Shown here: piece after piece, positions 1 to 64,000 of the stretch
Numbering within the stretch: position 1 is the stretch's first letter
Layout of the letters: each line of letters opens with the position of its first letter
Assembly (NCBI RefSeq): GCF_016862555.1
Contig: NZ_BONE01000021.1
Location: 1-64,000 of the forward strand
DNA from: Asanoa siamensis
GTDB lineage: Bacteria > Actinomycetota > Actinomycetes > Mycobacteriales > Micromonosporaceae
Direction: 5' to 3'
DNA length: 64,000 nt
Program-made: the position numbers and the translations under genes
Notes under the pieces: model-generated
Told to the model about the DNA's origin: nothing
Databases searched by the model: none
The model's input: the letters and a program-made list of their open reading frames with translations, nothing else

Positions 1-1
1 G

Positions 2-574
2 ATCACCGGCTTCCGGCACGCGCTGGGCGGCTACCAGCAGGTGATCGGCGTGACCCCGGACCTGACGACGTTCGGCAAGGGGATGGCCAACGGCTTCCCG
101 GCGGGCGGCGTCGCCGGGCGCCGGGATCTGATGGAGCGCTTCAACGGCCAGACCGGCGACGTGCTGATGGCGGGCACGTTCAACGGCAACCCGCTCGGCT
201 GCGCCGCCGCCCTGGCGACCATCGACTACCTGGCCGCGAACCCGGACTTCTACACGCGTACGCACGCCCTCGGCGAGCGGATGCGCGCCGGCCTGCGCGG
301 GATCGTGGCGGAACTCGGCCTGGACGCGACGGTCGTCGGCTTCGGCGGCGTGTTCGCGGTCTACTTCCTGGCCGGCCCGGCCCTCGGTTACCGCGACCTG
401 CTCCGCAACGACAACGCGGCCTACGTCGCCTTCCACCGCGGCATGACCGACCGCGGCTTCCTGATGCTCCCGATGTCCCTGAAGCGCAACCACATCTCGG
501 GCGCGCACACCCAGGACGAGGTGGACCGCACCCTGGAGGCGGCCCGCGACGTCCTCAAGGAGATCAAGGGTTAG
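2..574 (+). CDS. PLP-dependent class-III aminotransferase, C-terminal part
   Basis: The 5' end lies outside the window; the frame is open from base 2. The visible 190 residues are the C-terminal part of a fold-type I, class-III aminotransferase of the glutamate-1-semialdehyde aminomutase/acetylornithine group. FGKGMANGFPAGG contains the lysine expected to hold pyridoxal phosphate, and AGTFNGNPLGCAAALATI follows as in this family. The end (SGAHTQDEVDRTLEAARDVL) resembles GSA-aminotransferase-like proteins. The amino donor cannot be told from this half. The stop overlaps the convergent gene by 11 bp. Confidence 0.88.
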   Translation: MTGFRHALGGYQQVIGVTPDLTTFGKGMANGFPAGGVAGRRDLMERFNGQTGDVLMAGTFNGNPLGCAAALATIDYLAANPDFYTRTHALGERMRAGLRGIVAELGLDATVVGFGGVFAVYFLAGPALGYRDLLRNDNAAYVAFHRGMTDRGFLMLPMSLKRNHISGAHTQDEVDRTLEAARDVLKEIKG

Positions 575-1400
575 GTACGTCGCCGAGGCGGTCGACGATC
601 GTCGTGCGCAGCCGGGCGGTGCTGTGGTCCAGCACCTCCCGGCCGCCGCTCAGTTGCGCGGCGCGGTTGCCGAGGTAGGCGTAGTCGGCGCGGTCGAAGA
701 TGACGTCGTACGTGGCACCGATGAGGCCGGGCAGGCGCAGCCCGACGCCGGGCCGGCCGGCCGCGTCGACGACATCGCCCGGGAGCATCCGCACGCCTTC
801 GTCGTCGGCCATCGCCTCGAAGATCGCCGCCCGGGACGCGGGCGGCAGGTAGCCGTGCAGCAGCAGGAGCGCGGTGAGAAACGGGCTGCCCTCGTCCGCG
901 CGCAGGTAGCGCAGCATCCCCTCGGGGTCGGTCGGCAGTCCGGCCAGATAGCCGGCGGGCCGGCCCTGGCCTGGGGCCGGGGGCACGGTGCGCCACTCGC
1001 CGCTGGTCTCGTCCTGGAACCGCTGCTCCCACTCGTCGCCGGTGCCGGCCGTCACCCAGCGCCGGAGCCCGCGCGCGACGTACCGGTCGACCCCCGGATC
1101 GGGCCGGGACACCACCCGCAACTCCGTGAAGACCCACTGGTCGGGCCGGGCCGTCAGGGTGGGCTCCCGGCGCGCCGCGCGGGCCGCGTCACGCAGGACG
1201 CGCTGGGCACTCGCGGCGGCCGGCTGTTCACCGACGCCGACCAGCGGCACCGTGAGCGCGCCGCCGGTGAGCGTGACAGCCGCGGCGGTCAGCACCACCC
1301 GCCGCCGCGACCAGCGGGTCGCCGGTGCGGGCCGGGTGGCGACGTGAGCACGGAGTTCGGTGAGCAGGCGCTCCTCGAAACCGGAAAGCGGGGACGTCAT
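564..1400 (-). CDS. CU044_5270 family membrane-anchored protein, probable partner of the ECF sigma factor
   Basis: A 278-residue protein with an Arg-rich cytoplasmic N-terminus (about 1-47, ending RWSRRRVVLT), one membrane segment at about 48-70 and an extracytoplasmic domain that begins with an ALA-rich stretch. This layout matches the actinobacterial CU044_5270 family, which is usually encoded directly after an ECF sigma gene. Here it starts 11 bp after the sigma stop, so co-transcription is likely. By position it may act as an anti-sigma or sensor, but no anti-sigma zinc motif (HxxxCxxC) is visible, so the role is inferred. The ATG at 1400 was chosen because the long upstream frame only shadows the sigma gene. 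Confidence 0.75.
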   Translation of the reverse strand: MTSPLSGFEERLLTELRAHVATRPAPATRWSRRRVVLTAAAVTLTGGALTVPLVGVGEQPAAASAQRVLRDAARAARREPTLTARPDQWVFTELRVVSRPDPGVDRYVARGLRRWVTAGTGDEWEQRFQDETSGEWRTVPPAPGQGRPAGYLAGLPTDPEGMLRYLRADEGSPFLTALLLLHGYLPPASRAAIFEAMADDEGVRMLPGDVVDAAGRPGVGLRLPGLIGATYDVIFDRADYAYLGNRAAQLSGGREVLDHSTARLRTTIVDRLGDVPNP

Positions 1401-1411
1401 GACAGGACTCC

Positions 1412-1951
1412 TCAACGGGTGGCGGCGAGCGAGAGGCGGACGGCCCGGCGGGCCCGGTGCAACCGGACGCGGGCGGCGACGGCGGTGATGCCGAGGGCGG
1501 CGGCGGCCTCGGCGGTGCTGAGCCCGTCGACCGCGACCAACTCCAGCAGGGCCCGGGTGTCCTCGGGCAGATCGCGGATCGCCGCGTAGGTGCGGCGCGC
1601 GGAGGCTTCCGCGTCGATCCGTTCCTCGATCCGGGCGAGGTCGTCGGGCTCGAGCACGCGCCGGCCGGCCACCTCCGCGGTCACCCGCCGGCGCCGGTGC
1701 GAGCGCCGCTGCTCGGCGGCGATCACGTTGCGGGCGACGCCGAACAGCCAGCCGACCTCGCTGCCGCGATCGGCGCGGTAGCCCGCGGCGGACTCGATCG
1801 CCGCGAGGAACACCTCGGCGGTGAGGTCGGCCGCGGTGTGCGGATCGTCGACCCGGCGGGCCACGAACCGCCCTACCACTTCTATGTGCGCCCGATAGAA
1901 CAGCTCGAACGCATCCGGGTCGTGCCCGATCGTGGTCACGTCGTACGTCAT
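1412..1951 (-). CDS. ECF-type RNA polymerase sigma factor
   Basis: A 179-residue sigma-70 family protein of the extracytoplasmic-function class. Region 2 spans about residues 10-85 (FELFYRAHIEVVGRFVARR, then SEVGWLFGVARNVIAAEQRR, the promoter-melting segment). Region 4 covers about 115-175 with the helix-turn-helix LSTAEAAAALGITAVAARVR. There is no region 1 or 3, as expected for ECF proteins. The ATG is preceded by GGGAGG at 5 nt. The CU044_5270 gene follows immediately and is the likely regulator or sensor. The promoter it recognises was not identified. Confidence 0.9.
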   Translation of the reverse strand: MTYDVTTIGHDPDAFELFYRAHIEVVGRFVARRVDDPHTAADLTAEVFLAAIESAAGYRADRGSEVGWLFGVARNVIAAEQRRSHRRRRVTAEVAGRRVLEPDDLARIEERIDAEASARRTYAAIRDLPEDTRALLELVAVDGLSTAEAAAALGITAVAARVRLHRARRAVRLSLAATR

Positions 1952-2008
1952 CGGCCCTCCCGCCTTTCACCCCTTCCTTGGCTCCGGCGCGGGAAGGCGT
2001 TACACGCG

Positions 2009-2043
2009 CGACCGCCCGGGTCCATCGTGGGCCCGGGCGGTCG
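2009..2043 (-). terminator. Strong hairpin downstream of the sugar dehydrogenase gene
   Basis: A perfect 12-bp inverted repeat (CGACCGCCCGGG at 2009-2020, its complement at 2032-2043) with an 11-nt loop. It sits 15 bp after the stop of the minus-strand sugar dehydrogenase gene and before the sigma gene. There is no U-tract, which is common for GC-rich actinobacterial terminators. Confidence 0.6.
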
Positions 2044-2057
2044 TCGTCACCAGAGGA

Positions 2058-3575
2058 TCAGTCGCAGGCGGTGCCGTTCAGGCGGAAGGTGCTCGGGCGG
2101 CCCGTGCCGCTGCCGCTCGCCAGGAAACCGAAGTTGGCGCTGGCGCCGCTGGGCAGGCCGCCGTTCCAGCTCTCGTTGCGGGCCGTGACAGTGCGGCCGG
2201 ACTGGCTGACCCGGGCGCCCCACGCGCTGCTGATCCGTTGGCTGCCGCCGAAGGTCCAGGTCAGTGTCCACGAGCTGAGCGACGGGCCGCGGTTGGTCAC
2301 CCGGACGTTGCCGAGGAGCAGGCCGGGCAGGCCGGTGGCGCCGTAGCTGACCGCGCACTCCGCCTCGGGTTCGGGGTCGGACGGCGTCGGGCTCGGAGAG
2401 ACGGTCGGATCCACGGTCGGCGTCGGGTCCGTGGTCGGCGTCGCGGTCGGGTCCGTGGTCGGCGTCGCCGTCGGGTCGACCGTCGGCGACGGGCTCGGGG
2501 ACGTCACCGTGAAGCGGAAGACGCGGTCGTCGCTCGGCGCCGGGTTGCCGCGCCCGTCCTGGTTGCTGGTGGCGACCCAGAGCGACCCGTCCGGCGCCTT
2601 CTCCACCGTGCGCAGCCGGCCGAACCGCCCGTTCAGCGCCGCCACCGGCGTGCCCGCCCCGCCGGCGCCGTCGAGCGGGACCGTCCACAGGCGGTTGCCG
2701 CGCAGCGCGGCGACGAACAGCGTGTCGTCGATGACGGTCGCGCCGCTGGGCGAGGCCTGTGCCGGGGTCCAGGTGACGATCGGGTTCCGGTAGAGCGGGT
2801 TGTCGGCGTTGCCCTCCACCGCCGGCCAGCCGTAGTTGCCGCCCGCCACGATCCGGTTGACCTCGTCGAACGAGTTCTGCCCGAACTCCGTCGCGTAGAG
2901 GCGCCCGGCCGAGTCCCAGGCCAGGCCCTGCACGTTGCGGTGGCCCAGGCTGTAGACCAGCGATCCCGCGGTCGGGTTGTCGCCCGGCACGCCGCCGTCC
3001 GGCCGGATCCGCAGGATCTTGCCGTTGAGGCTGGCTGGGTTCTGCGCGCGGCTGGTCACGCCGGCGTCGCCCACACCGGCGTAGAGCATGCCGTCCGGGC
3101 CGAACGCGATCCGTCCGCCGTTGTGGTAGTCGGCCTTGCTGATGCCGGTGACGATCGTCGTCTGGTCGTTCATGTCGGCCAGCCGGAAACGCACGATCCG
3201 GTTGTCGGTCGCCGACGTGTAGTACGCGTACACCAGGTTGTCGGTCGCGTAGGCCGGCGAGACGGCGAGACCGAGCAACCCGCCCTCGCCCGCCGGCACC
3301 ACGTTCGGCACCCGCCCGACGATCTGGGTCGGCTCGCCGGGGCGTACCCGCAGGATCTGGGCCCGATCGCGCTCCGCCACCAGCGCGGTTCCGTCGGGCA
3401 GGTAGGTCAACCCCCACGGCACCCGCAGGTTGCTCGCGGCCGTGGTGGGGTTGACGAAGTCGACGGTCGGCGCGGCGGCCCGGGTGACCGGCCGGTCGAC
3501 CGCGACGGCTATCCCGGCGACGCTCACCGCGACGCCGACCACCGCGGCGGCCGCGGCGATGGCGGGTTTGTGCAT
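2058..3575 (-). CDS. Secreted PQQ-dependent sugar dehydrogenase (GSDH family) with C-terminal CBM2
   Basis: A 505-residue exported protein with a hydrophobic signal segment in the first 30 residues. A six-bladed glucose/sorbosone dehydrogenase propeller follows (about 45-355; VPWGLTYLPDGTALVAERD, GGLLGLAVSPAYA, DGVLYAGVGDAG-like blade motifs). A Pro/Thr/Asp linker (about 360-400) leads to a family 2 carbohydrate-binding module with its Cys pair (CAVSY...NGTACD) and exposed Trp residues. It probably oxidises sugars at polysaccharide surfaces using PQQ. The second ATG (3575) was chosen: GGGAG abuts the first ATG (3581) but lies 6 nt from the second. No PQQ synthesis genes are in the window. Confidence 0.85.
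   Translation of the reverse strand: MHKPAIAAAAAVVGVAVSVAGIAVAVDRPVTRAAAPTVDFVNPTTAASNLRVPWGLTYLPDGTALVAERDRAQILRVRPGEPTQIVGRVPNVVPAGEGGLLGLAVSPAYATDNLVYAYYTSATDNRIVRFRLADMNDQTTIVTGISKADYHNGGRIAFGPDGMLYAGVGDAGVTSRAQNPASLNGKILRIRPDGGVPGDNPTAGSLVYSLGHRNVQGLAWDSAGRLYATEFGQNSFDEVNRIVAGGNYGWPAVEGNADNPLYRNPIVTWTPAQASPSGATVIDDTLFVAALRGNRLWTVPLDGAGGAGTPVAALNGRFGRLRTVEKAPDGSLWVATSNQDGRGNPAPSDDRVFRFTVTSPSPSPTVDPTATPTTDPTATPTTDPTPTVDPTVSPSPTPSDPEPEAECAVSYGATGLPGLLLGNVRVTNRGPSLSSWTLTWTFGGSQRISSAWGARVSQSGRTVTARNESWNGGLPSGASANFGFLASGSGTGRPSTFRLNGTACD
2413..2478. repeat. In-frame tandem repeat encoding the PT/PTD linker
   Basis: Two adjacent 24-bp units (2431-2454 and 2455-2478) differ at very few bases and follow a shortened 18-bp copy at 2413-2430. 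They encode the DPTATPTT repeats of the linker between propeller and CBM2, so the linker length can vary in units of 8 residues. Confidence 0.8.
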
Positions 3576-3654
3576 GAACATCTCCCGAAGCGAAAGGGGC
3601 TTGTTTTCGCCACGGTGCCAGCCCTTACCGGCAGGTTACGGCCAGATTGGACAT

Positions 3655-4866
3655 TTAACGCGAAATGATGAATTCACCCTGAACCCGCCAACGGGTACGC
3701 GGTGCTCCGCTATTCGCCAGCCGGCACCGCGCGACCAGGGCCGCGAGTCCGACGGCGGCGACGAGCACGGCGTACCCGCCGACGACCGGGACGAGGCCGA
3801 CCGGGCCGATCAGCTCGCCGGCGAGGATGGCCGGCAGGCCGAAGGACACGTACGAGACGAGGTAGACGGCGGCGAACAACCCGGCCCGTTCGCGGTCGGC
3901 GACCAGCGGGGTCAGCGCGCGCAGCGCGCCCGAGAACGCCGCGCCGAGACCGACGCCGCTCACCACGCCGCCGCTCCAGAGCACCGGCTCGAGCCCGGTC
4001 CAGACGGCCGCCGCCAGGAGCACCGCGCCGGCCAGCACCAGCCCGGCGCCGAGCGTCGCGGCCACTCGGGCGGGCCGCAGGCGCAACGCGAAAGCGGAGA
4101 TCCCGGCCGCCACGAGCGCGACGAAGACGTACGCCCCGTGCACCACCCCGTCGCCCGTGCCGAAGACGCCGCGCACGATCGTCGGCGCCAACCCGAGGAA
4201 GAGCGCGGCCAGCATCCAGGACGAGACGAGCACCGGCACGACCGCGCGGAACTCGGGCCGCACCCGGGCCGGGACGTGCACGTGCGGCACGAGCGGGCCG
4301 GGGCGGCGCGGCACGGTCTCGACGGAGCGCCGAACCACCACCATCGACGCCACCGTGACGCCCGCCAGCACCAGGAAGACCAGCCGGCCGGGATCACCGC
4401 GGAACTCGACCGCCACGCCGGTCAGCAGCGCGCCCACGCCGAGCCCGACCGACGGCGCCACCGCGCCGACGACGGCACCGAGGCCGCGCCGGCGGGCGGG
4501 GGCGAGCTCCACGATGGACGCCGTGAACGCGCTCGTCGCCGCGCCCATGGCGACGCCCTGCACCACCCGGGCCGCGCACACCCACCAGATGTCCGGCGCG
4601 AACGCGAACATCAGCATCGCGGCGAGTTGCACGGTCAGCGCGCCGGTCAGCACCGGCCGGCGACCCAGGCGGTCGGCGAGCGAGCCGACCAGCAGCAGGG
4701 TGGCCAGGACCGCGAACGCGTACACGCCGAACGCGAAGGTGACCAGCCACGGCGCGAAGCCCCAGCGCTGCTCCAGGTCGACCAGCAGCGGGGTCGGCGC
4801 GCCGGAGGCGACGAAGAGGGCCGCGAACGCCGCCGCCATCCCGACGAACGACGCGCCGCGGCTCAT
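3655..4866 (-). CDS. MFS transporter, 12-TM
   Basis: A 403-residue major facilitator protein with about 12 hydrophobic segments. The loop 2-3 signature is GSLADRLGRRPVLTGAL, and GVAMGAATSAFTASIVEL with PSVGLGVGALL forms the TM4-TM5 region typical of drug/metabolite efflux members. The start at 4866 shares an ATGA overlap with the stop of the alpha/beta hydrolase upstream, so the two are translationally coupled. The substrate cannot be read from sequence; coupling to a hydrolase suggests export of a modified or detoxified compound. Confidence 0.85.
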   Translation of the reverse strand: MSRGASFVGMAAAFAALFVASGAPTPLLVDLEQRWGFAPWLVTFAFGVYAFAVLATLLLVGSLADRLGRRPVLTGALTVQLAAMLMFAFAPDIWWVCAARVVQGVAMGAATSAFTASIVELAPARRRGLGAVVGAVAPSVGLGVGALLTGVAVEFRGDPGRLVFLVLAGVTVASMVVVRRSVETVPRRPGPLVPHVHVPARVRPEFRAVVPVLVSSWMLAALFLGLAPTIVRGVFGTGDGVVHGAYVFVALVAAGISAFALRLRPARVAATLGAGLVLAGAVLLAAAVWTGLEPVLWSGGVVSGVGLGAAFSGALRALTPLVADRERAGLFAAVYLVSYVSFGLPAILAGELIGPVGLVPVVGGYAVLVAAVGLAALVARCRLANSGAPRTRWRVQGEFIISR

Positions 4867-5684
4867 CGGCCGCCGACGACGCCGAGGTACGAACCGTCCA
4901 CCCAGTCGGTGACGATGCCGGCGTAGCTGCCCGGCTGCTCCTCCCACGCGGCGTGCCCGCAGTCGAGCACGTCGAGCCGGCTGGCCGGCAGCTTCTCGTT
5001 GAGCACCTCGGCGTCGCGGGCCAGCCCGTACGGGTCGTCCCGGCCGGCGATGATCTGCACCGGCGTCCGGATCGTCGCCAGCAGCGGGTCGAGGGCGGCG
5101 AGATCCTCCGGGTACGACCGCAGATAGGCGAGGGAGCGCGCGATCCGGTCACCGGCGTACGCGGCGGCGTAGTCCGCCCGGATCTCCGGCGACACCCGGT
5201 CGCCGACGAAGGTGGCCACCAGCCGCTGCCCGTCGGGCTGCCCCAGGTCCTCCGTGACCAGCGTCCGCAACTCGCCCGCGAGGGCCATCGGGTGGGTCGC
5301 CGCGCCGCCGCCGACCACGACGCTGCGGAACAGGTCGGGCTGGGCGGCCGCGGCGAACAGCAGCGCCGCGGTGCCGACGTCGGGGCCGACCGCGTGTGGC
5401 TGCTCGAGGCCGAAGTGGTCGACGAGGTGGGTGACGAACTCACCCATCACGCGGGGCGACATCAGCTCCGCGCGCCCCTCGGACCGCCCGAACCCCGGCA
5501 GGTCGACGGCGACCACCGGGCGCTCGGCGCTCAGCGCGGACCAGGTCGGCGCGTACGCGTACAGGCTCTCCGGCCAGGGACTGAGCAGGAGCAGGGTGTC
5601 CGCTTCCCGGTCGTCGCGTCCCACCGGGCTCGCCATGTACCGGATGCCCAGATCGTCGATGACGTCGAACCGCTCCTCGTCCAT
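4863..5684 (-). CDS. Alpha/beta hydrolase with an aspartate nucleophile
   Basis: A 273-residue alpha/beta-hydrolase-fold protein. The nucleophile elbow reads VGPDVGT, putting Asp102 where esterases have Ser. Asp in this place is characteristic of haloalkane/haloacetate dehalogenases and epoxide hydrolases, which form an ester intermediate. The acid is probably within AGRDDPYG and the catalytic His in DCGHAAWEE near the C-terminus. The oxyanion loop is SPWPESLYAY. It is coupled by ATGA to the MFS gene and divergent from the LuxR-type regulator. The exact substrate is unknown. Confidence 0.82.
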   Translation of the reverse strand: MDEERFDVIDDLGIRYMASPVGRDDREADTLLLLSPWPESLYAYAPTWSALSAERPVVAVDLPGFGRSEGRAELMSPRVMGEFVTHLVDHFGLEQPHAVGPDVGTAALLFAAAAQPDLFRSVVVGGGAATHPMALAGELRTLVTEDLGQPDGQRLVATFVGDRVSPEIRADYAAAYAGDRIARSLAYLRSYPEDLAALDPLLATIRTPVQIIAGRDDPYGLARDAEVLNEKLPASRLDVLDCGHAAWEEQPGSYAGIVTDWVDGSYLGVVGGR

Positions 5685-5758
5685 CCCGCCAGCTCAACGC
5701 GTCGGCGCTTCCACCGAATCACCTGAATACGTGAGTGCCGCTCGCTAGGTTGTGGAAG

Positions 5759-8476
5759 GTGGCACGGGTGGTTCTGCGCGGGCGCTCGGCGGCGATGTCG
5801 GCGGCGATGCCGGCGCTGCGCCGGGCGGCGCGACACGGCCAGAGCGGGATCGTGGTGGTCACCGGCGAGGCCGGGATCGGCAAGACCGCCGTCCTCGACG
5901 CGATCGCCGCCCAGGCCGCCGGCATGGGCTTTCGCACCGGCGTCGGCAAGGCCGACGAGATCGGCCGGATCTCGCCCGGTGCCCCGGTGCTGCTGGCGCT
6001 GCGCAGCGGGTCGAGCCCGTTGCTCGACGCCGCGGCGCTGGCCGACCTCGACGACCTGACCGAGCATCCGCTGGTGCTGCTGGACCGGGTCGGCGCCCAC
6101 CTGGAACGGGTGGCCGGCACCGCACCGGTGCTGGTCGTCGTCGACGACGCGCAGTGGGCCGACCAGCTCAGCCGGCTCGCGCTGCGGGTGCTCCCGGACC
6201 GCCTGGCCGGCCACCCCGTGGTCTGGCTGTTCGCCACCCGCGACCCGGCCGACGAGCTGACCGCTCCGCCCGGGCCGGCCGTCCGCCTGGAGATCATCGC
6301 GCTCGGCCCGCTGGCCGCCGGCGACGTCGCCGCGATCGCCCGGGACAGGCTGGGCCGGCCGGCCAGCGCGGCGACCCAGCGCATGCTCGACGGTGTCGGC
6401 GGCAATCCGTTCCTCGTCACCCAGATCCTCGACGGGCTGGCCGGTGGCGCCCCGGACGGCGTGCCGCCGGGCAGCTTCGTCCGCGCGGTGGAGGCGGCGC
6501 TGGACGGGCTGCCGGACCGGACCGTCGTGCTGCTCGCCGCCGTCCTCGGTCGGCCGTTCGCGCTCGACGAGGCGCAGCGGATCGTGCCGTCGGTCGGCAG
6601 CGCCGACGTCGACCGGGCCGTGGCCGCCGGGCTGCTCTGCCGCGCCGGTCACCTGCTCAGCTTCCGGCACGACCTGGTCCGCGAGACCGTCTACGCCGGA
6701 CTCTCCCCGTCGGCCCGGCAGGACCTGCACCGGCGGTGCGCCCGCCATCTGCTCGCCTCCGGGCACGACGCCTTGGCCGCGGCGCCGCACGCCCGTGCCG
6801 CGGCGACCCCCGGTGACGAGGAGAGCGCGGCGATCCTCTGCGAGGCGGCCCACCAGGCGGCCGGCTCGCTGCCGGAGACCGCCGGCGAGTTGGTCGTCGA
6901 GGCGTTCGAGCTGGTCCGGCCCGCGCAGGAGTCCTGGCAGCCGACCGGCGAGCGCTGCGTCGACGTGCTGGGCCGGGTGCAGCGCGACGCCGACGCGGTG
7001 CGGGTCGCCGACGCCGTGCTGGCCAGGGCCACCGACGCCGAGACCTCCGCCCGGATCCAGGTGCTCGCGGCGCGGGCGCTCTGGCGGATCGGCCGCCCGG
7101 CGGAGTCGGTCGCCCGGATCGACGACGCCCTGACGGCGCCCGGGATCTCGGTCGCGCTGCGGGCCCGGCTCCACGCCGCCCGCGCGCTGGCGCTGACCCG
7201 GATGGCGCCCGCGTCGCAGTCCCGGCGGGCCGTCGAACCGGCGCTGGTCGACGCCCGCGCGGTGCGCGACCACGACGCCACGATGCTGGCCCTGCAGGCC
7301 ATGGGCGAGCTGGCCCGCAACAGCGGCCACCACGCGGAGTCGCTGGCCTACTTCCGCGAGCTGCGCGCGGTCAGCGGCACCAGCTATCTGGCCGAGGAGA
7401 TCATCCAGTTGCAGCTGCTCGACCGGTTCAGCGACGCGGGGGCGTTGCTGGAGGCCGCGCACCGCGACGACCGCGGCGGCATCGAGGCGATCCTGCCGTC
7501 GCTGACCGCCGCGCGGATGTGGCAGGACTTCAGCCTGGGCCACCTCGACGACGCCGAGGCCGGCGCGCGCACGCTGGTCACGATCGGCCGCGAGGTCGGC
7601 GATCACCTGCACGAGCTCGACGCCGTGCTGGTGTTCAGCGCCTCGGCGCTGCTGCGCGGCGAGTTCGCCGAGGCCGCGGAGCGGCTGGCGCCGGCGACCA
7701 GCGGCGGCGCGGCCGACGAGGCGGTGCGGCTGCCCGGCCTGCGGCTGATGGAGGGCTGGCTGGCCGCCAGCGACGGGCGGGCGGAGGACGCGCGGAAGAT
7801 CCTGGGTCCGCTGCTGTTCGGCGCCCGCGACTCCAGCGCCGACTGGCCGTGGTGGCCGGGCTGGATGCGGGTCTTCGTGCGGGTCGGCCGGGCGACCGGC
7901 GACCAGCGGCTGGTGCGCGAGGCGGTGTCGATCGCCGCGGAGGGCGCCGCGCGCAACCGCGGCGTGGCCAGCTTCCAGGGCGTGGCGCTGGCCCTGCGCG
8001 GCCTGGCCCACCTCGACCTGGACGCGCTGACGGAGGCGAACGTGGTGCTGGACCGTTGCCCCCGGCCGCTGCTGCGGGGCAACGCCGCCGAGGACCGGGG
8101 CCGGGTGCTGCTCGCGCACGGCCGGCGGGCGGAGGGGCTCGCCGAGCTGGACCGGGCGTGGAGCATCTACCGCGGCACCGGCGCCCGGGCGGCGATGGCC
8201 GCCGTGCAGCGGGTGATGCGCCGGGCCGGCGCGCGCCGGGCCAAGTGGGAGACCGACGCGGCCCGCCCGCGGCAGGGCTGGGCGGCGCTGACCGATGCCG
8301 AGGTCAAGGTGGCCGAGCTGATCAGCGCCGGGCACACCAACAAGGCCGCCGCCCACCTGCTCAACCTCTCACCGAACACGGTGAGCACCCACCTGCGGTC
8401 GGTCTTCGCGAAGCTGGACGTGAACTCCCGGGTGCAGCTCACCAACGCCGTGCACGCCCTGCGCCAGACAGGCTGA
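5759..8476 (+). CDS. Large ATP-binding LuxR-family (LAL/MalT-like) transcriptional regulator
   Basis: About 905 residues: an AAA-type ATPase domain (Walker A GEAGIGKT at about 36-43; Walker B VLVVVDDAQWAD), a long helical TPR-like region rich in Ala/Arg, and a C-terminal LuxR helix-turn-helix (LTDAEVKVAELISAGHTNKAA, then NTVSTHLRSVFAKLDV). Such LAL proteins use ATP and a ligand bound by the helical part to control DNA binding. The start is uncertain. GTG 5759 lies 7 nt after TAGGTT (5746-5751), fitting a leaderless transcript, whereas GTG 5768 would use GGAAGG as ribosome binding site. The divergent hydrolase/MFS pair is a plausible target. Confidence 0.85.
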   Translation: MARVVLRGRSAAMSAAMPALRRAARHGQSGIVVVTGEAGIGKTAVLDAIAAQAAGMGFRTGVGKADEIGRISPGAPVLLALRSGSSPLLDAAALADLDDLTEHPLVLLDRVGAHLERVAGTAPVLVVVDDAQWADQLSRLALRVLPDRLAGHPVVWLFATRDPADELTAPPGPAVRLEIIALGPLAAGDVAAIARDRLGRPASAATQRMLDGVGGNPFLVTQILDGLAGGAPDGVPPGSFVRAVEAALDGLPDRTVVLLAAVLGRPFALDEAQRIVPSVGSADVDRAVAAGLLCRAGHLLSFRHDLVRETVYAGLSPSARQDLHRRCARHLLASGHDALAAAPHARAAATPGDEESAAILCEAAHQAAGSLPETAGELVVEAFELVRPAQESWQPTGERCVDVLGRVQRDADAVRVADAVLARATDAETSARIQVLAARALWRIGRPAESVARIDDALTAPGISVALRARLHAARALALTRMAPASQSRRAVEPALVDARAVRDHDATMLALQAMGELARNSGHHAESLAYFRELRAVSGTSYLAEEIIQLQLLDRFSDAGALLEAAHRDDRGGIEAILPSLTAARMWQDFSLGHLDDAEAGARTLVTIGREVGDHLHELDAVLVFSASALLRGEFAEAAERLAPATSGGAADEAVRLPGLRLMEGWLAASDGRAEDARKILGPLLFGARDSSADWPWWPGWMRVFVRVGRATGDQRLVREAVSIAAEGAARNRGVASFQGVALALRGLAHLDLDALTEANVVLDRCPRPLLRGNAAEDRGRVLLAHGRRAEGLAELDRAWSIYRGTGARAAMAAVQRVMRRAGARRAKWETDAARPRQGWAALTDAEVKVAELISAGHTNKAAAHLLNLSPNTVSTHLRSVFAKLDVNSRVQLTNAVHALRQTG

Positions 8477-8507
8477 AGGGCCGCCCCGGCGCGGGACGGC
8501 CCTTCAG
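8473..8507. terminator. Bidirectional terminator between the LuxR regulator and phoX
   Basis: A perfect 11-bp inverted repeat (CTGAAGGGCCG at 8473-8483, complement at 8497-8507) with a 13-nt GC-rich loop. The TGA stop of the regulator lies inside the left arm. It sits between two convergent genes 42 bp apart and can serve both. Confidence 0.75.
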
Positions 8508-8518
8508 GACGACGCGGA

Positions 8519-10642
8519 TCAGGCGCCGATGTTCTTGTTCCAGACGTTCCAGGTGACCGCGATGCCGGGCTTGGCGAAGTCACCGTCGGGCCAGTTGGAG
8601 GCCGGGTTGGCCACCGAGGCACCGGAGATCTCACCCGGGTGCTGGACCGCGACGAACACGCTCTTGTTGTCGTCGGAGATCCACGGGCCGCACGTCTCGG
8701 CGCCGAACGGCACGCTGAGGAACTGCTTCAGGCGGCCCTTCTCGGGACCCTCCAGCGGCACCGCGAACAGGCCGTCGTTGCTGCCCAGCGCGTTGCCGTC
8801 GGTGGAGATCCAGAGGTTGCCGGCACCGTCGAACGCCACGTTGTCGGGGCAGGAGATCGGCGAGACCTTGGTCTTGTCGTACCCCATGAAGTAGGTCGAC
8901 GGGTCCGTCGGGTCGCCGCAGACGATCGGCACGGTCCAGGTGAACGTCGTGCCGGTGTGGTCGTCGTCGTCCTCCTCGGTGATCTCGAGGATGTGCCCGT
9001 GCTTGTTGGCGTTGCGCGGGTTGGCCTCGTCGGCCGCCGGGTTGCTGCCCACGCCCCGGTTGGTGTTGTTGGTCAGCGCGACGTAGATCTTGCGATTGAC
9101 CGGGTTCGGCTCGACGTCCTCGGGGCGGTCCATCTTGGTGGCGCCGACCTTGTCACCGGCGAGCCGGGTGAAGAGCAGCACCTCCTCGACGGTCATGCCG
9201 TCGACCATCGACGTGCCGTCCTTGACCAGCGGGATCCACTGGCCGGTGCCGTTGAAGGCGCCGTCGGTCGGCAGCTTGCCGGAGCCGTCGATCTCGGTGG
9301 CCGAGGTGTAGCCGAGCTTGGCCACGTAGAGCGTGCCCGACTCCAGCAGGGTCAGGTTGTGCTTGCGCGCCTCGGGGGTGTTGCGGCCGTCGATCTTCTT
9401 GTCCGAGACGAACTTGTACATGTAGTCGAAGCGCTCGTCGTCGCCCATGTACGCGACGGCCTTGCCGTCCCGCGACTTGATGATGTTGGCGCCCTCGTGC
9501 TTGAACCGGCCCAGCGCGGTGTGCTTGCGCGGGGTCGAGCCGGGGGTGAACGGGTCGAACTCGACGATCCAGCCGAACCGGTTGGCCTCGTTCGGGGTCT
9601 TGGTGAGGTCGAACCGCTCGTCGACCCGCTCCCACTTGCGGCTGCCCGACGGGTAGCGGTTGACGGTGTCGATGCCGTACCGGTTGAACCGGGCCTTGGC
9701 GTCGCCGGTCGAGGTCTCGGCGCCGACGAAGTACTGGTTGAAGTTCTCCTCGCCGGACAGGATCGTGCCCCACGGGGTGACGCCGCCGGCGCAGTTGTTG
9801 AGCGTGCCGATCACGTCGGTGCCGGTCGGGTCGGCGGCGGTCTTCAGCAGATCGCTGCCCGCGGCCGGGCCGGTCAGCTTGAAGTGCGTGGTCAGGCCGG
9901 TGATCCGCCGGTTGTACGGGCGGGAGCCGCTGTCGACGAGCACGTATTGCCCGGTCTTGCCGACCCGCTCGATCTCGACGCAGGACATGCCGTGCGCGGC
10001 GATCGCGATCTTGACCTGCTCGACGGTCAGCGCGTCCTGGCTGACGAAGTTCGGGAACATCAGGTCTTCGTTGGTGTACTCGTGGTTGCAGACGAGCAGG
10101 GCGCGGGTGCCCTTCTTGTCCAGCGGCAGCACGGCGACGAAGTCGTTGTTGTAGCCGAACTGCTTGAGCTGCGCCTCGAGGGTCTGGTTGCGAACGTCGA
10201 ACTTCTTGGCGCCCGGCACCACCGGGTCGCCCCAGCGGATCACGACGTGGTGGTCGTAGCCGTTGGGCACCACGAGGGCGTCGACCCGGTTCGGCGCGAC
10301 GGCCTTGAACGTGAGGTCGGTCGTCGCGGCCTCGGCGGTGCCGAAGTCGGTGACCTGGGGCAGGGCCGGGGTGGGCTCGGCGGCGGCCAGCGCCGGGGTC
10401 GCGCTGAGCACGCCCGCGCCGCCGAGGCCGAGCGCGGCCGCGCCGATCGCACCGGCGCGCATGACGCCGCGGCGGCTGACCTCGCTCTTCACCATGTCGC
10501 CGAAGTACTCGTTATCGGAAGCGTTGGGCACCGGGTGGTCGCACGCGTTTCCACAGCGGTACAGGCAGGTCATGCGGTCGCGGCCGTGCGAAACCTTCGC
10601 CACGCCGACGATTGGCAACTGGCGGCGGATCTGGTCCGTCAT
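8519..10642 (-). CDS. phoX: PhoX family alkaline phosphatase, Tat-exported
   Basis: A 707-residue DUF839/PhoX protein that releases phosphate from organic phosphoesters outside the cell, probably with Ca and Fe cofactors. The long N-terminal stretch LYRCGNACDHPVPNASDNEY and the twin-arginine motif SRRGVMRAGAIGAAALG (from about residue 56) are typical of actinobacterial PhoX. Propeller signatures include LLVCNHEYTNEDLMFP, WGTILSGEENFNQYF and CPDNVAFDGAGNLWISTDG. AGGAG lies 7 nt before the ATG. A three-unit PHO box upstream predicts induction by PhoP at low phosphate. The gene appears monocistronic. Confidence 0.93.
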   Translation of the reverse strand: MTDQIRRQLPIVGVAKVSHGRDRMTCLYRCGNACDHPVPNASDNEYFGDMVKSEVSRRGVMRAGAIGAAALGLGGAGVLSATPALAAAEPTPALPQVTDFGTAEAATTDLTFKAVAPNRVDALVVPNGYDHHVVIRWGDPVVPGAKKFDVRNQTLEAQLKQFGYNNDFVAVLPLDKKGTRALLVCNHEYTNEDLMFPNFVSQDALTVEQVKIAIAAHGMSCVEIERVGKTGQYVLVDSGSRPYNRRITGLTTHFKLTGPAAGSDLLKTAADPTGTDVIGTLNNCAGGVTPWGTILSGEENFNQYFVGAETSTGDAKARFNRYGIDTVNRYPSGSRKWERVDERFDLTKTPNEANRFGWIVEFDPFTPGSTPRKHTALGRFKHEGANIIKSRDGKAVAYMGDDERFDYMYKFVSDKKIDGRNTPEARKHNLTLLESGTLYVAKLGYTSATEIDGSGKLPTDGAFNGTGQWIPLVKDGTSMVDGMTVEEVLLFTRLAGDKVGATKMDRPEDVEPNPVNRKIYVALTNNTNRGVGSNPAADEANPRNANKHGHILEITEEDDDDHTGTTFTWTVPIVCGDPTDPSTYFMGYDKTKVSPISCPDNVAFDGAGNLWISTDGNALGSNDGLFAVPLEGPEKGRLKQFLSVPFGAETCGPWISDDNKSVFVAVQHPGEISGASVANPASNWPDGDFAKPGIAVTWNVWNKNIGA

Positions 10643-10689
10643 TCGGGCTCTCCTAGAACCGTCGACACATCTCTCCGTGGGACAGCCGC

Positions 10690-10733
10690 ACGCTAATCAG
10701 AGCAGGTAAACATGGAAAAACCGGAATGTGAAC
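10690..10733 (-). promoter_or_regulatory. PHO box and promoter of phoX
   Basis: Reading the minus strand, three consecutive 11-bp units occur: GTTCACATTCC, GGTTTTTCCAT and GTTTACCTGCT (10733 down to 10701). They match the GTTCACC-type 11-bp direct repeats bound by PhoP in Streptomyces; the middle unit is degenerate, the outer two are good. TAGCGT (10695-10690) is a suitable -10, which places the PHO box over the -35 position as in known PhoP-activated promoters. Confidence 0.72.
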
Positions 10734-10804
10734 CGCGGACGTGAAGCCGCAGGTTAGGGTGTCCTCACTAGACGGCGGCGGCGCCCGCGCTTCATGATCC
10801 GGCC

Positions 10805-11218
10805 ATGCTCAAAACGACCCTCATCCATCCGGGCATCAGCTCCGCTCTCGGCCGCGCGGGCCACGGATCGACCGTTCTCATTTCAGACGGAAACTACCCC
10901 CATTCAACGAGTACGAAGCCCGGGGCGGACCTTGTTTTCCTGAATCTGCGGCCGGGGCTGGTGGCGGTCGACGACATCCTCGCCGCGGTGTGCACGGCCA
11001 TTCCGGTGGAATCGGCTTTTGTCATGCGTCCGGACGAAGGTCCGGAACCCGAGATCTTCCCGATCTTCCGCCAGCAACTGGACTCGGTGGAACTGACCAC
11101 CCTGGACCGGTTCGCCTTCTACGACAAGGCCCGTGAGCCCGACCTCGCGCTCGCCATCGCCAGCGGTGACACCCGCCTGTACGCCAACATCATCCTGACG
11201 ATCGGCGTGGTCAGGTAA
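10805..11218 (+). CDS. RbsD/FucU family sugar mutarotase, FucU-like
   Basis: A 137-residue protein of the family that interconverts anomers of ribose or fucose. The opening LIHPGISSALGRAGHGSTVLISDGNYP holds the conserved His and Asp of the active site. The end (LDRFAFYDKAREPDLALAIASG, then YANIILTIGVV) is closer to L-fucose mutarotase FucU than to RbsD. No transporter or kinase is adjacent. It may serve the L-fucose oxidative operon at 42.1-46.0 kb, but that link is inference. CATGAT ends exactly 6 nt before the ATG, suggesting a leaderless mRNA. Its 3' end overlaps the next gene by 8 bp. Confidence 0.85.
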   Translation: MLKTTLIHPGISSALGRAGHGSTVLISDGNYPHSTSTKPGADLVFLNLRPGLVAVDDILAAVCTAIPVESAFVMRPDEGPEPEIFPIFRQQLDSVELTTLDRFAFYDKAREPDLALAIASGDTRLYANIILTIGVVR

Positions 11219-12062
11219 GGAACTCGCTGATCACGCCGATGGCGTGGTCGCCGGCGGAGAGCACCGCGCAGAAGTTGAGGAACGCGTGCGGGGTGTCCGC
11301 GTACTCCACGTACCGTGCGTCCTCCAGCCGCTCCGCGTAGGCGGCGGCGTCGTGCCGCAGCGGGTCGCGGCCGGCCGCCACCAGCAGCGTCGGCGGCAGC
11401 CCCGCCAGGGAGCCGGCCCGCAGCGGCGCCGCGTGGACCGGCGCCGTCGCACCCGGCAGGTACTGCCGGTCGGCCCAGGACGGCTCGGCCGGCACGTCGA
11501 GCACCGGATAGCAGAGCACCTGCCGGTCGAGCCGCGGGCCGCCCTCGTCCCGGGCGCGCAGCGTGGCCCCGGCGACCAGCGCGCCGCCCGCGCTCTGGCC
11601 ACCCGCGGCGAGCCGGCCGTCGCCGCCCAGCACCGCGCCGTGCGCGGCCAGCCAGCACATCGCGTCGTAGGTGTCGTCGAGGGCCGCCGGGTACGGGTGC
11701 TCGGGCGCCAGCCGGTATTCGAGCGACACCACCGTGCGACCGGCGAGCCGGGCGAGCCGGGAGCAGACGTGGTCGAGGTCGCGCACCGAGCCGCCGACGA
11801 ACCCGCCACCGTGCAGCCAGAGCAGCAACGGTCCTGGGCCCGTTTGGTAGACGCGCACGAGCGTCGGCCCACCGCCCAGCGGCAGATAGAGGTCGGCGAC
11901 CCGCACGGCGGGGTCGAGTCGCCCGGACAGCGCCGGGTCCACCGGCTCGGCCCGGCCGGCCAGCAGGGTGGCGAGGTCCTCGAGCCCGTCCGCCGCGCCG
12001 ACGACGGTGAACGCGTCGGCCTCGGCGGTGAACCGCGGCTCGGCCACGGTCCGCCGGTTCAC
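11211..12062 (-). CDS. Alpha/beta hydrolase of the hormone-sensitive-lipase (HSL) family
   Basis: A 283-residue esterase. LLLWLHGGGFVGGSV is the HGGG oxyanion motif of the HSL/family IV lipolytic group. SLEYRLAPEHPYPAALDD follows as in this family, the nucleophile Ser sits in GGQSAGG, and the acid/His are in AAGRDPLRHDA and DTPHAFLNF. It probably hydrolyses short acyl esters in the cytoplasm. GTG at 12062 was chosen because it forms a GTGA overlap with the stop of the DinB-like gene upstream, implying coupled translation. Confidence 0.88.
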   Translation of the reverse strand: MNRRTVAEPRFTAEADAFTVVGAADGLEDLATLLAGRAEPVDPALSGRLDPAVRVADLYLPLGGGPTLVRVYQTGPGPLLLWLHGGGFVGGSVRDLDHVCSRLARLAGRTVVSLEYRLAPEHPYPAALDDTYDAMCWLAAHGAVLGGDGRLAAGGQSAGGALVAGATLRARDEGGPRLDRQVLCYPVLDVPAEPSWADRQYLPGATAPVHAAPLRAGSLAGLPPTLLVAAGRDPLRHDAAAYAERLEDARYVEYADTPHAFLNFCAVLSAGDHAIGVISEFLT

Positions 12063-12544
12063 GCGGTCACCGCGCCCAGGTGCAGGGCGGCGTGCCAGAA
12101 CGCGGGCCGGCCGGGCACGGTGAAAACCCGGGTCGCGAGTGGACCGACGTGCGCGCGCCAGTCCTCGTCGGTGTAGCCGGCGAGCTGGTCGAGCAGCGAG
12201 GCGTGCCCGGCGGCGAGCCGGTCCAGCAGCAGGTCGGCGGGGAGTTCGCGGCCGGCGGCGACCCCGGCCCGGTTCAGCGCCCGGCCGGCCTCGACGGTCT
12301 CGAACTCGGGCCGGAGGCTCCAGTGGCCCGGGTCGTTCAGCACGGCCAGGTTGATCTCGTTCCACATGAGCACGTGCGCGACCAGGTCGTGCAGCGACGC
12401 GCAGAAGTCGCCGAGCGGGCCGGCGGCGGTCGTGTAGTCGCGGGCCAGCTCCGGTCCGGAGAGCCCGTCGACCGCGGCGAGCAGGTGGGCGTGGTCGGCG
12501 CGCAGGCGGTCGGCCGCCGCGCCCACCGAGAGGGATTCGGTCAT
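12059..12544 (-). CDS. DinB/maleylpyruvate-isomerase-like four-helix protein
   Basis: A 161-residue all-helical protein resembling the DinB-like superfamily (mycothiol-dependent maleylpyruvate isomerase N-terminal domain, ClbS/DfsB). Histidines spaced as possible metal ligands occur in LHDLVAHVLMWNEI and FWHAALHLG. Members bind divalent metal and often use mycothiol or DNA-damaging metabolites; which applies here is unknown. It is coupled by GTGA to the HSL-type esterase, suggesting a joint role in small-molecule turnover. Confidence 0.65.
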   Translation of the reverse strand: MTESLSVGAAADRLRADHAHLLAAVDGLSGPELARDYTTAAGPLGDFCASLHDLVAHVLMWNEINLAVLNDPGHWSLRPEFETVEAGRALNRAGVAAGRELPADLLLDRLAAGHASLLDQLAGYTDEDWRAHVGPLATRVFTVPGRPAFWHAALHLGAVTA

Positions 12545-12603
12545 GGCGGCCAGGCAACCACCCGGGCGGGCCGGGGCGCAGCGGGCTGACGGATCTGGTC
12601 AGC

Positions 12604-13590
12604 TCACCGCAGCAGCAGGCCGAGCAGGTCGCCGCCGAGCGCGTCGACGGCGGCCGCGTCCAGCTCGTACTGGACGAACCGGCCCCGCCGGGTCGGCCGC
12701 GCCAGCCCGGCCGCGGCCAGCTCCCGCAGGTGGCGGTTGACCAGCGTCGCGTCGACCTGCCAGCGCGCGGCGATCTCGCCGGCGGTGCGCGGTTCCGTGG
12801 CGATCGCCCGGGCCACCTCCAACCGGCCCGGGTTGGCCAGCGCGGTCAACCGGCGCAGCAGGTCCCGGGCGGGCGGCACGGGTGGGCCGGGCGCGGCCGG
12901 GTGGATCAGCACCAGCGGCCGCCCGGTCACGTCGGCGACGTAGACGTGCGGCCGGATCAGCGTGCTCGGCACGACGACCAGCCCGCGCCGGGCCACGTCG
13001 TGCCGCCCGCTGCGCACCTTGGCGATCGAGACGCCTCCGCCCGCGACGGTGATCGACGGATCGAGGCCGGCGAGCGCGGCGGCCGGCCCGCCCGCGGTGA
13101 CGTCGAGCGCGAACCTGCGGGCGCGGGCGGCCAGCACCGGCCGCACCGCCGGCCACCGTGCGGCGAACCAGCCGTCCCACGCCTCGGCGAGGAACTCCAG
13201 GAACTCCGCCACCGCCGGCCCCGGCCGCTCCACCAGCGCCGCGACCTGGTCGTCGACGCCGCGGGCCCGGGCGTAGCGGAGCGCGGCGGCGGCGTCGCCG
13301 ATCGGCCGGAGCAGCTGGGCGGCCAGGCGGCGGGCGGGGAGCGCGCGGAGGTGGTCGAGTTGCGCCTCGATGGTCTCGTCGGCCGCCCAGACGCTGACGA
13401 ACGGGGTCGCCCGGATCGCCCGGGTGGTGAACGCCCAGCGGCCGGCCCGGCGGCGCAGCCCGGCCGGCAGCGGCGGCAGGTCGACCGGGTGGTGGTCCGG
13501 CGCTCCGACGGCGTGCAACGCCGAGCCCAGCTCGGACAGCGGGGACACGGCGGCCGAAACGGTCGAGAGGCCGACGATCGCGACTGGCAT
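12604..13590 (-). CDS. ArsR-type winged-helix regulator with N-terminal DUF5937-like domain
   Basis: About 328 residues. The N-terminal part (SPLSELGSALHAVGAPDHHP onward) resembles the DUF5937 domain found on actinobacterial ArsR-like regulators. The C-terminal 80 residues form a winged helix (LTALANPGRLEVARAIATE, then EIAARWQVDATLVNRHLREL). There are no ArsR metal-binding cysteines, so a non-metal ligand is likely. The ATG at 13590 gives the family's usual start; 19 in-frame codons upstream look non-coding. It is divergent from the MFS gene at 13681, its probable target. Confidence 0.78.
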   Translation of the reverse strand: MPVAIVGLSTVSAAVSPLSELGSALHAVGAPDHHPVDLPPLPAGLRRRAGRWAFTTRAIRATPFVSVWAADETIEAQLDHLRALPARRLAAQLLRPIGDAAAALRYARARGVDDQVAALVERPGPAVAEFLEFLAEAWDGWFAARWPAVRPVLAARARRFALDVTAGGPAAALAGLDPSITVAGGGVSIAKVRSGRHDVARRGLVVVPSTLIRPHVYVADVTGRPLVLIHPAAPGPPVPPARDLLRRLTALANPGRLEVARAIATEPRTAGEIAARWQVDATLVNRHLRELAAAGLARPTRRGRFVQYELDAAAVDALGGDLLGLLLR

Positions 13591-13591
13591 G

Positions 13592-13606
13592 ACGATCACA
13601 GATCGT
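13592..13606. promoter_or_regulatory. Inverted repeat over the promoter of the ArsR-like regulator
   Basis: ACGATC-ACA-GATCGT is a perfect 6+6 bp palindrome. On the minus strand it overlaps TACGAT (13607-13602), a possible -10 located 11 nt before the regulator's ATG. It lies in the divergent gap to the MFS gene and is a candidate auto-operator. Confidence 0.45.
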
Positions 13607-13680
13607 AGTCCGGTCGTGGGTGCCCGCCCGGGAGTACGTTGGGTCACGAGGTGATCACGCGGGGGGACGGCACTGATCGG

Positions 13681-15141
13681 ATGGGTGCGAGCAGGGTCGG
13701 CGAGACACAGAAATCAGGGACGGTGCAGGGCTCCGGCCTGGCGGAGATCACCGACGCCCTGCGGGTGAGGCCGTTCCGGCGGCTGTTCCTGGTGCTCAGC
13801 CTGTCGGCACTCGGCGACTGGCTGGGCCTGCTGGCCGGCGCGGCGTTCGCGTCGTCGCAGGTGTCCGGTTCGACCGCCAAGGGCGCCGCGTTCGGCTCCG
13901 TGATCGCGGTGCAACTGCTGCCGGCGTTCATCCTGGGGCCGCTCTCGGGCGTCATCGCGGACCGGTTCGACCGGCGCTACACGATGATCATTTCCGATGT
14001 CGCGCGGTTCGTGCTGTTCGCCTCGATCCCCGTCGTCGGCTTCATCGTGGACAGTCCGGTGCGGGTGGTCACCTGGACCGCCATCGCGCTGTTCCTGGCC
14101 CAGTGCGCGGCGCAGATCTGGACGCCGGCCAAGGAGGCGGCGGTGCCCAACCTGCTGCCCCGGTCGCGGTTGGAGGCGGCCAACCAACTCACCCTGGCGA
14201 CCACCTACGGCATCACGCCGATCATCGCCGCGCTGCTGTTCAGCGCCATGGCCCGGCTGCCCCGGCCGGGCGGGGTCGGCCCCGCCGACTACGCGCTGCT
14301 CTTCGACGCCCTCACGTTCCTCGCGTCGGCGTTCGTCGTGCTCTTCTTCGCCAAGGAGATGTCCGGGCGCACCGCCCGGCCCAACCATGTCCAGGCGGAC
14401 GACTCCGCCCATCACGCGGTGCCGGGCCGGCAGGTCATGCGGGACCTGCTGGACGGCGGCCGGTTCATCGTCCGCACGCGACTCGTGCGCGGCATCGTGG
14501 TGGGCGTGCTCGGCGCGTTCGCCGGTGCCGGTGTGGTGATCGGCACCGCGAACTTCTACGCCCGGTCGCTCGGCGGCGGCGACGCCACGTTCGGCATCCT
14601 GTTCGCCGCGATCTTCGCAGGCTTCGGCGTCGGCATCGCCGGCGGCCCCGCGCTGGTGGGCACCCTGTCCCGGCGCCGCTGGTTCGCGCTGTCCATCGTG
14701 CTCGCCGGCATCGCGGTGATCGGCCTGTCGCTCGCGCCCCGGCTGTCCCTGGCCGTGCTCGGCGCCGTCATCACGGGCGCCGCGGCGGGCATGGCCTTCC
14801 TCTCCGGCCTCACGCTGATCGGCGGTGACGTCGCCGACGACGTACGCGGCCGGGTCGTCGCGTTCATCCAGTCGGCCGTCCGGATCACCCTGCTGCTCGC
14901 GATCGCGCTGTCCAGCCTGATCGTCGGCCTCGGCTCGGCCCGGGAGATCCACGTCGGCCCGATCGACTTCGACCTGTCCACCACCCGCCTGCTGCTGTTC
15001 GTCATCGGCCTCGCCGGCATCGCCGTGGGCATCCTGTCGTTCCGCCAGATCGACGACCGGCCCGGTGTGCCGGTCTGGAAGGACATCTGGCGAGGTGTAC
15101 GCCGCCGGCCGCTCTCCGACACCGCCAAGAAGCGTCCCTGA
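13681..15141 (+). CDS. MFS transporter (DHA3-like)
   Basis: A 486-residue, about 12-TM major facilitator protein. ALRVRPFRRLFLVLSLSALG and GPLSGVIADRFDRRYTMIIS (loop 2-3) match the DHA3/macrolide-efflux-like group. It has a long central loop at about residues 230-250. GAAAGMAFLSGLTLIGGDV and RGRVVAFIQSAVR lie in the second half. The start is uncertain: ATG 13681 is used, with a GGGGGGA stretch 13 nt upstream; GTG 13651 is possible. The next gene starts 3 bp after the stop. Confidence 0.83.
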   Translation: MGASRVGETQKSGTVQGSGLAEITDALRVRPFRRLFLVLSLSALGDWLGLLAGAAFASSQVSGSTAKGAAFGSVIAVQLLPAFILGPLSGVIADRFDRRYTMIISDVARFVLFASIPVVGFIVDSPVRVVTWTAIALFLAQCAAQIWTPAKEAAVPNLLPRSRLEAANQLTLATTYGITPIIAALLFSAMARLPRPGGVGPADYALLFDALTFLASAFVVLFFAKEMSGRTARPNHVQADDSAHHAVPGRQVMRDLLDGGRFIVRTRLVRGIVVGVLGAFAGAGVVIGTANFYARSLGGGDATFGILFAAIFAGFGVGIAGGPALVGTLSRRRWFALSIVLAGIAVIGLSLAPRLSLAVLGAVITGAAAGMAFLSGLTLIGGDVADDVRGRVVAFIQSAVRITLLLAIALSSLIVGLGSAREIHVGPIDFDLSTTRLLLFVIGLAGIAVGILSFRQIDDRPGVPVWKDIWRGVRRRPLSDTAKKRP

Positions 15142-15144
15142 ACC

Positions 15145-17103
15145 GTGGCACCCGAACCGGCTGCCGACCTGAACCGCAGGAGCCGCTTCTCGGAGTGGTT
15201 CCTGCGTGGCGCGCAGCGTCGCGTGTTGCCCGCGCCGGGCCCGCTGCCACCGCCCCGCGAGGAGGAGAGGAAGCACAGTTGGTGGCGGGTGATGTGCCTG
15301 ACCGGTCTCGACTACTTCTCCACCCTGGGCTACCAGCCGGGCATCGCCGCGCTCGCGGCCGGCGTGCTGGCACCGCTGGCGACGATCGTGCTGGTGCTGG
15401 TCACGCTGCTGGGCGCGCTGCCCGTCTATCGCCGGGTGGCCCGGGAGAGCCCGCACGGCGCCGGGTCGCTGGCGATGCTGTCGAAGCTGCTCTCGTACTG
15501 GCAGGGCAAGCTCGTCGTGCTCGTCCTGCTCGGGTTCGCGGCGACCGACTTCATCATCACGATGACCCTGTCGGCCGCCGACGCCACGGCCCACATCGAC
15601 GAGAACCCGTTCTGGCCCGACGCCTTACGCGGCCACGACGTGCTGATCACCCTGGTGCTGCTGGCGCTGCTCGGCGCCGTGTTCCTCAAGGGATTCGCGG
15701 AGGCGATCGGGATCGCCGTGGTGGTGGTCGGTGTCTACCTCACGCTCAACGTGGTGGTGGTCGTCGACGGCCTGATCCGGGTCGCCACCCACCCGACGCT
15801 GACCAGCGACTGGTGGACGGCGCTGACCACGATGCACGGCAGTCCGTTCGCGCTGGTCGGCATAGCCCTGATCGTCTTCCCGCGGCTGGCGCTGGGGCTG
15901 TCCGGCTTCGAGACCGGCGTCGCGGTGATGCCGCACATCAAGGGCGCGCGCGGCGACACCGAGCGGCGCCCGGTGGGCCGGATCCGCGGTGCGCACAAGC
16001 TGCTCACCACGGCCGCCGTGACCATGAGCGTCTTCCTGATCACCAGCAGCATCATCACCACCGTGCTGATCCCGGCGGACGCGTTCGACCCGGGCGGAGC
16101 GGCCAACGGGCGGGCGCTGGCGTTCCTGGCGCACGAGAACCTCGGCGCGAGCTTCGGCACCGCGTACGACCTCTCGACGATCTTCATCCTCTGGTTCGCC
16201 GGCGCGTCCGCGATGGCCGGGCTGCTCAACCTGGTGCCGCGCTACCTGCCGCGGTTCGGCATGGCACCGAACTGGGCCACCGCCGTACGCCCGCTGGTCG
16301 TGGTGTTCACCGCCGTCGCGTTCTTCATCACCTGGCTCTTCGACGCCGACGTGACCGCGCAGGGCGGCGCGTACGCGACCGGGGTGCTGGTGTTGATCAC
16401 TTCCGCGGCGATAGCCGTGACCCTGTCGAGCCGGCGGCGCCGGCAGCGCAAGCAGACGATCGCGTTCGGCGTGATCTCGCTGGTGTTCGTCTACACGACC
16501 ATCGACAACATCGTCGAACGCCCGGACGGTGTGAAGATCGCGGGGAGCTTCATCGGAGCCATGATCATTATTTCGGTGCTGAGCCGCATCCGGCGGGCGT
16601 TCGAGCTCCGCTTCACCAGCGTCCAGTTCGACGAGACCGGCCAGCAGCTCCTGGAGGACTGCAAGGGCACGGTCGTCCGGATCATCGCCAACCACCCGGA
16701 CGCCGGCGACGCGCAGGAATACCAGGCCAAGCTGCGGCGGATCGTCGACGAGGACGTGCTGCCGGACGTGCACGACGTGATGTTCGCCGAGGTGACCATC
16801 ACGGACCCGTCCGAGTTCGAGTCGGACCTCCGCGTCCGCGGCGAGATCCGGCACGGCCGCTACCGGGTGTTCGCGATGGCGAGCCCGAACGTGGCGACGG
16901 CGCTGGCCGGTTTGCTGCTGGAGATCCAGCGGACGACCGGCCAGCGGCCCCACATCTACTTCGAGTGGACCGAGGGCAACCCGGCGTCGAACTTCCTGCG
17001 CTACCTCGCCTTCGGGCAGGGCGAGGTGGCGCCGGTGACCCGGGAGATCCTCCGCGAGCACGAGCCGGACCGCTTGAAGCGGCCGCACGTGCACGTGGGT
17101 TAG
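15145..17103 (+). CDS. APC superfamily amino-acid/polyamine permease with cytosolic C-terminal domain
   Basis: A 652-residue membrane protein. The signature [21 protein letters not shown] begins the first helix, and about 11-12 hydrophobic segments follow up to residue 475. Residues about 485-652 form a soluble domain ([39 protein letters not shown]). This architecture is that of actinobacterial APC permeases annotated as amino-acid transporters. The substrate is unknown and potassium transport is not excluded. GTG at 15145 follows the MFS stop by 3 bp, so the two are probably one transcript. Confidence 0.8.
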
Positions 17104-18665
17104 CCGACTTTCTGCTTCGTGTAGGTGAAGCAGCGCTTGGTGACGGTCGGCCAGTCGACGCCGAGGATGGGCTCGGCCTCGGCGGCGGACGGGCGGCCGC
17201 CGCGCAGCACCGCGTCGGCGAAGCGCATCAGCTTGTCGTGGCCGTACTGGTCGGCGATGCACCGGGTGGCGTAGTAGCCGAGGCCGTAGGCGCCGTCGAT
17301 CTGCCAGTCCGGCGCGTTGTCCTTGGGGACCAGCTTCTCCAGGTCGCCCTTGAACTTCTTCTCGCGCACCATCCGTCGCGAGTTGAGCTCCCGGTCGTAC
17401 GCGTTGACGGGGCGGCCGTCCCACTCGACGTACTCGGCGATGCCCTCCGTGAGCCACCAGTTCTCGCCGTTGTAGTCGCGGTAGTCCCGGCCGGCGAGCG
17501 TCGCCACGTGGCCCATCTCGTGCTTCATCACCGACTCGGCGTACCCGCGGGAGAGCTCGTCGGCCCGCAGCACGATGTCGGAGCGCTCGTCGGAGGACGG
17601 GATGGCGAAGCCGATCGCCCAGTCCTCGGTGCCGCCGAACCACTTCTTCCAGTCGCTCGCACCGGCGAGGTAGACGACGTAGCGGTCGGGCTTCTCGCCG
17701 AGCACGTACCGGTCGGCGATCTTCGCGGCGCGCTCGGCGGCGGGCAGGAACGACCGGGCGCGGCTCGAGAGCGCGGCGGGCGCGGCCACGATGGCCCGCG
17801 ACCCGACGGCGGCGGTCAACGTGGAGACCTCCCACGGCTGCGGCCCGTTGGCGTTGGTGACGTTGGAGAACGTGACCAGTTGGTAGCCCTTGGCCGAGTC
17901 CCGCCAGACGGTGTCGACCAGGAGCTTCTGGTTCTCGCAGCTCGTGACGACGTAGCAGTGGCTGATCGACAGGCCGACACCCCACTGGTCGAACCCGCCG
18001 ACGGGCTTGTCGTCGGTGGGCCCGCTGTCGAGCGCGATGGTGAAGGCGCTGGCCTTCATGGCGCGCAGGGAGCGGAAGCGGCGCTCGAGCTCGGCGCGGA
18101 TCTTCTTGTCGGCGGCGGGCTTCACGAAGGCGCCGAGGTTGCCGTCGCGCATGGCCTTGTTCATGGCGGCGAGGGAGTCGGTGATCCGCGCCTTGGCCCA
18201 GGCGTGCTTGACGAACGGCGGGTCGCCGGGCTGGGGCGAGGCGGGCGGTCCGGTGGGGGTCGCACTGGCGGTCGGGGACGGGGCGGCGGCGGTGGCGGGC
18301 TCGTCGGGGGAGCCGGAGGTGAGCACGACGAGGGCGGGTACGGCGAGCAGCAGGACGACGAACGTCACCACCAGGCCGACGAGCAGGCCCCGCTTGCGCT
18401 TGGGCGCGGGCAGAAGCCCGGGAGGCAGGTCCGCGGGCTGCCCCACCGCAACCCCTGCCGGCGCGGGCTGGCCGGGGACGGGCTCGCTTGCGGTGGGCTG
18501 GTCCGGGGTTGGCTTGTCCGGGGTCGGTGCCTCGGGCCGGACGACCGGCTGGTCCGGGACCGGCTGCTCCGGTGCGGGCCGCGCGTCGACCGGTGGGTGC
18601 GCCGTCGGCGGTGGGACCGGCGTCGTGTCGCCGGTCTCGTTCGGATCGATATCCCCGTATGCCAC
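17100..18665 (-). CDS. Membrane-anchored protein with extracytoplasmic gluzincin (peptidase MA-like) domain
   Basis: A 521-residue protein. Residues 1-90 are a Pro-rich cytoplasmic segment with repeated PDQP/PDKP motifs, a membrane helix lies at about 93-115, then a Ser/Pro/Thr linker and an extracellular domain. [10 protein letters not shown] (HExxH, residues 382-386) followed by [13 protein letters not shown] about 20 residues later gives the His, His, Glu zinc ligands of gluzincin metalloproteases. The preceding domain (150-280) resembles NTF2-like folds. Substrate unknown. GTG 18665 lies 8 nt after TAGCGT, suggesting a near-leaderless mRNA. The 3' end overlaps the APC gene by 4 bp. Confidence 0.78.
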
Positions 18666-18755
18666 GACCCGACACGCTACGTCCCTCGCGCCCGTAAATG
18701 ATCATCCGTTCGGTCGGGACCCTTGGCGTCGCGGCGGTGGGGCGACAATGGGCGT

Positions 18756-19331
18756 GTGAACGGGGATCTCGTACGCGTCAGCAAGCGCCTCTCCGCCGTG
18801 CTCCGGCACCGGCCGGGCAGCGTCGGCCTGACCCTCGACGAGCAGGGCTGGGTCGAGGTCGACACGCTGCTCGCCGCAATGAACGCGCACGGCCGGCCCG
18901 TCACCCGCGACATGCTCGACGCGGTGGTGGCCGGCAACGACAAGCGCCGGTTCGCGATCAGCCCTGGCGCCGACGGGCGCGACCGGATCCGCGCGAGTCA
19001 GGGCCACTCCGTACCCGTCGATCTCGCCCTGCCCGACACGCCGCCGCCGGCGGTGCTCTTTCACGGCACGTCGGCCGGCGCCGTGCCGTCGATCCTGGAA
19101 AGCGGCCTGGTCAAGGGTCGCCGGCACGCCGTGCACCTGTCCGTCGACACCCGCACGGCCCGCGTCGTCGGCGCCCGGCGGGCCGGCCCCGTCGCGATCC
19201 TCGAGGTCGACGCGGCCGCTATGGCCGCCGCCGGGCATCGCTTCCAGTGCAGCGCCAACGGCGTCTGGCTGACGGCGCACGTTCCGCCGACGTTCATCCG
19301 CCGGCTCGACCCGGAGCGGCCGGGCGCGTGA
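18756..19331 (+). CDS. kptA: RNA 2'-phosphotransferase (KptA/Tpt1 family)
   Basis: A 191-residue protein that removes a 2'-phosphate from RNA by transferring it to NAD. SKRLSAVLRHRPGSVGLTLDEQGWVEV is the N-terminal winged-helix signature with the conserved Arg-His-Arg. FHGTSAGAVPSILESGL and RHAVHLSVD form the ADP-ribosyltransferase-like catalytic part. Bacteria generally lack the splicing ligase that leaves 2'-phosphates, so its natural substrate is unclear. GTG 18756 was chosen: GACAAT ends 6 nt before it. The gene for the RCK_N membrane protein follows 22 bp downstream with its own promoter-like hexamer. Confidence 0.93.
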   Translation: MNGDLVRVSKRLSAVLRHRPGSVGLTLDEQGWVEVDTLLAAMNAHGRPVTRDMLDAVVAGNDKRRFAISPGADGRDRIRASQGHSVPVDLALPDTPPPAVLFHGTSAGAVPSILESGLVKGRRHAVHLSVDTRTARVVGARRAGPVAILEVDAAAMAAAGHRFQCSANGVWLTAHVPPTFIRRLDPERPGA

Positions 19332-19341
19332 CCCGGGTGGC

Positions 19342-19347
19342 TACGAT
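19342..19347 (+). promoter_or_regulatory. -10 hexamer TACGAT, 6 nt before a GTG start
   Basis: TACGAT followed by 6 nt and then GTG 19354 places the expected transcription start on the start codon. The same layout is seen at 21106-21111 (TAGGCT) before the marR-like gene. Confidence 0.55.
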
Positions 19348-19353
19348 CCGGGC

Positions 19354-21108
19354 GTGTCCACGGACGGCCGGTTCCTGGTGTGGGGCGACAACACCCTCGC
19401 GCGCCGGCTCGCCAGCGAACTGATCAACTCCTACGGCGTACCCGTCACCGTGATCGTCCGGTCCGCCGACGCGGACCAGGCGCCCGACATCGCCGACCTG
19501 GAGCCACGGACCGGCGATCCCGACCTGCGCCCGGTGCTGGTCGAGGCGGCGCGGCTCACCCCGGACGTGCTCAGCCGGGCCGGCGTCGCCGACGCGACCG
19601 CGGTCGCCCTGGTCGAGCGCGACGACGTGGCCAATGTGGACGCTGCCATGATGGTCCGCGAGCTCAACAAGACCGCGCGGATCGTGGTCCGGGTGTTCAA
19701 CCCGATCCTCGCCGAGGCCGTGAAGGAGATGCTCGGCGACTGCGGCGTGCTCTCCGGCTCGGAGATCGCGGCGCCGGCGTTCGTCGCGGCCGCGCTCGGT
19801 GACGACGTGCCGACGTACGTCCGGCTCACCGACGAGTTCCTGGTCACCGCCCACCGCGACGAGAACCCCGACCCGGAGGAGGTCGTCTGCGGCTTGGCGG
19901 TCCTCGACGGCCGGACGGAGCCGGAGACGCTGCCGGACGACGACGCGGCCGCCGACCTGCTGCTGGTCCGCCGCTACGGCGAGCCGCCCAAACCGGCGCC
20001 GCGACCGCGCCGCCAACCGCTGCGGGTCACCCGGCTCGTGCTCGGCCGGCGCCGGCTGCGCTACGGGCTGGCGGGCGTCGCCGGCCTCCTCGGGATCAGC
20101 ACGGTCCTGCTGGCGATCGTGCGCGGCCTCAACCCGTGGGAGGCCGCCTACCTGGCGGTGGTCACGGCGCTCGGCGGCATCGAGGGCGAGGTCACCGGCA
20201 GCGCGGTCGAGCACGTGGTGCTGGCGACCCTCGCGCTGGCCGGCGTGGCGCTGGTCCCGTTCATCACGGTGCTGATCGTCGAGGCGGTCGTCACCGCCCG
20301 CCTGGCCCTCAACTCGGGCGCGCTCACCCGGCCGGTGGCCGACCACGTCGTCATCGTGGGGCTCGGCAACGTCGGTACGCGGGTGCTGCGCGAACTGCAC
20401 AGCTTCGGCGTCGACCTGGTCTGCGTCGACCGCTCGGCCGACGCCCGCGGCGTCGCGGTGGCCCGTGAGCTGGGCGTCCCGGTGATCATCGGCAACGGCA
20501 ACAGCGCCGAGACGCTGCGGGCCGCCTCGGTGGACACCGCCCGGGCGCTGCTCGTGCTCTCCACCGACGACGTGTCCAACCTGGAGACCGCGCTGCTCGG
20601 GCGGGCGCTGCACGGCCCCGGGCTGCGGGTCGTGCTCCGCCTCTACGACGAGGGCTTCGCCCGCCGGGTCAAGGGCAGCTTCAAGCTCACCCTCTCCCGC
20701 AGCGTCTCCTACCTGGCCGCGCCGGCCTTCGCGGCCGCCCTGTTCGGCCGCGAGGTGATCGACGCGATCCCGGTCGGCCGCCGGGTGCTGCTGGTCGCCG
20801 AACTGCCGGTCGGGGCTGGCTCCGACCTGGAGGGCCGGCTCTGTCCCGAGGTCAACAGACCCCAGGAGGTACGGCTGATCGCCGTGCGCACCGGCCGGAT
20901 CGGGCAGACACTGTGGACCGTGCCGCAGCGGCGCCGGCTCGCCCGCACCGACTCGCTGATCGTCGTGGCCACCCGGGCCGGGCTCGCCGGGCTGCTCGCC
21001 CGCACCCGCGCCAACCCGGACGCGCCGCCGCTGCCGGAGCCGGAGCCACTGCGGTTGCTGACCCAGCACAGCCGCCAGCAGCGCACACGGGACGGTGACG
21101 CTCCGTAG
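19354..21108 (+). CDS. Two-domain RCK_N (TrkA-N) membrane protein, putative potassium channel/regulator
   Basis: A 584-residue protein: an N-terminal Rossmann RCK_N domain (FLVWGDNTLARRLASEL, lacking a full GxGxxG), two membrane helices at about 227-310 with a short re-entrant-like stretch (VVTALGGIEGEVTG), then a second RCK_N domain with intact VVIVGLGNVGTRVLREL and an acidic ribose-binding end (LVCVDRS). The order RCK_N-2TM-RCK_N resembles prokaryotic K+ channel proteins, but the potassium filter TVGYG is absent. Ion selectivity is therefore uncertain. TACGAT ends exactly 6 nt before GTG 19354, pointing to leaderless transcription. Confidence 0.8.
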   Translation: MSTDGRFLVWGDNTLARRLASELINSYGVPVTVIVRSADADQAPDIADLEPRTGDPDLRPVLVEAARLTPDVLSRAGVADATAVALVERDDVANVDAAMMVRELNKTARIVVRVFNPILAEAVKEMLGDCGVLSGSEIAAPAFVAAALGDDVPTYVRLTDEFLVTAHRDENPDPEEVVCGLAVLDGRTEPETLPDDDAAADLLLVRRYGEPPKPAPRPRRQPLRVTRLVLGRRRLRYGLAGVAGLLGISTVLLAIVRGLNPWEAAYLAVVTALGGIEGEVTGSAVEHVVLATLALAGVALVPFITVLIVEAVVTARLALNSGALTRPVADHVVIVGLGNVGTRVLRELHSFGVDLVCVDRSADARGVAVARELGVPVIIGNGNSAETLRAASVDTARALLVLSTDDVSNLETALLGRALHGPGLRVVLRLYDEGFARRVKGSFKLTLSRSVSYLAAPAFAAALFGREVIDAIPVGRRVLLVAELPVGAGSDLEGRLCPEVNRPQEVRLIAVRTGRIGQTLWTVPQRRRLARTDSLIVVATRAGLAGLLARTRANPDAPPLPEPEPLRLLTQHSRQQRTRDGDAP

Positions 21109-21117
21109 GCTGGCGAG

Positions 21118-21621
21118 GTGAGCACCGTCGACGGTCCCTCCGCCCGCGCTTCGCGGCGCCAGCACGCGCACACGATCATGACCGCGCTGCGCGAGCTGCG
21201 GGTCCAGCTGTCGCTGCTCAATCGTCAGGTCGGCGCGCACGCCGAACTCAAGGACGTCGACGTGGACTGCTTCGAGCTGGTCAACCGCGAGGGACCGATG
21301 AGCCCGACCGCGCTCGCCCGCCGGGCCGGGTTACATCCGGCGACCATGACGGGCGTCCTGGACCGCCTCGAACGCGGCGGCTGGGTGACCCGCGAACGGG
21401 ACTTCGCCGACCGCCGGGCGGTCACGGTGCAGGCGGTCCGGGGCCGGGCCGCCGAACTGGTCCGGCTGTACGCGGGCCTGGCCCGCGGCATCGACGAGCT
21501 GTGCGCCGGGTACGGCGAGGACGACCTGGCGCTGGTCGCCGACTTCGTCCGCCGGGCGACCCTGGCGGGCCGACAGGCCACCGACGCGCTCGCCACCCAC
21601 AGGATGGGGGGATCGCCTTGA
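21118..21621 (+). CDS. MarR family transcriptional regulator
   Basis: A 167-residue winged-helix protein. The DNA-binding part reads MSPTALARRAGLHPATMTGVLDRLERGGWVTRERDFADRR in overlapping segments, with the Asp-Arg of the wing. Flanking helices form the dimer interface. It starts 9 bp after the RCK_N gene, but TAGGCT ends exactly 6 nt before GTG 21118, so it may also be transcribed alone as a leaderless mRNA. Targets are unknown; no palindrome was noticed nearby. Confidence 0.87.
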   Translation: MSTVDGPSARASRRQHAHTIMTALRELRVQLSLLNRQVGAHAELKDVDVDCFELVNREGPMSPTALARRAGLHPATMTGVLDRLERGGWVTRERDFADRRAVTVQAVRGRAAELVRLYAGLARGIDELCAGYGEDDLALVADFVRRATLAGRQATDALATHRMGGSP

Positions 21622-21654
21622 TTAGTCGTACAGGTGTTCGATAGCCTTTCGCTC

Positions 21655-21933
21655 GTGGAGATCGTGGGGCGATGGTGGAACGGTGACCGCAACAGCCGCA
21701 CGCGGCGCGACATCTGGCTGCACCGCGACGCTGATGCCGGTGGGTGGCTGGTGCGGGCCCGGGCGGGCGACAAGGACCGCGACGTCACGTGGCCCGCGTT
21801 CCACGAGGAGTGGGCGGCCCGCGCCTGGGTCGACCGTTTGATGGCCGCCTCCACCGGGGGCCGGGTGATCTGGAAAGACCTGACCAAGGTCGTCCGCAAA
21901 CCACCGGAGGGCGGGTGGTCGTCACGGGTGTAG
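21655..21933 (+). CDS. Small conserved-looking hypothetical protein
   Basis: A 92-residue soluble protein rich in Trp, Arg and Asp (WWNGDRNSRTRRDIWLHRD, WLVRARAGDKDRDVTWPAF). I do not recognise the family. GTG 21655 is preferred over GTG 21634: TAGCCT (21642-21647) ends 7 nt before it and TTGATT (21618-21623) lies 18 nt further up, giving a full leaderless promoter. The even use of codons and the promoter argue that it is a real gene. Confidence 0.6.
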   Translation: MEIVGRWWNGDRNSRTRRDIWLHRDADAGGWLVRARAGDKDRDVTWPAFHEEWAARAWVDRLMAASTGGRVIWKDLTKVVRKPPEGGWSSRV

Positions 21934-22018
21934 GGCCCTTGTCTCGCGGTCAACGTGAGCCGCACCAGGGACGCCAGCAGACCGCGGCTGGGCCGCCGCG
22001 GGCCGCGGGCCGCGGCCA

Positions 22019-22150
22019 GGCCCGGCGCGAGCCGGCGGCTACGCCCGTCGCGAGCCGCGGGCAGGCCCGGCACGGGCCGGCGGCTACGCCCGTCGCGAGC
22101 CGCGGGTAGGCCCGTCGCGGGCCGCGGCTACGCCCGTCGCGGGCCGCGTT
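22019..22150. repeat. GC-rich tandem repeat, about 45-bp unit, 3 copies
   Basis: Units at 22019-22063 and 22064-22108 (45 bp each, three or fewer differences) and a shortened 42-bp unit at 22109-22150, all beginning GGCCCG and containing GCTACGCCCGTCGCG. The repeat fills most of the 253-bp gap between the small hypothetical gene and the mannosyltransferase gene. It is not part of a convincing reading frame and its arms (GCGGGCCGCG-type) can form hairpins. Confidence 0.85.
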
Positions 22151-22174
22151 GGCCCGTAAGGCAGGCTCGAGCAC

Positions 22175-22180
22175 TATGAT
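22175..22180 (+). promoter_or_regulatory. -10 hexamer TATGAT of the mannosyltransferase gene
   Basis: TATGAT, one base from the TATAAT consensus, followed by 6 nt and GTG 22187. This predicts a leaderless transcript. A convincing -35 is not visible (TTGGCC at 22149-22154 is 20 nt away and inside the repeat). Confidence 0.6.
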
Positions 22181-22186
22181 CGCGCG

Positions 22187-23854
22187 GTGCGCGCGACGGT
22201 CGAAGTCACCCAGCGCCGTCTCGCGTCCGTCGACCCGCGCGGCAGCGCCGCTTCGTGGTACGCGACCGGCTTCGTGGTGCTCGTCGCCGCGGTCCTGCGG
22301 TTCCACGGGCTGGCACAGCCGCAGGGCAAGTTGTTCGACGAGACCTACTACGCCAAGGACGGCTGGGGTCTGCTCACCAAGGGCGTCGAGTGGAACTACC
22401 GCGACGACGGCCCGGCCTACGTCGTGCACCCGCCGCTCGGCAAGTGGTTGATCGCGCTCGGCGAGTGGGCGTTCGGCTACTACGACATCGACGGCGACCA
22501 GCGGCTGACCGGGCACCTCGCCAACATGCCGCCCGAGTTCGGCTGGCGCTTCTCGGCCGCCGTCGCCGGCACGATCTCGGTGCTGCTGATCGTCCGGATC
22601 GGCCGGCGCCTGTTCGGCTCCACCCTGCTCGGCTGCGCGGCCGGCCTCCTGCTGGCCCTCGACGGCTTCCACCTGGTGCTGTCCCGGGTCGCGATGCTCG
22701 ACATCTTCCTGCTGCTCTTCGTGCTGGCCACCTTCGGCGTCCTGCTCGTCGACCGCGACCACCGCCGGGCGGCCTGGCTACGGGCCCTGGGCTACGGCCC
22801 AGCAGACCGGCCCGCAAGCGGCCCCACAAACGGCGCGGACGGCCCAGACCGCCTCGCAGACGGCGCCGCGATCGATCCCGCAGACGGCGCTGCGAACGGC
22901 CCTACGGACCGCCCCGCAGACCGCGCCGCGGACGGCGCCGAGCCCGCCACCGGCATCCCGTGGCTGCGGCTGCTCGCGGCCCTGCTGTTCGGCTGCGCCG
23001 TAGCCACCAAGTGGAGCGCGCTCTTCTTCCTCCCCGTCTTCGCCCTCCTGATCCTCTGGTGGGACGCCGGCGCCCGGCGCTCCGCCGGGGTCGCCCGGCC
23101 CTGGCGCGAAACGCTGCGCCGCGAGTCCGGCTGGCTGGCCGCGTGCGCCGTCGTGATCGCCGCCGTCTACCTCGCGTCGTGGTCCGGCTGGCTGCTCACC
23201 GACCACGGCTACTACCGGCACTACCGGGCCGACACAGGCCGCTCCGAACTGCCGGTCATCGGTGCCCTGCAGAACCTCGTGCACTACCACCAGCAGGCGT
23301 TCGGCTTCCACTCCACGCTGCAGGACAAGCATCCGAGCCAGTCCTGGCCCTGGCAGTGGCTGCTGCTCGGCAAACCGGTCACCGTGCACCTGGCCTACCC
23401 GGGCGCCCCCTGGGGCACCGCGCCCGTCTCCGAGATCGTGCTGCTCGGCACCCCGCTGCTCTGGTGGTCGTTCCTGCCAACCCTGGTCGCCAGCGGCTGG
23501 CTCGCCGTCGCCCGCCGCGACTGGCGCCCCGCCGCCATCCTGCTGGTCGTCGCGGCCGGCCTGCTGCCCTGGTTCTACTACGCCGTCGACGCCCACCGCG
23601 TCATGTTCAACTTCTACACGGCCCCGATCCTGCCGTTCATGGTGCTCGCGGTCGTCTACGTGCTGGGCGTGGTGATCGGTCCACCAGGCCCGGAACACGC
23701 CGACCGCCGCCTGATCGGCGCCGTCTCCGCCGGCGCGTACCTGGTGCTGGTCGTGCTCTGCTTCGCCTACTTCCACGCACTCTTCGTCGGCGACTTCCTC
23801 CCGTACGCGGACTGGGCCGACCGCATGTGGCTCGGCAGCCGCTGGCACCCCTAA
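22187..23854 (+). CDS. pmt: Protein O-mannosyltransferase (PMT family, GT39)
   Basis: A 555-residue multi-pass membrane enzyme that transfers mannose from polyprenyl-phosphate-mannose to exported proteins. KLFDETYYAKDGWGLL carries the catalytic Asp-Glu of the first outer loop; VHPPLGKWLIALGEWAFGY, WRFSAAVAGTISV and LSRVAMLDIFLLLF are typical actinobacterial PMT segments. The C-terminal part holds further TM helices (PFMVLAVVYVLGVVIG). Between about residues 204 and 262 lies a low-complexity Ala/Asp/Pro/Gly insert absent from usual family members. Exported Thr/Pro-rich linkers, such as that of the sugar dehydrogenase, are natural targets. Confidence 0.9.
   Translation: MRATVEVTQRRLASVDPRGSAASWYATGFVVLVAAVLRFHGLAQPQGKLFDETYYAKDGWGLLTKGVEWNYRDDGPAYVVHPPLGKWLIALGEWAFGYYDIDGDQRLTGHLANMPPEFGWRFSAAVAGTISVLLIVRIGRRLFGSTLLGCAAGLLLALDGFHLVLSRVAMLDIFLLLFVLATFGVLLVDRDHRRAAWLRALGYGPADRPASGPTNGADGPDRLADGAAIDPADGAANGPTDRPADRAADGAEPATGIPWLRLLAALLFGCAVATKWSALFFLPVFALLILWWDAGARRSAGVARPWRETLRRESGWLAACAVVIAAVYLASWSGWLLTDHGYYRHYRADTGRSELPVIGALQNLVHYHQQAFGFHSTLQDKHPSQSWPWQWLLLGKPVTVHLAYPGAPWGTAPVSEIVLLGTPLLWWSFLPTLVASGWLAVARRDWRPAAILLVVAAGLLPWFYYAVDAHRVMFNFYTAPILPFMVLAVVYVLGVVIGPPGPEHADRRLIGAVSAGAYLVLVVLCFAYFHALFVGDFLPYADWADRMWLGSRWHP
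22800..22944. repeat. Degenerate 12-bp-type repeats inside the mannosyltransferase gene
   Basis: Variants of gcaGACGGCGCC / GCAGACCGCGCC / CGGACCGCCCCG recur about ten times in frame and encode ADGAA/ADRPA-like residues. They form a polar cytosolic or loop insert between hydrophobic segments. No frameshift results because units are multiples of 3. Confidence 0.7.
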
Positions 23855-23879
23855 CTGTCAGATTCCCGAAAAGGCCCGG

Positions 23880-24680
23880 TCAGGGCGCCGCCACCGCCAA
23901 CGGGACCGCGCCCTTGCGCGCCCAGTCGTGGCTGATGTCGGCCGCGCAGCGCAGCAGCCGCGGCAAATGTTCTTCCGTCAGGCGCTCCACCGACGTCTCG
24001 GCGGCGTGCACCGTCACGTTGACCGCCGCGACCACCGTGCCGTCGCCGTCGCGGACCGGGGCCGCCACCGAGCGGATGCCCGGCGCCAGGTCCTGGTCGG
24101 CCAGCGCCCAACCCTTGGCCCGCACCTCGCGCAGGGTCAAGTCGAGGTCGTCCCGCCCCGCCCGCGCCCGCGGTGTGATGCCGGAGCGCGAGGGCTCGGC
24201 CAGCGCCGCGTCCAGCTCGCCCGGCGCCAGCGCCGCCAGCAGGACCTTGCCCATCGAGGTCGCCGGTGCCGGGAAGCGGGTGCCGATCGAGACCGCGAGG
24301 GTCACGATCTTGGGCACCGCCACCCGGGCCACGTAGACGATGTCGGCGCCGTCGAGCTGGGCCATCGAGGTCGACTCGTTGGTCTGCGCGACCAGCCGCT
24401 CCATGTGCGGCCGGGCCACGTCCCACATGCTCAGCGAGTTGACGTACGCCATGCCGAGCTCGAGCACCCGCGGCGTCAGCGCGTAGCCGCGGTCGGCGGC
24501 CCGCACGTAGCCCAGCTCCTCGAGGGTGAGCAGGATCCGCCGGACCGTCGGCCGGGCCAGCCCGGTCGCGCCCGCGAGGTCGCTGAGCGTACGCACGGGC
24601 TGGCCGGGCTGGAACGAACGGAGCACGTCGAGCCCACGGGCCAGCGCTTCGATGAAGTCAGGTCCGGTCTCGCGCGCCAT
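23880..24680 (-). CDS. IclR family transcriptional regulator
   Basis: A 266-residue regulator. The N-terminal winged helix covers about 10-70 (ALARGLDVLRSF, SDLAGATGLARPTVRRILLTL) and the C-terminal IclR ligand domain about 85-250 (SMAQLDGADIVYVARV, PAPATSMGKVLLAALAP, SVAAPVRDGDGTVVAAVNVTV). The sequence style is that of PcaR/PobR/PcaU regulators of aromatic-acid breakdown. It lies 12 bp downstream of the amidohydrolase gene in the same direction, so it is likely in that operon. The mirrored operators at 26.1-26.3 kb are its probable binding sites. Confidence 0.9.
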   Translation of the reverse strand: MARETGPDFIEALARGLDVLRSFQPGQPVRTLSDLAGATGLARPTVRRILLTLEELGYVRAADRGYALTPRVLELGMAYVNSLSMWDVARPHMERLVAQTNESTSMAQLDGADIVYVARVAVPKIVTLAVSIGTRFPAPATSMGKVLLAALAPGELDAALAEPSRSGITPRARAGRDDLDLTLREVRAKGWALADQDLAPGIRSVAAPVRDGDGTVVAAVNVTVHAAETSVERLTEEHLPRLLRCAADISHDWARKGAVPLAVAAP

Positions 24681-24692
24681 CCCGCAATGCTT

Positions 24693-26108
24693 TCACTGCG
24701 CCGCGCTCTTGTCGTAGTCGGAGTACTGGTAGGGGTTCTCGATGGCCTTCGTCTTCGGCACGTCCGGGTTCATGCCCTTGAGCCAGGCCTCCTCGCCCAT
24801 CTCACCGACGAGGTAGTCGATCGTCTCGGTGATCTTCGCGCGGGCACCCGCCAGGTCGGCGTCGACGAGCGCGCCGTCGCGCTTCACGATCCGCCCGTCG
24901 ACCACGACCGTGTCGACGTCGCCGCGCTGCGCCTGGAACGCCACATGCCCGTACGCGTTGAGCACCGGGAACATCACCGGCGAGCGGTCGTTCTTGATCA
25001 GCACGACGTCGGCCTTCTTGCCGGGCACCAGGCTGCCGACGAGCGAGTCGAGCCCGAGCGCCCGCGCCCCGCCCATCGTCGCCCACTCGACGACGTGTTC
25101 GGCCCGCAGGTGGCAGTGGGTGACCGTCTCCTGGTTGCCGTGTGCCTCCAGGTGCTCCCGGGAGCGGTCGGCGCCGAGGGTCGTGCGCATCGCCGAGAAC
25201 AGGTCGCCGCTCCACCAGACGCTGGTGTCCATCGACAGCGACACCGGGATGCCGTGGTGGCGGAGCTGCCAGGTGGGCGGGTAGCCCTGGCCGGCACTCT
25301 GCTCGCTCTCCGTCGCGACGGAGACCGAGCCGCCGGTCGCGGCGATCCGGTGGTACGAGTCGGCGCTCAGCGTCGCCGCGTGCACGTACACCGTCTCGGG
25401 GGTCATGAAGCCGTGCTCGTGCATCAGCCGGATGCCGTCGTCGTTGGTGGCGCCCCAGACGCCGGCGTGGGTCGTCACCGGCACGCCGAAGTCGCGGGCC
25501 ACCTCGAAGGCCGCCTTCTCCGGGAAGGCCGGGTCGCCGGTCACGTCGAAGGCCATCTGGAAGCCGAGCATGCCGCCCTTGCCGTGGATCCGGCGGCTGA
25601 CGAAGTCGCGGAACTCCGGCATCGCCGACCACTGCCACGGCCCCTGCTGGAGGTTGCCGTACGCGAGCACGAACCGCGCCGGCACCGCCTCCAGCGCGTC
25701 GACCGCGGCCTCGGCGTGCTCGACGGTCTGCAGCCCGTGCGACCAGTCGACGGTGGTGGTCACGCCGGCGTCCACCGCCTCGAGCGCGCCGAGCAGGTTG
25801 CCGGCGTAGATGTCCTGCGGTCGGAACAGCCGGCCCGACTCGAGGTAGTACCAGACGAAGTACTGGGTCAGGGTCCAGTCGGCACCGTAGCCGCGCATCG
25901 CGGTCTGCCACATGTGCCGGTGTGTGTCGATCATGCCGGGCATGACGATGCCGCCGGTCGCGTCGATCTCGACGGTGCCCTCGGGCGCGGTCAGCCCGAC
26001 GCCTATCTCAGCGATCTTGTCGTCTATCACCAGCACGTCCGCGTCGCGCAGGACAGTGTGGTTGTCGTCCATAGTCAGTACGAGGCCGTTGCGAAACAGG
26101 ATGCTCAT
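24693..26108 (-). CDS. Amidohydrolase family protein (cytosine deaminase/TrzN-AtzB-like)
   Basis: A 471-residue metal-dependent hydrolase. IDTHRHMWQ gives the HxH metal ligands (His63, His65); THAGVWG, YVHAATLS and SMDTSVWW supply further His/Asp ligands at the ends of barrel strands. The C-terminal beta-sandwich returns in KKADVVLIKND and DTVVVDGRIVKRDG. The family removes amino or other groups from ring or side-chain positions. Substrate unknown, but the shared control region suggests it feeds the aromatic pathway encoded divergently. Followed by the iclR-like gene. Confidence 0.87.
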   Translation of the reverse strand: MSILFRNGLVLTMDDNHTVLRDADVLVIDDKIAEIGVGLTAPEGTVEIDATGGIVMPGMIDTHRHMWQTAMRGYGADWTLTQYFVWYYLESGRLFRPQDIYAGNLLGALEAVDAGVTTTVDWSHGLQTVEHAEAAVDALEAVPARFVLAYGNLQQGPWQWSAMPEFRDFVSRRIHGKGGMLGFQMAFDVTGDPAFPEKAAFEVARDFGVPVTTHAGVWGATNDDGIRLMHEHGFMTPETVYVHAATLSADSYHRIAATGGSVSVATESEQSAGQGYPPTWQLRHHGIPVSLSMDTSVWWSGDLFSAMRTTLGADRSREHLEAHGNQETVTHCHLRAEHVVEWATMGGARALGLDSLVGSLVPGKKADVVLIKNDRSPVMFPVLNAYGHVAFQAQRGDVDTVVVDGRIVKRDGALVDADLAGARAKITETIDYLVGEMGEEAWLKGMNPDVPKTKAIENPYQYSDYDKSAAQ

Positions 26109-26121
26109 GCGTCACTCCAAT

Positions 26122-26145
26122 CGGACATGAGTCCGCCAGGCGGCC
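26122..26145. promoter_or_regulatory. IclR-type operator, amidohydrolase side
   Basis: CGGACA (26122-26127) followed by GTCCGCC-A-GGCGGCC (26131-26145), an imperfect palindrome. It lies 14-37 bp before the amidohydrolase ATG, over its leader. It has the same three-half-site design as the copy on the other side of the intergenic region. Confidence 0.6.
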
Positions 26146-26241
26146 AGTCACCCGAACGTGGCGATTGTGAGCCGCGACACATGCGCCCGTCAAGGTCCGA
26201 CCTATTGCGCATCAAGCCTCGTGATGACCAGGATAAGAGAA

Positions 26242-26267
26242 GCGGACAGATGTCCGCCTGGCGGACA
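26242..26267. promoter_or_regulatory. IclR-type operator, CoA-transferase side
   Basis: GCGGACA-ga-TGTCCGCC-T-GGCGGACA: a perfect 8+8 bp palindrome at 26251-26267 preceded by a third half-site (26242-26248) that also pairs with the middle one. It lies 19-44 bp before the CoA-transferase start. Control of both divergent operons by the adjacent IclR protein is inferred. Confidence 0.65.
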
Positions 26268-26285
26268 GCCAGAGAGGGGTGACAG

Positions 26286-27422
26286 GTGGCGGAGCAGAAC
26301 GGGCCGCTGAAGGGCGTCCTGGTGGCCGACTTCTCCCGGATCCTCGCCGGCCCGTACGCGACCATGCTGCTGGCCGACCTGGGCGCCGACGTGGTCAAGG
26401 TGGAGGGTCCCGGTGGCGACGACACCCGCACGTGGATGCCGCCGGTGCGCGACGGCGTGGCCACCTACTACCTCGGCATCAACCGCAACAAGCGGTCGAT
26501 CGCGCTGGACCTGCGCGACCCGGGTGACCTCGCAGCCGCACGGGAACTGGCCCGGCGGGCCGACGTCATGATCGAGAACTTCCGACCCGGTGGGCTCGCC
26601 CGGTTCGGGCTCGACTACGACACCGTGGCGGCCGGCAACGCGGGCATCGTCTACGCGTCGATCAGCGGCTTCGGGTCCGGCGCGGGGGCGGCCATCCCCG
26701 GGTACGACCTGATGGTGCAGGCGATCTCCGGCCTGATGAGCCTGACGGGCGAGCCCGACGGGCCGCCGTACCGGGCGGGGATCTCGGTCTTCGACGTGAT
26801 GGCCGGGCTGCACGCCAACATCGGCATCCTGGCCGCGCTGCATCACCGGGCCGCGTCCGGGCGGGGCCAGCACATCGAGGTCAACCTGCTGTCGAGCGCG
26901 CTCTCCGGTCTGGTCAACCACAGCAGCGCGGCGGTCGCCGGCGACACTGTGCCCTTCCGGATGGGCAACGCGCACCCGAGCCTCTTCCCGTACGAGCCGC
27001 TGCCCACCGCCGACGGCGACCTGATCGTGATCGCGGGCAACGACGGGCAGTTCCGCAAGCTCTGCCAGGTGCTGGGCGTCCCCGGGCTCGTCGACGACCC
27101 GCGGTTCACCCGCAACCAGGACCGCACGGCCAACCGCGACGCGCTGCGCCCGCTGCTCGTCGCGGCGTTGCGCACCCGCACCAAGGACGAGTGGTTCGGC
27201 GACCTGATCGCCGCCGGGGTGCCGTGCGCGCCGATCAACACCCTCGACCGCGGGGTCGCGTACGCCCGGGAACTCGGGCTCGACCCGGTGGTGGAGGTCG
27301 ACGGGATGCCGAGCGTGCGCAACCCGATCACGTTCTCGGCGACGCCGCCGCGCTACGAACTGCCGCCGCCCGGGCTCGACGAACACGGTGAGGAGATCCG
27401 CGCATGGCTGACGAACGGCTGA
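26286..27422 (+). CDS. CaiB/BaiF family (class III) CoA-transferase
   Basis: A 378-residue protein that moves CoA between carboxylic acids. LVADFSRILAGPYATMLLADLGADVVKVE is the N-terminal family signature in overlapping parts; GGDDTRTWMPP and NRNKRSIALDL follow. Asp170 in RAGISVFDVMAGLHA is at the place of the catalytic Asp that forms acyl anhydride intermediates. GTG 26286 is preceded by GAGAGGGG. It heads the operon with the citryl-CoA-lyase-like gene (19-bp overlap), implying that its product is the next enzyme's substrate. Confidence 0.9.
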   Translation: MAEQNGPLKGVLVADFSRILAGPYATMLLADLGADVVKVEGPGGDDTRTWMPPVRDGVATYYLGINRNKRSIALDLRDPGDLAAARELARRADVMIENFRPGGLARFGLDYDTVAAGNAGIVYASISGFGSGAGAAIPGYDLMVQAISGLMSLTGEPDGPPYRAGISVFDVMAGLHANIGILAALHHRAASGRGQHIEVNLLSSALSGLVNHSSAAVAGDTVPFRMGNAHPSLFPYEPLPTADGDLIVIAGNDGQFRKLCQVLGVPGLVDDPRFTRNQDRTANRDALRPLLVAALRTRTKDEWFGDLIAAGVPCAPINTLDRGVAYARELGLDPVVEVDGMPSVRNPITFSATPPRYELPPPGLDEHGEEIRAWLTNG

Positions 27423-28192
27423 GCTTCGACACCGCGATCGGCACGTCCGACGCGACCCGCATCTCGCTGCTGGGCCAGGACCTGGCCGCCGACCTGATGG
27501 GCAAGGTCGGCTTCGGGGAACTGGCGTTCTGGCTGGTCGCCCAGCGCCGGCCGACGCCCGCCGAGACGCGGGTGTTCGAGACGGTGCTGGTCGCGCTGGC
27601 CGACCACGGCTTCACGCCGACCGCGATCGCGGCGCGGCTCACCTATCTCAGCGCGCCCGAGTCGCTGCAGGGCGCGCTGGCGGCCGGGCTGCTCGGCGGC
27701 GGCTCCCGGTTTCTCGGCGTGACCGAGGACTGCGGGCGGTTTCTGAGCGACGCCCTGCGCGGCGCCACACCCGCCGACGACGCCGGGTTCGACGAGTTGG
27801 CCCGGGCCACCGTGACCGAGGCCCGCGCGGCCCAGCGGTTCGTGCCCGGTCTCGGGCACCCCGTGCACAAGGTCGAGGACCCGCGTACGCCCGTGCTGAT
27901 CGGCATCGCCCGCGCCGAAGGGCTGGAAGGCCCGCACCTGCGGCTGTTCCAGGCGATCGGCCGCGTGCACCCGGAGATCCTGGGTCGCACACTGCCGCTC
28001 AACGGGGCCGGCGTCGCCGGTGCCGCGCTCGCCGACCTCGGGCTGCCGGTCGACCTGCTGCGCGGCTTCGCGCTGCTGGCCCGGGCCGCCGGCCTGCTCG
28101 GCCACCTCGCCGAGGAGCGGCGCACCCCGATCGGCACCGACATCTACACCACAGTGGACCGTCACGCCCGGTACCTCCCACCGGGCCCGTAA
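27404..28192 (+). CDS. Citryl-CoA-lyase-like protein (small citrate-synthase fold)
   Basis: A 262-residue protein, shorter than citrate synthase (about 370-430) and similar to proteins annotated as citryl-CoA lyase. The conserved PGLGHPVHKVEDPR keeps one catalytic His (His152). At the other two triad positions the usual His (RHGGA) is replaced by SRFLG (Phe103), and the usual NVD by NGA (Ala202). It therefore probably cleaves or forms a C-C bond in a CoA thioester by a modified mechanism. GAGGAG lies 6 nt before ATG 27404, inside the CoA-transferase gene. Confidence 0.8.
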   Translation: MADERLSFDTAIGTSDATRISLLGQDLAADLMGKVGFGELAFWLVAQRRPTPAETRVFETVLVALADHGFTPTAIAARLTYLSAPESLQGALAAGLLGGGSRFLGVTEDCGRFLSDALRGATPADDAGFDELARATVTEARAAQRFVPGLGHPVHKVEDPRTPVLIGIARAEGLEGPHLRLFQAIGRVHPEILGRTLPLNGAGVAGAALADLGLPVDLLRGFALLARAAGLLGHLAEERRTPIGTDIYTTVDRHARYLPPGP

Positions 28193-28208
28193 ACCGAAAG
28201 GAGCGGGC

Positions 28209-29075
28209 ATGGCCACCGTCGTCGCGGTCATCGCTTCCACCCACCATCCGTTCTACTACCGCGCGAGCACCGCGACGGGCGCGGACCGGCCGCCCTTCGC
28301 CGACGAGTGGACCCGGAAGATCCTGGCCTTCCGCGAGACGCTGACGCGGGCCGCGCCGGACGTGCTGGTGATGGTCGGCTCCGACCACTTCCACCAGCTC
28401 TGGCTCGACAACATGCCGCAGTTCCTGGTCGGCAAGGCCCCGTTCTACGACGCGAACTGGCACAACGAGGAGCGCGAGTTCGGGCTGCCGCGGATGCTGC
28501 TGCGCGGGCAGGAGGACCTCTCCGGCCACATCCTGCGCGACGGCCTCGACGCGGGCTTCGACCTCGCGTTCAGCAACGAGTTGCGGATCGACCACAGCAT
28601 CACCTGCCCGATCATCACCCTGCGGCCCGAGGCCGACCTGCCGATCGTGCCGATCTACACCAACATCTTCGCGCCACCGCTCCCGCAGCCGAAGCGCTTC
28701 GTCCAACTCGGAGCGACGATCCGCGAGCTGGTCGAGTCGTGGCCGAGCGACCTGCGAGTGGCGATCATCGGCACCGGGCACCTCTCGCTGGAGCTGGGCG
28801 GCCCGCGCCAGTTCGGCCCGCACGGCCCCGACCCGGCGTTCGACGAGCGCGCGGTCGGCTGGATCGCCAACGGTGACCTGGACGGCGCGCTGGCCGAGGT
28901 CACCCTGGACAGCCTGCACGCGCCCGGCAACGCGACGCACGGCTTCATGGACTTCATGCTGGTGATGGGCGTGGCCGGGGCGGGCGTGAAGGCCGACTAC
29001 GTCGACTCGCTCGACCTGTTCCACACGATGGAGGCCTACTTCACCTGGTACCCGAACGGAGCGCCGGCGGCATGA
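28209..29075 (+). CDS. Class III extradiol dioxygenase catalytic subunit (LigB-like)
   Basis: A 288-residue protein of the LigB superfamily, which opens catechol-type rings next to the hydroxyl pair using non-haem Fe(II). STHHPF near residue 12 and GSDHFHQL at about 58-64 supply the two His ligands; a third, acidic ligand should lie in the C-terminal third but I cannot assign it. AAAGGAG precedes ATG 28209 at about 6 nt; a longer in-frame extension upstream is not needed. The small LigA-like subunit follows with an ATGA overlap, so the enzyme is an alpha/beta pair like protocatechuate 4,5-dioxygenase. Confidence 0.88.
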   Translation: MATVVAVIASTHHPFYYRASTATGADRPPFADEWTRKILAFRETLTRAAPDVLVMVGSDHFHQLWLDNMPQFLVGKAPFYDANWHNEEREFGLPRMLLRGQEDLSGHILRDGLDAGFDLAFSNELRIDHSITCPIITLRPEADLPIVPIYTNIFAPPLPQPKRFVQLGATIRELVESWPSDLRVAIIGTGHLSLELGGPRQFGPHGPDPAFDERAVGWIANGDLDGALAEVTLDSLHAPGNATHGFMDFMLVMGVAGAGVKADYVDSLDLFHTMEAYFTWYPNGAPAA

Positions 29076-29434
29076 GCAGATACCTGGTGGACAAGTTCCT
29101 CTACACCGTCGACCGCGACCCGGCACTGGTCGAGCGCTACCGGGCGGACCCGGTCGGCACGGTCACCTGGTGGGAGGCCGAGCGCGCCAACGCGATCCTC
29201 GACGCGCACACCGGTGAGGCCAGCACCTGGCTGCGGTTCGACGAGGCCGAGCGGGCCGCACTGTCCACTCACGACTACGTGAAGCTGTTCGAGCTGGGCG
29301 CGCACCCGTTCCTCACGCTGACGCTGTTCATCGCGATGTTCGAGCGCGACCACGCCGAGCCGCTCGGCTTCCAGCGGGAGTACGCGGCCCGGCTGGCCCA
29401 CTTCGACCTGCCCTACCCCGACATCGCGACGTGA
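29072..29434 (+). CDS. Extradiol dioxygenase small subunit (LigA-like)
   Basis: A 120-residue all-helical protein of the LigA superfamily. LVDKFLYTVDRDPALVERYR and LSTHDYVKLFELGAHPF match the family core; the latter includes the residues that cap the active site of the LigB subunit. It is translationally coupled on both sides (ATGA with ligB-like, GTGA with the oxidoreductase gene). Substrates of the group include protocatechuate, gallate and related ring acids. Confidence 0.87.
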   Translation: MSRYLVDKFLYTVDRDPALVERYRADPVGTVTWWEAERANAILDAHTGEASTWLRFDEAERAALSTHDYVKLFELGAHPFLTLTLFIAMFERDHAEPLGFQREYAARLAHFDLPYPDIAT

Positions 29435-30621
29435 GCGTCATGCGGGCGGCCGTCGTCGAGCGGGCCGGCGAGCCACCGCGGGTGGTCGACCGCGCCGTCC
29501 CGCTGACCGGCGACGGCGAGCTGCGGGTCACGGTCACCGCGGTGCCGATCACCCCGCTCGACCTGCTCTGCGCGTCCGGCACCTCGTATTTCGGTCTGCC
29601 GGCGTTCCCCTACGTGCCCGGCGTCCAGGGTGTCGGCCGGCTCGCCGACGGCACCCCGGTCTGGTTCCCCACCGACGCCGGCATGAAGCCGGGCGACGGC
29701 AGCATGGCCGAGCAGGCCGTGGTGCCCGCGGCCGCCGTGGCCCGGCTCCCGGCGGACGTCGACCACCGGCTGGTGGCCGCGCTGGGCCTCTCGGCGGTCG
29801 CGGCCTGGCACGCGCTGACCGACCGCGGCGGGCTGGCCGCCGGCGAGCAGGTGCTGGTGCTCGGCGCGGGCGGCGTGGTCGGTCAGGCGGCGATCCAGAT
29901 CGCCAAGCTGCACGGCGCGCGCCGGGTGGTGGCCGCCGCCCGCTCGGTCGCCGCGCGGGAACGGGCCCACCGGGCCGGCGCGGACGTGGTCGTCGCCGTC
30001 CACCCGCGGGACGACGTCACCGCGCTGGCCCGCCGGTTCGGCGACGCCGCCGGCGGGCCGGTCGACCTGGTGCTCGACCCGGTCTTCGGCCTGCCCGGCG
30101 CGGCCGCGCTGCGCACCCTCGGCGTCGGTGGCCGGCTGGTCAACCTGGGCAGCGCGGCGGCGGACACCGCGCCGCTCGACTCGGCCACGCTGCGCAGCCG
30201 CTCGCTGCGGGTGCTCGGCTACACCAACGCCGAGTTGAGCCCGGAGCGCACCGCCCGCACGATCAGCGAGATCGCCAGGCACGCCGCGGCGGGCCGGCTC
30301 ACGGTCGCGTACGAGCACCTGCCGCTCGAAGCGGCGACCGACGCCTGGCACCGCCAGGCCACTGGCGATGTGCCCGGGCGGATCGTGCTGACGGCTGGTT
30401 TCGGCCGTGCGGCGCCGGGTAGGGCAGCAGGCATGATTGCCACCGAACTGCTCGACCGCGTCTTCGTCGGCGAGGAGCGGCTGTCCAGCGACGAGATCCA
30501 CCGGCGCATGGTCGCGCTCGACCCGCCGGCCGACGTGCTGATCGCCTTCGACCACCTGCCTGAAGGCGAGTACAGCGTCGACGAGGTGGCCGAGATCATC
30601 GGTACCGAGGAACCGATCTAA
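29431..30621 (+). CDS. Quinone-oxidoreductase-type MDR dehydrogenase with extra C-terminal domain
   Basis: A 396-residue protein. Residues 1-330 form a zinc-independent medium-chain dehydrogenase/reductase: GroES-like part (VPITPLDLLCASGTSYFGLP) and NADPH-binding Rossmann part (VLVLGAGGVVGQAAIQIAKLHG). MDR proteins normally end near GRIVLTAG; here about 65 residues continue (MIATELLDRVFVGEERLS, FDHLPEGEYSVDEVAEIIG), loosely like DUF2795 helical domains. An internal ATG at 30433 could once have started a separate gene. GTG 29431 overlaps the ligA-like stop. Likely reduces an aldehyde or enone formed after ring cleavage. Confidence 0.8.
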   Translation: MSVMRAAVVERAGEPPRVVDRAVPLTGDGELRVTVTAVPITPLDLLCASGTSYFGLPAFPYVPGVQGVGRLADGTPVWFPTDAGMKPGDGSMAEQAVVPAAAVARLPADVDHRLVAALGLSAVAAWHALTDRGGLAAGEQVLVLGAGGVVGQAAIQIAKLHGARRVVAAARSVAARERAHRAGADVVVAVHPRDDVTALARRFGDAAGGPVDLVLDPVFGLPGAAALRTLGVGGRLVNLGSAAADTAPLDSATLRSRSLRVLGYTNAELSPERTARTISEIARHAAAGRLTVAYEHLPLEAATDAWHRQATGDVPGRIVLTAGFGRAAPGRAAGMIATELLDRVFVGEERLSSDEIHRRMVALDPPADVLIAFDHLPEGEYSVDEVAEIIGTEEPI

Positions 30622-31220
30622 CCGACCTCACGGTCGTCGAACGGGAAGCCGGCGGCGAGGAAGTCGAGGGCCAGGCCGATACGGTCCAGCGACAGCAGGT
30701 CGTCGCCGAGCGCGCCCATGATGGACCCGACGACGGCGCCCGCGAAGGCACGGGACTCCAGGTCGCCGGGCGGGCGGCCCATCCGCGCGGCCACCCCTTC
30801 CGCCAGCAGCTCGATCGTGCGCTGCAGCTCGTCGAGCTGGGCGGCGCGCAGCTCCGGCACCGACCGGATCAGCTTCTGCCGCGCCATCTCCCGATCGAGC
30901 TGCTCCGGGCTCATCTCCCCGAAGACCCGCTCCATCGAGCGGCGCAACGCGGTCAGCACGGGCACGTCGGCCGGCTGCTCCTGGAACGCCCGAATCATGA
31001 TCGGGTCGTAGTCGTCGACCAGGACGAGCTGTTCCTTCGACGGGAAGTACCGGAAGAACGTGCTCGGCGAGATGTCGGCCGCCTCGGCGATCTGCTCGAC
31101 GGTCGTCTCCCCGTAGCCCTTCTCGGCGAACAGGCGCAACGCCTGCGCGCGGATGGTGGCCCGGGTCCGCAGCTTCTTGCGCTCGCGGAGCCCGAGCCCC
31201 ATCTCTGGTTCAGCCGGCAT
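30618..31220 (-). CDS. TetR family transcriptional regulator
   Basis: A 200-residue regulator. The N-terminal helix-turn-helix is KLRTRATIRAQALRLFAEKG, then TTVEQIAEAADISPSTFFRYFPSKEQL, the TetR signature. The C-terminal ligand domain contains LRRSMERVFGEMSPEQ and resembles actinobacterial AcyR-like proteins. Its start overlaps the end of the MFS exporter gene by 11 bp in the same direction, so the two form one operon, and it probably represses the exporter promoter. ATG 31220 is used; ATG 31202 is also possible. Confidence 0.88.
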   Translation of the reverse strand: MPAEPEMGLGLRERKKLRTRATIRAQALRLFAEKGYGETTVEQIAEAADISPSTFFRYFPSKEQLVLVDDYDPIMIRAFQEQPADVPVLTALRRSMERVFGEMSPEQLDREMARQKLIRSVPELRAAQLDELQRTIELLAEGVAARMGRPPGDLESRAFAGAVVGSIMGALGDDLLSLDRIGLALDFLAAGFPFDDREVG

Positions 31221-32736
31221 GTGCCGATTCTGCCACCGGCGCCGGCCGCGGCCCGGTCTCGGCCGGGACGGCGAGCCGGCGGGGCAGCAGCGCGAACGCG
31301 ACCACCGCGGCCAGGGCGCACATCGCGACGCAGACCCAGAGCGTCTGGTTCATCCCGTCGACGAAGGCGGCGCGCACGGTGTCCAGCAACGTCCCGTCGC
31401 CGCGCGCCCGCGCCACCGCGACGCCGGCCGCGACGCTGTCGGAGACCGGGCGCACCGCCGCGTCACCGAGGCCCGACTGGTAGCCCGCGGACACCACCGT
31501 GCCCAGCACCGCCACGCCGATCGTGCCGCCGGCCTGGCGCAACGCCTGGATCACCGCCGAGCCGGAGCCGGCCCGCTCGACCGCGAGCGCGTCCATCGCC
31601 ACACCCATGGTCGCCGGCATCGCGAGCCCCATCCCGGCACCCAGCAGGGCGATCCACGTGGCCGTCCAGCCGTACCCGGTGTCGATCGTGGTCGTCGCGC
31701 CGAGCCCCAGCGCGATCGTGAGCAGCACGAACCCGGCGCCGATCAGCGTGCCAGGGCCGAACGCGCGGGCGAGGCGGCCACCGAGCCGGGTGCCCACCAG
31801 CAGACCGCCGATCATCGGCAGCAGCCGCACGCCGGTCGACAGCGAACTGGCCCCGCCGACCGCCTGCAGGAACTGCGGCACCAGGAAGAGCAGGCCGAAC
31901 ATCGCGAAGTTGATCACCGTGGCCAGCGCGGACCCGAGCGTGAAGCCACGGCTGCGGAACAGATCCAGATCGATCAGCGGGTACGCCGCGCGGCGCTGGC
32001 GGACGACGAACAGCGCCAGCACCGCGACGCCGGCGGCGATCAGCGCCCAGTCGGCGACGGAGGACCAGCCGTCCGCGCCGATCCGGATGAAGCCGTAGGT
32101 GAGCCCGAGCAGCCCCGCCGAGGAGAGCAGGATGCCGAGCACGTCGATCGGGCGCGTCCCGCTGCCGCGGGACTCGGGCACGAAGAGCGCCACCGCGACG
32201 ACGCCGACCACCACGAGCGGCACGTTGATCAGGAAGATCGAACCCCACCAGAAGTGCTCGAGGAGCCAGCCGCCGACGATCGGGCCGAGGGGCAGGCCGA
32301 CGGCGGTCGAGGTGACCCAGATGGTCAGTGCCCGGCCGCGCTCCCGGCTGTCGGGGAAGAGCACCGGGACGACCGCCATCGAGAGCGGCATCATGATCGC
32401 GGCGCCGAGGCCGAGCGCGGCGCGGGCCGCGATCAGCGTGCCGGCACTGCCCGCGTAGGCGCAGAAGACCGAGGCCGCGCCGAACAGCAGCAGGGCCGCG
32501 AGCAGGAACCGCTTGCGGCCGAAGCGGTCGCCCAGCGAGCCGGCCGGCAGCAGGACCGCGGCCAGGACCAGCGTGTACGCGGACGCGAACCACTGGAGTT
32601 GCGCGTTGGACGCGTCGAGGTCGACGGCCAGGGTCGGCACCGCGACGGTGAGCACCGTGGTGTCGAGGCCGATGGTGAGCATCGCGACGGCCAGCGCGCC
32701 GAGCGCCAGCCAGCGACGGGAACGAGACGTCGGCAC
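31210..32736 (-). CDS. MFS drug exporter, DHA2 (14-TM) family
   Basis: A 508-residue transporter with 14 hydrophobic segments. Motifs: LDTTVLTVAVPTLAVDL in TM1, LPAGSLGDRFGRKRFLL in loop 2-3 and TSTAVGLPLGPIVGGWLLE (motif C of antiporters) in TM5. DHA2 proteins export cationic or bulky drugs using the proton gradient. GTG 32736 is the likely start, following GGGGTGGT. It is the first gene of an operon with tetR, and a TetR-style palindrome lies 30 bp upstream. Confidence 0.88.
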   Translation of the reverse strand: MPTSRSRRWLALGALAVAMLTIGLDTTVLTVAVPTLAVDLDASNAQLQWFASAYTLVLAAVLLPAGSLGDRFGRKRFLLAALLLFGAASVFCAYAGSAGTLIAARAALGLGAAIMMPLSMAVVPVLFPDSRERGRALTIWVTSTAVGLPLGPIVGGWLLEHFWWGSIFLINVPLVVVGVVAVALFVPESRGSGTRPIDVLGILLSSAGLLGLTYGFIRIGADGWSSVADWALIAAGVAVLALFVVRQRRAAYPLIDLDLFRSRGFTLGSALATVINFAMFGLLFLVPQFLQAVGGASSLSTGVRLLPMIGGLLVGTRLGGRLARAFGPGTLIGAGFVLLTIALGLGATTTIDTGYGWTATWIALLGAGMGLAMPATMGVAMDALAVERAGSGSAVIQALRQAGGTIGVAVLGTVVSAGYQSGLGDAAVRPVSDSVAAGVAVARARGDGTLLDTVRAAFVDGMNQTLWVCVAMCALAAVVAFALLPRRLAVPAETGPRPAPVAESAHAG

Positions 32737-32765
32737 AGCCGACCACCCCCGAACGTAGTAGCTAA

Positions 32766-32805
32766 TCTCAAGTGAGAGTAACTCCTACATTCGAGGGCAT
32801 GTCAA
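32766..32805 (-). promoter_or_regulatory. Promoter and palindrome of the MFS/tetR operon
   Basis: On the minus strand TTGACA (32805-32800) is a perfect -35, with TTACTC 18 nt downstream as a weak -10. TCTCA-AG-TGAGA (32766-32777), a perfect 5+5 bp palindrome, follows the -10 and could be the TetR operator. Confidence 0.5.
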
Positions 32806-32829
32806 CTTGTAGTCGCTCTCAGCTTCCAC

Positions 32830-33252
32830 TCAGGCAGGCGACACCCGCGGCGTGGTCCACGCCGGCGCCTGGTCGTCGATCTCGACGATCTCCCGGCCGA
32901 GTGGCCAGAAGGCGGCCGGCACCAGCTTGAAGTTGGCGATGCCGAACGGGATGCCGATGATCGTCACGCAGAGCGCGATGCCCTGGACGATGTGCGTGAG
33001 CGCGAGCCACCAGCCGGCGACGATCGCCCAGACCACGTTGCCGACGTCGCTCGCGACGCCCGACGTGGGCCGGGTGACCAGAGTGCGACCGAACGGCCAG
33101 AGTGCGTAGTTGGCCAGGCGGAGCGCGGCGATACCAAATGGAATGGTGACGATCAGTGCGAAACAGATCAGCGCCGCGAATCCGTAGACCAGCGCCAGCA
33201 CGATTCCGCTACCGAAGATCAGCCAGAGGACGTTCAGAATAAAGCGGATCAT
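32830..33252 (-). CDS. YccF family inner membrane protein
   Basis: About 140 residues with two copies of the YccF domain: IRFILNVLWLIFGSGIVLAL, then TIPFGIAALRLANYALWPFGRTLV, and again VVWAIVAGWWLALTHIVQGI, then IIGIPFGIANFKLVPAAFWPLG. This fits small polytopic YccF proteins of unknown function. The ATG at 33252 gives the family's normal N-terminus; the longer frame to 33348 lacks similarity. Divergent from the TRAP transporter gene. Confidence 0.85.
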   Translation of the reverse strand: MIRFILNVLWLIFGSGIVLALVYGFAALICFALIVTIPFGIAALRLANYALWPFGRTLVTRPTSGVASDVGNVVWAIVAGWWLALTHIVQGIALCVTIIGIPFGIANFKLVPAAFWPLGREIVEIDDQAPAWTTPRVSPA

Positions 33253-33335
33253 CCTCACATCATGCGCCCTGGTCAGCACCTTACGGACGCGCATCGAAAG
33301 CTGAGCATGGTTCGATGTCGTAGTAGGGTCCGGAC

Positions 33336-35453
33336 ATGTCGGATGCACAACCGCCGATCAACCGACCGACTATCACGTCCACTGTGGATGCGCCGGCCGA
33401 CCTGCCGGAGTTCGACGACGAGGAGCGTCCGGCCCGGGTCCTCTCCGGGCGCATCGGGTGGGGCGTCGCGATCGTCGCCTTCGCCGTCGCCGTACTCGTG
33501 CTGGTCCAGGTCTTCCGCCCGTTGCCGCAGGGCAGCCAGTACTACCTGATCGTCTTCCTGGCCGGCACGCTGCCACTGGTCTTCCTCGCCTACCGCAGCG
33601 GCGTGCCGGTGCCCGCGCGCTGGCGTCCCGCCGACCGCGACCGGCCGACCGTGGTCGACTGGGTCCTCGCCGTGCTGACCGTCGGCGTCTGCCTCTATCC
33701 CGTGCTGGGCGGCTACAACGCGTTCCTCGACCGGCAGGGACTGCTCGAGCCCGCCGACATCGCGATGGGCGCGGTGCTGCTGGTGCTGGTCGTCGAGGCC
33801 TGCCGGCGCACCACGGGCTGGGTCCTGCCGCTGGTCTGCCTGCTCTTCCTGGGCTACGGCTACTACGGCGGGCTGTTGCCGCAGAGTTGGTCGATCGCAC
33901 ACGCGGGCCTCGACTTCGACCAGATCGTCGACGCGCTCTACAACTCCGGCAGCGGCTTCTACGGCACGCCGCTCGACGTCGCCGCGTCGTACGTCGTGCT
34001 GTTCACCATCTACGGCGCCGTGCTCGACCTCTCCGGCGCGGGCCGGTTCTTCGTCGACCTGTCGGTGGCCGCGTTCCGCCGCTCGCGCAGCGCCGCCGGG
34101 CGCACCGCGGTGGCCTCCGGCTTCCTGCTCGGCACCGTCTCGGGTTCGGGCACGGCGACCGCGGTGAGTGTCGGCGCGGTCACCTGGCCGATCCTGCGCC
34201 GCGCGGGCTATCCGCCCGAGCAGGCCGGCGGCATGCTGGCGGCGGCCGGCGTAGGCGCGATCCTCTCGCCGCCGACGCTGGGCGCGGCCGCGTTCATCGT
34301 CGCCGAATACCTCGAGGTCTCCTACCTCGTCGTGCTCGGCTGGGCGATGATCCCGACGGTCCTCTACTACCTGGGCATCCTGCTCGCCGTCGAGATCGAC
34401 GCGCGCCGGTTCAAGGTGCGCCCGGTGGACCTCTCGGTGCCGTCGGTGTGGAAGCTGCTGGCCCGGTTCGGCTACCACTTCTCGTCGCTGGTCGCCATCG
34501 TCGTGCTGCTCGCCGTCGGGGTCAGTGCGACGAAAGCCGTCGTGTACGCGACCATCCTGGCCTTCGCACTGTCCTTCTTGGACCGCCGGGCGTGGCTGAC
34601 ACCGCGGCGGTTGTTCGAGGCCCTCTCCGCCGGCGTGCGGGGCGTGCTGCCGGTGGCGGCCGTCTGTGCGGCGGCCGGCATCATCACCGCGATCACCACG
34701 AAGACCGGCCTGGGCGCGCAACTCGCGTCGCTGCTCGTGCGGGCCGCCGAGGCCATGGCCGACAACCGGACGGTCGTGCTCGCGCTGACCGTGGTGCTCG
34801 CCGCCGTGGCGCTCTCCCTGCTCGGCCTCGCGGTGCCGGTCACGGCCTCGTTCATCATCGGCTGGGTCATCATCGGCCCGGCCCTGCTGGCGCTCGACGT
34901 GCCGGCACCAGCCGCGGCGATGTTCGTCTTCTACTACTCGGTGCTCTCCGAGGTGACCCCACCGACGGCACTGGCCGCGGTGGGCGCGTCGGCCATCACC
35001 GGCGGGCGCACCGTGCCGACGATGTGGCAGGCGCTGAAGTACGCGCTGCCGGCGTTCCTGGTGCCGATCGCCTTCGTGCTGACCGAGCCGGGCGAATACC
35101 TGCTGGCGCGCGGCCCGTGGCTCGGCGTCGTCTGGACGACGATGGCGGCCTGCGCCGCGGTGGCGGCACTGGCGGTGGCCAGCGGCGGCTGGCTACTCGG
35201 CGTCGGCCCGGCCGGCCCCGCCGCCCGGGCGCTCGCCGGGCTGGCCGGGCTGCTCCTGCTCTACCTGCACCCGGTGAGCATCGGGGCGGCGACCGTGCTC
35301 CTGCTGGCCGCCGCGGCCCTCGTCTGGTGGCGCCGCCGGTCGGGACCGGACACACCCGCCCCGGACCGGGCGCCCGCCCCGGACCCGTCGCCCGCCGCGG
35401 ACCCGGCGCCATCGACCTCCGCACCGTCGTCCCTCGAGAAGGAGTCCACATGA
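33336..35453 (+). CDS. TRAP transporter fused permease (4TM + 12TM), TAXI type
   Basis: A 705-residue integral membrane protein combining the small (DctQ-like) and large (DctM-like) permease units, as is usual for TAXI-TRAP systems. Characteristic stretches are FLLGTVSGSGTATAVSVGAVTWP, AAGVGAILSPPTLGAAAFIVAEYL and FYYSVLSEVTPPTALAAVG. It uses an ion gradient to import an organic anion handed over by the binding protein encoded next. TAGGGT ends exactly 6 nt before ATG 33336, suggesting a leaderless transcript. The C-terminal 35 residues are a Pro/Ala-rich tail. Confidence 0.9.
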   Translation: MSDAQPPINRPTITSTVDAPADLPEFDDEERPARVLSGRIGWGVAIVAFAVAVLVLVQVFRPLPQGSQYYLIVFLAGTLPLVFLAYRSGVPVPARWRPADRDRPTVVDWVLAVLTVGVCLYPVLGGYNAFLDRQGLLEPADIAMGAVLLVLVVEACRRTTGWVLPLVCLLFLGYGYYGGLLPQSWSIAHAGLDFDQIVDALYNSGSGFYGTPLDVAASYVVLFTIYGAVLDLSGAGRFFVDLSVAAFRRSRSAAGRTAVASGFLLGTVSGSGTATAVSVGAVTWPILRRAGYPPEQAGGMLAAAGVGAILSPPTLGAAAFIVAEYLEVSYLVVLGWAMIPTVLYYLGILLAVEIDARRFKVRPVDLSVPSVWKLLARFGYHFSSLVAIVVLLAVGVSATKAVVYATILAFALSFLDRRAWLTPRRLFEALSAGVRGVLPVAAVCAAAGIITAITTKTGLGAQLASLLVRAAEAMADNRTVVLALTVVLAAVALSLLGLAVPVTASFIIGWVIIGPALLALDVPAPAAAMFVFYYSVLSEVTPPTALAAVGASAITGGRTVPTMWQALKYALPAFLVPIAFVLTEPGEYLLARGPWLGVVWTTMAACAAVAALAVASGGWLLGVGPAGPAARALAGLAGLLLLYLHPVSIGAATVLLLAAAALVWWRRRSGPDTPAPDRAPAPDPSPAADPAPSTSAPSSLEKEST

Positions 35454-36460
35454 GACGTGTCAGCAGAGTCTGGTCCGCCGCCCTCGTCGTCGGTCTCGGT
35501 GTCGCCCTCGCCGGCTGCGGTGGGCGGCAGGACGTCGCCGGCACCGACACCGGCGACGAGGTGACCTGCGAGGTGGCCACCGAGACCCGGATCGGCATCG
35601 CGACCGGCAACGCCACGGGGGTCTACTTCGCGCTCGGCAACGCGTACGCGGAGCAACTCTCGGCCGCGACCGGCGGCAAGGTCAAGGGCACCGCGGCCGA
35701 GACCGGCGCGTCCGTGCAGAACATCCAGCAACTCGTCGCCGGCACCTACCAGGTGGCGTTCTCGCTCGCCGACACGGCGTCCGACGCGACGCAGGGCAAG
35801 GGCAGCTTCACTGCGCCGCAGCCGATCGCGGCGCTGGCCCGCATCTACACCAACTACACGCAGGTGATCGCGCGCAAGGGCGCCAACATCACCACGGTCG
35901 CCGACATGCGCGGCAAGCGGGTCTCCACCGGCTCACCCCGGTCCGGCACCGAGGTCATCGCCAACCGGCTGCTCCAGTCGGCGGGCCTCGACCCGGCCAA
36001 GGACGTCAGCGCCCAGCGCCTCGACCTCCAGAAGACCGTCGACGGCATGAAGGACGGCTCGATCGACGCGATGTTCTGGTCGGGCGGCCTGCCCACCCCG
36101 GGCGTCACCGACCTGTTCACCACGGCCAAGGACCAGGTGACGTTCATCGACATCGCGCCGCTGCTGCCGGAGATGAACAAGATCAGTCCGGCGTACGAGG
36201 AGGGCACGGTCCCGGCCAACACCTACGGCCTGCCGGCCGACGCGAAGACCATCGTGGTGCCGAACCTGCTGCTGGTGAAGGACGACCTGGACGCCAACGT
36301 GGCCTGCACGCTGACCAAGGCCCTGTTCGACCGCAAGACCCAGCTGGAGCAGGCGAACGCGGCCGCCAAGGAGATCAGCCTGGAGACCGCCCGCCAGACC
36401 GATCCGGTCCCGCTGCACCGCGGCGCCGACAAGGCCCTGGGCGACCTCGGGGCTAAGTAG
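35450..36460 (+). CDS. TAXI family TRAP solute-binding lipoprotein
   Basis: A 336-residue periplasmic-type binding protein of the TRAP-associated extracytoplasmic immunogenic family. The signal ends in VALAGC, a lipobox with lipid-carrying Cys at about residue 24. IGIATGNATGVYFALGNAYAEQL and ASVQNIQQLVAGTYQVAFSLAD are family signatures near the binding cleft. The ATG overlaps the permease stop (ATGA) and has GAAGGAG upstream. Ligands of TAXI proteins include glutamate and other carboxylates; the ligand here is unknown. Confidence 0.9.
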   Translation: MRRVSRVWSAALVVGLGVALAGCGGRQDVAGTDTGDEVTCEVATETRIGIATGNATGVYFALGNAYAEQLSAATGGKVKGTAAETGASVQNIQQLVAGTYQVAFSLADTASDATQGKGSFTAPQPIAALARIYTNYTQVIARKGANITTVADMRGKRVSTGSPRSGTEVIANRLLQSAGLDPAKDVSAQRLDLQKTVDGMKDGSIDAMFWSGGLPTPGVTDLFTTAKDQVTFIDIAPLLPEMNKISPAYEEGTVPANTYGLPADAKTIVVPNLLLVKDDLDANVACTLTKALFDRKTQLEQANAAAKEISLETARQTDPVPLHRGADKALGDLGAK

Positions 36461-37877
36461 CCGCGCCCATCCCCGCGAGGAAGCCGAAGACGCCGTCCGG
36501 GTCGTAGGCCCGGACGGCGTCGCGCAGCCGGTCGGCGTTGACGCCGTAGTAGGCGCGGGCCGGGTTGTCGAGCACCGGGTCCGGGAAGTTCGGGTAGACA
36601 CCGCCCGTGCCGGCCGGGTGCGTGAGCTGCCAGGACCGGTCGAGCCAGTCGCGCGCCGCGACCCGCTCGTCGGCGCTCGCGTCGGCCTCCACCGCCACGG
36701 CCTGCTTGAGCAGGAACCGCGCCGTGCGGTGCGGGAACGCGGTGGCCGGTGTCGGGATCCGGTTGTAGGCGCCGGCCCACGGCGTGAAATCGAGCTCGCG
36801 CTCCTCGCCCGCCCGGCGGTCGGTGGCCAGCAGCTCGACCAGCCCGGTGAGGATGTCGGCGCCGAGCGGCTGCGCGAAGAACTCGGAGCGGCTGTGCGCG
36901 TGCGCGTCGGCGCGGCGCGGCACGCCGTGCACGTCGATGTCGGCCAGCAGCCGCTTGGTGTCGCGGTGCGGTGCGCGCTGGTGGGTCTGGGTCGCGGCCG
37001 GCTCGCCGACCCGGTCGACGAACTGCTCCAGCAGGGCGACGTCGGCCTCCTCGGTGCCGTGCGCCGCGCCGAAGACGCTGGTGACCGGCATCAGCGCCGG
37101 GTCGGCCGGGGTCGACACCACGAGGCTGGCGGCCATCGTGTCGGGCGCGGCCGGCGCCCAGGTCTGCCAGGCGGCCAGCACGGCCGGGAGGTGCTCGGGC
37201 TCCCAGGTGAAGTGGAAGGAGGTCATCGGTGGCGCGGGCACCGAGGCGAACACCAGCGAGGTGACGACGCCGATCGTGCCGTTGCCACCGCCGCGCAGGG
37301 CCCAGAACAGCTCGGGCTCCAACTCGTCGTCGCAGTCGACGATCCGGCCGTCGCCGAGCACCACCCGGGCGGCGCGCAGCGCGTCACTCGTCAGCCCGTA
37401 CGCCCGACCCAGCACACCGAGCCCACCGCCCAGTGTCAGCCCACCGATGCCCACGGCCGGGCCGCACCCGGCCGGGATCGTCACGCCGGCCGGCGCCAGC
37501 GCGTCGTAGACGTGGCCGAGCCGGGCACCGGCGCCGACCCGCACGAGCCGGTCGGTCGCGGCACCGTTGGCGGCCGCGCCCGCGTCCAGGAAGGACACTC
37601 CGCCCATCCGGCTCAGGTCGAGCACCATGCCCTCGGTCGACGAGGTGCCCTCGAAGGAGTGCCCGCCGCCGCGCACCGCGAACGGCACCCCGGTCGCCCG
37701 CGCGAAGGCCAGCGCGACGGCCACGTCGGCGTCGACGGCGCACTGCACCACGGCCATCGGGCGCAGGTGCTGGAACCGGGCGATCGCCGGCCGGTGGACC
37801 GTCTCGTAGCCGGGATCCGCGGGCAGCACCACCTCACCCCGGATGTTGTCGCGCAACGCCGACCAGTCGGGCTCCAC
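36453..37877 (-). CDS. FAD-binding oxidoreductase, berberine-bridge-enzyme-like
   Basis: A 474-residue PCMH-type flavoprotein oxidase. VRGGGHSFEGTSSTEGMVLDLSRM contains the His that normally carries 8-alpha-linked FAD. IPAGCGPAVGIGG is near the second, cysteinyl link, but the Cys is one position earlier than in the usual CPTVGIGG motif. The BBE tail (YYGVNADRLRDAVRAYDPDGVF) is present. It may oxidise sugars or natural products. GTG 37877 is chosen because CGGAGGTG ends 3 nt before it; GTG 37883 lies inside that Shine-Dalgarno. Confidence 0.85.
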   Translation of the reverse strand: MEPDWSALRDNIRGEVVLPADPGYETVHRPAIARFQHLRPMAVVQCAVDADVAVALAFARATGVPFAVRGGGHSFEGTSSTEGMVLDLSRMGGVSFLDAGAAANGAATDRLVRVGAGARLGHVYDALAPAGVTIPAGCGPAVGIGGLTLGGGLGVLGRAYGLTSDALRAARVVLGDGRIVDCDDELEPELFWALRGGGNGTIGVVTSLVFASVPAPPMTSFHFTWEPEHLPAVLAAWQTWAPAAPDTMAASLVVSTPADPALMPVTSVFGAAHGTEEADVALLEQFVDRVGEPAATQTHQRAPHRDTKRLLADIDVHGVPRRADAHAHSRSEFFAQPLGADILTGLVELLATDRRAGEERELDFTPWAGAYNRIPTPATAFPHRTARFLLKQAVAVEADASADERVAARDWLDRSWQLTHPAGTGGVYPNFPDPVLDNPARAYYGVNADRLRDAVRAYDPDGVFGFLAGMGAAT

Positions 37878-37901
37878 GGTCACCTCCGCATCGGCGGCAC
37901 G

Positions 37902-39017
37902 TCAACTCAGCAGGGCCAGCGCGACCTTCACGGGTAGCTTCTCGATGAGTGCATCGAAGGTGGTCTCGCCACGGCACCACCGCCGGAACATACGCCAACC
38001 GAGCGGGCTCGCCAAGACCGCATGGAACGCCCAGGGGCGCTTGGTAAAAGTCGCCATCAACCGGCGCCCGGCCCGCATTTCGGCACCAAGCGCCGCGTCG
38101 ATCGCGGCCGGATAGCCCGCTAGATCCCCGTTTCCGGCGTGCCGGCCGGCGATCGCGCCCGACCGTGTCGCGAAACTGATCCCCTCACGGGTCCACGGTT
38201 CGAGCAGACCGGCGGCGTCGCCCGCGACGAGGACACGGTCGCGGCGCAGCGGCGAGTCCAGCGCGCGTACCCGGGTCAGGTGCCCGGAGTCCTCGACCGG
38301 CGTGATGCCCGCGAGGCCCATCCGCTCGACGTACGCCTTCAGGTAGGCCTTCGTCAGGTCGCCGCTGCCGCGCGCGGCGATGACGCCGACGGTCAGCACG
38401 TCGTCCTTCGGGAAGACCCAGCCGTACGAGCCGGGAATCGGGCCCCAGTCGAGCAGCACCCGGCCGCGCCACCGCGGGCGCTGCGCCGCCGGGATCGGCA
38501 CCTCGACCTCGAGGCCGAGGTCGACCTGGCTGTATTCGACGCCGACGTGCCGCGCGGTGACGCCGGACGAGCCGTCGGCGCCCACCACGGTCGCCGCGCG
38601 CACCTCGCTGCCGTCGGACAGCCGCAGGCGTACGCCCGACGGGTCCTGCTCGACGCCGCGCACCGCGACGCTCTGGCGCACCTCCGCGCCCGCCTCGGCC
38701 GCCGCCGCCCGCAGCCGGTCGTCGAACTCGGTGCGCCGCACCATCGACAGCACCGGACCGTCAGTCGTACGCCGGACGAACTCGCGCCGCCCGTCGAGGG
38801 TGACCACCATCGTGTCGGTGTGGTCGGCGACCGGGATCGCGATGCGGCCGTCGACCTGGCCGATCGTGGTGCCGATCAGGCCGCCGCCGCAGGTCTTGTA
38901 GCGCGGATGCACCGCCTTCTCCAGGACCACGGTGCGCGCGCCGGCCCGCGCCGACTCGTAGGCGGCGGAGAGCCCGGCCGGGCCGCCGCCGACGATCGCC
39001 ACGTCCCACGCCGTCAT
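37902..39017 (-). CDS. Geranylgeranyl reductase family FAD-dependent oxidoreductase
   Basis: A 371-residue flavoprotein. VAIVGGGPAGLSAAYESARAG is the N-terminal dinucleotide fold, TCGGGLIGTTIG the family motif after it, and RVLVAGDAAGLLEPWTREGI the FAD-binding GD motif. Members saturate isoprenoid double bonds (for example menaquinone or archaeal lipid chains). ATG 39017 lies 8 nt after TAGAAT on the minus strand, suggesting a near-leaderless mRNA. The BBE-like gene follows 24 bp downstream. Confidence 0.85.
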   Translation of the reverse strand: MTAWDVAIVGGGPAGLSAAYESARAGARTVVLEKAVHPRYKTCGGGLIGTTIGQVDGRIAIPVADHTDTMVVTLDGRREFVRRTTDGPVLSMVRRTEFDDRLRAAAAEAGAEVRQSVAVRGVEQDPSGVRLRLSDGSEVRAATVVGADGSSGVTARHVGVEYSQVDLGLEVEVPIPAAQRPRWRGRVLLDWGPIPGSYGWVFPKDDVLTVGVIAARGSGDLTKAYLKAYVERMGLAGITPVEDSGHLTRVRALDSPLRRDRVLVAGDAAGLLEPWTREGISFATRSGAIAGRHAGNGDLAGYPAAIDAALGAEMRAGRRLMATFTKRPWAFHAVLASPLGWRMFRRWCRGETTFDALIEKLPVKVALALLS

Positions 39018-39028
39018 GATCCAAAATT

Positions 39029-39991
39029 CTAGCCCGCCGTCGCCCGGGCGACCCTGGCGCCGACCCGGCGGAGGTGGTCGACCAGTTCGGGCGGCTCGTG
39101 CACGGTGAAGTCGCAGCCGAGCGAGACCAGCCGGAACGCCAGCCAGTCGACGGTGTCGGTCGCGCTGGTCCAGCGGCACTCGTCGGCGCCGAACGGCTCC
39201 AGCGTGCCGGCGGCGTCGCCGAGCCGGGCGGCCGCCTGCGCCGCGGGCAGCCGCAGGGTCGCGACGGCCGCGTACACCGGCGCCAGGTCGTGCAGTTGGC
39301 TGGTGACGAACGCGGCGGCGTCGTCGAGCGGCAACTCGCGGGGCGGCACCCGGACGCCGGTCGACTTGGTGTTCTCGATCCGGTCGGCGCGGAACGTGCG
39401 CCAGTCGTGCCGCTCGTTGTCGTAGGCGACCAGGTACCAGCGGCGCCCAGTCATCACCAGCCGGTGCGGCTCGGCCAGCCGCTGCGTCGGGATGCCGTCC
39501 TGGTCGCGGTAGTCGAAGTTGACCCGCTCGTTGCCGGCGGCCGCGGCGGCGAGCGCGGTGAGCTGCTCGGGGTCGACCAGCGCGGTCTCGGCCGGCGCGG
39601 TGGCTGTGGTGAGCACGCCCACGCGTTGCCGCAACCGGGTGGGCAGCACCTGCTGGAGCTTGGCCAGCGCGCGCACCGAGGCGTCGGCGATGCCGGCGAC
39701 CGGTTGGCGCGCGGTGGTGCGCAACCCGACGGCGATCGCCACGGCCTCCTCGTCGTCGAGCAGCAGCGGGGGCATCGCGGCACCCGCCGCGAGCCGGTAG
39801 CCGCCGCCGGCGCCCATCGTCGCCTCGACGGGATAGCCGAGCTCGCGCAGCCGCTCGATGTCGCGGCGCACGGTGCGCTGGCTGACGCGCAGCCGCTCGG
39901 CGAGCTCGCTCCCGGGCCACTCGCGCGGCATCTGGAGCAGGGACAACAGGCGGAGTAGTCGACCTGGCGTGTCCGTCACGGCACTCATCAT
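39029..39991 (-). CDS. YafY-type HTH/WYL-domain transcriptional regulator
   Basis: A 320-residue regulator: an N-terminal HTH_11 winged helix (ELAERLRVSQRTVRRDIERLRELG, then YPVEATMGAGGGYRL), then a WYL domain (RWYLVAYDNERHDWRTFRADRI) and a WCX C-terminal part. WYL domains bind nucleic acid or nucleotide-like ligands. Starts ATG 39991 or ATG 39988 are adjacent; AGGG fits the second slightly better. Divergent from the VOC gene, which it may control. Confidence 0.9.
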   Translation of the reverse strand: MMSAVTDTPGRLLRLLSLLQMPREWPGSELAERLRVSQRTVRRDIERLRELGYPVEATMGAGGGYRLAAGAAMPPLLLDDEEAVAIAVGLRTTARQPVAGIADASVRALAKLQQVLPTRLRQRVGVLTTATAPAETALVDPEQLTALAAAAAGNERVNFDYRDQDGIPTQRLAEPHRLVMTGRRWYLVAYDNERHDWRTFRADRIENTKSTGVRVPPRELPLDDAAAFVTSQLHDLAPVYAAVATLRLPAAQAAARLGDAAGTLEPFGADECRWTSATDTVDWLAFRLVSLGCDFTVHEPPELVDHLRRVGARVARATAG

Positions 39992-39993
39992 GC

Positions 39994-40006
39994 CCTACCA
40001 AGTAGG
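39994..40006. promoter_or_regulatory. Palindrome between the WYL regulator and the VOC gene
   Basis: CCTAC-CAA-GTAGG, a perfect 5+5 bp inverted repeat 2 bp before the regulator's start, overlapping its ribosome binding site. It is a candidate auto-repressor site. Confidence 0.4.
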
Positions 40007-40043
40007 ACCGGTGCTGACCTAGTTTGCCCGTACGGTCAATCGC

Positions 40044-40538
40044 ATGACCAACGTCGTTCCTGAGGGTTACCACACCATCACCCCGTGGCTCATCAACCGT
40101 GAGGCTGGAAAACTCATCGATTTCCTCGTCGCGGTCTTCGATGGCGACGAGATCGGCCGCATGGAGGTCGACGGCGCGATCGGGCACGCGGAGGTCCGCA
40201 TCGGCGACTCCGTCGTGATGCTCTTCGACAGCCGTCCACACTGGCCGGCGACACCCGGCTTCCTCCGGTTCTACGTGGCCGACGACGCCGAGGTGCTGCG
40301 CCGCGCGGTCGCCCGCGGCGCCACCGTCGTCACCGAGCCGACCGAGCTGTTCTTCGGCGACCGCGTCAGCCGGTTCCGGGACCCGTTCGGCAACCTCTAC
40401 TGGATCCACCAGCACCTCCTGGACCTGACGCCGGAACTGGCCGAGGAGCGGCTGGCGGATCCCCGGTTCAGCGCCGCGATGGACTACGTCCAGAGCGCCG
40501 AACTGTTGCCCACAGGGTTGCCCACTGCTCCGCGGTGA
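40044..40538 (+). CDS. VOC family (glyoxalase/PhnB-like) protein
   Basis: A 164-residue vicinal-oxygen-chelate fold protein. YHTITPWLINREAGKLIDFL and HAEVRIGDSVVMLFDSRP are PhnB-like; RVSRFRDPFGNLYWIHQH closes the second module. Such proteins bind metal or small hydrophobic compounds and include isomerases, dioxygenases and drug-binding proteins. TACGGT ends 7 nt before ATG 40044. Its last 71 bp are also the 3' end of the convergent erm gene, an unusually long overlap. Confidence 0.85.
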   Translation: MTNVVPEGYHTITPWLINREAGKLIDFLVAVFDGDEIGRMEVDGAIGHAEVRIGDSVVMLFDSRPHWPATPGFLRFYVADDAEVLRRAVARGATVVTEPTELFFGDRVSRFRDPFGNLYWIHQHLLDLTPELAEERLADPRFSAAMDYVQSAELLPTGLPTAPR

Positions 40539-41253
40539 GGTCGCGGGGCAGCGTGTTCGTGGGCAGGTTCTCCGCGCGCAGCCAGTCGCGGGCCAGGGGC
40601 GCCGGCACGCCCGCCGCGCGGGTCAGGATCTCGCGCAGGCCGTAGCCGCGGCCGGTGAAGACCGTGTGCACGAAACGCTGGTACGGCTCGCGTTCGGCGA
40701 CCAGCGGCGTCGGTCTGCGGCGGATCACCAGTAGGCCGCCGTCGACCGTCGGCACCGGCCGGAAGGCGCGTTTGGACACTCGCGAGTGGACACTGAAGTC
40801 GAACCAGGGCCACATCCGCGCGGTGAGCAGGCTGGCGCCGCCGATCGCCGCGCGGCGCCGGGCCACCTCCCACTGCACCAGCAGCACGGCGGTGCGCCAG
40901 TGGGGCGCCGCGAGCAACCAGCGCAGCGTCGCGGTGGTGATGTGGAACGGCACGTTGCCGACCACGACACCCGGCCGGCCGCGCAGCCGGTGGAACAGCA
41001 CGTCCTCGTTGAGGACGGTGACGTGCGAGGGCAGCTGATCGGCGAGGCGCTTGGCCCGGCGCGGGTCGATCTCGACGGCGGTGAGCGGCCGGCCCGACCG
41101 GCTCAACGGCCGGGTGAGCGCGCCGTCGCCCGGCCCGATCTCCAGGATCGGCCCGTCGGTGGCGTCGACGAGGCGCGCGATGTCGGCGATGACCGTCGCG
41201 TCGACGAGGAAGTTCTGGCCCAGCTCGTGGCGGCCGCCGTGATGGCGAGACAT
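40468..41253 (-). CDS. erm: Erm family 23S rRNA (adenine-N6)-methyltransferase
   Basis: A 261-residue SAM-dependent enzyme that methylates A2058 of 23S rRNA and gives macrolide-lincosamide-streptogramin B resistance. RHELGQNFLVD is the N-terminal Erm signature (as in ErmE and relatives), ILEIGPGDGALT binds SAM and NVPFHITTATLRWLL is catalytic motif IV. The RNA-binding C-terminal helices continue to the end. GGAG lies 7 nt before ATG 41253 and is paired in a hairpin. A 13-codon leader precedes it. The substrate base is inferred from family; the neighbouring genes are unrelated metabolism. Confidence 0.93.
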   Translation of the reverse strand: MSRHHGGRHELGQNFLVDATVIADIARLVDATDGPILEIGPGDGALTRPLSRSGRPLTAVEIDPRRAKRLADQLPSHVTVLNEDVLFHRLRGRPGVVVGNVPFHITTATLRWLLAAPHWRTAVLLVQWEVARRRAAIGGASLLTARMWPWFDFSVHSRVSKRAFRPVPTVDGGLLVIRRRPTPLVAEREPYQRFVHTVFTGRGYGLREILTRAAGVPAPLARDWLRAENLPTNTLPRDLTAEQWATLWATVRRSGRSPSRR

Positions 41254-41260
41254 GAGGGTG

Positions 41261-41359
41261 CTCCGCGAGGTTGGTGACGGAGCCGGGCAGCACGAGGGGC
41301 CGCACCGGCAGCGGACCGGTCGCGGCGGAGCTGAACAGGGAAAGTCGGATCAGCTCGCC
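41261..41359 (-). promoter_or_regulatory. Attenuator-type hairpins between leader and erm
   Basis: In the mRNA, GGCGAGCTGA (41359-41350) directly after the leader stop pairs with TCAGCTCCGCC (41334-41324), 10 bp with one bulge. Nearer to erm, CTCCG (41282-41278) pairs with CGGAG (41265-41261), which contains the erm ribosome binding site. Loops are 15 and 12 nt. Together with the leader this is the layout of translational attenuation in inducible erm genes. Confidence 0.65.
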
Positions 41360-41360
41360 G

Positions 41361-41402
41361 CTAGGCGATGCGGATCCGGATGAACAACGTGCCCATACCC
41401 AT
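41361..41402 (-). CDS. Leader peptide of erm (MGMGTLFIRIRIA), candidate ribosome-stalling peptide
   Basis: A 13-codon ORF starting 35 nt after the GntR gene stop and ending 107 nt before the erm ATG. Its residues align without gaps to the start of the ErmC leader (MGIFSIFVI): MG at the start, then Thr-Leu-Phe-Ile opposite Ser-Ile-Phe-Val, the macrolide-dependent stall core. The RIRI end recalls the Arg-rich stalling motifs of ErmD-type leaders. TACGTT ends exactly 6 nt before ATG, fitting a leaderless start, since no Shine-Dalgarno is visible. Stalling there would free the erm ribosome binding site from its hairpin. Confidence 0.7.
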   Translation of the reverse strand: MGMGTLFIRIRIA

Positions 41403-41408
41403 GCGTCG

Positions 41409-41414
41409 AACGTA
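41409..41414 (-). promoter_or_regulatory. -10 hexamer TACGTT of the erm leader
   Basis: On the minus strand TACGTT occupies -12 to -7 relative to the leader ATG. Upstream GGAAAA lies at the -35 distance (17 nt); an AT-rich patch in that place would fit WhiB7-type activation, but the match is too weak to claim. Confidence 0.5.
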
Positions 41415-41436
41415 CCAGCGGGGGCAACGCCTTTTC

Positions 41437-42108
41437 CTACAGCACGCGGCGCAGCCACTCCTCGACGCCGGCGATGTGCACGGTCGCCCAGGAGCGGGCC
41501 AGGTCGGGCTCGCGGCCGGAGATCGCGTCGACGATGGCCTGGTGCTGCTCGCGCGTGCGGGCGGCGGCGCCCTCCTGGGTCAGGCCGCGCCAGATGCGCG
41601 CCCGCATGGTCGGGCCGGAGAGCCCCTCGACCAGCGAGGCGAGCACCGTGTTGCCGGTGCCGACCGCGATCTGCCGGTGGAACTCGATGTCGTTGGCCAC
41701 CAGCGCCTCGATCGTCGGGTCGTCGCCCAGGTCGTCGAGGATGAGCTGGAGCTTGTCGATGTCGTCGTCGAGCATCCGCTCCGCGGCGAACGCGGCCGCC
41801 GCCGGCTCCAGCACCCGGCGCACCTCGAGGAACTGCAGCACCGTGTCGTCGCGGTGGAAGTCGACGACGAAGCTGAGCGCGTCGAGCAGCAGGGTGGGTT
41901 CGAGGCTCGTCACGTAGGTGCCGTCGCCCTGGCGCACGTCGAGCACGCGGATCATGGAGAGCGCCCGGACGGCCTCACGCAACGAGTTGCGGGACAGGCC
42001 CAGCCGCTCGGCGAGATCGGCCTCCTTCGGCAGCCGGGCACCCGGGCCCAGCTCCCCGGACATGATCATGCCCTTGATCTTGTCGATCGCCTCGTCGGTC
42101 AGTGCCAT
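41437..42108 (-). CDS. GntR/FadR subfamily transcriptional regulator
   Basis: A 223-residue regulator. The winged helix is ALTDEAIDKIKGMIMSGELG, then LPKEADLAERLGLSRNSLREAVRAL. The helical FCD ligand domain (about 85-215) contains FLEVRRVLEPAAAAFAAERM and HRQIAVGTGNTVLASLVEGL, with His/Asp positions typical of metal-assisted binding of sugar acids. It is the fifth gene of the deoxysugar operon, 25 bp after the lactonase-like gene. FadR-type proteins bind short palindromes such as the ACATCCGATGT sites found upstream of this operon. Confidence 0.9.
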   Translation of the reverse strand: MALTDEAIDKIKGMIMSGELGPGARLPKEADLAERLGLSRNSLREAVRALSMIRVLDVRQGDGTYVTSLEPTLLLDALSFVVDFHRDDTVLQFLEVRRVLEPAAAAFAAERMLDDDIDKLQLILDDLGDDPTIEALVANDIEFHRQIAVGTGNTVLASLVEGLSGPTMRARIWRGLTQEGAAARTREQHQAIVDAISGREPDLARSWATVHIAGVEEWLRRVL

Positions 42109-42133
42109 GTCCGCCCACCCTTCGCGATGAAAT

Positions 42134-42982
42134 CTACGCGGACAGGCGGTATGTGCGGGTCGCCGTGTCGCCCAGGATCGCCGCCCGTTCGGTCGCCGGC
42201 AGCTCACCGAGGGCGTCGAGGAGCGCCGCCCGGACGGTGCCGTAGTCACCGGCGAGCAGGCAGACCGGCCAGTCCGAGCCGAGCATCAGCCGCCGCGGGC
42301 CGAACAACTCGACCGCGCCGGCCACGTACGGACGCAGGTCGTCGACCGTCCACGCGGTCCAGTCGGCCTCGGTGGCCAGGCCGGAGACCTTGGCGGTGGC
42401 GTTGGGGCAGTCGGCCAGCGGCGCGATCGCCGCACGCCACTCGGCAAGCCCCTCGGCACCCGCCGTGATCCGCGGCTTGCCCAGGTGGTCGAGGACGAAC
42501 CGCACGTCGGGCAACGCGGCCGCCACCCGGGCCGCCGACGGCAACTGGTCGACCCGCACCACGAGGTCGAACGCGAGGCCCGCGGCCCCGATCGTGGCCA
42601 GGCCTTCCCGCACCTCCGCGCGATCAAGGTAGTCGGCCGACTCCCCCTGCACCTGGGATCGGATGCCGACGAGCCGCTCGCCACCCGGCAGCGCCCGATA
42701 GCCGGCGAGCGTCGCGGCGAGGTGCGGGTCGCAGGGATCGGCCCAGGCGACGACGCCGGCGATCTCCGGTGTGGCCGCGGCGTGGCCGAGCAGCACGGCC
42801 GCCTCGGCGGTGTCGCACCGGCCGCCCTCGACCAGCACCGAGCGCGCGACACCCGCGGCGGCGAGTTCGGCGGTCACCATGGCCGGCGTGAACGTCCGGT
42901 TGATCGGCTCGAGCCCGGGCTCGTCGAGCCAGGTGTAGCCGGCACCGGCGGCCCACAGGTGGTGGTGCGCGTCGACGATCAC
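42134..42982 (-). CDS. Amidohydrolase, probable L-fucono-1,5-lactonase
   Basis: A 282-residue TIM-barrel hydrolase of the amidohydrolase_2 family. IVDAHHHLW carries the N-terminal HxH, LDHLGKPRI and MLGSDWPVCLLAG are the later metal/catalytic segments. The family includes L-fuconolactonase and L-rhamnono-gamma-lactonase. Position between a sugar dehydrogenase and the regulator fits hydrolysis of the lactone made by the aldo/keto reductase. GTG 42982 overlaps the previous stop as GTGA. Confidence 0.85.
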   Translation of the reverse strand: MIVDAHHHLWAAGAGYTWLDEPGLEPINRTFTPAMVTAELAAAGVARSVLVEGGRCDTAEAAVLLGHAAATPEIAGVVAWADPCDPHLAATLAGYRALPGGERLVGIRSQVQGESADYLDRAEVREGLATIGAAGLAFDLVVRVDQLPSAARVAAALPDVRFVLDHLGKPRITAGAEGLAEWRAAIAPLADCPNATAKVSGLATEADWTAWTVDDLRPYVAGAVELFGPRRLMLGSDWPVCLLAGDYGTVRAALLDALGELPATERAAILGDTATRTYRLSA

Positions 42983-43929
42983 GCGACGGCCCGCGGGTCC
43001 AGCAACCCGGCCTCGACGAGGGCCGGCCAGAGCGCGTCCGGCGGCGGGGTGTCGAACAGCGCGGCGTTGCGCCGAACCTGCTCGGGCGAGTCCGCGCCGA
43101 CGATGACCGAGCGGACGGTCGGATGGCGGCCCGCGAAGGCGAGCGCCGCGGCCGGGAGCGTGCTGCCGTGCGCCGCGCAGACGTCGGCGATCGCGCCCGC
43201 CCGGGCCACCAACGCCGCCGGCGCCGGGCCGTACTCGTAGGGCAGCCCGGCGTGCGGCCGCTCCACGGCGAGCAGGCCGCTGTTGAAGATGCCCGCGTTG
43301 TGCACCACCGTGCCCGCCGCTTCGCAGGCCGGCAGGACGGCGTCGAGCGCGGGCTGCTCCAGCAGCGTGTAGCGGCCGGCCACGATGACGGCGTCCGGCG
43401 CACACTCCGCGACGAACCGGGCCAGGACGGCCGGGTCCATCGAGCCGATTCCGATCGCGCCGACGACGCCCTCGGCCCGCAACTCGCGCAGCGCCGGATA
43501 GCCCGTCGCGATCGCCTCGTCGGGCTTGTGCTCGGGATCGTGCAGCAGCGCCAGGTCGATCCGGTCCAGGCCGAGCCGGTCGAGGCTCTCCTCGATCGAG
43601 CGGCGCACACCGTCGCGGCTGAAGTCCCAGACGCGCCGGTGGGTGGCGGGCACCACGAAACCGGCGTCGTCGAGCCCGTCGGCGCCGCCCGGCACGGGCT
43701 CCAGCCTGCGGCCGACCTTGGTGCTGACCGTGAACTCCGCCCGTGGGCGCCCGGCCAGGCAGGCGCCGAGCCGGCGCTCGGACAGGCCGAGACCGTAGTG
43801 CGGCGCCGTGTCGAAGTACCGGATCCCGGCGTCCCAGGCCGCCTCGACGATGGCGGCCGCGTGCGCGTCGTCGATCGCCCGGTAGAGGTTGCCGAGCTGG
43901 GCGCAGCCCAGGGCCAGCGCGGCGGTCAC
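42979..43929 (-). CDS. Aldo/keto reductase, probable L-fucose (D-threo-aldose) dehydrogenase
   Basis: A 316-residue AKR. ALGCAQLGNLYRAIDD and GIRYFDTAPHYGLGLSERRLG hold the catalytic Asp and Tyr; FTVSTKVGRRL holds the Lys. The style (long insert FVVPATHRRVWDFSRDGVRR) is that of D-threo-aldose 1-dehydrogenases, which oxidise L-fucose, D-arabinose and L-galactose at C1 to the lactone. GTG 43929 overlaps the SDR stop as GTGA. The product would be the substrate of the next gene's enzyme. Confidence 0.87.
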   Translation of the reverse strand: MTAALALGCAQLGNLYRAIDDAHAAAIVEAAWDAGIRYFDTAPHYGLGLSERRLGACLAGRPRAEFTVSTKVGRRLEPVPGGADGLDDAGFVVPATHRRVWDFSRDGVRRSIEESLDRLGLDRIDLALLHDPEHKPDEAIATGYPALRELRAEGVVGAIGIGSMDPAVLARFVAECAPDAVIVAGRYTLLEQPALDAVLPACEAAGTVVHNAGIFNSGLLAVERPHAGLPYEYGPAPAALVARAGAIADVCAAHGSTLPAAALAFAGRHPTVRSVIVGADSPEQVRRNAALFDTPPPDALWPALVEAGLLDPRAVA

Positions 43930-44678
43930 GAGAGCGGCCGCAGCCGGAGCCCGTGCATGCCGCCGTCGACGTCCAGCACCGTGCCGGTGGTGGCACTGGC
44001 CGACGGACTGGCCAGATAACCGATCGCGGCGGCGACCTCCTCGGCCGAGACCAGCCGCCCGCTGGGTTGCCGGGCCTTCAGCGCGGCCAACTCGGCGTCG
44101 GGGTCCTGCGCCGCCGAGAGCAACCGGCGCACCCAGGGGGTGTCCGCGGTGCCCGGCGTGACGCAGTTGACCCGGATGCCCTCGCGGATGTGGTCGGCCG
44201 CCATCGCCAGCGTCAGCGAGAGCACCGCGCCCTTGCTGGCGCTGTAGAGCGCGCGGTTGGGCAGCCCGGCCGTCGCGGCGATCGAGCAGGTGTTGACGAT
44301 CGCGGCGTGCGCCGAGGCGCGCAGGTGCGGCAGGGCCGCCCGGGTGACCCGGACCATGCCGAGCACGTTGACGTCGAGCACCCGGTGCCACTCGTCGTCG
44401 TCGTTGTCGGCGACGGTGCCGGCCGCGCCGATGCCGGCGTTGTTGACCAGGATGTCGATGCCACCGAGCCGCTCCGCCGCGCTCGCGACACCCGCTCGTA
44501 CCGCCGCGTCGTCGGACACGTCGGCCACCACACCGACCATGCCGGGGTCGATGCCGTCGACCTTGAGGTCGAAGCAGGCCACCGTGGCGCCGCGGGCGGC
44601 CAGGAACCGGGCCGTCGCCAGGCCGATGCCCGAACCACCGCCGGTGACCACGGCCGAAAGGCCGTCGAACTCACCCAT
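43926..44678 (-). CDS. SDR, probable 2-keto-3-deoxy-L-fuconate 4-dehydrogenase
   Basis: A 250-residue classical short-chain dehydrogenase. SAVVTGGGSGIGLATARFLA binds NAD, DILVNNAGIG is the structural motif, and SIAATAGLPNRALYSASKG contains the catalytic Ser, Tyr and Lys. In the oxidative L-fucose pathway an SDR converts 2-keto-3-deoxy-L-fuconate to the 2,4-diketo acid. ATG 44678 is preferred over GTG 44681 since GGGAGG is 5 nt away. It overlaps the dehydratase stop by one base. Confidence 0.85.
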   Translation of the reverse strand: MGEFDGLSAVVTGGGSGIGLATARFLAARGATVACFDLKVDGIDPGMVGVVADVSDDAAVRAGVASAAERLGGIDILVNNAGIGAAGTVADNDDDEWHRVLDVNVLGMVRVTRAALPHLRASAHAAIVNTCSIAATAGLPNRALYSASKGAVLSLTLAMAADHIREGIRVNCVTPGTADTPWVRRLLSAAQDPDAELAALKARQPSGRLVSAEEVAAAIGYLASPSASATTGTVLDVDGGMHGLRLRPLS

Positions 44679-45982
44679 CACTGCCTCCCGCTCCAGATCG
44701 GCCCATCAGGGTACGTGTAGTCGGAGAGTGTCTCGGGGCGCATGGTCGTGCTGAACCCCGGCATCGTCGGGGCCACGTAGTGCCCGTCCCGGACCACGGC
44801 CGGGTCGACGAAGTGCTCGTGCAGGTGGTCGGCGAACTCGACGACCCGGTTCTCCATCGTCCCGGACACCGCGACGTAGTCGAACATCGAGAGGTGCCGC
44901 ACCAGCTCGCAGAGGCCGACGCCGCCGGCGTGCGGGCAGACCGGCACGCCGAACTTGGCCGCCAGCAACAGGATCGCGACGTTCTCGTTGACGCCGGCCA
45001 CCCGGGTGGCGTCGAGCTGCAGGTAGGACAGCCCGCCGAGCTGCAGGAGCTGCTTGAAGACCACCCGGTTCTGCACGTGCTCACCGGTAGCCACCGGGAT
45101 CGGCGCGATCCCGCGGGCGATCGCCGCGTGCCCGACCACGTCGTCCGGGCTCGTCGGTTCCTCGACCCACCACGGGTCGAACTCGGCCAGCGCCGACACC
45201 CACTCGATCGCGTCGGCCACGTCCCACCGCTGGTTGGCGTCGACCGCGATCCGGAAGTCGGGCCCGCACACCTCGCGGGCGATCCGCAACCGGCGGACGT
45301 CGTCGGCCAGGTCCGCGCCGACCTTGAGCTTGATCTGGGTGAACCCCTGGTCCAACGCCTCCTGGCAGAGCCGGCGCAGCTTCGCGTCGTCGTACCCGAG
45401 CCAGCCGGGGGTCGTCGTGTACGCCGGGTAGCCAGTGGCCAGGATCGTGTCGATCCGCTCGGCGCGGCCCTTCTCCGCGGCCCGCAGGATCTCCAGGGCC
45501 TCGTCGCGGGTGAGCGCGTCGGTCAGGTAGCGGAAGTCGACGAGGTCGACGAGCTGCTCCGGGGTCAGCTCCGCCAGCAGCCGCCAGAGCGGCAGGCCGG
45601 CCCGCTTGGCCTTGAGGTCCCAGAGCGCGTTGACCACGGCCGAGATGGCCATGTGCATGACGCCCTTCTCCGGGCCGAGCCAGCGGAGCTGCGAGTCGTG
45701 CACGAGCTCGCGCCAGAACCCGCCCAGGTCGCCGAGCACCTCCTCGACGTCCCGCCCGACCAGCCACGGCCGCAGCGCGGTGATCGCCGCGGTCTGCACG
45801 TCGTTGCCGCGCCCGATGGTGAACGCGAAGCCATGGCCCTCGGCGGCGTCGGGCTCGTCGGTGCGCAGCACCACGTACGCCGTGGAGTAGTCGGGGTCGG
45901 GGTTCATCGCGTCCGACCCGTCGAGCTCGAGCGAGGTCGGGAACCGCACGTCATAGGTGTCCAGCGACACGAACTGAGGCAT
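44678..45982 (-). CDS. Enolase-superfamily dehydratase, probable L-fuconate dehydratase
   Basis: A 434-residue mandelate-racemase-type enzyme. IKLKVGADL gives the Lys-x-Lys base, [21 protein letters not shown] and [10 protein letters not shown] the Mg ligands, and [12 protein letters not shown] the His. Length and the N-terminal text ([26 protein letters not shown]) match L-fuconate dehydratases, which make 2-keto-3-deoxy-L-fuconate. It is the first gene of the operon. A perfect ACATCCGATGT palindrome lies 79-89 bp before its ATG, at a fitting distance for the promoter region. Confidence 0.92.
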
Positions 45983-46035
45983 CAAGCCATCCCATACATC
46001 GGAGGTGTGAGGGAGGATAACCACCGATGTCGGCC

Positions 46036-46929
46036 TCATGGGAGGGTGTCCGGCTGTGATACATCCGATGTGAGCGCTGCGGGCAGGTTGTCGAGCCGCC
46101 CGCAGCCGCGCGCGGTGAACGGCCGGCTGCCGACAAGCCCGAACAGGCCGCCCAGGATCGCCTCCAGTTCCGCGGCGCCCGGGCGGGCCACCTCGGCCAG
46201 CACGGCCGCCGCCCGGTCGTGGCGACCCAACCGGCACAGGGCGTACGCGTCGCCGGCCCGCTTCCCAACCACGTCGGCCAGATCGGCGCGCTGGCGGAGG
46301 TCGAGGAACTCCGGGATCTCCGTCGCCACCGTGAGGCACACGTCATCGGATGTCTCCGCCGACCGCCAGCGCCCCGCTCCCGCGTACCGGGCCAGCACCG
46401 CCCGCGCCCGATCGGCCGCCTCGATCTCCACCACCGCCGCCTCGTCGGCCTCACCGAGGCGGCGCAGCAGTGCCGCGAACACCCGGCCCCGGCCGGCCCG
46501 CACGGCGTCGGCCGCGACCTCGCCGCCCGGCACCGGCGCCGCGACCAGCGCGCGGATCCGGTCGAGCACGGTGGCGCCACCGGCCTTCTCGGCCAGCAGG
46601 TCCAGATCGCCGGTGAGCGCCAGGTAGGCGTGGACGGCCCGGAACTCGTCGGCGTCACCGGCCAACTCGGCGAGCAGCCGCGCCCGGGTGGCGGCCGGGT
46701 CGAGCAGGGCGGCCGCGCGGGGGCCGGCCGCTTCGCCGCTGACCACCGCCCAGGCCGCGCGGTAGTAGGTGCGGGCGAGCGCGTCGGGCGCGCCGACCAG
46801 CGCCGGCAGGTGCCCCGAGAACGTGTCGTTGCCGGGCGTGAACGCGGCCGGCCAACGGTCCCGCGGACCGTCCCACTGCCCCGCGACACGATCGATCGAT
46901 GGCACGCCCTCCGGCACGAACGCGACCAT
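46036..46929 (-). CDS. Unrecognised protein with fragmentary similarity to (alpha/alpha)6-barrel glycosidases
   Basis: A 297-residue protein. [54 protein letters not shown] and [15 protein letters not shown] (given as parts) recall trehalase- or debranching-like barrels that normally run to about 700 residues; much of the usual catalytic core is missing, and I cannot name a catalytic pair. The C-terminal third is Ala/Arg-rich. It may be a shrunken paralogue or a regulator derived from one. It lies between two perfect copies of the ACATCCGATGT operator, one 11 bp before its ATG, one inside its last codons. Confidence 0.6.
46061..46071. promoter_or_regulatory. ACATCCGATGT operator upstream of the deoxysugar operon
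   Basis: A perfect palindrome (ACATC-C-GATGT) within the longer GTGATACATCCGATGTGA. It lies in the last codons of the 297-residue gene and 79 bp before the dehydratase ATG. A related but imperfect copy (ATACATCGGAGGTGT) occurs at 45994-46008. Confidence 0.65.
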
Positions 46930-46939
46930 AGTTATCGAT

Positions 46940-46950
46940 ACATCCGATGT
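46940..46950. promoter_or_regulatory. ACATCCGATGT operator before the 297-residue gene
   Basis: Second perfect copy, in CGATACATCCGATGTCAA, 11 bp upstream of ATG 46929. A half copy (GATACATCCGACA) follows at 47001-47013, toward the divergent cydA gene. Confidence 0.65.
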
Positions 46951-47035
46951 CAACGGCGGACAGCTCGGGCCGGCGCGGCATTGTCCGGCGAGGCGGGCGT
47001 GATACATCCGACAACTTCCGCGTCTACGACGTCCC

Positions 47036-47048
47036 GTAGTATTACTAC
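47036..47048. promoter_or_regulatory. GTAGTA-T-TACTAC palindrome before cydA
   Basis: A perfect 6+6 bp inverted repeat, with a third half-site CGTAGTAA at 47053-47060 and cydA starting at 47073. TAGTAT inside it could serve as a -10. It does not match the Rex consensus. Confidence 0.5.
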
Positions 47049-47072
47049 TGGCCGTAGTAAATGGGGGTTCGC

Positions 47073-48488
47073 ATGGACGCGCTCGACGTCGCCCGCTGGC
47101 AGTTCGGTGTCACCACCGTCTACCACTTCCTCTTCGTGCCGCTGACCATCGGGCTCGGCCCGCTGGTGGCCACCTTGCAGACGCTCTGGTACCGCACCGG
47201 CAACCCGCGCTACCTGCGCCTGACCCACTTCTACGGGAAGCTCTTCCTGATCAACTTCGCGATGGGCGTGGTCACCGGCATCGTCCAGGAGTTCCAGTTC
47301 GGCATGAACTGGAGCGACTACTCGCGCTTCGTCGGCGACGTGTTCGGCGCGCCGCTGGCGATGGAGGCGCTGCTCGCGTTCTTCCTCGAGTCGACGTTCC
47401 TCGGCCTGTGGATCTTCGGCTGGGAGAAGCTGCCGAAACGGATCCACCTCGCGACGATCTGGACCGCCGCGCTCGGCAGCGTGCTGTCGATGTTCTTCAT
47501 CCTGGCCGCGAACTCCTGGATGCAGAACCCGGTCGGCTTCGAGATGAACCCCGAGACCGGCCGTCCCCAACTCACCGACATCTGGGCCGTGCTGACCAAC
47601 AAGGTCGCGCTGATCACCTTCCCGCACACGCTGGCCGCCGCGTTCCTCGTCGCGGGCGCGCTGCTGGTCGCGGTCTCGCTCTGGCACGTCGTCCGGCGGC
47701 CGGCGAAGGACGAGAGCGAGCACCGGTTCGCCCTCAAGCTCGGCGCCTGGGTCACGCTGGTGTCCAGCGCCGCCCTCGTCTTCACCGGCGACATCCAGGG
47801 CAAGATCATGACCGAGGTGCAGCCGATGAAGATGGCGGCGGCCGAGGCGCTCTACCAGTCCGAACAGCCGGCGTCGTTCTCCGTGCTGACCATCGGCACC
47901 CTCGACGGCAGCCGCGAGGTGTTCGCGCTCAAGCTGCCGTACCTGCTCTCGTTCCTGGCCACCGGCAACCCGAAGGGCGCGGTCGAGGGCATCAACGACC
48001 TGCAGGCCCGGTACGCGGCCGAGTACGGTCCGGGCAGCTACTCGCCGATCGTCCCGGTGACCTACTGGAGCTTCCGGGTGATGATCACGCTGGGCCTGGC
48101 CGCGGCCGCCATCGCGCTGCTGGTGCTCTGGTCGCAGCGGCGCGGCCGGACCCCGACCAACCGCTGGTTGCTGCGGGCCGGCCTGATCCTGCCGCTGCTG
48201 CCGCTCGGCGCGAGCACGGCGGGCTGGATCTTCACCGAGATGGGCCGGCAGCCGTGGATCGTCTTCGGCGAGTTGCTCACCCGCAACGGTGTCTCCCGCA
48301 GCGTCTCGCTGACCGAGATGCTCACCTCGTTCCTCGCCTTCACGCTGATCTACGCGATCCTCGCGCTGATCGAGGGCAGACTCCTGCTCCGGTATGCGAA
48401 GGCCGGGCTGCCACCGCCGAAGCCGGATCCGGACGAGGAGTCCGGCGAGGAAGACGACGACGTGCCCGCGCTCGCCGGCGCCTACTGA
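47073..48488 (+). CDS. cydA: Cytochrome bd quinol oxidase subunit I
   Basis: A 471-residue membrane protein that oxidises quinol and reduces oxygen at low tension. VYHFLFVPLTIGLGPLVA has the haem-ligand His (residue 18); NFAMGVVTGIVQEFQFGMNW, FPHTLAAAFLVAG and the quinol-loop start GKIMTEVQPMKMAAAEALY are typical. The quinol loop is short, as in actinobacteria. The second ATG (47073) is preferred as GGGGG lies 5 nt upstream. The end is an acidic tail (DPDEESGEEDDD). cydB follows after 13 bp. Confidence 0.95.
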   Translation: MDALDVARWQFGVTTVYHFLFVPLTIGLGPLVATLQTLWYRTGNPRYLRLTHFYGKLFLINFAMGVVTGIVQEFQFGMNWSDYSRFVGDVFGAPLAMEALLAFFLESTFLGLWIFGWEKLPKRIHLATIWTAALGSVLSMFFILAANSWMQNPVGFEMNPETGRPQLTDIWAVLTNKVALITFPHTLAAAFLVAGALLVAVSLWHVVRRPAKDESEHRFALKLGAWVTLVSSAALVFTGDIQGKIMTEVQPMKMAAAEALYQSEQPASFSVLTIGTLDGSREVFALKLPYLLSFLATGNPKGAVEGINDLQARYAAEYGPGSYSPIVPVTYWSFRVMITLGLAAAAIALLVLWSQRRGRTPTNRWLLRAGLILPLLPLGASTAGWIFTEMGRQPWIVFGELLTRNGVSRSVSLTEMLTSFLAFTLIYAILALIEGRLLLRYAKAGLPPPKPDPDEESGEEDDDVPALAGAY

Positions 48489-48501
48489 ACGGGAGACCAC
48501 A

Positions 48502-49491
48502 GTGGACCTGCCCACCTTCTGGTTCCTCGCGATCGCCTTCCTGTTCGTCGGCTACTTCGTGCTGGAGGGCTTCGACTTCGGCGTGGGCGTGCTGATGCGC
48601 ACGTTCGGCCGCGACCAGGCCGAGCGCCGGCTGCTGCTCAACACCATCGGCCCCGTCTGGGACGGCAACGAGGTCTGGCTGATCACCGCGGCCGGCTCGA
48701 TGTTCGCCGCCTTCCCGCACTGGTACGCCAGCGTCTTCTCCGGTTTCTACCTGCCGATGCTGCTGATCCTGCTGGCGCTGATCGTGCGCGGGGTGGCGTT
48801 CGAGTTCCGGGGCAAGCGCGACGACGCCGCCTGGCGGGCCCGCTGGGACTGGGCGATCCTGTGTGGATCGTTGCTGCCCGCCCTGCTCTGGGGCCTGATC
48901 TTCGCCAACGTCGTACGCGGTGTGCCGCTCGCCGCCGACCACGAGTACGCGGGCGGCCTGGCCGACCTGCTCAACCCGTTCGCCCTGCTGGGCGCGGCCA
49001 CTTTCGCCGCGGTCTTCGTGCTGCACGGCGCGGTCTTCGTGGCGCTCAAGACGACCGGCGAGGTGCGCGACCGGGCCAACAGGCTGGCGGCCCGGTTCGG
49101 CCCGGTCGCGGTCGCGCTGCTGCTCGGCTTCCTCGCCTGGATGCTGGTCGGCGTGCGCCGCGACCCGGCCGCGATCGGGGTGGGCAGCGCCGCGGCTGTG
49201 GCCGCCGTCGCCGCGCTGGGTGCCAACCGGGTGCGCCGCGAGGGCTGGGCGTTCGCGGGCACGGCGGCGGCGATCGGGCTGACCGTGGTCGCGCTGTTCG
49301 CCGCGCTGCACCCGGCCCTGCTGCCGTCGACCGGCGACCCCGCCGGCACGCTGACGGTGGCCAACGCCGCCGCCAGCGCGTACTCCTTGAAGATCATGAC
49401 CGTCGTGGCCGGCGTCTTCCTGCCGCTGGTGCTGCTCTACCAGGGCTGGACCTACTGGGTCTTCCGCAAGCGGCTCAGCCTCACACGATAG
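48502..49491 (+). CDS. cydB: Cytochrome bd quinol oxidase subunit II
   Basis: A 329-residue membrane protein with eight to nine TM helices. FVLEGFDFGVGVLMRTFGRD and IGPVWDGNEVWLITAAGSMFAAFP are the N-terminal family signatures; YQGWTYWVFRKRL closes the protein. GGGAG is 6 nt before GTG 48502. It forms an operon with cydA. The ABC assembly genes cydDC do not follow here; instead the convergent SDR gene overlaps the 3' end by 11 bp. Confidence 0.95.
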   Translation: MDLPTFWFLAIAFLFVGYFVLEGFDFGVGVLMRTFGRDQAERRLLLNTIGPVWDGNEVWLITAAGSMFAAFPHWYASVFSGFYLPMLLILLALIVRGVAFEFRGKRDDAAWRARWDWAILCGSLLPALLWGLIFANVVRGVPLAADHEYAGGLADLLNPFALLGAATFAAVFVLHGAVFVALKTTGEVRDRANRLAARFGPVAVALLLGFLAWMLVGVRRDPAAIGVGSAAAVAAVAALGANRVRREGWAFAGTAAAIGLTVVALFAALHPALLPSTGDPAGTLTVANAAASAYSLKIMTVVAGVFLPLVLLYQGWTYWVFRKRLSLTR

Positions 49492-50242
49492 TGCCGCCGC
49501 CGTCGACGACGATCGTGGCGCCGGTGATGTAGCCGGCGCCCGGCGACGCCAGGAACACGACCGTCGCGGCGAGCTCGATCGGGTCGCCGGCGCGGCCCGC
49601 CGGCACCTGGGCGATCCGGCGCTCGTAGTAGCCGTCGGGGTATTGGTCGGTCATCTCCGACGGGAAGAAGCCCGGGCAGATCGCGTTGACCCGGATGCCC
49701 TTGCGGCCCGTCCACTGCGCGGCCAGGTCGCGGGTCAGGCCGAGCAGGCCCGCCTTGGCGCTGGAGTAGGCGGCCTGCGGCAGACCGGCCGAGACGAGGC
49801 CGAGCACGCTGGAGATGTTGATGATCGAGCCGCCGTCGGCCATGTGCCGGGCCGCCGCCTGGGCCATCCAGTAGGAGCCCATCAGGTTGATGTCGAGCAC
49901 CTGCCGGAACTCGTCGGGCTGCTCCCGGGAGGCGGGCACGGCGGTGCCGACGCCGGCGTTGTTGACCAGGACGTCGAGCCGGCCGAACCGCTCGACCGCC
50001 GCCGCGGCCAGCGCACGGCAGGCGTCGGGGTCGGACACGTCGGTGGGCACCGCGTGCGCCTTGCCGCCGGCCTGCTCGACCAGCGCGACCGTCTGCGCGA
50101 GCCGGTCGGCCCGGCGGCCGGCGAGCACCACGTCGGCACCCGCCTCCGCGAGCCCGACGGCCGTGGCGACGCCGAGGCCGGAGGAGGCGCCGGTGACGAT
50201 GGCCACCTTGCCGTCGAGCCGGAACTGGTCGAGCACTCCCAT
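49481..50242 (-). CDS. SDR family oxidoreductase
   Basis: A 253-residue classical SDR. KVAIVTGASSGLGVATAVGLAEAG binds the dinucleotide; LAGRRADRL after strand 2 favours NADPH, VLVNNAGVGTAV is structural and SSVLGLVSAGLPQAAYSSAKAG holds Ser-Tyr-Lys. Close in style to gluconate/3-oxoacyl reductases. AAAGGG precedes the ATG. The acylphosphatase gene lies 13 bp upstream in the same direction. Substrate unknown. Confidence 0.88.
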   Translation of the reverse strand: MGVLDQFRLDGKVAIVTGASSGLGVATAVGLAEAGADVVLAGRRADRLAQTVALVEQAGGKAHAVPTDVSDPDACRALAAAAVERFGRLDVLVNNAGVGTAVPASREQPDEFRQVLDINLMGSYWMAQAAARHMADGGSIINISSVLGLVSAGLPQAAYSSAKAGLLGLTRDLAAQWTGRKGIRVNAICPGFFPSEMTDQYPDGYYERRIAQVPAGRAGDPIELAATVVFLASPGAGYITGATIVVDGGGTIV

Positions 50243-50255
50243 GTCTGCCCTTTCG

Positions 50256-50534
50256 TCAGCGTGGCGTCGGCAGCACGGCGAACGTGTCGTCGCCCTCCGG
50301 CGGCTCGTCGGACACCGTGGTGCCGTAGACCACCGCGTCGGGCGGCCCTTCGCGAGTCCATTTCACCATGCGATCGACCGCGTCGGACGTCCCCTCGAAC
50401 GCGGCTTCGACGGTGCCGTCGGGCAGGTTGCGGACCCACCCCGTGACGCCGGCCGCGACCGCCTGGCGGCGGCAACTGTCGCGGAAGAACACGCCCTGTA
50501 CCCGACCCGTCACGACCACCCGACGTCTGATCAT
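50256..50534 (-). CDS. acyP: Acylphosphatase
   Basis: A 92-residue protein that hydrolyses acyl phosphates. VTGRVQGVFFRDSCRRQA contains the phosphate-binding loop and catalytic Arg18, and GWVRNLPDGTVEAAFEG the Asn36. Length is normal for the family. GACAAT on the minus strand ends exactly 6 nt before ATG 50534, suggesting a leaderless transcript that may continue into the SDR gene. Confidence 0.93.
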   Translation of the reverse strand: MIRRRVVVTGRVQGVFFRDSCRRQAVAAGVTGWVRNLPDGTVEAAFEGTSDAVDRMVKWTREGPPDAVVYGTTVSDEPPEGDDTFAVLPTPR

Positions 50535-50540
50535 GTCCTC

Positions 50541-50564
50541 ATTGTCGGTGGCAGGGGATAGCTT
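50541..50564. promoter_or_regulatory. Divergent -10 hexamers of acyP and the methyltransferase gene
   Basis: GACAAT (minus strand, 50546-50541) lies 6 nt before acyP's ATG. TAGCTT (plus strand, 50559-50564) lies 8 nt before the methyltransferase ATG at 50573. The two genes are only 38 bp apart, so both transcripts would have almost no leader. Confidence 0.5.
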
Positions 50565-50572
50565 TGGCGGCG

Positions 50573-51160
50573 ATGGACGCCGACTCGTGGGACCGCAGAT
50601 ACGCCGAGACCGACCTGGTCTGGAGCGCCGACCCCAACCGCTTCGTCGCGCAGGAGTTGGCCGCCCTGCCGCCGGGCAGCGCGGTCGACCTGGCCGCGGG
50701 TGAGGGCCGCAACGCGCTCTGGCTCGCCGACCTGGGCTGGCGGGTCACCGCCGTCGACTTCTCCGCCGTGGCGCTCGACAAGGGCCGCCGCATCGCGCGG
50801 GCGCGTGACCTCGCCATCGAGTGGGTGCACGCCGACCTCGCCGACTACCAGCCGCCGACAGCCGACCTGGTGCTGATCGCCTACCTGCACGTGCCGCCGG
50901 CGCTGTGGCAGCCGGTGCTGCGCCGGGCCGTGGCCGCGGTCGCTCCGGGCGGCACACTGCTGCTGGTCGGGCACGACGAGACCAACCTCACCGAGGGCAC
51001 CGGCGGCCCACAGGACCTGGAGCGCCTCTGGTCGCTCGACGGCGTGCTGGCCACGCTCGACGACCTGGTCGTGCGGCGCGCCGAGCGGGCCCGCCGCCCG
51101 GTCGCGGGCCAACGCGACGCGATCGACACCGTCGTGCGAGCTGAAAGGCCGGCCGCATGA
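50573..51160 (+). CDS. Class I SAM-dependent methyltransferase
   Basis: A 195-residue Rossmann methyltransferase of the tellurite-resistance TehB/thiopurine-like type. AVDLAAGEGRNALWLADLGWRVTAVDFSAVAL is motif I with the following acidic strand (in overlapping parts); PPTADLVLIAYLHVPP is motif II. WDRRYAETDLVWSADPNRFV is a typical N-terminus. ATG 50573 is used; TTG 50564 with AGGGGA upstream is an alternative. Coupled to the MFS gene by ATGA, which hints at modification followed by export. Confidence 0.88.
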   Translation: MDADSWDRRYAETDLVWSADPNRFVAQELAALPPGSAVDLAAGEGRNALWLADLGWRVTAVDFSAVALDKGRRIARARDLAIEWVHADLADYQPPTADLVLIAYLHVPPALWQPVLRRAVAAVAPGGTLLLVGHDETNLTEGTGGPQDLERLWSLDGVLATLDDLVVRRAERARRPVAGQRDAIDTVVRAERPAA

Positions 51161-52464
51161 CCGCCACGCCGGCTTCCATCAAGCGGATCTACTACGTCCT
51201 CACCGTCGGCAACACGCTCGCCGCGTCGCTGATCTGGGGCATCAACACGATCTTCCTGCTCGACGCCGGGCTCAACAACCTCGAGGCGTTCGCCGCCAAC
51301 GCGTTCTTCACCGCCGGCATGGTGCTCTTCGAGGTGCCCACCGGCATCGTCGCCGACCTGCGCGGTCGGGTGGCCTCGTTCCTGCTCGGCACCATCACCT
51401 TGGCCGTCACCACGGCGCTCTACGTGCTGCTCTGGCACCTCCATGCGCCGTTCTGGCAGTGGGCGGTGGTCTCGGCGCTGCTCGGCCTCGGCTTCACGTT
51501 CTTCTCCGGCGCCACCGAGGCCTGGCTGGTCGACGCGCTGCACGCGACCGGCTACGACGGCCAGCTCGACACGGTCTTCGCCCGCGCCCAGATCGCCTCG
51601 GGCGCGGCGATGCTGGCCGGCTCCGTCGGCGGTGGCTACATCGCCCAGCTCACCAACCTCGGCGTCCCGTTCGTGGTGCGGGCCGCGGTGCTCGTGGTGA
51701 TGTTCGTGGTGGCGGCCGTGGTGATGCGCGACCTGGGCTTCACCCCCAACCGGCAGGGCCGCCCGGTGGCCGAGATCCGCCGCATCATGACCAACTCGAT
51801 CGACTACGGCCTGCGCGTGCCCACGGTCCGCTACCTGATGCTCGCGGCACCGTTCGTCGGCGGCGTCGGCGTCTACATCTTCTACGCGCTGCAGCCCTAC
51901 CTGCTGGAGCTCTACGGCGACCCCCAGGCCTACGGCGTGGCCGGCCTGGTGGCGGCGCTGCTCGCCGGAGCGCAGATCGCCGGCGGCTTCCTCACCGCCC
52001 GGATCCGCGCCCGCTTCCGCAGCCGCACCTCGGTGCTGATCGCGGGTCAACTGCTCAGCGTGGCGGCGATCCTGGTGATCGGCCTGGTCGCCAACTTCTG
52101 GGTCGTACTGGTGCTGATCATGCTGTGGGGCCTGCTCTCGGCGGCCACCATGCCGGTCCGGCAGGCGTTCCTCAACGCCCTGATCCCGTCGCAGCAGCGG
52201 GCCACCATCCTGTCGTTCGACTCCCTGATGAGCTCGACCGGCGGTGTGGTCGCCCAGCCGATCCTGGGCCGGGTGGCCGACGTCTGGAGCTACCCGGCGT
52301 CCTACGTCGTCAGCGGCGTCATCTCCGCCTTCGCCCTGCCGTTCCTGGCTCTGGCGCGGGCCCAACGCGCCCCGGCCGACACGGCCGTGACCACCGCCGA
52401 CCCGGCGATCCCGGCGCAGCCGTCCGCGGCGGACGACGTCGCCGCCGAAACGGTCGCCCGGTGA
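51157..52464 (+). CDS. MFS transporter
   Basis: A 435-residue, 12-TM facilitator. LIWGINTIFLLDAGLNNLEAF and FEVPTGIVADLRGRVASFLL (loop 2-3) resemble actinobacterial proteins of the macrolide-efflux-like MFS branch; FFSGATEAWLVDALHATG lies between TM4 and TM5. The C-terminus is an Ala/Asp-rich tail. ATG overlaps the methyltransferase stop and its own stop overlaps the DUF2625 start (GTGA), so three genes are coupled. Confidence 0.87.
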   Translation: MTATPASIKRIYYVLTVGNTLAASLIWGINTIFLLDAGLNNLEAFAANAFFTAGMVLFEVPTGIVADLRGRVASFLLGTITLAVTTALYVLLWHLHAPFWQWAVVSALLGLGFTFFSGATEAWLVDALHATGYDGQLDTVFARAQIASGAAMLAGSVGGGYIAQLTNLGVPFVVRAAVLVVMFVVAAVVMRDLGFTPNRQGRPVAEIRRIMTNSIDYGLRVPTVRYLMLAAPFVGGVGVYIFYALQPYLLELYGDPQAYGVAGLVAALLAGAQIAGGFLTARIRARFRSRTSVLIAGQLLSVAAILVIGLVANFWVVLVLIMLWGLLSAATMPVRQAFLNALIPSQQRATILSFDSLMSSTGGVVAQPILGRVADVWSYPASYVVSGVISAFALPFLALARAQRAPADTAVTTADPAIPAQPSAADDVAAETVAR

Positions 52465-53054
52465 CGGCCTGGCCCGAGATCGCGGAGCTGGTGGCCGGCG
52501 CCCCCTATCCGGTGGAGGTGCTGCCGGCCGACCCGGGGCGGGCGGCGGCCGCGCTGGCCGGGCTGGAGATCACGACCCGGTCGTGGCTCGGCGCGGTGGT
52601 CGCCGAGACCGGCGGCCTGGTGGTCGACCACGGCTGGCTGCGCGTGCGCGGCGGCGGCCACGCCCGGCTGCCGGAGGTGGGCCCGCCCGCCGACGGCCGC
52701 CTGGTCGTCGCCCTCGACGTGCTGGGCGGCCAGTTCGCCTGGACGGCGGGCGCCCGGCCGTCCATTGCCTACTTCGGTCCCGACAGGCTGGCCTGGGACG
52801 ACCTCGAAACGGGCTACGGCGACTGGCTGGAGGCCGTCCTCACCGGCGGGCTGACGGACTTCTACGAGAGCCTGCGCTGGCCGGGTTGGCAAGCCGAGGT
52901 CGCCGCCGTCCCGCTCGACCAGGGCATCAGCCTGTTGCCACCGCCGTTCACCAGGGAGGGCAAGGACCTCGCCACGGTGTCGCGCAAGCCGATCCCGCTC
53001 GCCGAACTCGTATCGGTGCACCACGACATGGCGCGCCAGCTCGGCTTCGCCTGA
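52461..53054 (+). CDS. DUF2625 family protein
   Basis: A 197-residue soluble protein. YPVEVLPADPGRAAAALAGLEITTRSWLGAVVAETGGLVVDHGWLRVRG (seen as shorter blocks) matches DUF2625, a bacterial family of unknown function; FGPDRLAWDDLETGYGDWLEAVL and LPPPFTREGKDL complete it. GTG 52461 overlaps the MFS stop. No catalytic residues are evident. Confidence 0.83.
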   Translation: MTAWPEIAELVAGAPYPVEVLPADPGRAAAALAGLEITTRSWLGAVVAETGGLVVDHGWLRVRGGGHARLPEVGPPADGRLVVALDVLGGQFAWTAGARPSIAYFGPDRLAWDDLETGYGDWLEAVLTGGLTDFYESLRWPGWQAEVAAVPLDQGISLLPPPFTREGKDLATVSRKPIPLAELVSVHHDMARQLGFA

Positions 53055-53111
53055 CGGCTTCCCCGCGCTGCGGCCGTGGTCGATGACGGGTGCGCGCCGT
53101 ACGCTGACCCG

Positions 53112-55190
53112 ATGATCGAGCCCGTCGTGCTGGCCGCCGCGGGTGCGGCCGTGGTCCTCGATGTCGCCGGCCCCGGGCTCCCCCGGGTGGTGCACTGGGG
53201 CGCCGACCCCGGCCCACTCGACGAGGTCGACCTCCGCGCGCTGGTGACCGCCGCCGGCGGTGCGGTCCCGTCCACGACCGGCGGCCCGATCCAGCCCGTC
53301 GGCAGCATGCCGTTGCTCCCGACGCAGTGGGACGGCTACGCCGGCCGCCCGGGCGTCACCGGCGACCGCGCGGGCCGCTGGCCGTTCCTGCGCCTCGCCC
53401 GCGCCGGTGCGGTGACGGTCGCGGACAACACGGTCGTCGCGGAAGCGGTCGACGAGACCGCCGGCGTGCGGGTGCGCTGCGAGCTGCGGCTCGACGCCCA
53501 CGGGGTCCTGCACGTCCAGCACACGCTCACCAACGTCGGCTGCACCGACGCGTGGACCGTCGCCGCGCTGCGCACCCTGCTGCCGATCCCCGAGCAGGCC
53601 ACCGAGATCCTCGACTTCACCGGCCGCTGGGGGCTGGAGCGGGTGCCCCAGCGCCGGCCGCTGGGCAACGGCACCCACGCCCGCGAGAGCCGCCGCGGCC
53701 GCACAGGCCACGACGCGACGCCGTTGCTGATCGCCGGGACCCCCGGGTTCGAGTTCGCCCGGGGCGAGGTCTGGGCCGTCCACATCGGATGGAGCGGGGG
53801 CCACGAGGAGTACGCGGAGCGCATCTCCGGCTCCACCGCCGTGCTCGGCGGCGGCGAGTTGCTCGAGCCCGGCGAGGTGCGGCTGGAGCCGGGCGCGAGC
53901 TACACGACCCCGGTGGGCTTCTTCGCCTGGTCCGGCGACGGTCTCGACGGTGTGCGCGACCGGTTCCACCGCATGATCCGCGACCGGGCCGGCCACCCGC
54001 GCACGCCGCGGCCGTTGACCCTCAACGTCTGGGAGGCCGTCTACTTCGACCACGACCTCGACCGGCTGACCAGGCTGGCCGACCTGGCGGCCACCGTCGG
54101 CGTCGAGCGGTTCGTGCTCGACGACGGCTGGTTCCCCGGCCGTCGCGACGACACCGCCGGGCTCGGTGACTGGGTCGTCGACCCGACGGTCTGGCCCGAC
54201 GGGCTGCACCCGCTGGTCGACCACGTCCGGGGCCTCGGCATGCGGTTCGGCCTCTGGTTCGAGCCCGAGATGGTCAACCCCGACTCGCGCCTCGCCCGCG
54301 AGCATCCGGAGTGGATCCTGGCGAGCCCGGGCCGGCTTCCCCGGGAGCACCGGCACCAGCACGTGCTCGACGTCGCCCGGCCCGAGGTCGCCGACTACCT
54401 GTTCACGGCGATCGACGCACTGGTCACCGAGTACGCGCTCGACTACCTCAAGTGGGACCACAACCGCGACCTGCTCGAGGCCGCCCCCGACGGCGTCGCC
54501 GGGGTGCACCGGCAGACCGCCGCGGTCTACGGGTTGCTCGACCGGATCAGGGCCCGGCACCCCGGCCTGGAGATCGAGTCGTGCGCGTCCGGCGGCGGCC
54601 GGGTCGACCTCGGCATCCTCGCCCGTACCGACCGGGTCTGGACCTCGGACTCCAACGACGCGCTCGACCGCCAGCAGATCCAGCGCTGGACGGGCCTGCT
54701 GCTGCCGCCCGAGCTGATGGGCAGCCACGTCGGGCCGAGCCCGGCCCACACCACCTGGCGCAGCGCGGGGTTGCCCTTCCGCACCGCCACCGCGCTGGTC
54801 GGGCACGCCGGCATCGAGTGGGACATCAGCACCTGCACGCCCGAGGAGCTCGACACGCTGCGCGAGTGGGCGACCCTCTACAAACGACTCCGCCCGATCC
54901 TCCACAGTGGCCGGACGGTGGACGGCGACGTCTACGGCGTCGTCACCGACGACGCCGCGGTGTTCGTGCACACCCAGCTCGACAACGCCCCCGAGCTGCG
55001 CCCGCGCCGGGTCCGGCTGCCGGGCCTCGCACCTGACCGCCGCTACCGGGTGACCCGCTGCTGGGGCGCCGACGCGGCGCTGCCCCCGGACGGCGTCACG
55101 CTCACCGGCCGCGCCCTGGGCACGGTCGGCCTCGAGCTGCCCTGGCTGCGCCCCGAGCAGGCGATCGTGCTCGAGGTGTCAGCCGCGTAG
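53112..55190 (+). CDS. Alpha-galactosidase, GH36 family
   Basis: A 692-residue glycosidase with an N-terminal beta-sandwich, a TIM barrel and a C-terminal sheet. LNVWEAVYFDHD, FVLDDGWFPGRRDD and LWFEPEMVNPDS are GH36 landmarks; the nucleophile Asp is in LKWDHNRDL and the acid/base Asp in WTSDSNDALDR. No signal peptide is seen, so it acts in the cytoplasm on imported alpha-galactosides. TACGCT ends 6 nt before ATG 53112, which supports this start over the upstream GTG at 53076. Confidence 0.94.
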   Translation: MIEPVVLAAAGAAVVLDVAGPGLPRVVHWGADPGPLDEVDLRALVTAAGGAVPSTTGGPIQPVGSMPLLPTQWDGYAGRPGVTGDRAGRWPFLRLARAGAVTVADNTVVAEAVDETAGVRVRCELRLDAHGVLHVQHTLTNVGCTDAWTVAALRTLLPIPEQATEILDFTGRWGLERVPQRRPLGNGTHARESRRGRTGHDATPLLIAGTPGFEFARGEVWAVHIGWSGGHEEYAERISGSTAVLGGGELLEPGEVRLEPGASYTTPVGFFAWSGDGLDGVRDRFHRMIRDRAGHPRTPRPLTLNVWEAVYFDHDLDRLTRLADLAATVGVERFVLDDGWFPGRRDDTAGLGDWVVDPTVWPDGLHPLVDHVRGLGMRFGLWFEPEMVNPDSRLAREHPEWILASPGRLPREHRHQHVLDVARPEVADYLFTAIDALVTEYALDYLKWDHNRDLLEAAPDGVAGVHRQTAAVYGLLDRIRARHPGLEIESCASGGGRVDLGILARTDRVWTSDSNDALDRQQIQRWTGLLLPPELMGSHVGPSPAHTTWRSAGLPFRTATALVGHAGIEWDISTCTPEELDTLREWATLYKRLRPILHSGRTVDGDVYGVVTDDAAVFVHTQLDNAPELRPRRVRLPGLAPDRRYRVTRCWGADAALPPDGVTLTGRALGTVGLELPWLRPEQAIVLEVSAA

Positions 55191-55823
55191 GAAGGCGAGC
55201 ACCGCCAGCACCCGGCGGTGGTCGTCGGGTGCGGGCGGCAGGTCGAGCTTCACCAGGATGCTCGCGATGTGCTTGGCCACCGCGGCTTCCGAGACCACCA
55301 GGGCGCGGGCGATCGCCGCGTTCGAGCGGCCCTCGGCGATCAGGGCGAGCACCTCGCGCTCCCGGGGCGTGAGCCGGGTCAACGGGTCGCGGCGCCGGCC
55401 GAGGAGCTGGGCGACCACCTCCGGGTCCACCGCGGCGCCGCCGGCCGCGACCCGGACCAGCGCGTCCATGAACTCCTCGACCCGCCCCACCCGGTGCTTG
55501 AGCAGGTAGCCGACCCCGCGCCCGCCGCCGCTGTCGAGCAGTTCCGCGGCGTACGTCGGCTGCACGTACTGGCTCAGCACCAGCACCGGCAGGCCCGGGT
55601 GGGCGGCCCGCAGCGCCACCGCCGCGCGCAGGCCCTCGTCGGTGAAGCCAGGGGGCATCCGCACGTCGGTCACCACGACGTCCGGCCGCTCGTGGTCGAC
55701 GGCCGTGGTCAGCGCCGCGGCGTCGCCGACCGAGGCGATCACCCGGTGGCCGAACCGCTCGACGATCCCGACGATGCCCTCGCGGAGCAGCACCGCGTCC
55801 TCGGCGACGACTATGCGGAGCAC
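55179..55823 (-). CDS. NarL/FixJ-type response regulator
   Basis: A 214-residue regulator: receiver domain with phospho-acceptor Asp53 in VVVTDVRMPP, acidic pocket VVAEDAVLLREG and Lys in GYLLKHRVG; C-terminal LuxR helix-turn-helix LTPREREVLALIAEGRSNAA, then IARALVVSEAAVAKHI. It overlaps the histidine kinase gene by 13 bp and is convergent (12-bp overlap) with the alpha-galactosidase gene. Confidence 0.93.
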   Translation of the reverse strand: MLRIVVAEDAVLLREGIVGIVERFGHRVIASVGDAAALTTAVDHERPDVVVTDVRMPPGFTDEGLRAAVALRAAHPGLPVLVLSQYVQPTYAAELLDSGGGRGVGYLLKHRVGRVEEFMDALVRVAAGGAAVDPEVVAQLLGRRRDPLTRLTPREREVLALIAEGRSNAAIARALVVSEAAVAKHIASILVKLDLPPAPDDHRRVLAVLAFLRG

Positions 55824-57049
55824 GGCAGCTCCGCCCGGATCAGGGTCGGCCCACCGGGTGGGCTCGACAGCAGCAGCCGGCCGCCGGCCACCGCGACCCG
55901 GTCGGCCAGCCCCGCCAGCCCCGTGCCGCCGGCGAGGTCGGCCCCGCCGACGCCGTCGTCGCGTACCTCCAGCACCAGGGTGTCGACGTGCAACCGCGCC
56001 GAGACCGTCGCGGTGGCGGCGCGGCTGTGCTTCGCCACGTTGGTCAGCGCCTCACTGACCACGAAGTGCGCGGTCACCTCGACCGGTTGCGGCAGCCGCC
56101 GGGGCAGCTCGACGTCGACCACGACGGGCACCGGCGACCGGTCCGCCAGGTCGGTGACGGACGCGGGCAGGCCGCGGTCGGTCAACACCTGCGGGTGTAC
56201 GCCGCGGATCAGCTCGCGCAGCTCGCCGTGCGCCCGTTCGGCCTCGTCCTGCGCGGCGGTCAGGTGCTTCGCCGCCGGCGAGTCGTCGGGCACCTCCAGG
56301 CGGGCCAGCCCGATCGCCATGCTCAGCGCGACCAGCCGCTGTTGCGCGCCGTCGTGCAGGTCCCGCTCGATCCGGCGGCGCTCCACGTCGAACGCGTCGA
56401 CCAGCCGGGCCCGGGACCGGGTCACCTCGACGAGCTGGGCGCCGAGCTCCGCGTCCCGCGGCGCGAGGATCGCCCGCGCCAGCGCCGCCCGGGCGCCGGC
56501 CCAGACCGTGATCGGGTACGCGGCGAACGGCAGCAGGCCGAGCCCCGCCACGATGAACAGCGCGGCCGGAACGATCTGGGTCGACTCCTGGAAGAAGGCG
56601 CTGGCGATCAGCGAGATCGGGATGCCCAGCACGATGCCGAGCATCAGCGCGTCGATCCACCACAGCGCGCCCAGCGAGACCACCGTGTAGCCCAGCTCCC
56701 GCCAGGTGGCCGGCTCGCGCAGCCGATGCCGGACCCAGGCGATCCGGCCGCGTCGGGGCGGGCGGCGGTGCGGGTCCGGCAGCGGGTCCTGGTCGACCAG
56801 GCGCAGCCGCCACCGCTCGAACCGGCCGACCGCGATGCCCGACAGCGCGACGGCGAGGAACGCGACCAGCCCGATCAGCGCGAGTGCGAGCAGCGCCCCG
56901 GCCAGCAGCAGGCCGATCAGCGTGCCGGCGGTGGCGGCGCCGAGCAGCACACCGGAGGCGAGATAGGCGACCGACCGCCACGGCCAGGACGAGGCGAGGA
57001 ACCCCAGCGGGCGCTCGCTCACGGCCTGGAAGGCGGTCCGGGGAGTCAC
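55811..57049 (-). CDS. NarL-partner sensor histidine kinase (HisKA_3)
   Basis: A 412-residue kinase with four to six TM segments in the first 210 residues and little external domain. ERRRIERDLHDGAQQRLVAL has the phospho-accepting His; EALTNVAKHSRA (N-box) and VRDDGVGGADLAGGTGLAGL (G-box) form the ATPase. GTG 57049 starts just before the first TM; a longer frame is open upstream. Divergent from the MacB-like ATPase/FtsX genes, the usual output of such envelope-stress systems. Confidence 0.9.
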   Translation of the reverse strand: MTPRTAFQAVSERPLGFLASSWPWRSVAYLASGVLLGAATAGTLIGLLLAGALLALALIGLVAFLAVALSGIAVGRFERWRLRLVDQDPLPDPHRRPPRRGRIAWVRHRLREPATWRELGYTVVSLGALWWIDALMLGIVLGIPISLIASAFFQESTQIVPAALFIVAGLGLLPFAAYPITVWAGARAALARAILAPRDAELGAQLVEVTRSRARLVDAFDVERRRIERDLHDGAQQRLVALSMAIGLARLEVPDDSPAAKHLTAAQDEAERAHGELRELIRGVHPQVLTDRGLPASVTDLADRSPVPVVVDVELPRRLPQPVEVTAHFVVSEALTNVAKHSRAATATVSARLHVDTLVLEVRDDGVGGADLAGGTGLAGLADRVAVAGGRLLLSSPPGGPTLIRAELPCSA

Positions 57050-57158
57050 GAGCCGACCGTACCCGGCACCGGCCCGCCCGACGGTAGCGCCAGGTATACC
57101 CCCGGTTGTCGCCTCCGCGCCCATGTGTCGCCGCCCGCGGGCCGGTTGGCTGGCAGGC

Positions 57159-57929
57159 ATGACGATGACGACAGGTACGCGGCTGGCCGAAGCGGTCACG
57201 CTGCGGGAGGTGCGCCGCACGTACGGCGCCGGCGACGCGGCGGTGACCGCGCTCGCGGGGGTGTCCGTCGGCTTCCGCTCCGGCAGCTTCACCGCGGTGA
57301 TGGGGCCCTCCGGCTCCGGCAAGTCGACGCTCCTGCACTGCGCCGCCGGGCTGGACCGGCCGACGGCCGGCACCGTGACGATCGGCGGCACCGACCTCGG
57401 CGGCCTCTCCGAGCACCGGCTGACCACCCTGCGCCGGGACCTGGTCGGCTTCGTCTTCCAGGAGTTCAACCTCGTCTCCGCGCTGACCGCGGCGCAGAAC
57501 GTGGCGCTGCCGTTGCGGCTCGCCGGCCGCCGCCCCGCTCCCGCCGATGTCGCCGCGGCCCTCGCGGCGGTGGGTCTCGCCGAGCGGGGCGGGCACCGGC
57601 CGAGCGAGCTGTCCGGGGGTCAGCAGCAGCGGGTGGCGATCGCCCGCGCGCTGGTGACCGGGCCGGCGGTGGTGTTCGCCGACGAGCCCACCGGGGCGCT
57701 GGACCTGCGGTCGTCGCGGCAGGTGCTGGGCCTGCTCCGGGCGGCCGTGCACGAGCAGGACCAGACGGTCGTCATGGTCACCCATGATCCTTTGGCGGCG
57801 GCGTACGCGGACCGCGTGCTCTTCCTCGCCGACGGCCTCCTGGTCGACGAGCTGACCGGCCCCGGCACCCCGGGTGACGCGGGGTTCGCCGCCGAGGTGG
57901 CCGCCCGCATGGCTCGGCTGGAGGCGTGA
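57159..57929 (+). CDS. ABC transporter ATPase, MacB/LolD type
   Basis: A 256-residue nucleotide-binding protein. Walker A GPSGSGKST, Q-loop FVFQEFNLVSALTA, signature ELSGGQQQRVAIARAL, Walker B VVFADEPTGALD and H-loop VTHDP are all intact. The FxFQxxNL pattern is typical of MacB/FtsE-like mechanotransmission ABC systems. Its stop overlaps the FtsX permease start. Probable role: antimicrobial-peptide or envelope-stress resistance under the adjacent two-component system. Confidence 0.93.
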   Translation: MTMTTGTRLAEAVTLREVRRTYGAGDAAVTALAGVSVGFRSGSFTAVMGPSGSGKSTLLHCAAGLDRPTAGTVTIGGTDLGGLSEHRLTTLRRDLVGFVFQEFNLVSALTAAQNVALPLRLAGRRPAPADVAAALAAVGLAERGGHRPSELSGGQQQRVAIARALVTGPAVVFADEPTGALDLRSSRQVLGLLRAAVHEQDQTVVMVTHDPLAAAYADRVLFLADGLLVDELTGPGTPGDAGFAAEVAARMARLEA

Positions 57930-60304
57930 TGCTGGCGTGGTCGACCGTCCGCGAGCGGTGGACGGGTTTCGTGGGTTCGTTCGTGGCGCTCACGCTCGGG
58001 GTCGGGGTGCTGACCACCGCGCTGGTCGTCTTCGTCTCCGCCCAGCCGGCCGTGCCGGAGCGGCTCGCCGGGGCCGCGGTCGTGGTGCAGTCGCCGGCCG
58101 GTGGGGAGGACGCCGAGGCGTACGTCGAGTACGTGCCCTGGTCGGCGGCGCGCGCCGAGGAGCTGGCGGCGTCCCTGCGGGCGATCGACGGCGTGGCCGC
58201 CGCGGTGCCGGACCGGTCGTTCTACGCCCAGCTCGTCCGGGACGGGCGGCCGGTCGGTGACCCGCCGGCGGGCGACCCGATCGGGCACGGCTGGTCGACG
58301 GCCGCGCTCGCGCCCTACGCGCTGGTCGACGGCGCGGCGCCCGCGGCGGCGGACGAGGTCGCGCTGGACGCGGCCTACGGCCTCGCGCCCGGGGCGACCG
58401 CGGCCGTGCTGACCGCCATCGGGCCACGGGAGATGCGGGTGAGCGGCACGGTCGACGGCCCCGGGATCTACGTCTCGGACGCGTCGGCCCGCGCGCTGGC
58501 GCCCGGCGTACGCGCGATCGGTCTGGTCCTGTCGCCCGGCGCCGCTCCCGCGACGGTGGCGGCCGCCGCGCGAACCGTCGTCGGCGCCGCCGGTGCCGTG
58601 GTCGCCGGCGACGCCCGCACCGCCCTCGAACCCGAGGCGGTGACCCGGGTCCGCTGGCTGGGCACCCAACTACTCACCGTGATGATCGTGCTCGCGGCCT
58701 TCGCGACGGTCTTCGTGATGGCGTCGACCGCGGCGCTCAACGCCTACCAGCGGCGGCGCGAGTTGGCGCTGCTCCGGGCGATCGGCGCGACTCCCCGGCA
58801 GACGCGGCGGCTGCTGCTCGGCGAGGCGCTGGCGGTCGGCGTGGTCTCGGCGGCGGCCGGGGCGCTGCTCGGCGTGCTGGCCGCGCCGCTGCTCGGCGAC
58901 CTGCTGGTCCGGGCCGAGCTCGAGCCGGCCGGCTTCGCGCCGCGCCCCTCGCTGCTCGCGGTCGGCCCGGCGGTGGTGACCGGCGTGCTGGTGGCGGTCG
59001 CCGGGGCCTGGGTGGCGGCGCGGCGGGCGGCCCGGGTCCGGCCGCTCGAGGCGCTGCGCGAGGCCGCGGTCGACAAGCACGTGATGACCCGGCCACGGTG
59101 GGTCTTCGGCGTCCTCTTCGGCCTGGCCGGGCTCGCGCTCGCGGTGGGGACCGCGGCGGACGACGGCGACTCGGCGATGACCATGGCGATCTTCTCGGCA
59201 TTGACGCTGATCGTGGGCTGCACGTTGCTCGCCCCGGTGCTGATCCCGCCGGCCCTGCGGGCGTTGACCTATCCGCTGCGCCGGTCGGCGACCGGCGAGG
59301 TGGTGCGGGAGAGCGCCGGCGCGGCGATCCGGCGGACCGCGGCGACGGCCGGGCCGATCCTGCTCACGGTCGGCTTCGCGACGCTGATCCTGGGCATGGT
59401 CAAGACGATGTCGCCGGCGTTCGGCTCGGAGGACGCGCGGGCCCTGGGCGTCGACGCGGTGGTCACCGCGAGCGGCACTCCCGGCCTCTCCGACGCGGCG
59501 GTGGCCGCGCTGCCGGGCGACGTCCTCTCCGGACTGTCCACACAGGTCTTCGTCGCCGGCGCCCCGGTGGACGCGCTCGGCGTGGTGCCCGGTGCGGTGC
59601 CGGTGCGGGGCGACGCCGGGGCGCTGACCGGCGACACGGCCGTGGTCGCCGACCCGCGCTGGCGGGCCGGGGACACGCTGCTCCTGACCTTCGCCGACGG
59701 CGAGGCCGTGCCGCTGCGGGTGGCGGCGTCGGTCGAGCCAGGCACGCTGACGACGCCCCTGCTGCTGCCGCGGGACCTGGTCCGTGCCCACGACCCGTCG
59801 GCGTTGACCATGACCGCGTACGTCCGGGGCGCGCCGCCCGCGGCGATGACCGGTGATCCCGGGGTCCTGGCCCAGGACCCGGCGGCGTACGCGGCCAACG
59901 ACGACGAGGACGCCCTGGTGTGGCTGTTCGTGCTGGTGATGGTCGGCATGTCGGTCGGCTACACGAGCATCGCGGTGGCCAACACGCTGGTGATGGCGAC
60001 CGGCGACCGGCGCCGCGACTTCCGGGTGCTGCGGCTGTCCGGCGCGACGAACCGGCAGATCCTGCGGATGGTCGGCACGGAGACGGCGCTCGTGGTGCTC
60101 TTCGGCACGGCCTTCGGCGCGCTGGTGGCGCTGCCGGCGCTGCTGGGCATCCGGTCGTCGCTCGCCGAGCTGACCGGGTCAGCCGTGCGGTTGGTGCTGC
60201 CGTGGCCGGAACTCGCCGTCGTGGTCGCCGCCTGCACCGGCCTGGCCCTGGGGGCGGCCTTGCTGGCGACCCGCCGCACCCTGCACCGCGCGCAACCGCG
60301 ATGA
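57929..60304 (+). CDS. FtsX-like ABC permease
   Basis: A 791-residue permease with two FtsX domains. An N-terminal TM (WTGFVGSFVALTLGVGVLTTAL) precedes a large external domain; three TMs follow with LNAYQRRRELALLRAIGATPRQ (coupling helix), then a second set with VMATGDRRRDFRVLRLSGATNRQ near the C-terminus. This is the ten-TM arrangement of actinobacterial FtsX permeases. ATG 57929 shares a base with the ATPase stop; GTG 57926 is also possible. Confidence 0.9.
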   Translation: MLAWSTVRERWTGFVGSFVALTLGVGVLTTALVVFVSAQPAVPERLAGAAVVVQSPAGGEDAEAYVEYVPWSAARAEELAASLRAIDGVAAAVPDRSFYAQLVRDGRPVGDPPAGDPIGHGWSTAALAPYALVDGAAPAAADEVALDAAYGLAPGATAAVLTAIGPREMRVSGTVDGPGIYVSDASARALAPGVRAIGLVLSPGAAPATVAAAARTVVGAAGAVVAGDARTALEPEAVTRVRWLGTQLLTVMIVLAAFATVFVMASTAALNAYQRRRELALLRAIGATPRQTRRLLLGEALAVGVVSAAAGALLGVLAAPLLGDLLVRAELEPAGFAPRPSLLAVGPAVVTGVLVAVAGAWVAARRAARVRPLEALREAAVDKHVMTRPRWVFGVLFGLAGLALAVGTAADDGDSAMTMAIFSALTLIVGCTLLAPVLIPPALRALTYPLRRSATGEVVRESAGAAIRRTAATAGPILLTVGFATLILGMVKTMSPAFGSEDARALGVDAVVTASGTPGLSDAAVAALPGDVLSGLSTQVFVAGAPVDALGVVPGAVPVRGDAGALTGDTAVVADPRWRAGDTLLLTFADGEAVPLRVAASVEPGTLTTPLLLPRDLVRAHDPSALTMTAYVRGAPPAAMTGDPGVLAQDPAAYAANDDEDALVWLFVLVMVGMSVGYTSIAVANTLVMATGDRRRDFRVLRLSGATNRQILRMVGTETALVVLFGTAFGALVALPALLGIRSSLAELTGSAVRLVLPWPELAVVVAACTGLALGAALLATRRTLHRAQPR

Positions 60305-60361
60305 TGTCCGTGGGTGACGATGGTCTCGCCGGGGAGGCCGCGTTCCCCGCCGGAGGTGCGC

Positions 60362-60646
60362 ATGCGGCGCTACGAGCTCACGCTCGGCCCCACCATCCGG
60401 CGCGGCGAGATCCTGGGGCTGTGCGAGCGGCTGGCCTCGCTGCGCCGGCCCGTACGCGTGGTGGTCTGCGTGACGGCGATCGCCCATCCCGACATGCTCA
60501 CCGTCGAGGCCCTGGCCCGGATCTGCCTGACCGCCCGCCGGCACGACTGCGAGGTCGCGGTCGAGGGAGCCTGCGCGCGCCTGATCGAGCTCGTGACCCT
60601 GACCGGCCTGGACGGCGTCGTCCCGATCACCGACCCGGGTGGCTGA
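60362..60646 (+). CDS. Small STAS-domain-like protein
   Basis: A 94-residue protein. VRVVVCVTAIAHPDMLTVEALARICLTARRHDCEVAVEGACARLIELVTLTGLDGVV (read in parts) has the beta-alpha pattern of a STAS domain, as in anti-anti-sigma factors. However, the usual phosphorylated Ser of SpoIIAA (DCSG/DxSxxxSxG) is not visible; AIAHPDMLTVEAL takes its place. GGAGG is 5 nt before ATG 60362. Its partner is not in the window. Overlaps the SDR remnant by 20 bp. Confidence 0.65.
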   Translation: MRRYELTLGPTIRRGEILGLCERLASLRRPVRVVVCVTAIAHPDMLTVEALARICLTARRHDCEVAVEGACARLIELVTLTGLDGVVPITDPGG

Positions 60647-60860
60647 CCGCGTCGTAGTGGACGCCGCTCAGCTCCGCGGAGACTTCCCACAGGTGTCGGG
60701 CGGTCTCCGCGGTCGCGGCGCGGGGCAGCCTGGCCGGCGCCGGGCCGCCGGTCAGCTCGCCGAAACCGGCCGGGCCGTAGTAGGCCCCGCCTTCGGCCTC
60801 GGGGCTCGTGGCGGCGTAGAGCGCGGGCACGACTCCGGTGTCGACCTGCCGCCACATGCC
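60627..60860 (-). pseudogene. C-terminal remnant of a short-chain dehydrogenase
   Basis: About 75 residues (VPALYAATSPEAEGGAYYGP, LPRAATAETARHLWEVSAELSG) equal the last quarter of an SDR of the retinol-dehydrogenase-like type. The Rossmann fold and Ser-Tyr-Lys that should precede it are gone: the frame continues upstream only as antisense of the tetR fragment. The gene lost roughly its first 200-230 codons. Confidence 0.7.
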
Positions 60861-60882
60861 CGGGATCCGGTAGGAGATCGCG

Positions 60883-61281
60883 TTGACCCAGCCCGTCAGC
60901 CGCCGCGTCGCGATCCTGGACGCCGCCCGGGCGATGCTCGCGGAGCGCGGGGTGGCGGAGATCAGCCTGCGCGAGCTGGCCGACCGGATCGGCCTGGCGA
61001 AGTCCAACGTGCTGCGCTACTACGACTCACGCGAGGCGATCTTCCTCGAGGTGCTCGACCAGGAGTGGATCGTCTGGCTCGACGCACTCGAGGCGGCTGT
61101 GGCTGATGTGCCGACGGGCGACGCGGAGGGGGTGGCCCGCGCACTGGCCGCAACGCTCCACGGCCGCTCGTCGGGCGCACCGCGCCGCCGCACGCTGCGG
61201 ACCTGCGCGGATGCGCCCGCGGGTTTCAGCCGCCGCTGGCGATGTCGCGGCGGCGGAAGCCGGTCAGGCCCGCTGCCGTGA
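60883..61281 (+). pseudogene. Truncated TetR family regulator
   Basis: The first about 95 residues are a good TetR N-terminus (RRVAILDAARAMLAERGVAE, SLRELADRIGLAKSNVLRYYDSRE). After LAATLHGR (near 61165) the frame turns into an Arg/Gly-rich tail that is antisense to the end of the ABC permease gene, and the ligand domain is missing. The apparent start is TTG with no clear ribosome binding site. With the SDR remnant it seems to be the wreck of a divergent tetR/SDR pair. Confidence 0.65.
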
Positions 61282-62815
61282 GTGCCGCGGCCAGGGCGAC
61301 GAGCCAGACCAACGGCGTCGCCGTCACCTCGCCGCCCGGCAGGGACGGGAGGTGGGTGAACGGGGACAGGTCCAGTGCCCACTGGCTCAGCTGGAGGATC
61401 GCGCCCAGCTGGCCGAGCAGCAGGAAGAACGCGAGGACCGCCCAGCCGAGCGTCGTCAGCCGCGGCAGCAGGCCGAACAGCAGCACCACGATCGCGACCG
61501 TCAGCCAGACCGCGGGGATCTGCACCGCTGCCGCCCCGAGGACGCGGCCGATCGCGCCGGCGCCCTCGTCCGCTGACGCCCCGTAGCCCGCGCCCAGGAA
61601 CACGCCCGCCACCAGCAGGCCGAGTGCCGGGCCCGCGAACGCGAACAGCAGGTGCGAGCCCGCCCAGCGCAGCCGTCCGACTGACGCCGCCAGCAGTGGT
61701 TCCGCGCGGAGCGCGCTTTCCTCCCCGCGGGCACGCAGCGCCGCCTGCACACCTTGGCCCGCCGCGCCGATGCCGATGATCGCCATGCCCGTGGCGATCA
61801 CCATGTCGGCGATCGACGCGCCGGTGCCGACCCGGCCGATCGCGTCGGCCAGGTCCGGGCTCTCCCGCACCGCGTCGGACGCGGCGTCGGTGGCCGAGCC
61901 GAGGAAGAGGCCGAGGACCGCGTACCCGACGAGCCAGCCGAACAGCGTCGTGCGCTGCAACCGCCAGGCCAGGCCGAGCGGCGAGAGCAGGGACCGCGGC
62001 GCCCGCGCCGGTCCGGGTCGCGGCGCGATGAGACCCGCGTCGAGGTCGCGCCGGGCATTCAGCCGGTACGCGACAGCGGCGAGCGCGGCCGCGACCACCA
62101 GGGCGACCGCGGCCGGCCACCAGCGTTCGTCGGCGAACGGGCGGATCCGTTGCAGGAAGCCGATCGGCGAGATCCAGGACAGCGGCGAGTTCAGGTCGCC
62201 CCCGGCGTCGCCGACCATCCGCAGCAGGAACGAGCCCGTCAGCACCGCACCGACGATCCAGCGCGCGGTGCGGGCACCCTGTGCGACCTGCGCCAGCACC
62301 GCGGCGATCGCGGCGAAGAGCAGGCAGGCCAGGAAGTACTGCAGGCCGAGCGCGAAGGAACCCGTCCCGTCGGCACCGGCGGCCGCCGTGCCCAGTGCGG
62401 TCAGGCCGCCGACCACGACCGCGGCCAGCAGCGCCACCAGCAGGGCCGAGGCCAGCCCGGCCGTCCGGCCGACCACGGTTGAGCCGAGCAGCTCGCGCCG
62501 GCCCTGCTCCTCCTCGGCCCGGGTGTGCCGGATGACGGTGAACGCGGTGGCGAGGCAGACGATCAGCAGCACGATGCTGGACCGCCACGCCGTCAGGCCG
62601 CCGAGGTCGGGTGACCAGATCGGGCCGTACACGGCGGTCAACGAGGGGTTCGACATCGACGCGGCAAAACTAGCCAGCTCGGCCGGGTCGGGATAGAGGC
62701 TGGCGAAGCTGCTCGCGACCAATCCGGGAAACAGTCCCAGCAGGATCGTCCACAAAGGAAGGACGACCCGGTCACGCCGTAACGCCAACCGGAAGAGCTG
62801 CCACGTGCCAGTCAT
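61226..62815 (-). CDS. ABC exporter permease (two fused six-TM halves)
   Basis: A 529-residue membrane protein with about 12 hydrophobic segments in two similar halves; the first begins [21 protein letters not shown], the second [23 protein letters not shown]. Each half has a cytoplasmic Glu/Arg-rich loop ([41 protein letters not shown]). This matches actinobacterial ABC-2 type exporters such as TetAB-like drug or polyketide exporters. Its ATG overlaps the ATPase stop (ATGA). Confidence 0.9.
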
Positions 62816-63708
62816 GCCGGCACCTCTTCCTTCTGGTAGTGCCGCAGGAACAGCTCCTCCAGCGTCGGCGGCTGGCTGGTCAGGCCGCGTACGCCGACCG
62901 TGGTCAAGGCGCGGAGCACGGTGTCCAGCTCGGCGTTGTCGACCTGGAACCGCACGCGGTCGCCGTCGACCACGAGGTCGTGCACGCCGGCCAGCGCGCC
63001 GATCCCGTTCGGCGAGCCGGCCAGCTCGGCGTGGATCGACGTACGGGTCAGGTGCCGCAGGTCGGCGAGCGTGCCGCTCTCGACCGTGCGCCCGGCCCGG
63101 ATGATGCTCACCCGGTCGCAGAGCGCCTCGGCCTCGGCGAGGATGTGGCTGGAGAGCAGCACCGTGCGGCCGGCGCCGCTCTCCTCGTTGACGCACGCCT
63201 GGAACACCGACTCCATCAGCGGGTCCAGGCCGGAGGTGGGCTCGTCGAGCACGAGCAGTTCGGCGTCGGAGGCGAGCGCCGCGACCAGCGCCACCTTCTG
63301 GCGGTTGCCCTTGGAATAGGTGCGGCCCTTCTTGCGCGGGTCCAGCTCGAAGCGCGCGATCAGCTCGTCGCGGCGCTTGGTGTCGAGCCCGCCGCGCAGC
63401 CGGCCGAGCAGCTCGATGACCTCGCCGCCGGTCAGGTTGGGCCACAGCGTGACGTCGCCGGGCACGTAGGCGAGGCGGCGGTGCAGCGACACCGCGTCGC
63501 GCCAGGGGTCTCCCCCGAACAGGGTGGCGGTGCCGCTGTCGGCCTTGAGCAGACCGAGCAGCACCCGGATAGCGGTGGACTTCCCGGCACCGTTGGGGCC
63601 GAGGAAGCCGTGCACCTCGCCACGGCGCACCTCGAGGTCGAGTCCGTCGAGGGCGCGGGTCCGGCCGAAGCTCTTGACGAGCCCGTTGACCGAAATGACG
63701 TTCTCCAT
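62812..63708 (-). CDS. ABC exporter ATPase (DrrA/CcmA-like)
   Basis: A 298-residue ATPase. Walker [14 protein letters not shown]-loop region [12 protein letters not shown], signature [16 protein letters not shown] (a variant of LSGGQ), Walker [13 protein letters not shown] and H-loop LLSSHIL are present. A C-terminal 70-residue domain follows, as in ABC-2 drug exporters. TTCACA and TAGCTT, 17 nt apart, lie directly upstream, with TAGCTT only 8 nt before ATG 63708, so its mRNA has almost no leader. Confidence 0.93.
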
Positions 63709-63716
63709 AATTTTGG

Positions 63717-63747
63717 AAGCTACACTTGCTTCACAAACTTGTGAAGC
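63717..63747. promoter_or_regulatory. Operator/promoter between the ABC exporter and the GbsR/MarR-like regulator
   Basis: GCTTCACAA-AC-TTGTGAAGC (63728-63747) is a perfect 9+9 bp palindrome. On the minus strand TTCACA inside it is a -35, and TAGCTT (63722-63717) is the -10 after a 17-nt spacer. A repressor bound here would block the exporter promoter; autoregulation of the divergent regulator is also likely. Confidence 0.65.
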
Positions 63748-63815
63748 TTGTTGAGCGTCAAGAGGTCGTCAAGATAGATCACGCTCGGCACAATTGACCG
63801 GAGGAGGTGCGCTGG

Positions 63816-64000
63816 ATGGCTGAGGAACGCGACGAAGCCGCCCTTAGGCAGTACGTCGAGGACATGGCCCGGCTCTACGCCGACTGGGGTTTCCCGCGGA
63901 TGGCGGCCCGCGTACTCATGCAGCTCATGGCCTCTGACACCGGGTCGCTGACCGCCGCGGAGATCAGCGACGGGCTGCAGATCAGCCCGGCCGCGGTGTC
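63816..64000 (+). CDS. GbsR/MarR family transcriptional regulator, N-terminal part
   Basis: The window ends after 61 codons. LRQYVEDMARLYADWGFPRMAARVLMQLMASD and LTAAEISDGLQISPAAV (in parts) show the N-terminal helices and first half of the winged helix of GbsR-like MarR proteins. GGAGGAGG precedes ATG 63816 at about 7 nt. Such genes are commonly divergent from ABC-2 exporters, which they repress; the palindrome in the gap supports this. Confidence 0.8.
   Translation, partial: MAEERDEAALRQYVEDMARLYADWGFPRMAARVLMQLMASDTGSLTAAEISDGLQISPAAV

Follow-up and report, generated by a model that had tools for sequence, protein, structure and literature searches.

A predicted leaderless Arg-X-Arg leader peptide and a likely RNA switch upstream of erm in Asanoa siamensis and other actinobacteria

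The erm gene and its leader ORF

The window analysed here, the whole stretch of 64,000 nucleotides from Asanoa siamensis (contig NZ_BONE01000021.1, positions 1 to 64,000), carries on its minus strand an erm gene preceded by a short ORF. The following genes and leader features lie at this locus:

40468-41253, minus strand: erm, a 23S rRNA methyltransferase gene of the Erm(46)/Erm(38)/Erm(55) neighbourhood (NCBIfam)
41361-41402, minus strand: leader ORF MGMGTLFIRIRIA, 13 codons, with ATG at 41402 and a TAG stop
41370-41378, minus strand: codons CGG ATC CGC of Arg9-Ile10-Arg11, the predicted stall site (+X+), from the conservation of R-X-R and the analogy with ErmDL
42108-41437, minus strand: gene for a GntR-type regulator, upstream of the leader ORF with a short gap between them

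The erm product scored 259.9 bits against NCBIfam NF000499, above the curated threshold of 212 bits for this broad Erm family. The protein was nearest to Erm(46), Erm(38) and Erm(55), yet scored below the individual NCBIfam cut-off of each. The leader ORF is separated from erm by about 100 nt on the minus strand, and its reading of 13 codons from ATG(41402) to TAG(41361) agreed with that in a preliminary description of this DNA, which had proposed a leader peptide ahead of erm and an attenuator layout. That layout was conserved: erm and the upstream element were present in all six Asanoa genomes, the nearest named relatives being A. iriomotensis, A. hainanensis and A. ishikariensis (84-85% identity). 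When positions 40400-42600 were compared with Rfam, no match reached the gathering score, and two sub-threshold matches both lay away from the leader. At its 3' end, erm overlaps tail to tail, by 71 bp (40468-40538), a convergent plus-strand ORF at 40044-40538, which judged by eye has the appearance of a VOC/glyoxalase-type protein.

In the other Asanoa sequences, the leader read MGALNIRIRIA (L005 and L087), MGAMSIRIRLA (L007), MGAMSIRIRIA (L086) or TGALSIRIRLA (L006, A. hainanensis), and R-I-R-(I/L)-A was conserved throughout. The start position of the relatives aligned with the second ATG of the window ORF (41396-41394, Met3), where A. hainanensis has ACG. R-I-R and the RNA switch described below are intact in A. 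hainanensis despite this ACG; either another start is used there or the leader is untranslated.

More distant erm genes were preceded by leaders such as MCCFACFTRIRRS, MGCTCFMRLRRA, MGAFAAFFIRLRRA and MARTFTFRDRRA. We scored loci automatically for an ATG or GTG ORF of 8-27 codons in which R-X-R falls among the last six residues and which is preceded by TANNNT at a distance of 5-8 nt. From 101 loci fetched initially, paralogues from the same genome (L002-L004) and loci with the same ranges as L005-L007 (L085, L088 and L089) were left out, and distant, ErmE-like loci (L096-L101) were counted separately, leaving 89. The automatic test was passed by 84 of the 89 actinobacterial erm loci; dinucleotide shuffles yielded 0.10 passes per 89, the opposite strand none of 89 and a region farther upstream 1 of 89. 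Because the sets include near-identical relatives, these locus counts represent non-independent events. The loci that failed were L006 (ACG start), L024 (K-L-R), L056 (K-I-R), L036 and L074. Further, 24 of 29 loci passed in a class-wide sample that partly overlaps the set of 89. Because 84 of the 89 loci possess an R-X-R-ending ORF 5-8 nt after TANNNT, the leader is, as judged from its sequence, a member of the Arg-X-Arg (+X+, ErmD-type) class.

None of the six distant ErmE-like loci L096-L101 passed the test. In the class sample, L162, another distant ErmE-like erm, has an RIRR leader that failed the rule of the last six residues alone, and from this locus the leader type may reach into the distant ErmE-like group. 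The ORF of L162, MSCMFSCQVFIRIRRGRALAR, starts 7 nt after TANNNT.

For 87 loci, leader starts were picked by hand among in-frame starts, a choice on which the automatic count of 84/89 does not depend. These 87 leaders were selected for the motif and therefore provide evidence limited to codons and spacing. The codon of the first basic residue was AGG in 39, CGC in 26, CGG in 20 and AAG (Lys) in two leaders; the first Arg residue was thus kept while its codon varied, indicating selection on the peptide. The second Arg of the motif was encoded by CGC in 84 of the 87, a constancy that fits the double role of this codon as part of an RNA stem.

Promoter-like sequences and the start of the leader

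Two sequences upstream of the leader ORF bear on the start of its transcript:

41409-41414, minus strand: TACGTT, a candidate -10 box (TANNNT) with a predicted function, separated from the first ATG by 6 nt
41422-41436 and neighbours, minus strand: GAAAAG-GCG-TTGCCC, a block resembling a WhiB7/WblC box plus a -35 element, 7 nt from the -10 candidate

TANNNT was located 5-8 nt ahead of the chosen leader start in 82 of the 87 loci, most commonly at a distance of 7. In four Asanoa relatives it lies 7 nt before the aligned ATG, and the corresponding Met3 ATG of the window sits 12 nt from TACGTT. The window sequence thus appears to have shifted, with an ATG back at the expected distance from the -10 candidate. 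According to PMC7157823, most WblC-dependent transcription in S. coelicolor starts 7-8 bp after TANNNT, and at these erm loci that position would accordingly be the ATG. This spacing suggests that the leader transcript is probably leaderless, starting at the leader's own ATG.

The WhiB7/WblC promoter motif is given in PMC7157823 as GAAAWY, 3 bp, TKGMNN, 16-19 bp and TANNNT; the window has the box-like block, but with a spacer of 7 instead of 16-19. Of 82 loci, 21 had an AAAW-N3-5-TKG box upstream, compared with 0.0024 per locus in shuffles, and the spacing of this box to the -10 candidate was 16-19 nt in 16 non-Asanoa loci and 7 nt in five Asanoa. By pattern, a WhiB7-like box was thus found in five of the six Asanoa sequences. 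A TTGCCC(C/G)CGCTG block is strongly conserved within Asanoa, with the box present in the window (41422-41436, minus strand), L005, L006, L086 and L087. Further, the genome encodes a WhiB7-like protein (G000:C14) with EPWGVWGG and RGRPRK, features of the type named as marks of WhiB7 in PMC10727445.

Translation might start elsewhere, either at an NTG codon three codons before R-I-R (41387, giving an 8-codon ORF) or at Met3, and we regard this as unlikely although worth weighing. An NTG codon (TTG, ATG or CTG) is present there in all six Asanoa, the ACG of A. hainanensis would then be irrelevant, and the ATG of the relatives aligns with Met3; on the other side stand the distance of 6 nt between TANNNT and the first ATG, that of 7 nt in four relatives and the same geometry across the family. 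Such an alternative start would alter the N-terminus of the leader peptide, not the switch.

Exclusive pairings between the leader and erm

The preliminary description had noted a 10-bp hairpin directly after the leader stop and a second hairpin joining CGGAG to CTCCG 12 nt upstream. Both were recovered, the former as CGGCG-AGCTGA..TCAGCT-C-CGCCG (helix 2:3) and the latter as GGCTCCG-12 nt-CGGAGC (helix 3':4). Beyond these, we identified helix 1:2, helix 3:4, the -10-like TACGTT and the start of the relatives at the second ATG. Folding of the untranslated stretch favoured the long-range helix 3:4 over 3':4. The segments are as follows, in the order of the transcript:

41364-41378, minus strand: segment 1, the final codons of the leader, forming the 5' arm of hairpin 1:2 (folds)
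41346-41361, minus strand: segment 2, of which 41359-41346 pairs with segment 1 and 41361-41350 with segment 3
41322-41334, minus strand: segment 3, TCAGCTCCGCCGC, which pairs with segment 2 or, via GCTCCGC (41331-41325), with segment 4
41298-41309, minus strand: segment 5, GCCGGTGCGGCC, forming the 5' arm of inner hairpin 5:6, which is conserved (alignment)
41282-41292, minus strand: segment 6, TGCTGCCCGGC, 3' arm of the inner hairpin 5:6 (alignment)
41278-41284, minus strand: segment 3', GGCTCCG, a second possible partner of the Shine-Dalgarno sequence, pairing in 92.3% of cells
41260-41266, minus strand: segment 4, GCGGAGC, holding the erm Shine-Dalgarno sequence GGAG at 41264-41261 (alignment and folds)

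For the structural alignment, 41 loci were listed first; L024, L039, L049, L054, L057, L068 and L071 were absent from the subsequent list of 34, and L020 was omitted for its short spacer, leaving 33 aligned sequences. The conserved blocks were segments 1, 2 and 3, the inner hairpin 5:6 and segment 4, and the erm Shine-Dalgarno sequence was GGAG in most loci. Pairing was retained in 90% of cells for helix 1:2, 97% for 3:4, 92% for 5:6 and 91.7% for the competing helix 2:3; as a control, sliding the 3' partners lowered helix pairing to 37-48%. Helix 2:3 showed changes on both sides in 4 of its 11 pairs (for example, U-A in 18, C-G in 9 and U-G in 3), and the covariation scores of helices 2:3 and 5:6 exceeded those of 500/500 shuffles and of all slid controls. 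RNAalifold, unaided, chose these same two helices. Inside the erm set, helix 3:4 showed no both-sided changes, and the covariation of helix 3':4 was not beyond that of shuffles (68/500 as high). The helices are mutually exclusive, and one of them hides the erm Shine-Dalgarno sequence. The ErmC attenuator has a four-segment logic, 1:2 plus 3:4 versus 2:3.

We folded the spacers with and without the ribosome-covered part to follow the opening of the Shine-Dalgarno sequence. With 25 nt of erm coding sequence added, opening across 87 loci did not differ significantly from shuffles (0.040 versus 0.024; p = 0.09). A crude measure of helix 2:3, which omitted part of segment 3, fell below shuffles (3.1 versus 7.1). 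In the same test, real spacers were more stable than their own shuffles in 87/87 loci. Folding of the untranslated stretch alone was chosen post hoc, after this null result. In that setting, the Shine-Dalgarno sequence of all six Asanoa was hidden in the free RNA (0.00 unpaired; probability of 3:4 at least 0.98), and when the leader and its stop codon were masked, helix 2:3 formed and the Shine-Dalgarno sequence was 0.11-0.72 unpaired, the window sequence opening least (0.11). The mean change of the six was +0.43, compared with -0.04 in shuffles, and shuffled spacers opened as far in 0-4 of 60 cases per sequence. Among the 33 loci, opening of the untranslated stretch was 0.189 versus 0.009 in shuffles (p = 2.8e-5); 21 sequences opened by more than 0.05, and 12 did not, one of which closed. 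With 40 nt of erm coding sequence, the value for the window Shine-Dalgarno sequence was 0.04 in the free state and 0.00-0.04 in the stalled state, and the results of the other Asanoa were mixed. We consider an RNA switch likely; it may release the Shine-Dalgarno sequence when the ribosome stalls.

Attenuation model, alternatives and related loci

Translational attenuation of erm and the Arg-X-Arg leader class are already known. From the computed features, namely the conserved ORF, its R-X-R, the -10-to-ATG distance and the exclusive pairings, we infer the transcription start, drug-dependent stalling, Shine-Dalgarno release and induction, and we consider it probable that the element attenuates erm as follows. 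Transcription would start at the leader's own ATG to produce a leaderless mRNA. Without drug, the ribosome would traverse the leader and depart, and the RNA would fold as 1:2 plus 3:4 with segment 4, the erm Shine-Dalgarno sequence, hidden. When a macrolide or ketolide is bound, the ribosome would stall on R9-I10-R11 (+X+), Ile10 occupying the P site and Arg11 the A site. It would cover segment 1 as far as the stop codon; segment 2 would then pair with segment 3, leaving segment 4 free for erm to be translated. Exactly two codons separate the second Arg from the stop codon in 80 of the 87 leaders and, counted from the first base of the codon in the P site, segment 2 therefore starts about 15 nt further on. 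If X occupies the P site, the stop codon ends about 15 nt beyond that same base, which is roughly where the front edge of a ribosome is located.

The placement of X in the P site and Arg in the A site is suggested by analogy with ErmDL, on which, in the presence of telithromycin, the ribosome is described as stopping when Leu7 occupies the P site and Arg8 the A site (PMC8298421). The same source describes the RLR motif of ErmDL as dispensable for erythromycin, which counts against the proposed mechanism.

The same leader and alternative helices might instead choose between termination and read-through, as in ABC-F genes, whiB7/wblC and ermK. Actinomycete ABC-F genes and whiB7 are described in such terms (PMC12421871, PMC10727445, PMC4128351), the element also precedes ABC-F genes (see below), and the GC-rich helix 5:6 could serve as a terminator stem. 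Such transcription attenuation nevertheless seems rather improbable here: a pattern search of 41200-41500 found no terminator-like hairpin with a T run, and segment 4 is the Shine-Dalgarno sequence itself, the pairing of which with segment 3 is so widely kept. Alternatively, any slowing on the Arg codons, many of them AGG, would open the switch, making the leader a general sensor of slow translation or of Arg-tRNA. AGG, so frequent at the first Arg, is generally rare in GC-rich actinobacteria, and among the 15 ABC-F leaders with this layout, eight carry K-P/L-W in place of R-X-R. WblC is also described as answering many drugs and amino-acid starvation (PMC12421871). We give this sensor little credence, since R-X-R is kept across differing codons, which a codon-based sensor would not need, and the neighbouring gene is erm.

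The preliminary description had instead compared the leader with ErmC, taking Thr-Leu-Phe-Ile, opposite Ser-Ile-Phe-Val, as conservative changes in the stall core, R-I-R as a tail and the combination as a hybrid stall motif. An ErmC-type or hybrid motif, for which the single Leu-Phe-Ile of the window peptide speaks, is very improbable and was rejected on conservation: TLFI is replaced in the five other Asanoa by ALNI (L005 and L087), ALSI (L006) or AMSI (L007 and L086), and IFV or IFI occurred in none of the 87 leaders. Comparison with close relatives, which had been suggested as a check on the peptide, bore out R-I-R and not TLFI. Because R-I-R is the conserved core and TLFI is not, the motif belongs to the Arg-X-Arg class instead of being a hybrid. 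A Phe two residues ahead of the first Arg occurs in 33 of 87 leaders; being so common across the wider actinobacterial family, it requires no kinship with ErmC. Finally, a chance ORF with chance hairpins, to which the modest fold of the window sequence alone might point (z of -1.87 versus shuffles; 5/200 shuffles as good), can practically be dismissed given the number of loci that pass the leader test relative to shuffles and the covariation of the helices.

Streptomyces erm attenuators exist, ermSF for example, and the leader of Corynebacterium erm(X) contains RLR. For erm(X), a leader peptide and erythromycin-inducible attenuation have been proposed, as at the present locus, but that gene is plasmid- or IS-borne (PMC3350403). 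The ErmD/ErmDL system of Bacillus is similar in its short Arg-X-Arg leader, the rRNA methyltransferase gene behind it and a refolding mRNA (PMC8298421). In contrast, the leader described here is predicted to be leaderless, there are five RNA segments, the host is a high-GC actinomycete, and R-X-R is fixed two codons before the stop with its codons forming one arm of the switch. ErmC/ErmCL shares the four-segment logic (mechanism in PMC10219788) but differs from the present element, which has no IFVI motif but an extra inner hairpin 5:6 and, in segment 3', a second anti-Shine-Dalgarno sequence. The whiB7/wblC attenuator and the WhiB7 regulon are alike in being actinobacterial with an antibiotic-responsive uORF, and 16 erm loci have the AAAW-TKG box at 16-19 nt from the -10 candidate; the whiB7 uORF of mycobacteria, in contrast, is described as having a Shine-Dalgarno sequence and a rho-independent terminator (PMC4128351). 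Control of ABC-F genes by uORFs is likewise a feature of lmrC, tiaA and are5sc in actinomycetes (MLV, MVGDDDISG). Those uORFs are characterised as short, led by a Shine-Dalgarno sequence, acting on transcription and subject to stalling by LSAP drugs while still at the start codon (PMC12421871), whereas the ABC-F leaders found here have 14-19 codons, are of leaderless type, are rich in Arg/Lys and fit the erm covariance model. In a literature search conducted mostly without subscription papers, we came across no description of erm leaders that are leaderless, nor of a single element common to erm and ABC-F genes.

A survey of 35 known erm genes and their homologues describes upstream ORFs as not universal and as having arisen independently (PMC11264731); in contrast, one large actinobacterial erm clade shows here one leader type and one RNA layout. 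uORF4u includes a search for Shine-Dalgarno sequences before upstream ORFs (PMC10219788), and if the leaders are leaderless, tools that seek such sequences may overlook them. The work on ErmDL calls the origin of the RLR circuit unknown and suggests producers of natural macrolides or ketolides (PMC8298421). That Arg-X-Arg leaders are standard in the sampled soil actinomycetes bears on this origin. Further, macrolide stalling of ribosomes started on leaderless mRNA becomes testable.

Of 354 genomes in the family, 61 contained the element as judged by a covariance model (E <= 0.001 per genome); in a phylum sample the model found it in 3 of 396, one of which was the genome studied here and one a partial match; because of this low number, the model appears tuned to this part of the phylum. 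Among the best 30 of the 67 family matches, which were examined (the remaining 37 were weaker and several were partial), 12 preceded erm, 15 ABC-F genes, two MFS transporter genes and one a GNAT acetyltransferase gene. The non-erm loci (L114-L131) were full-length matches to the model, for example, L116:1631-3130, L117:44-1420(-) and L114:1620-2099. All 18 had an ORF that starts 6-7 nt after TANNNT and has an Arg/Lys-rich end, the promoter and start lying outside the model. Of the 15 ABC-F leaders, seven contained R-X-R and eight K-P-W or K-L-W.

In an alignment of 22 loci fitted to the model, and thus leaning towards it, helix 3:4 showed both-sided changes in 4 of 7 pairs (for example, C-G to U-A in seven sequences and G-C to U-A in eight), with 27 both-sided cells compared with 10.6 in shuffles. 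We tentatively suggest, at somewhat short of even confidence, that a leaderless cassette of about 150 nt (promoter, start, Arg-X-Arg sensor and switch) is an old shared element of Actinobacteria that controls an erm clade and was also joined to unrelated genes of resistance to ribosome-targeting drugs (ABC-F, MFS efflux and GNAT), with the sensor changed to K-P/L-W in part of the ABC-F group and the switch kept. If so, the drug-stalled ribosomes would be ones that had begun on leaderless mRNA.

The leaders of L023, L027, L065, L076 and L153 are strikingly rich in Cys and Ala before R-X-R (for example, MSACSCACAACACAACAAMTRIRRP), which hints that a second signal might be read there.
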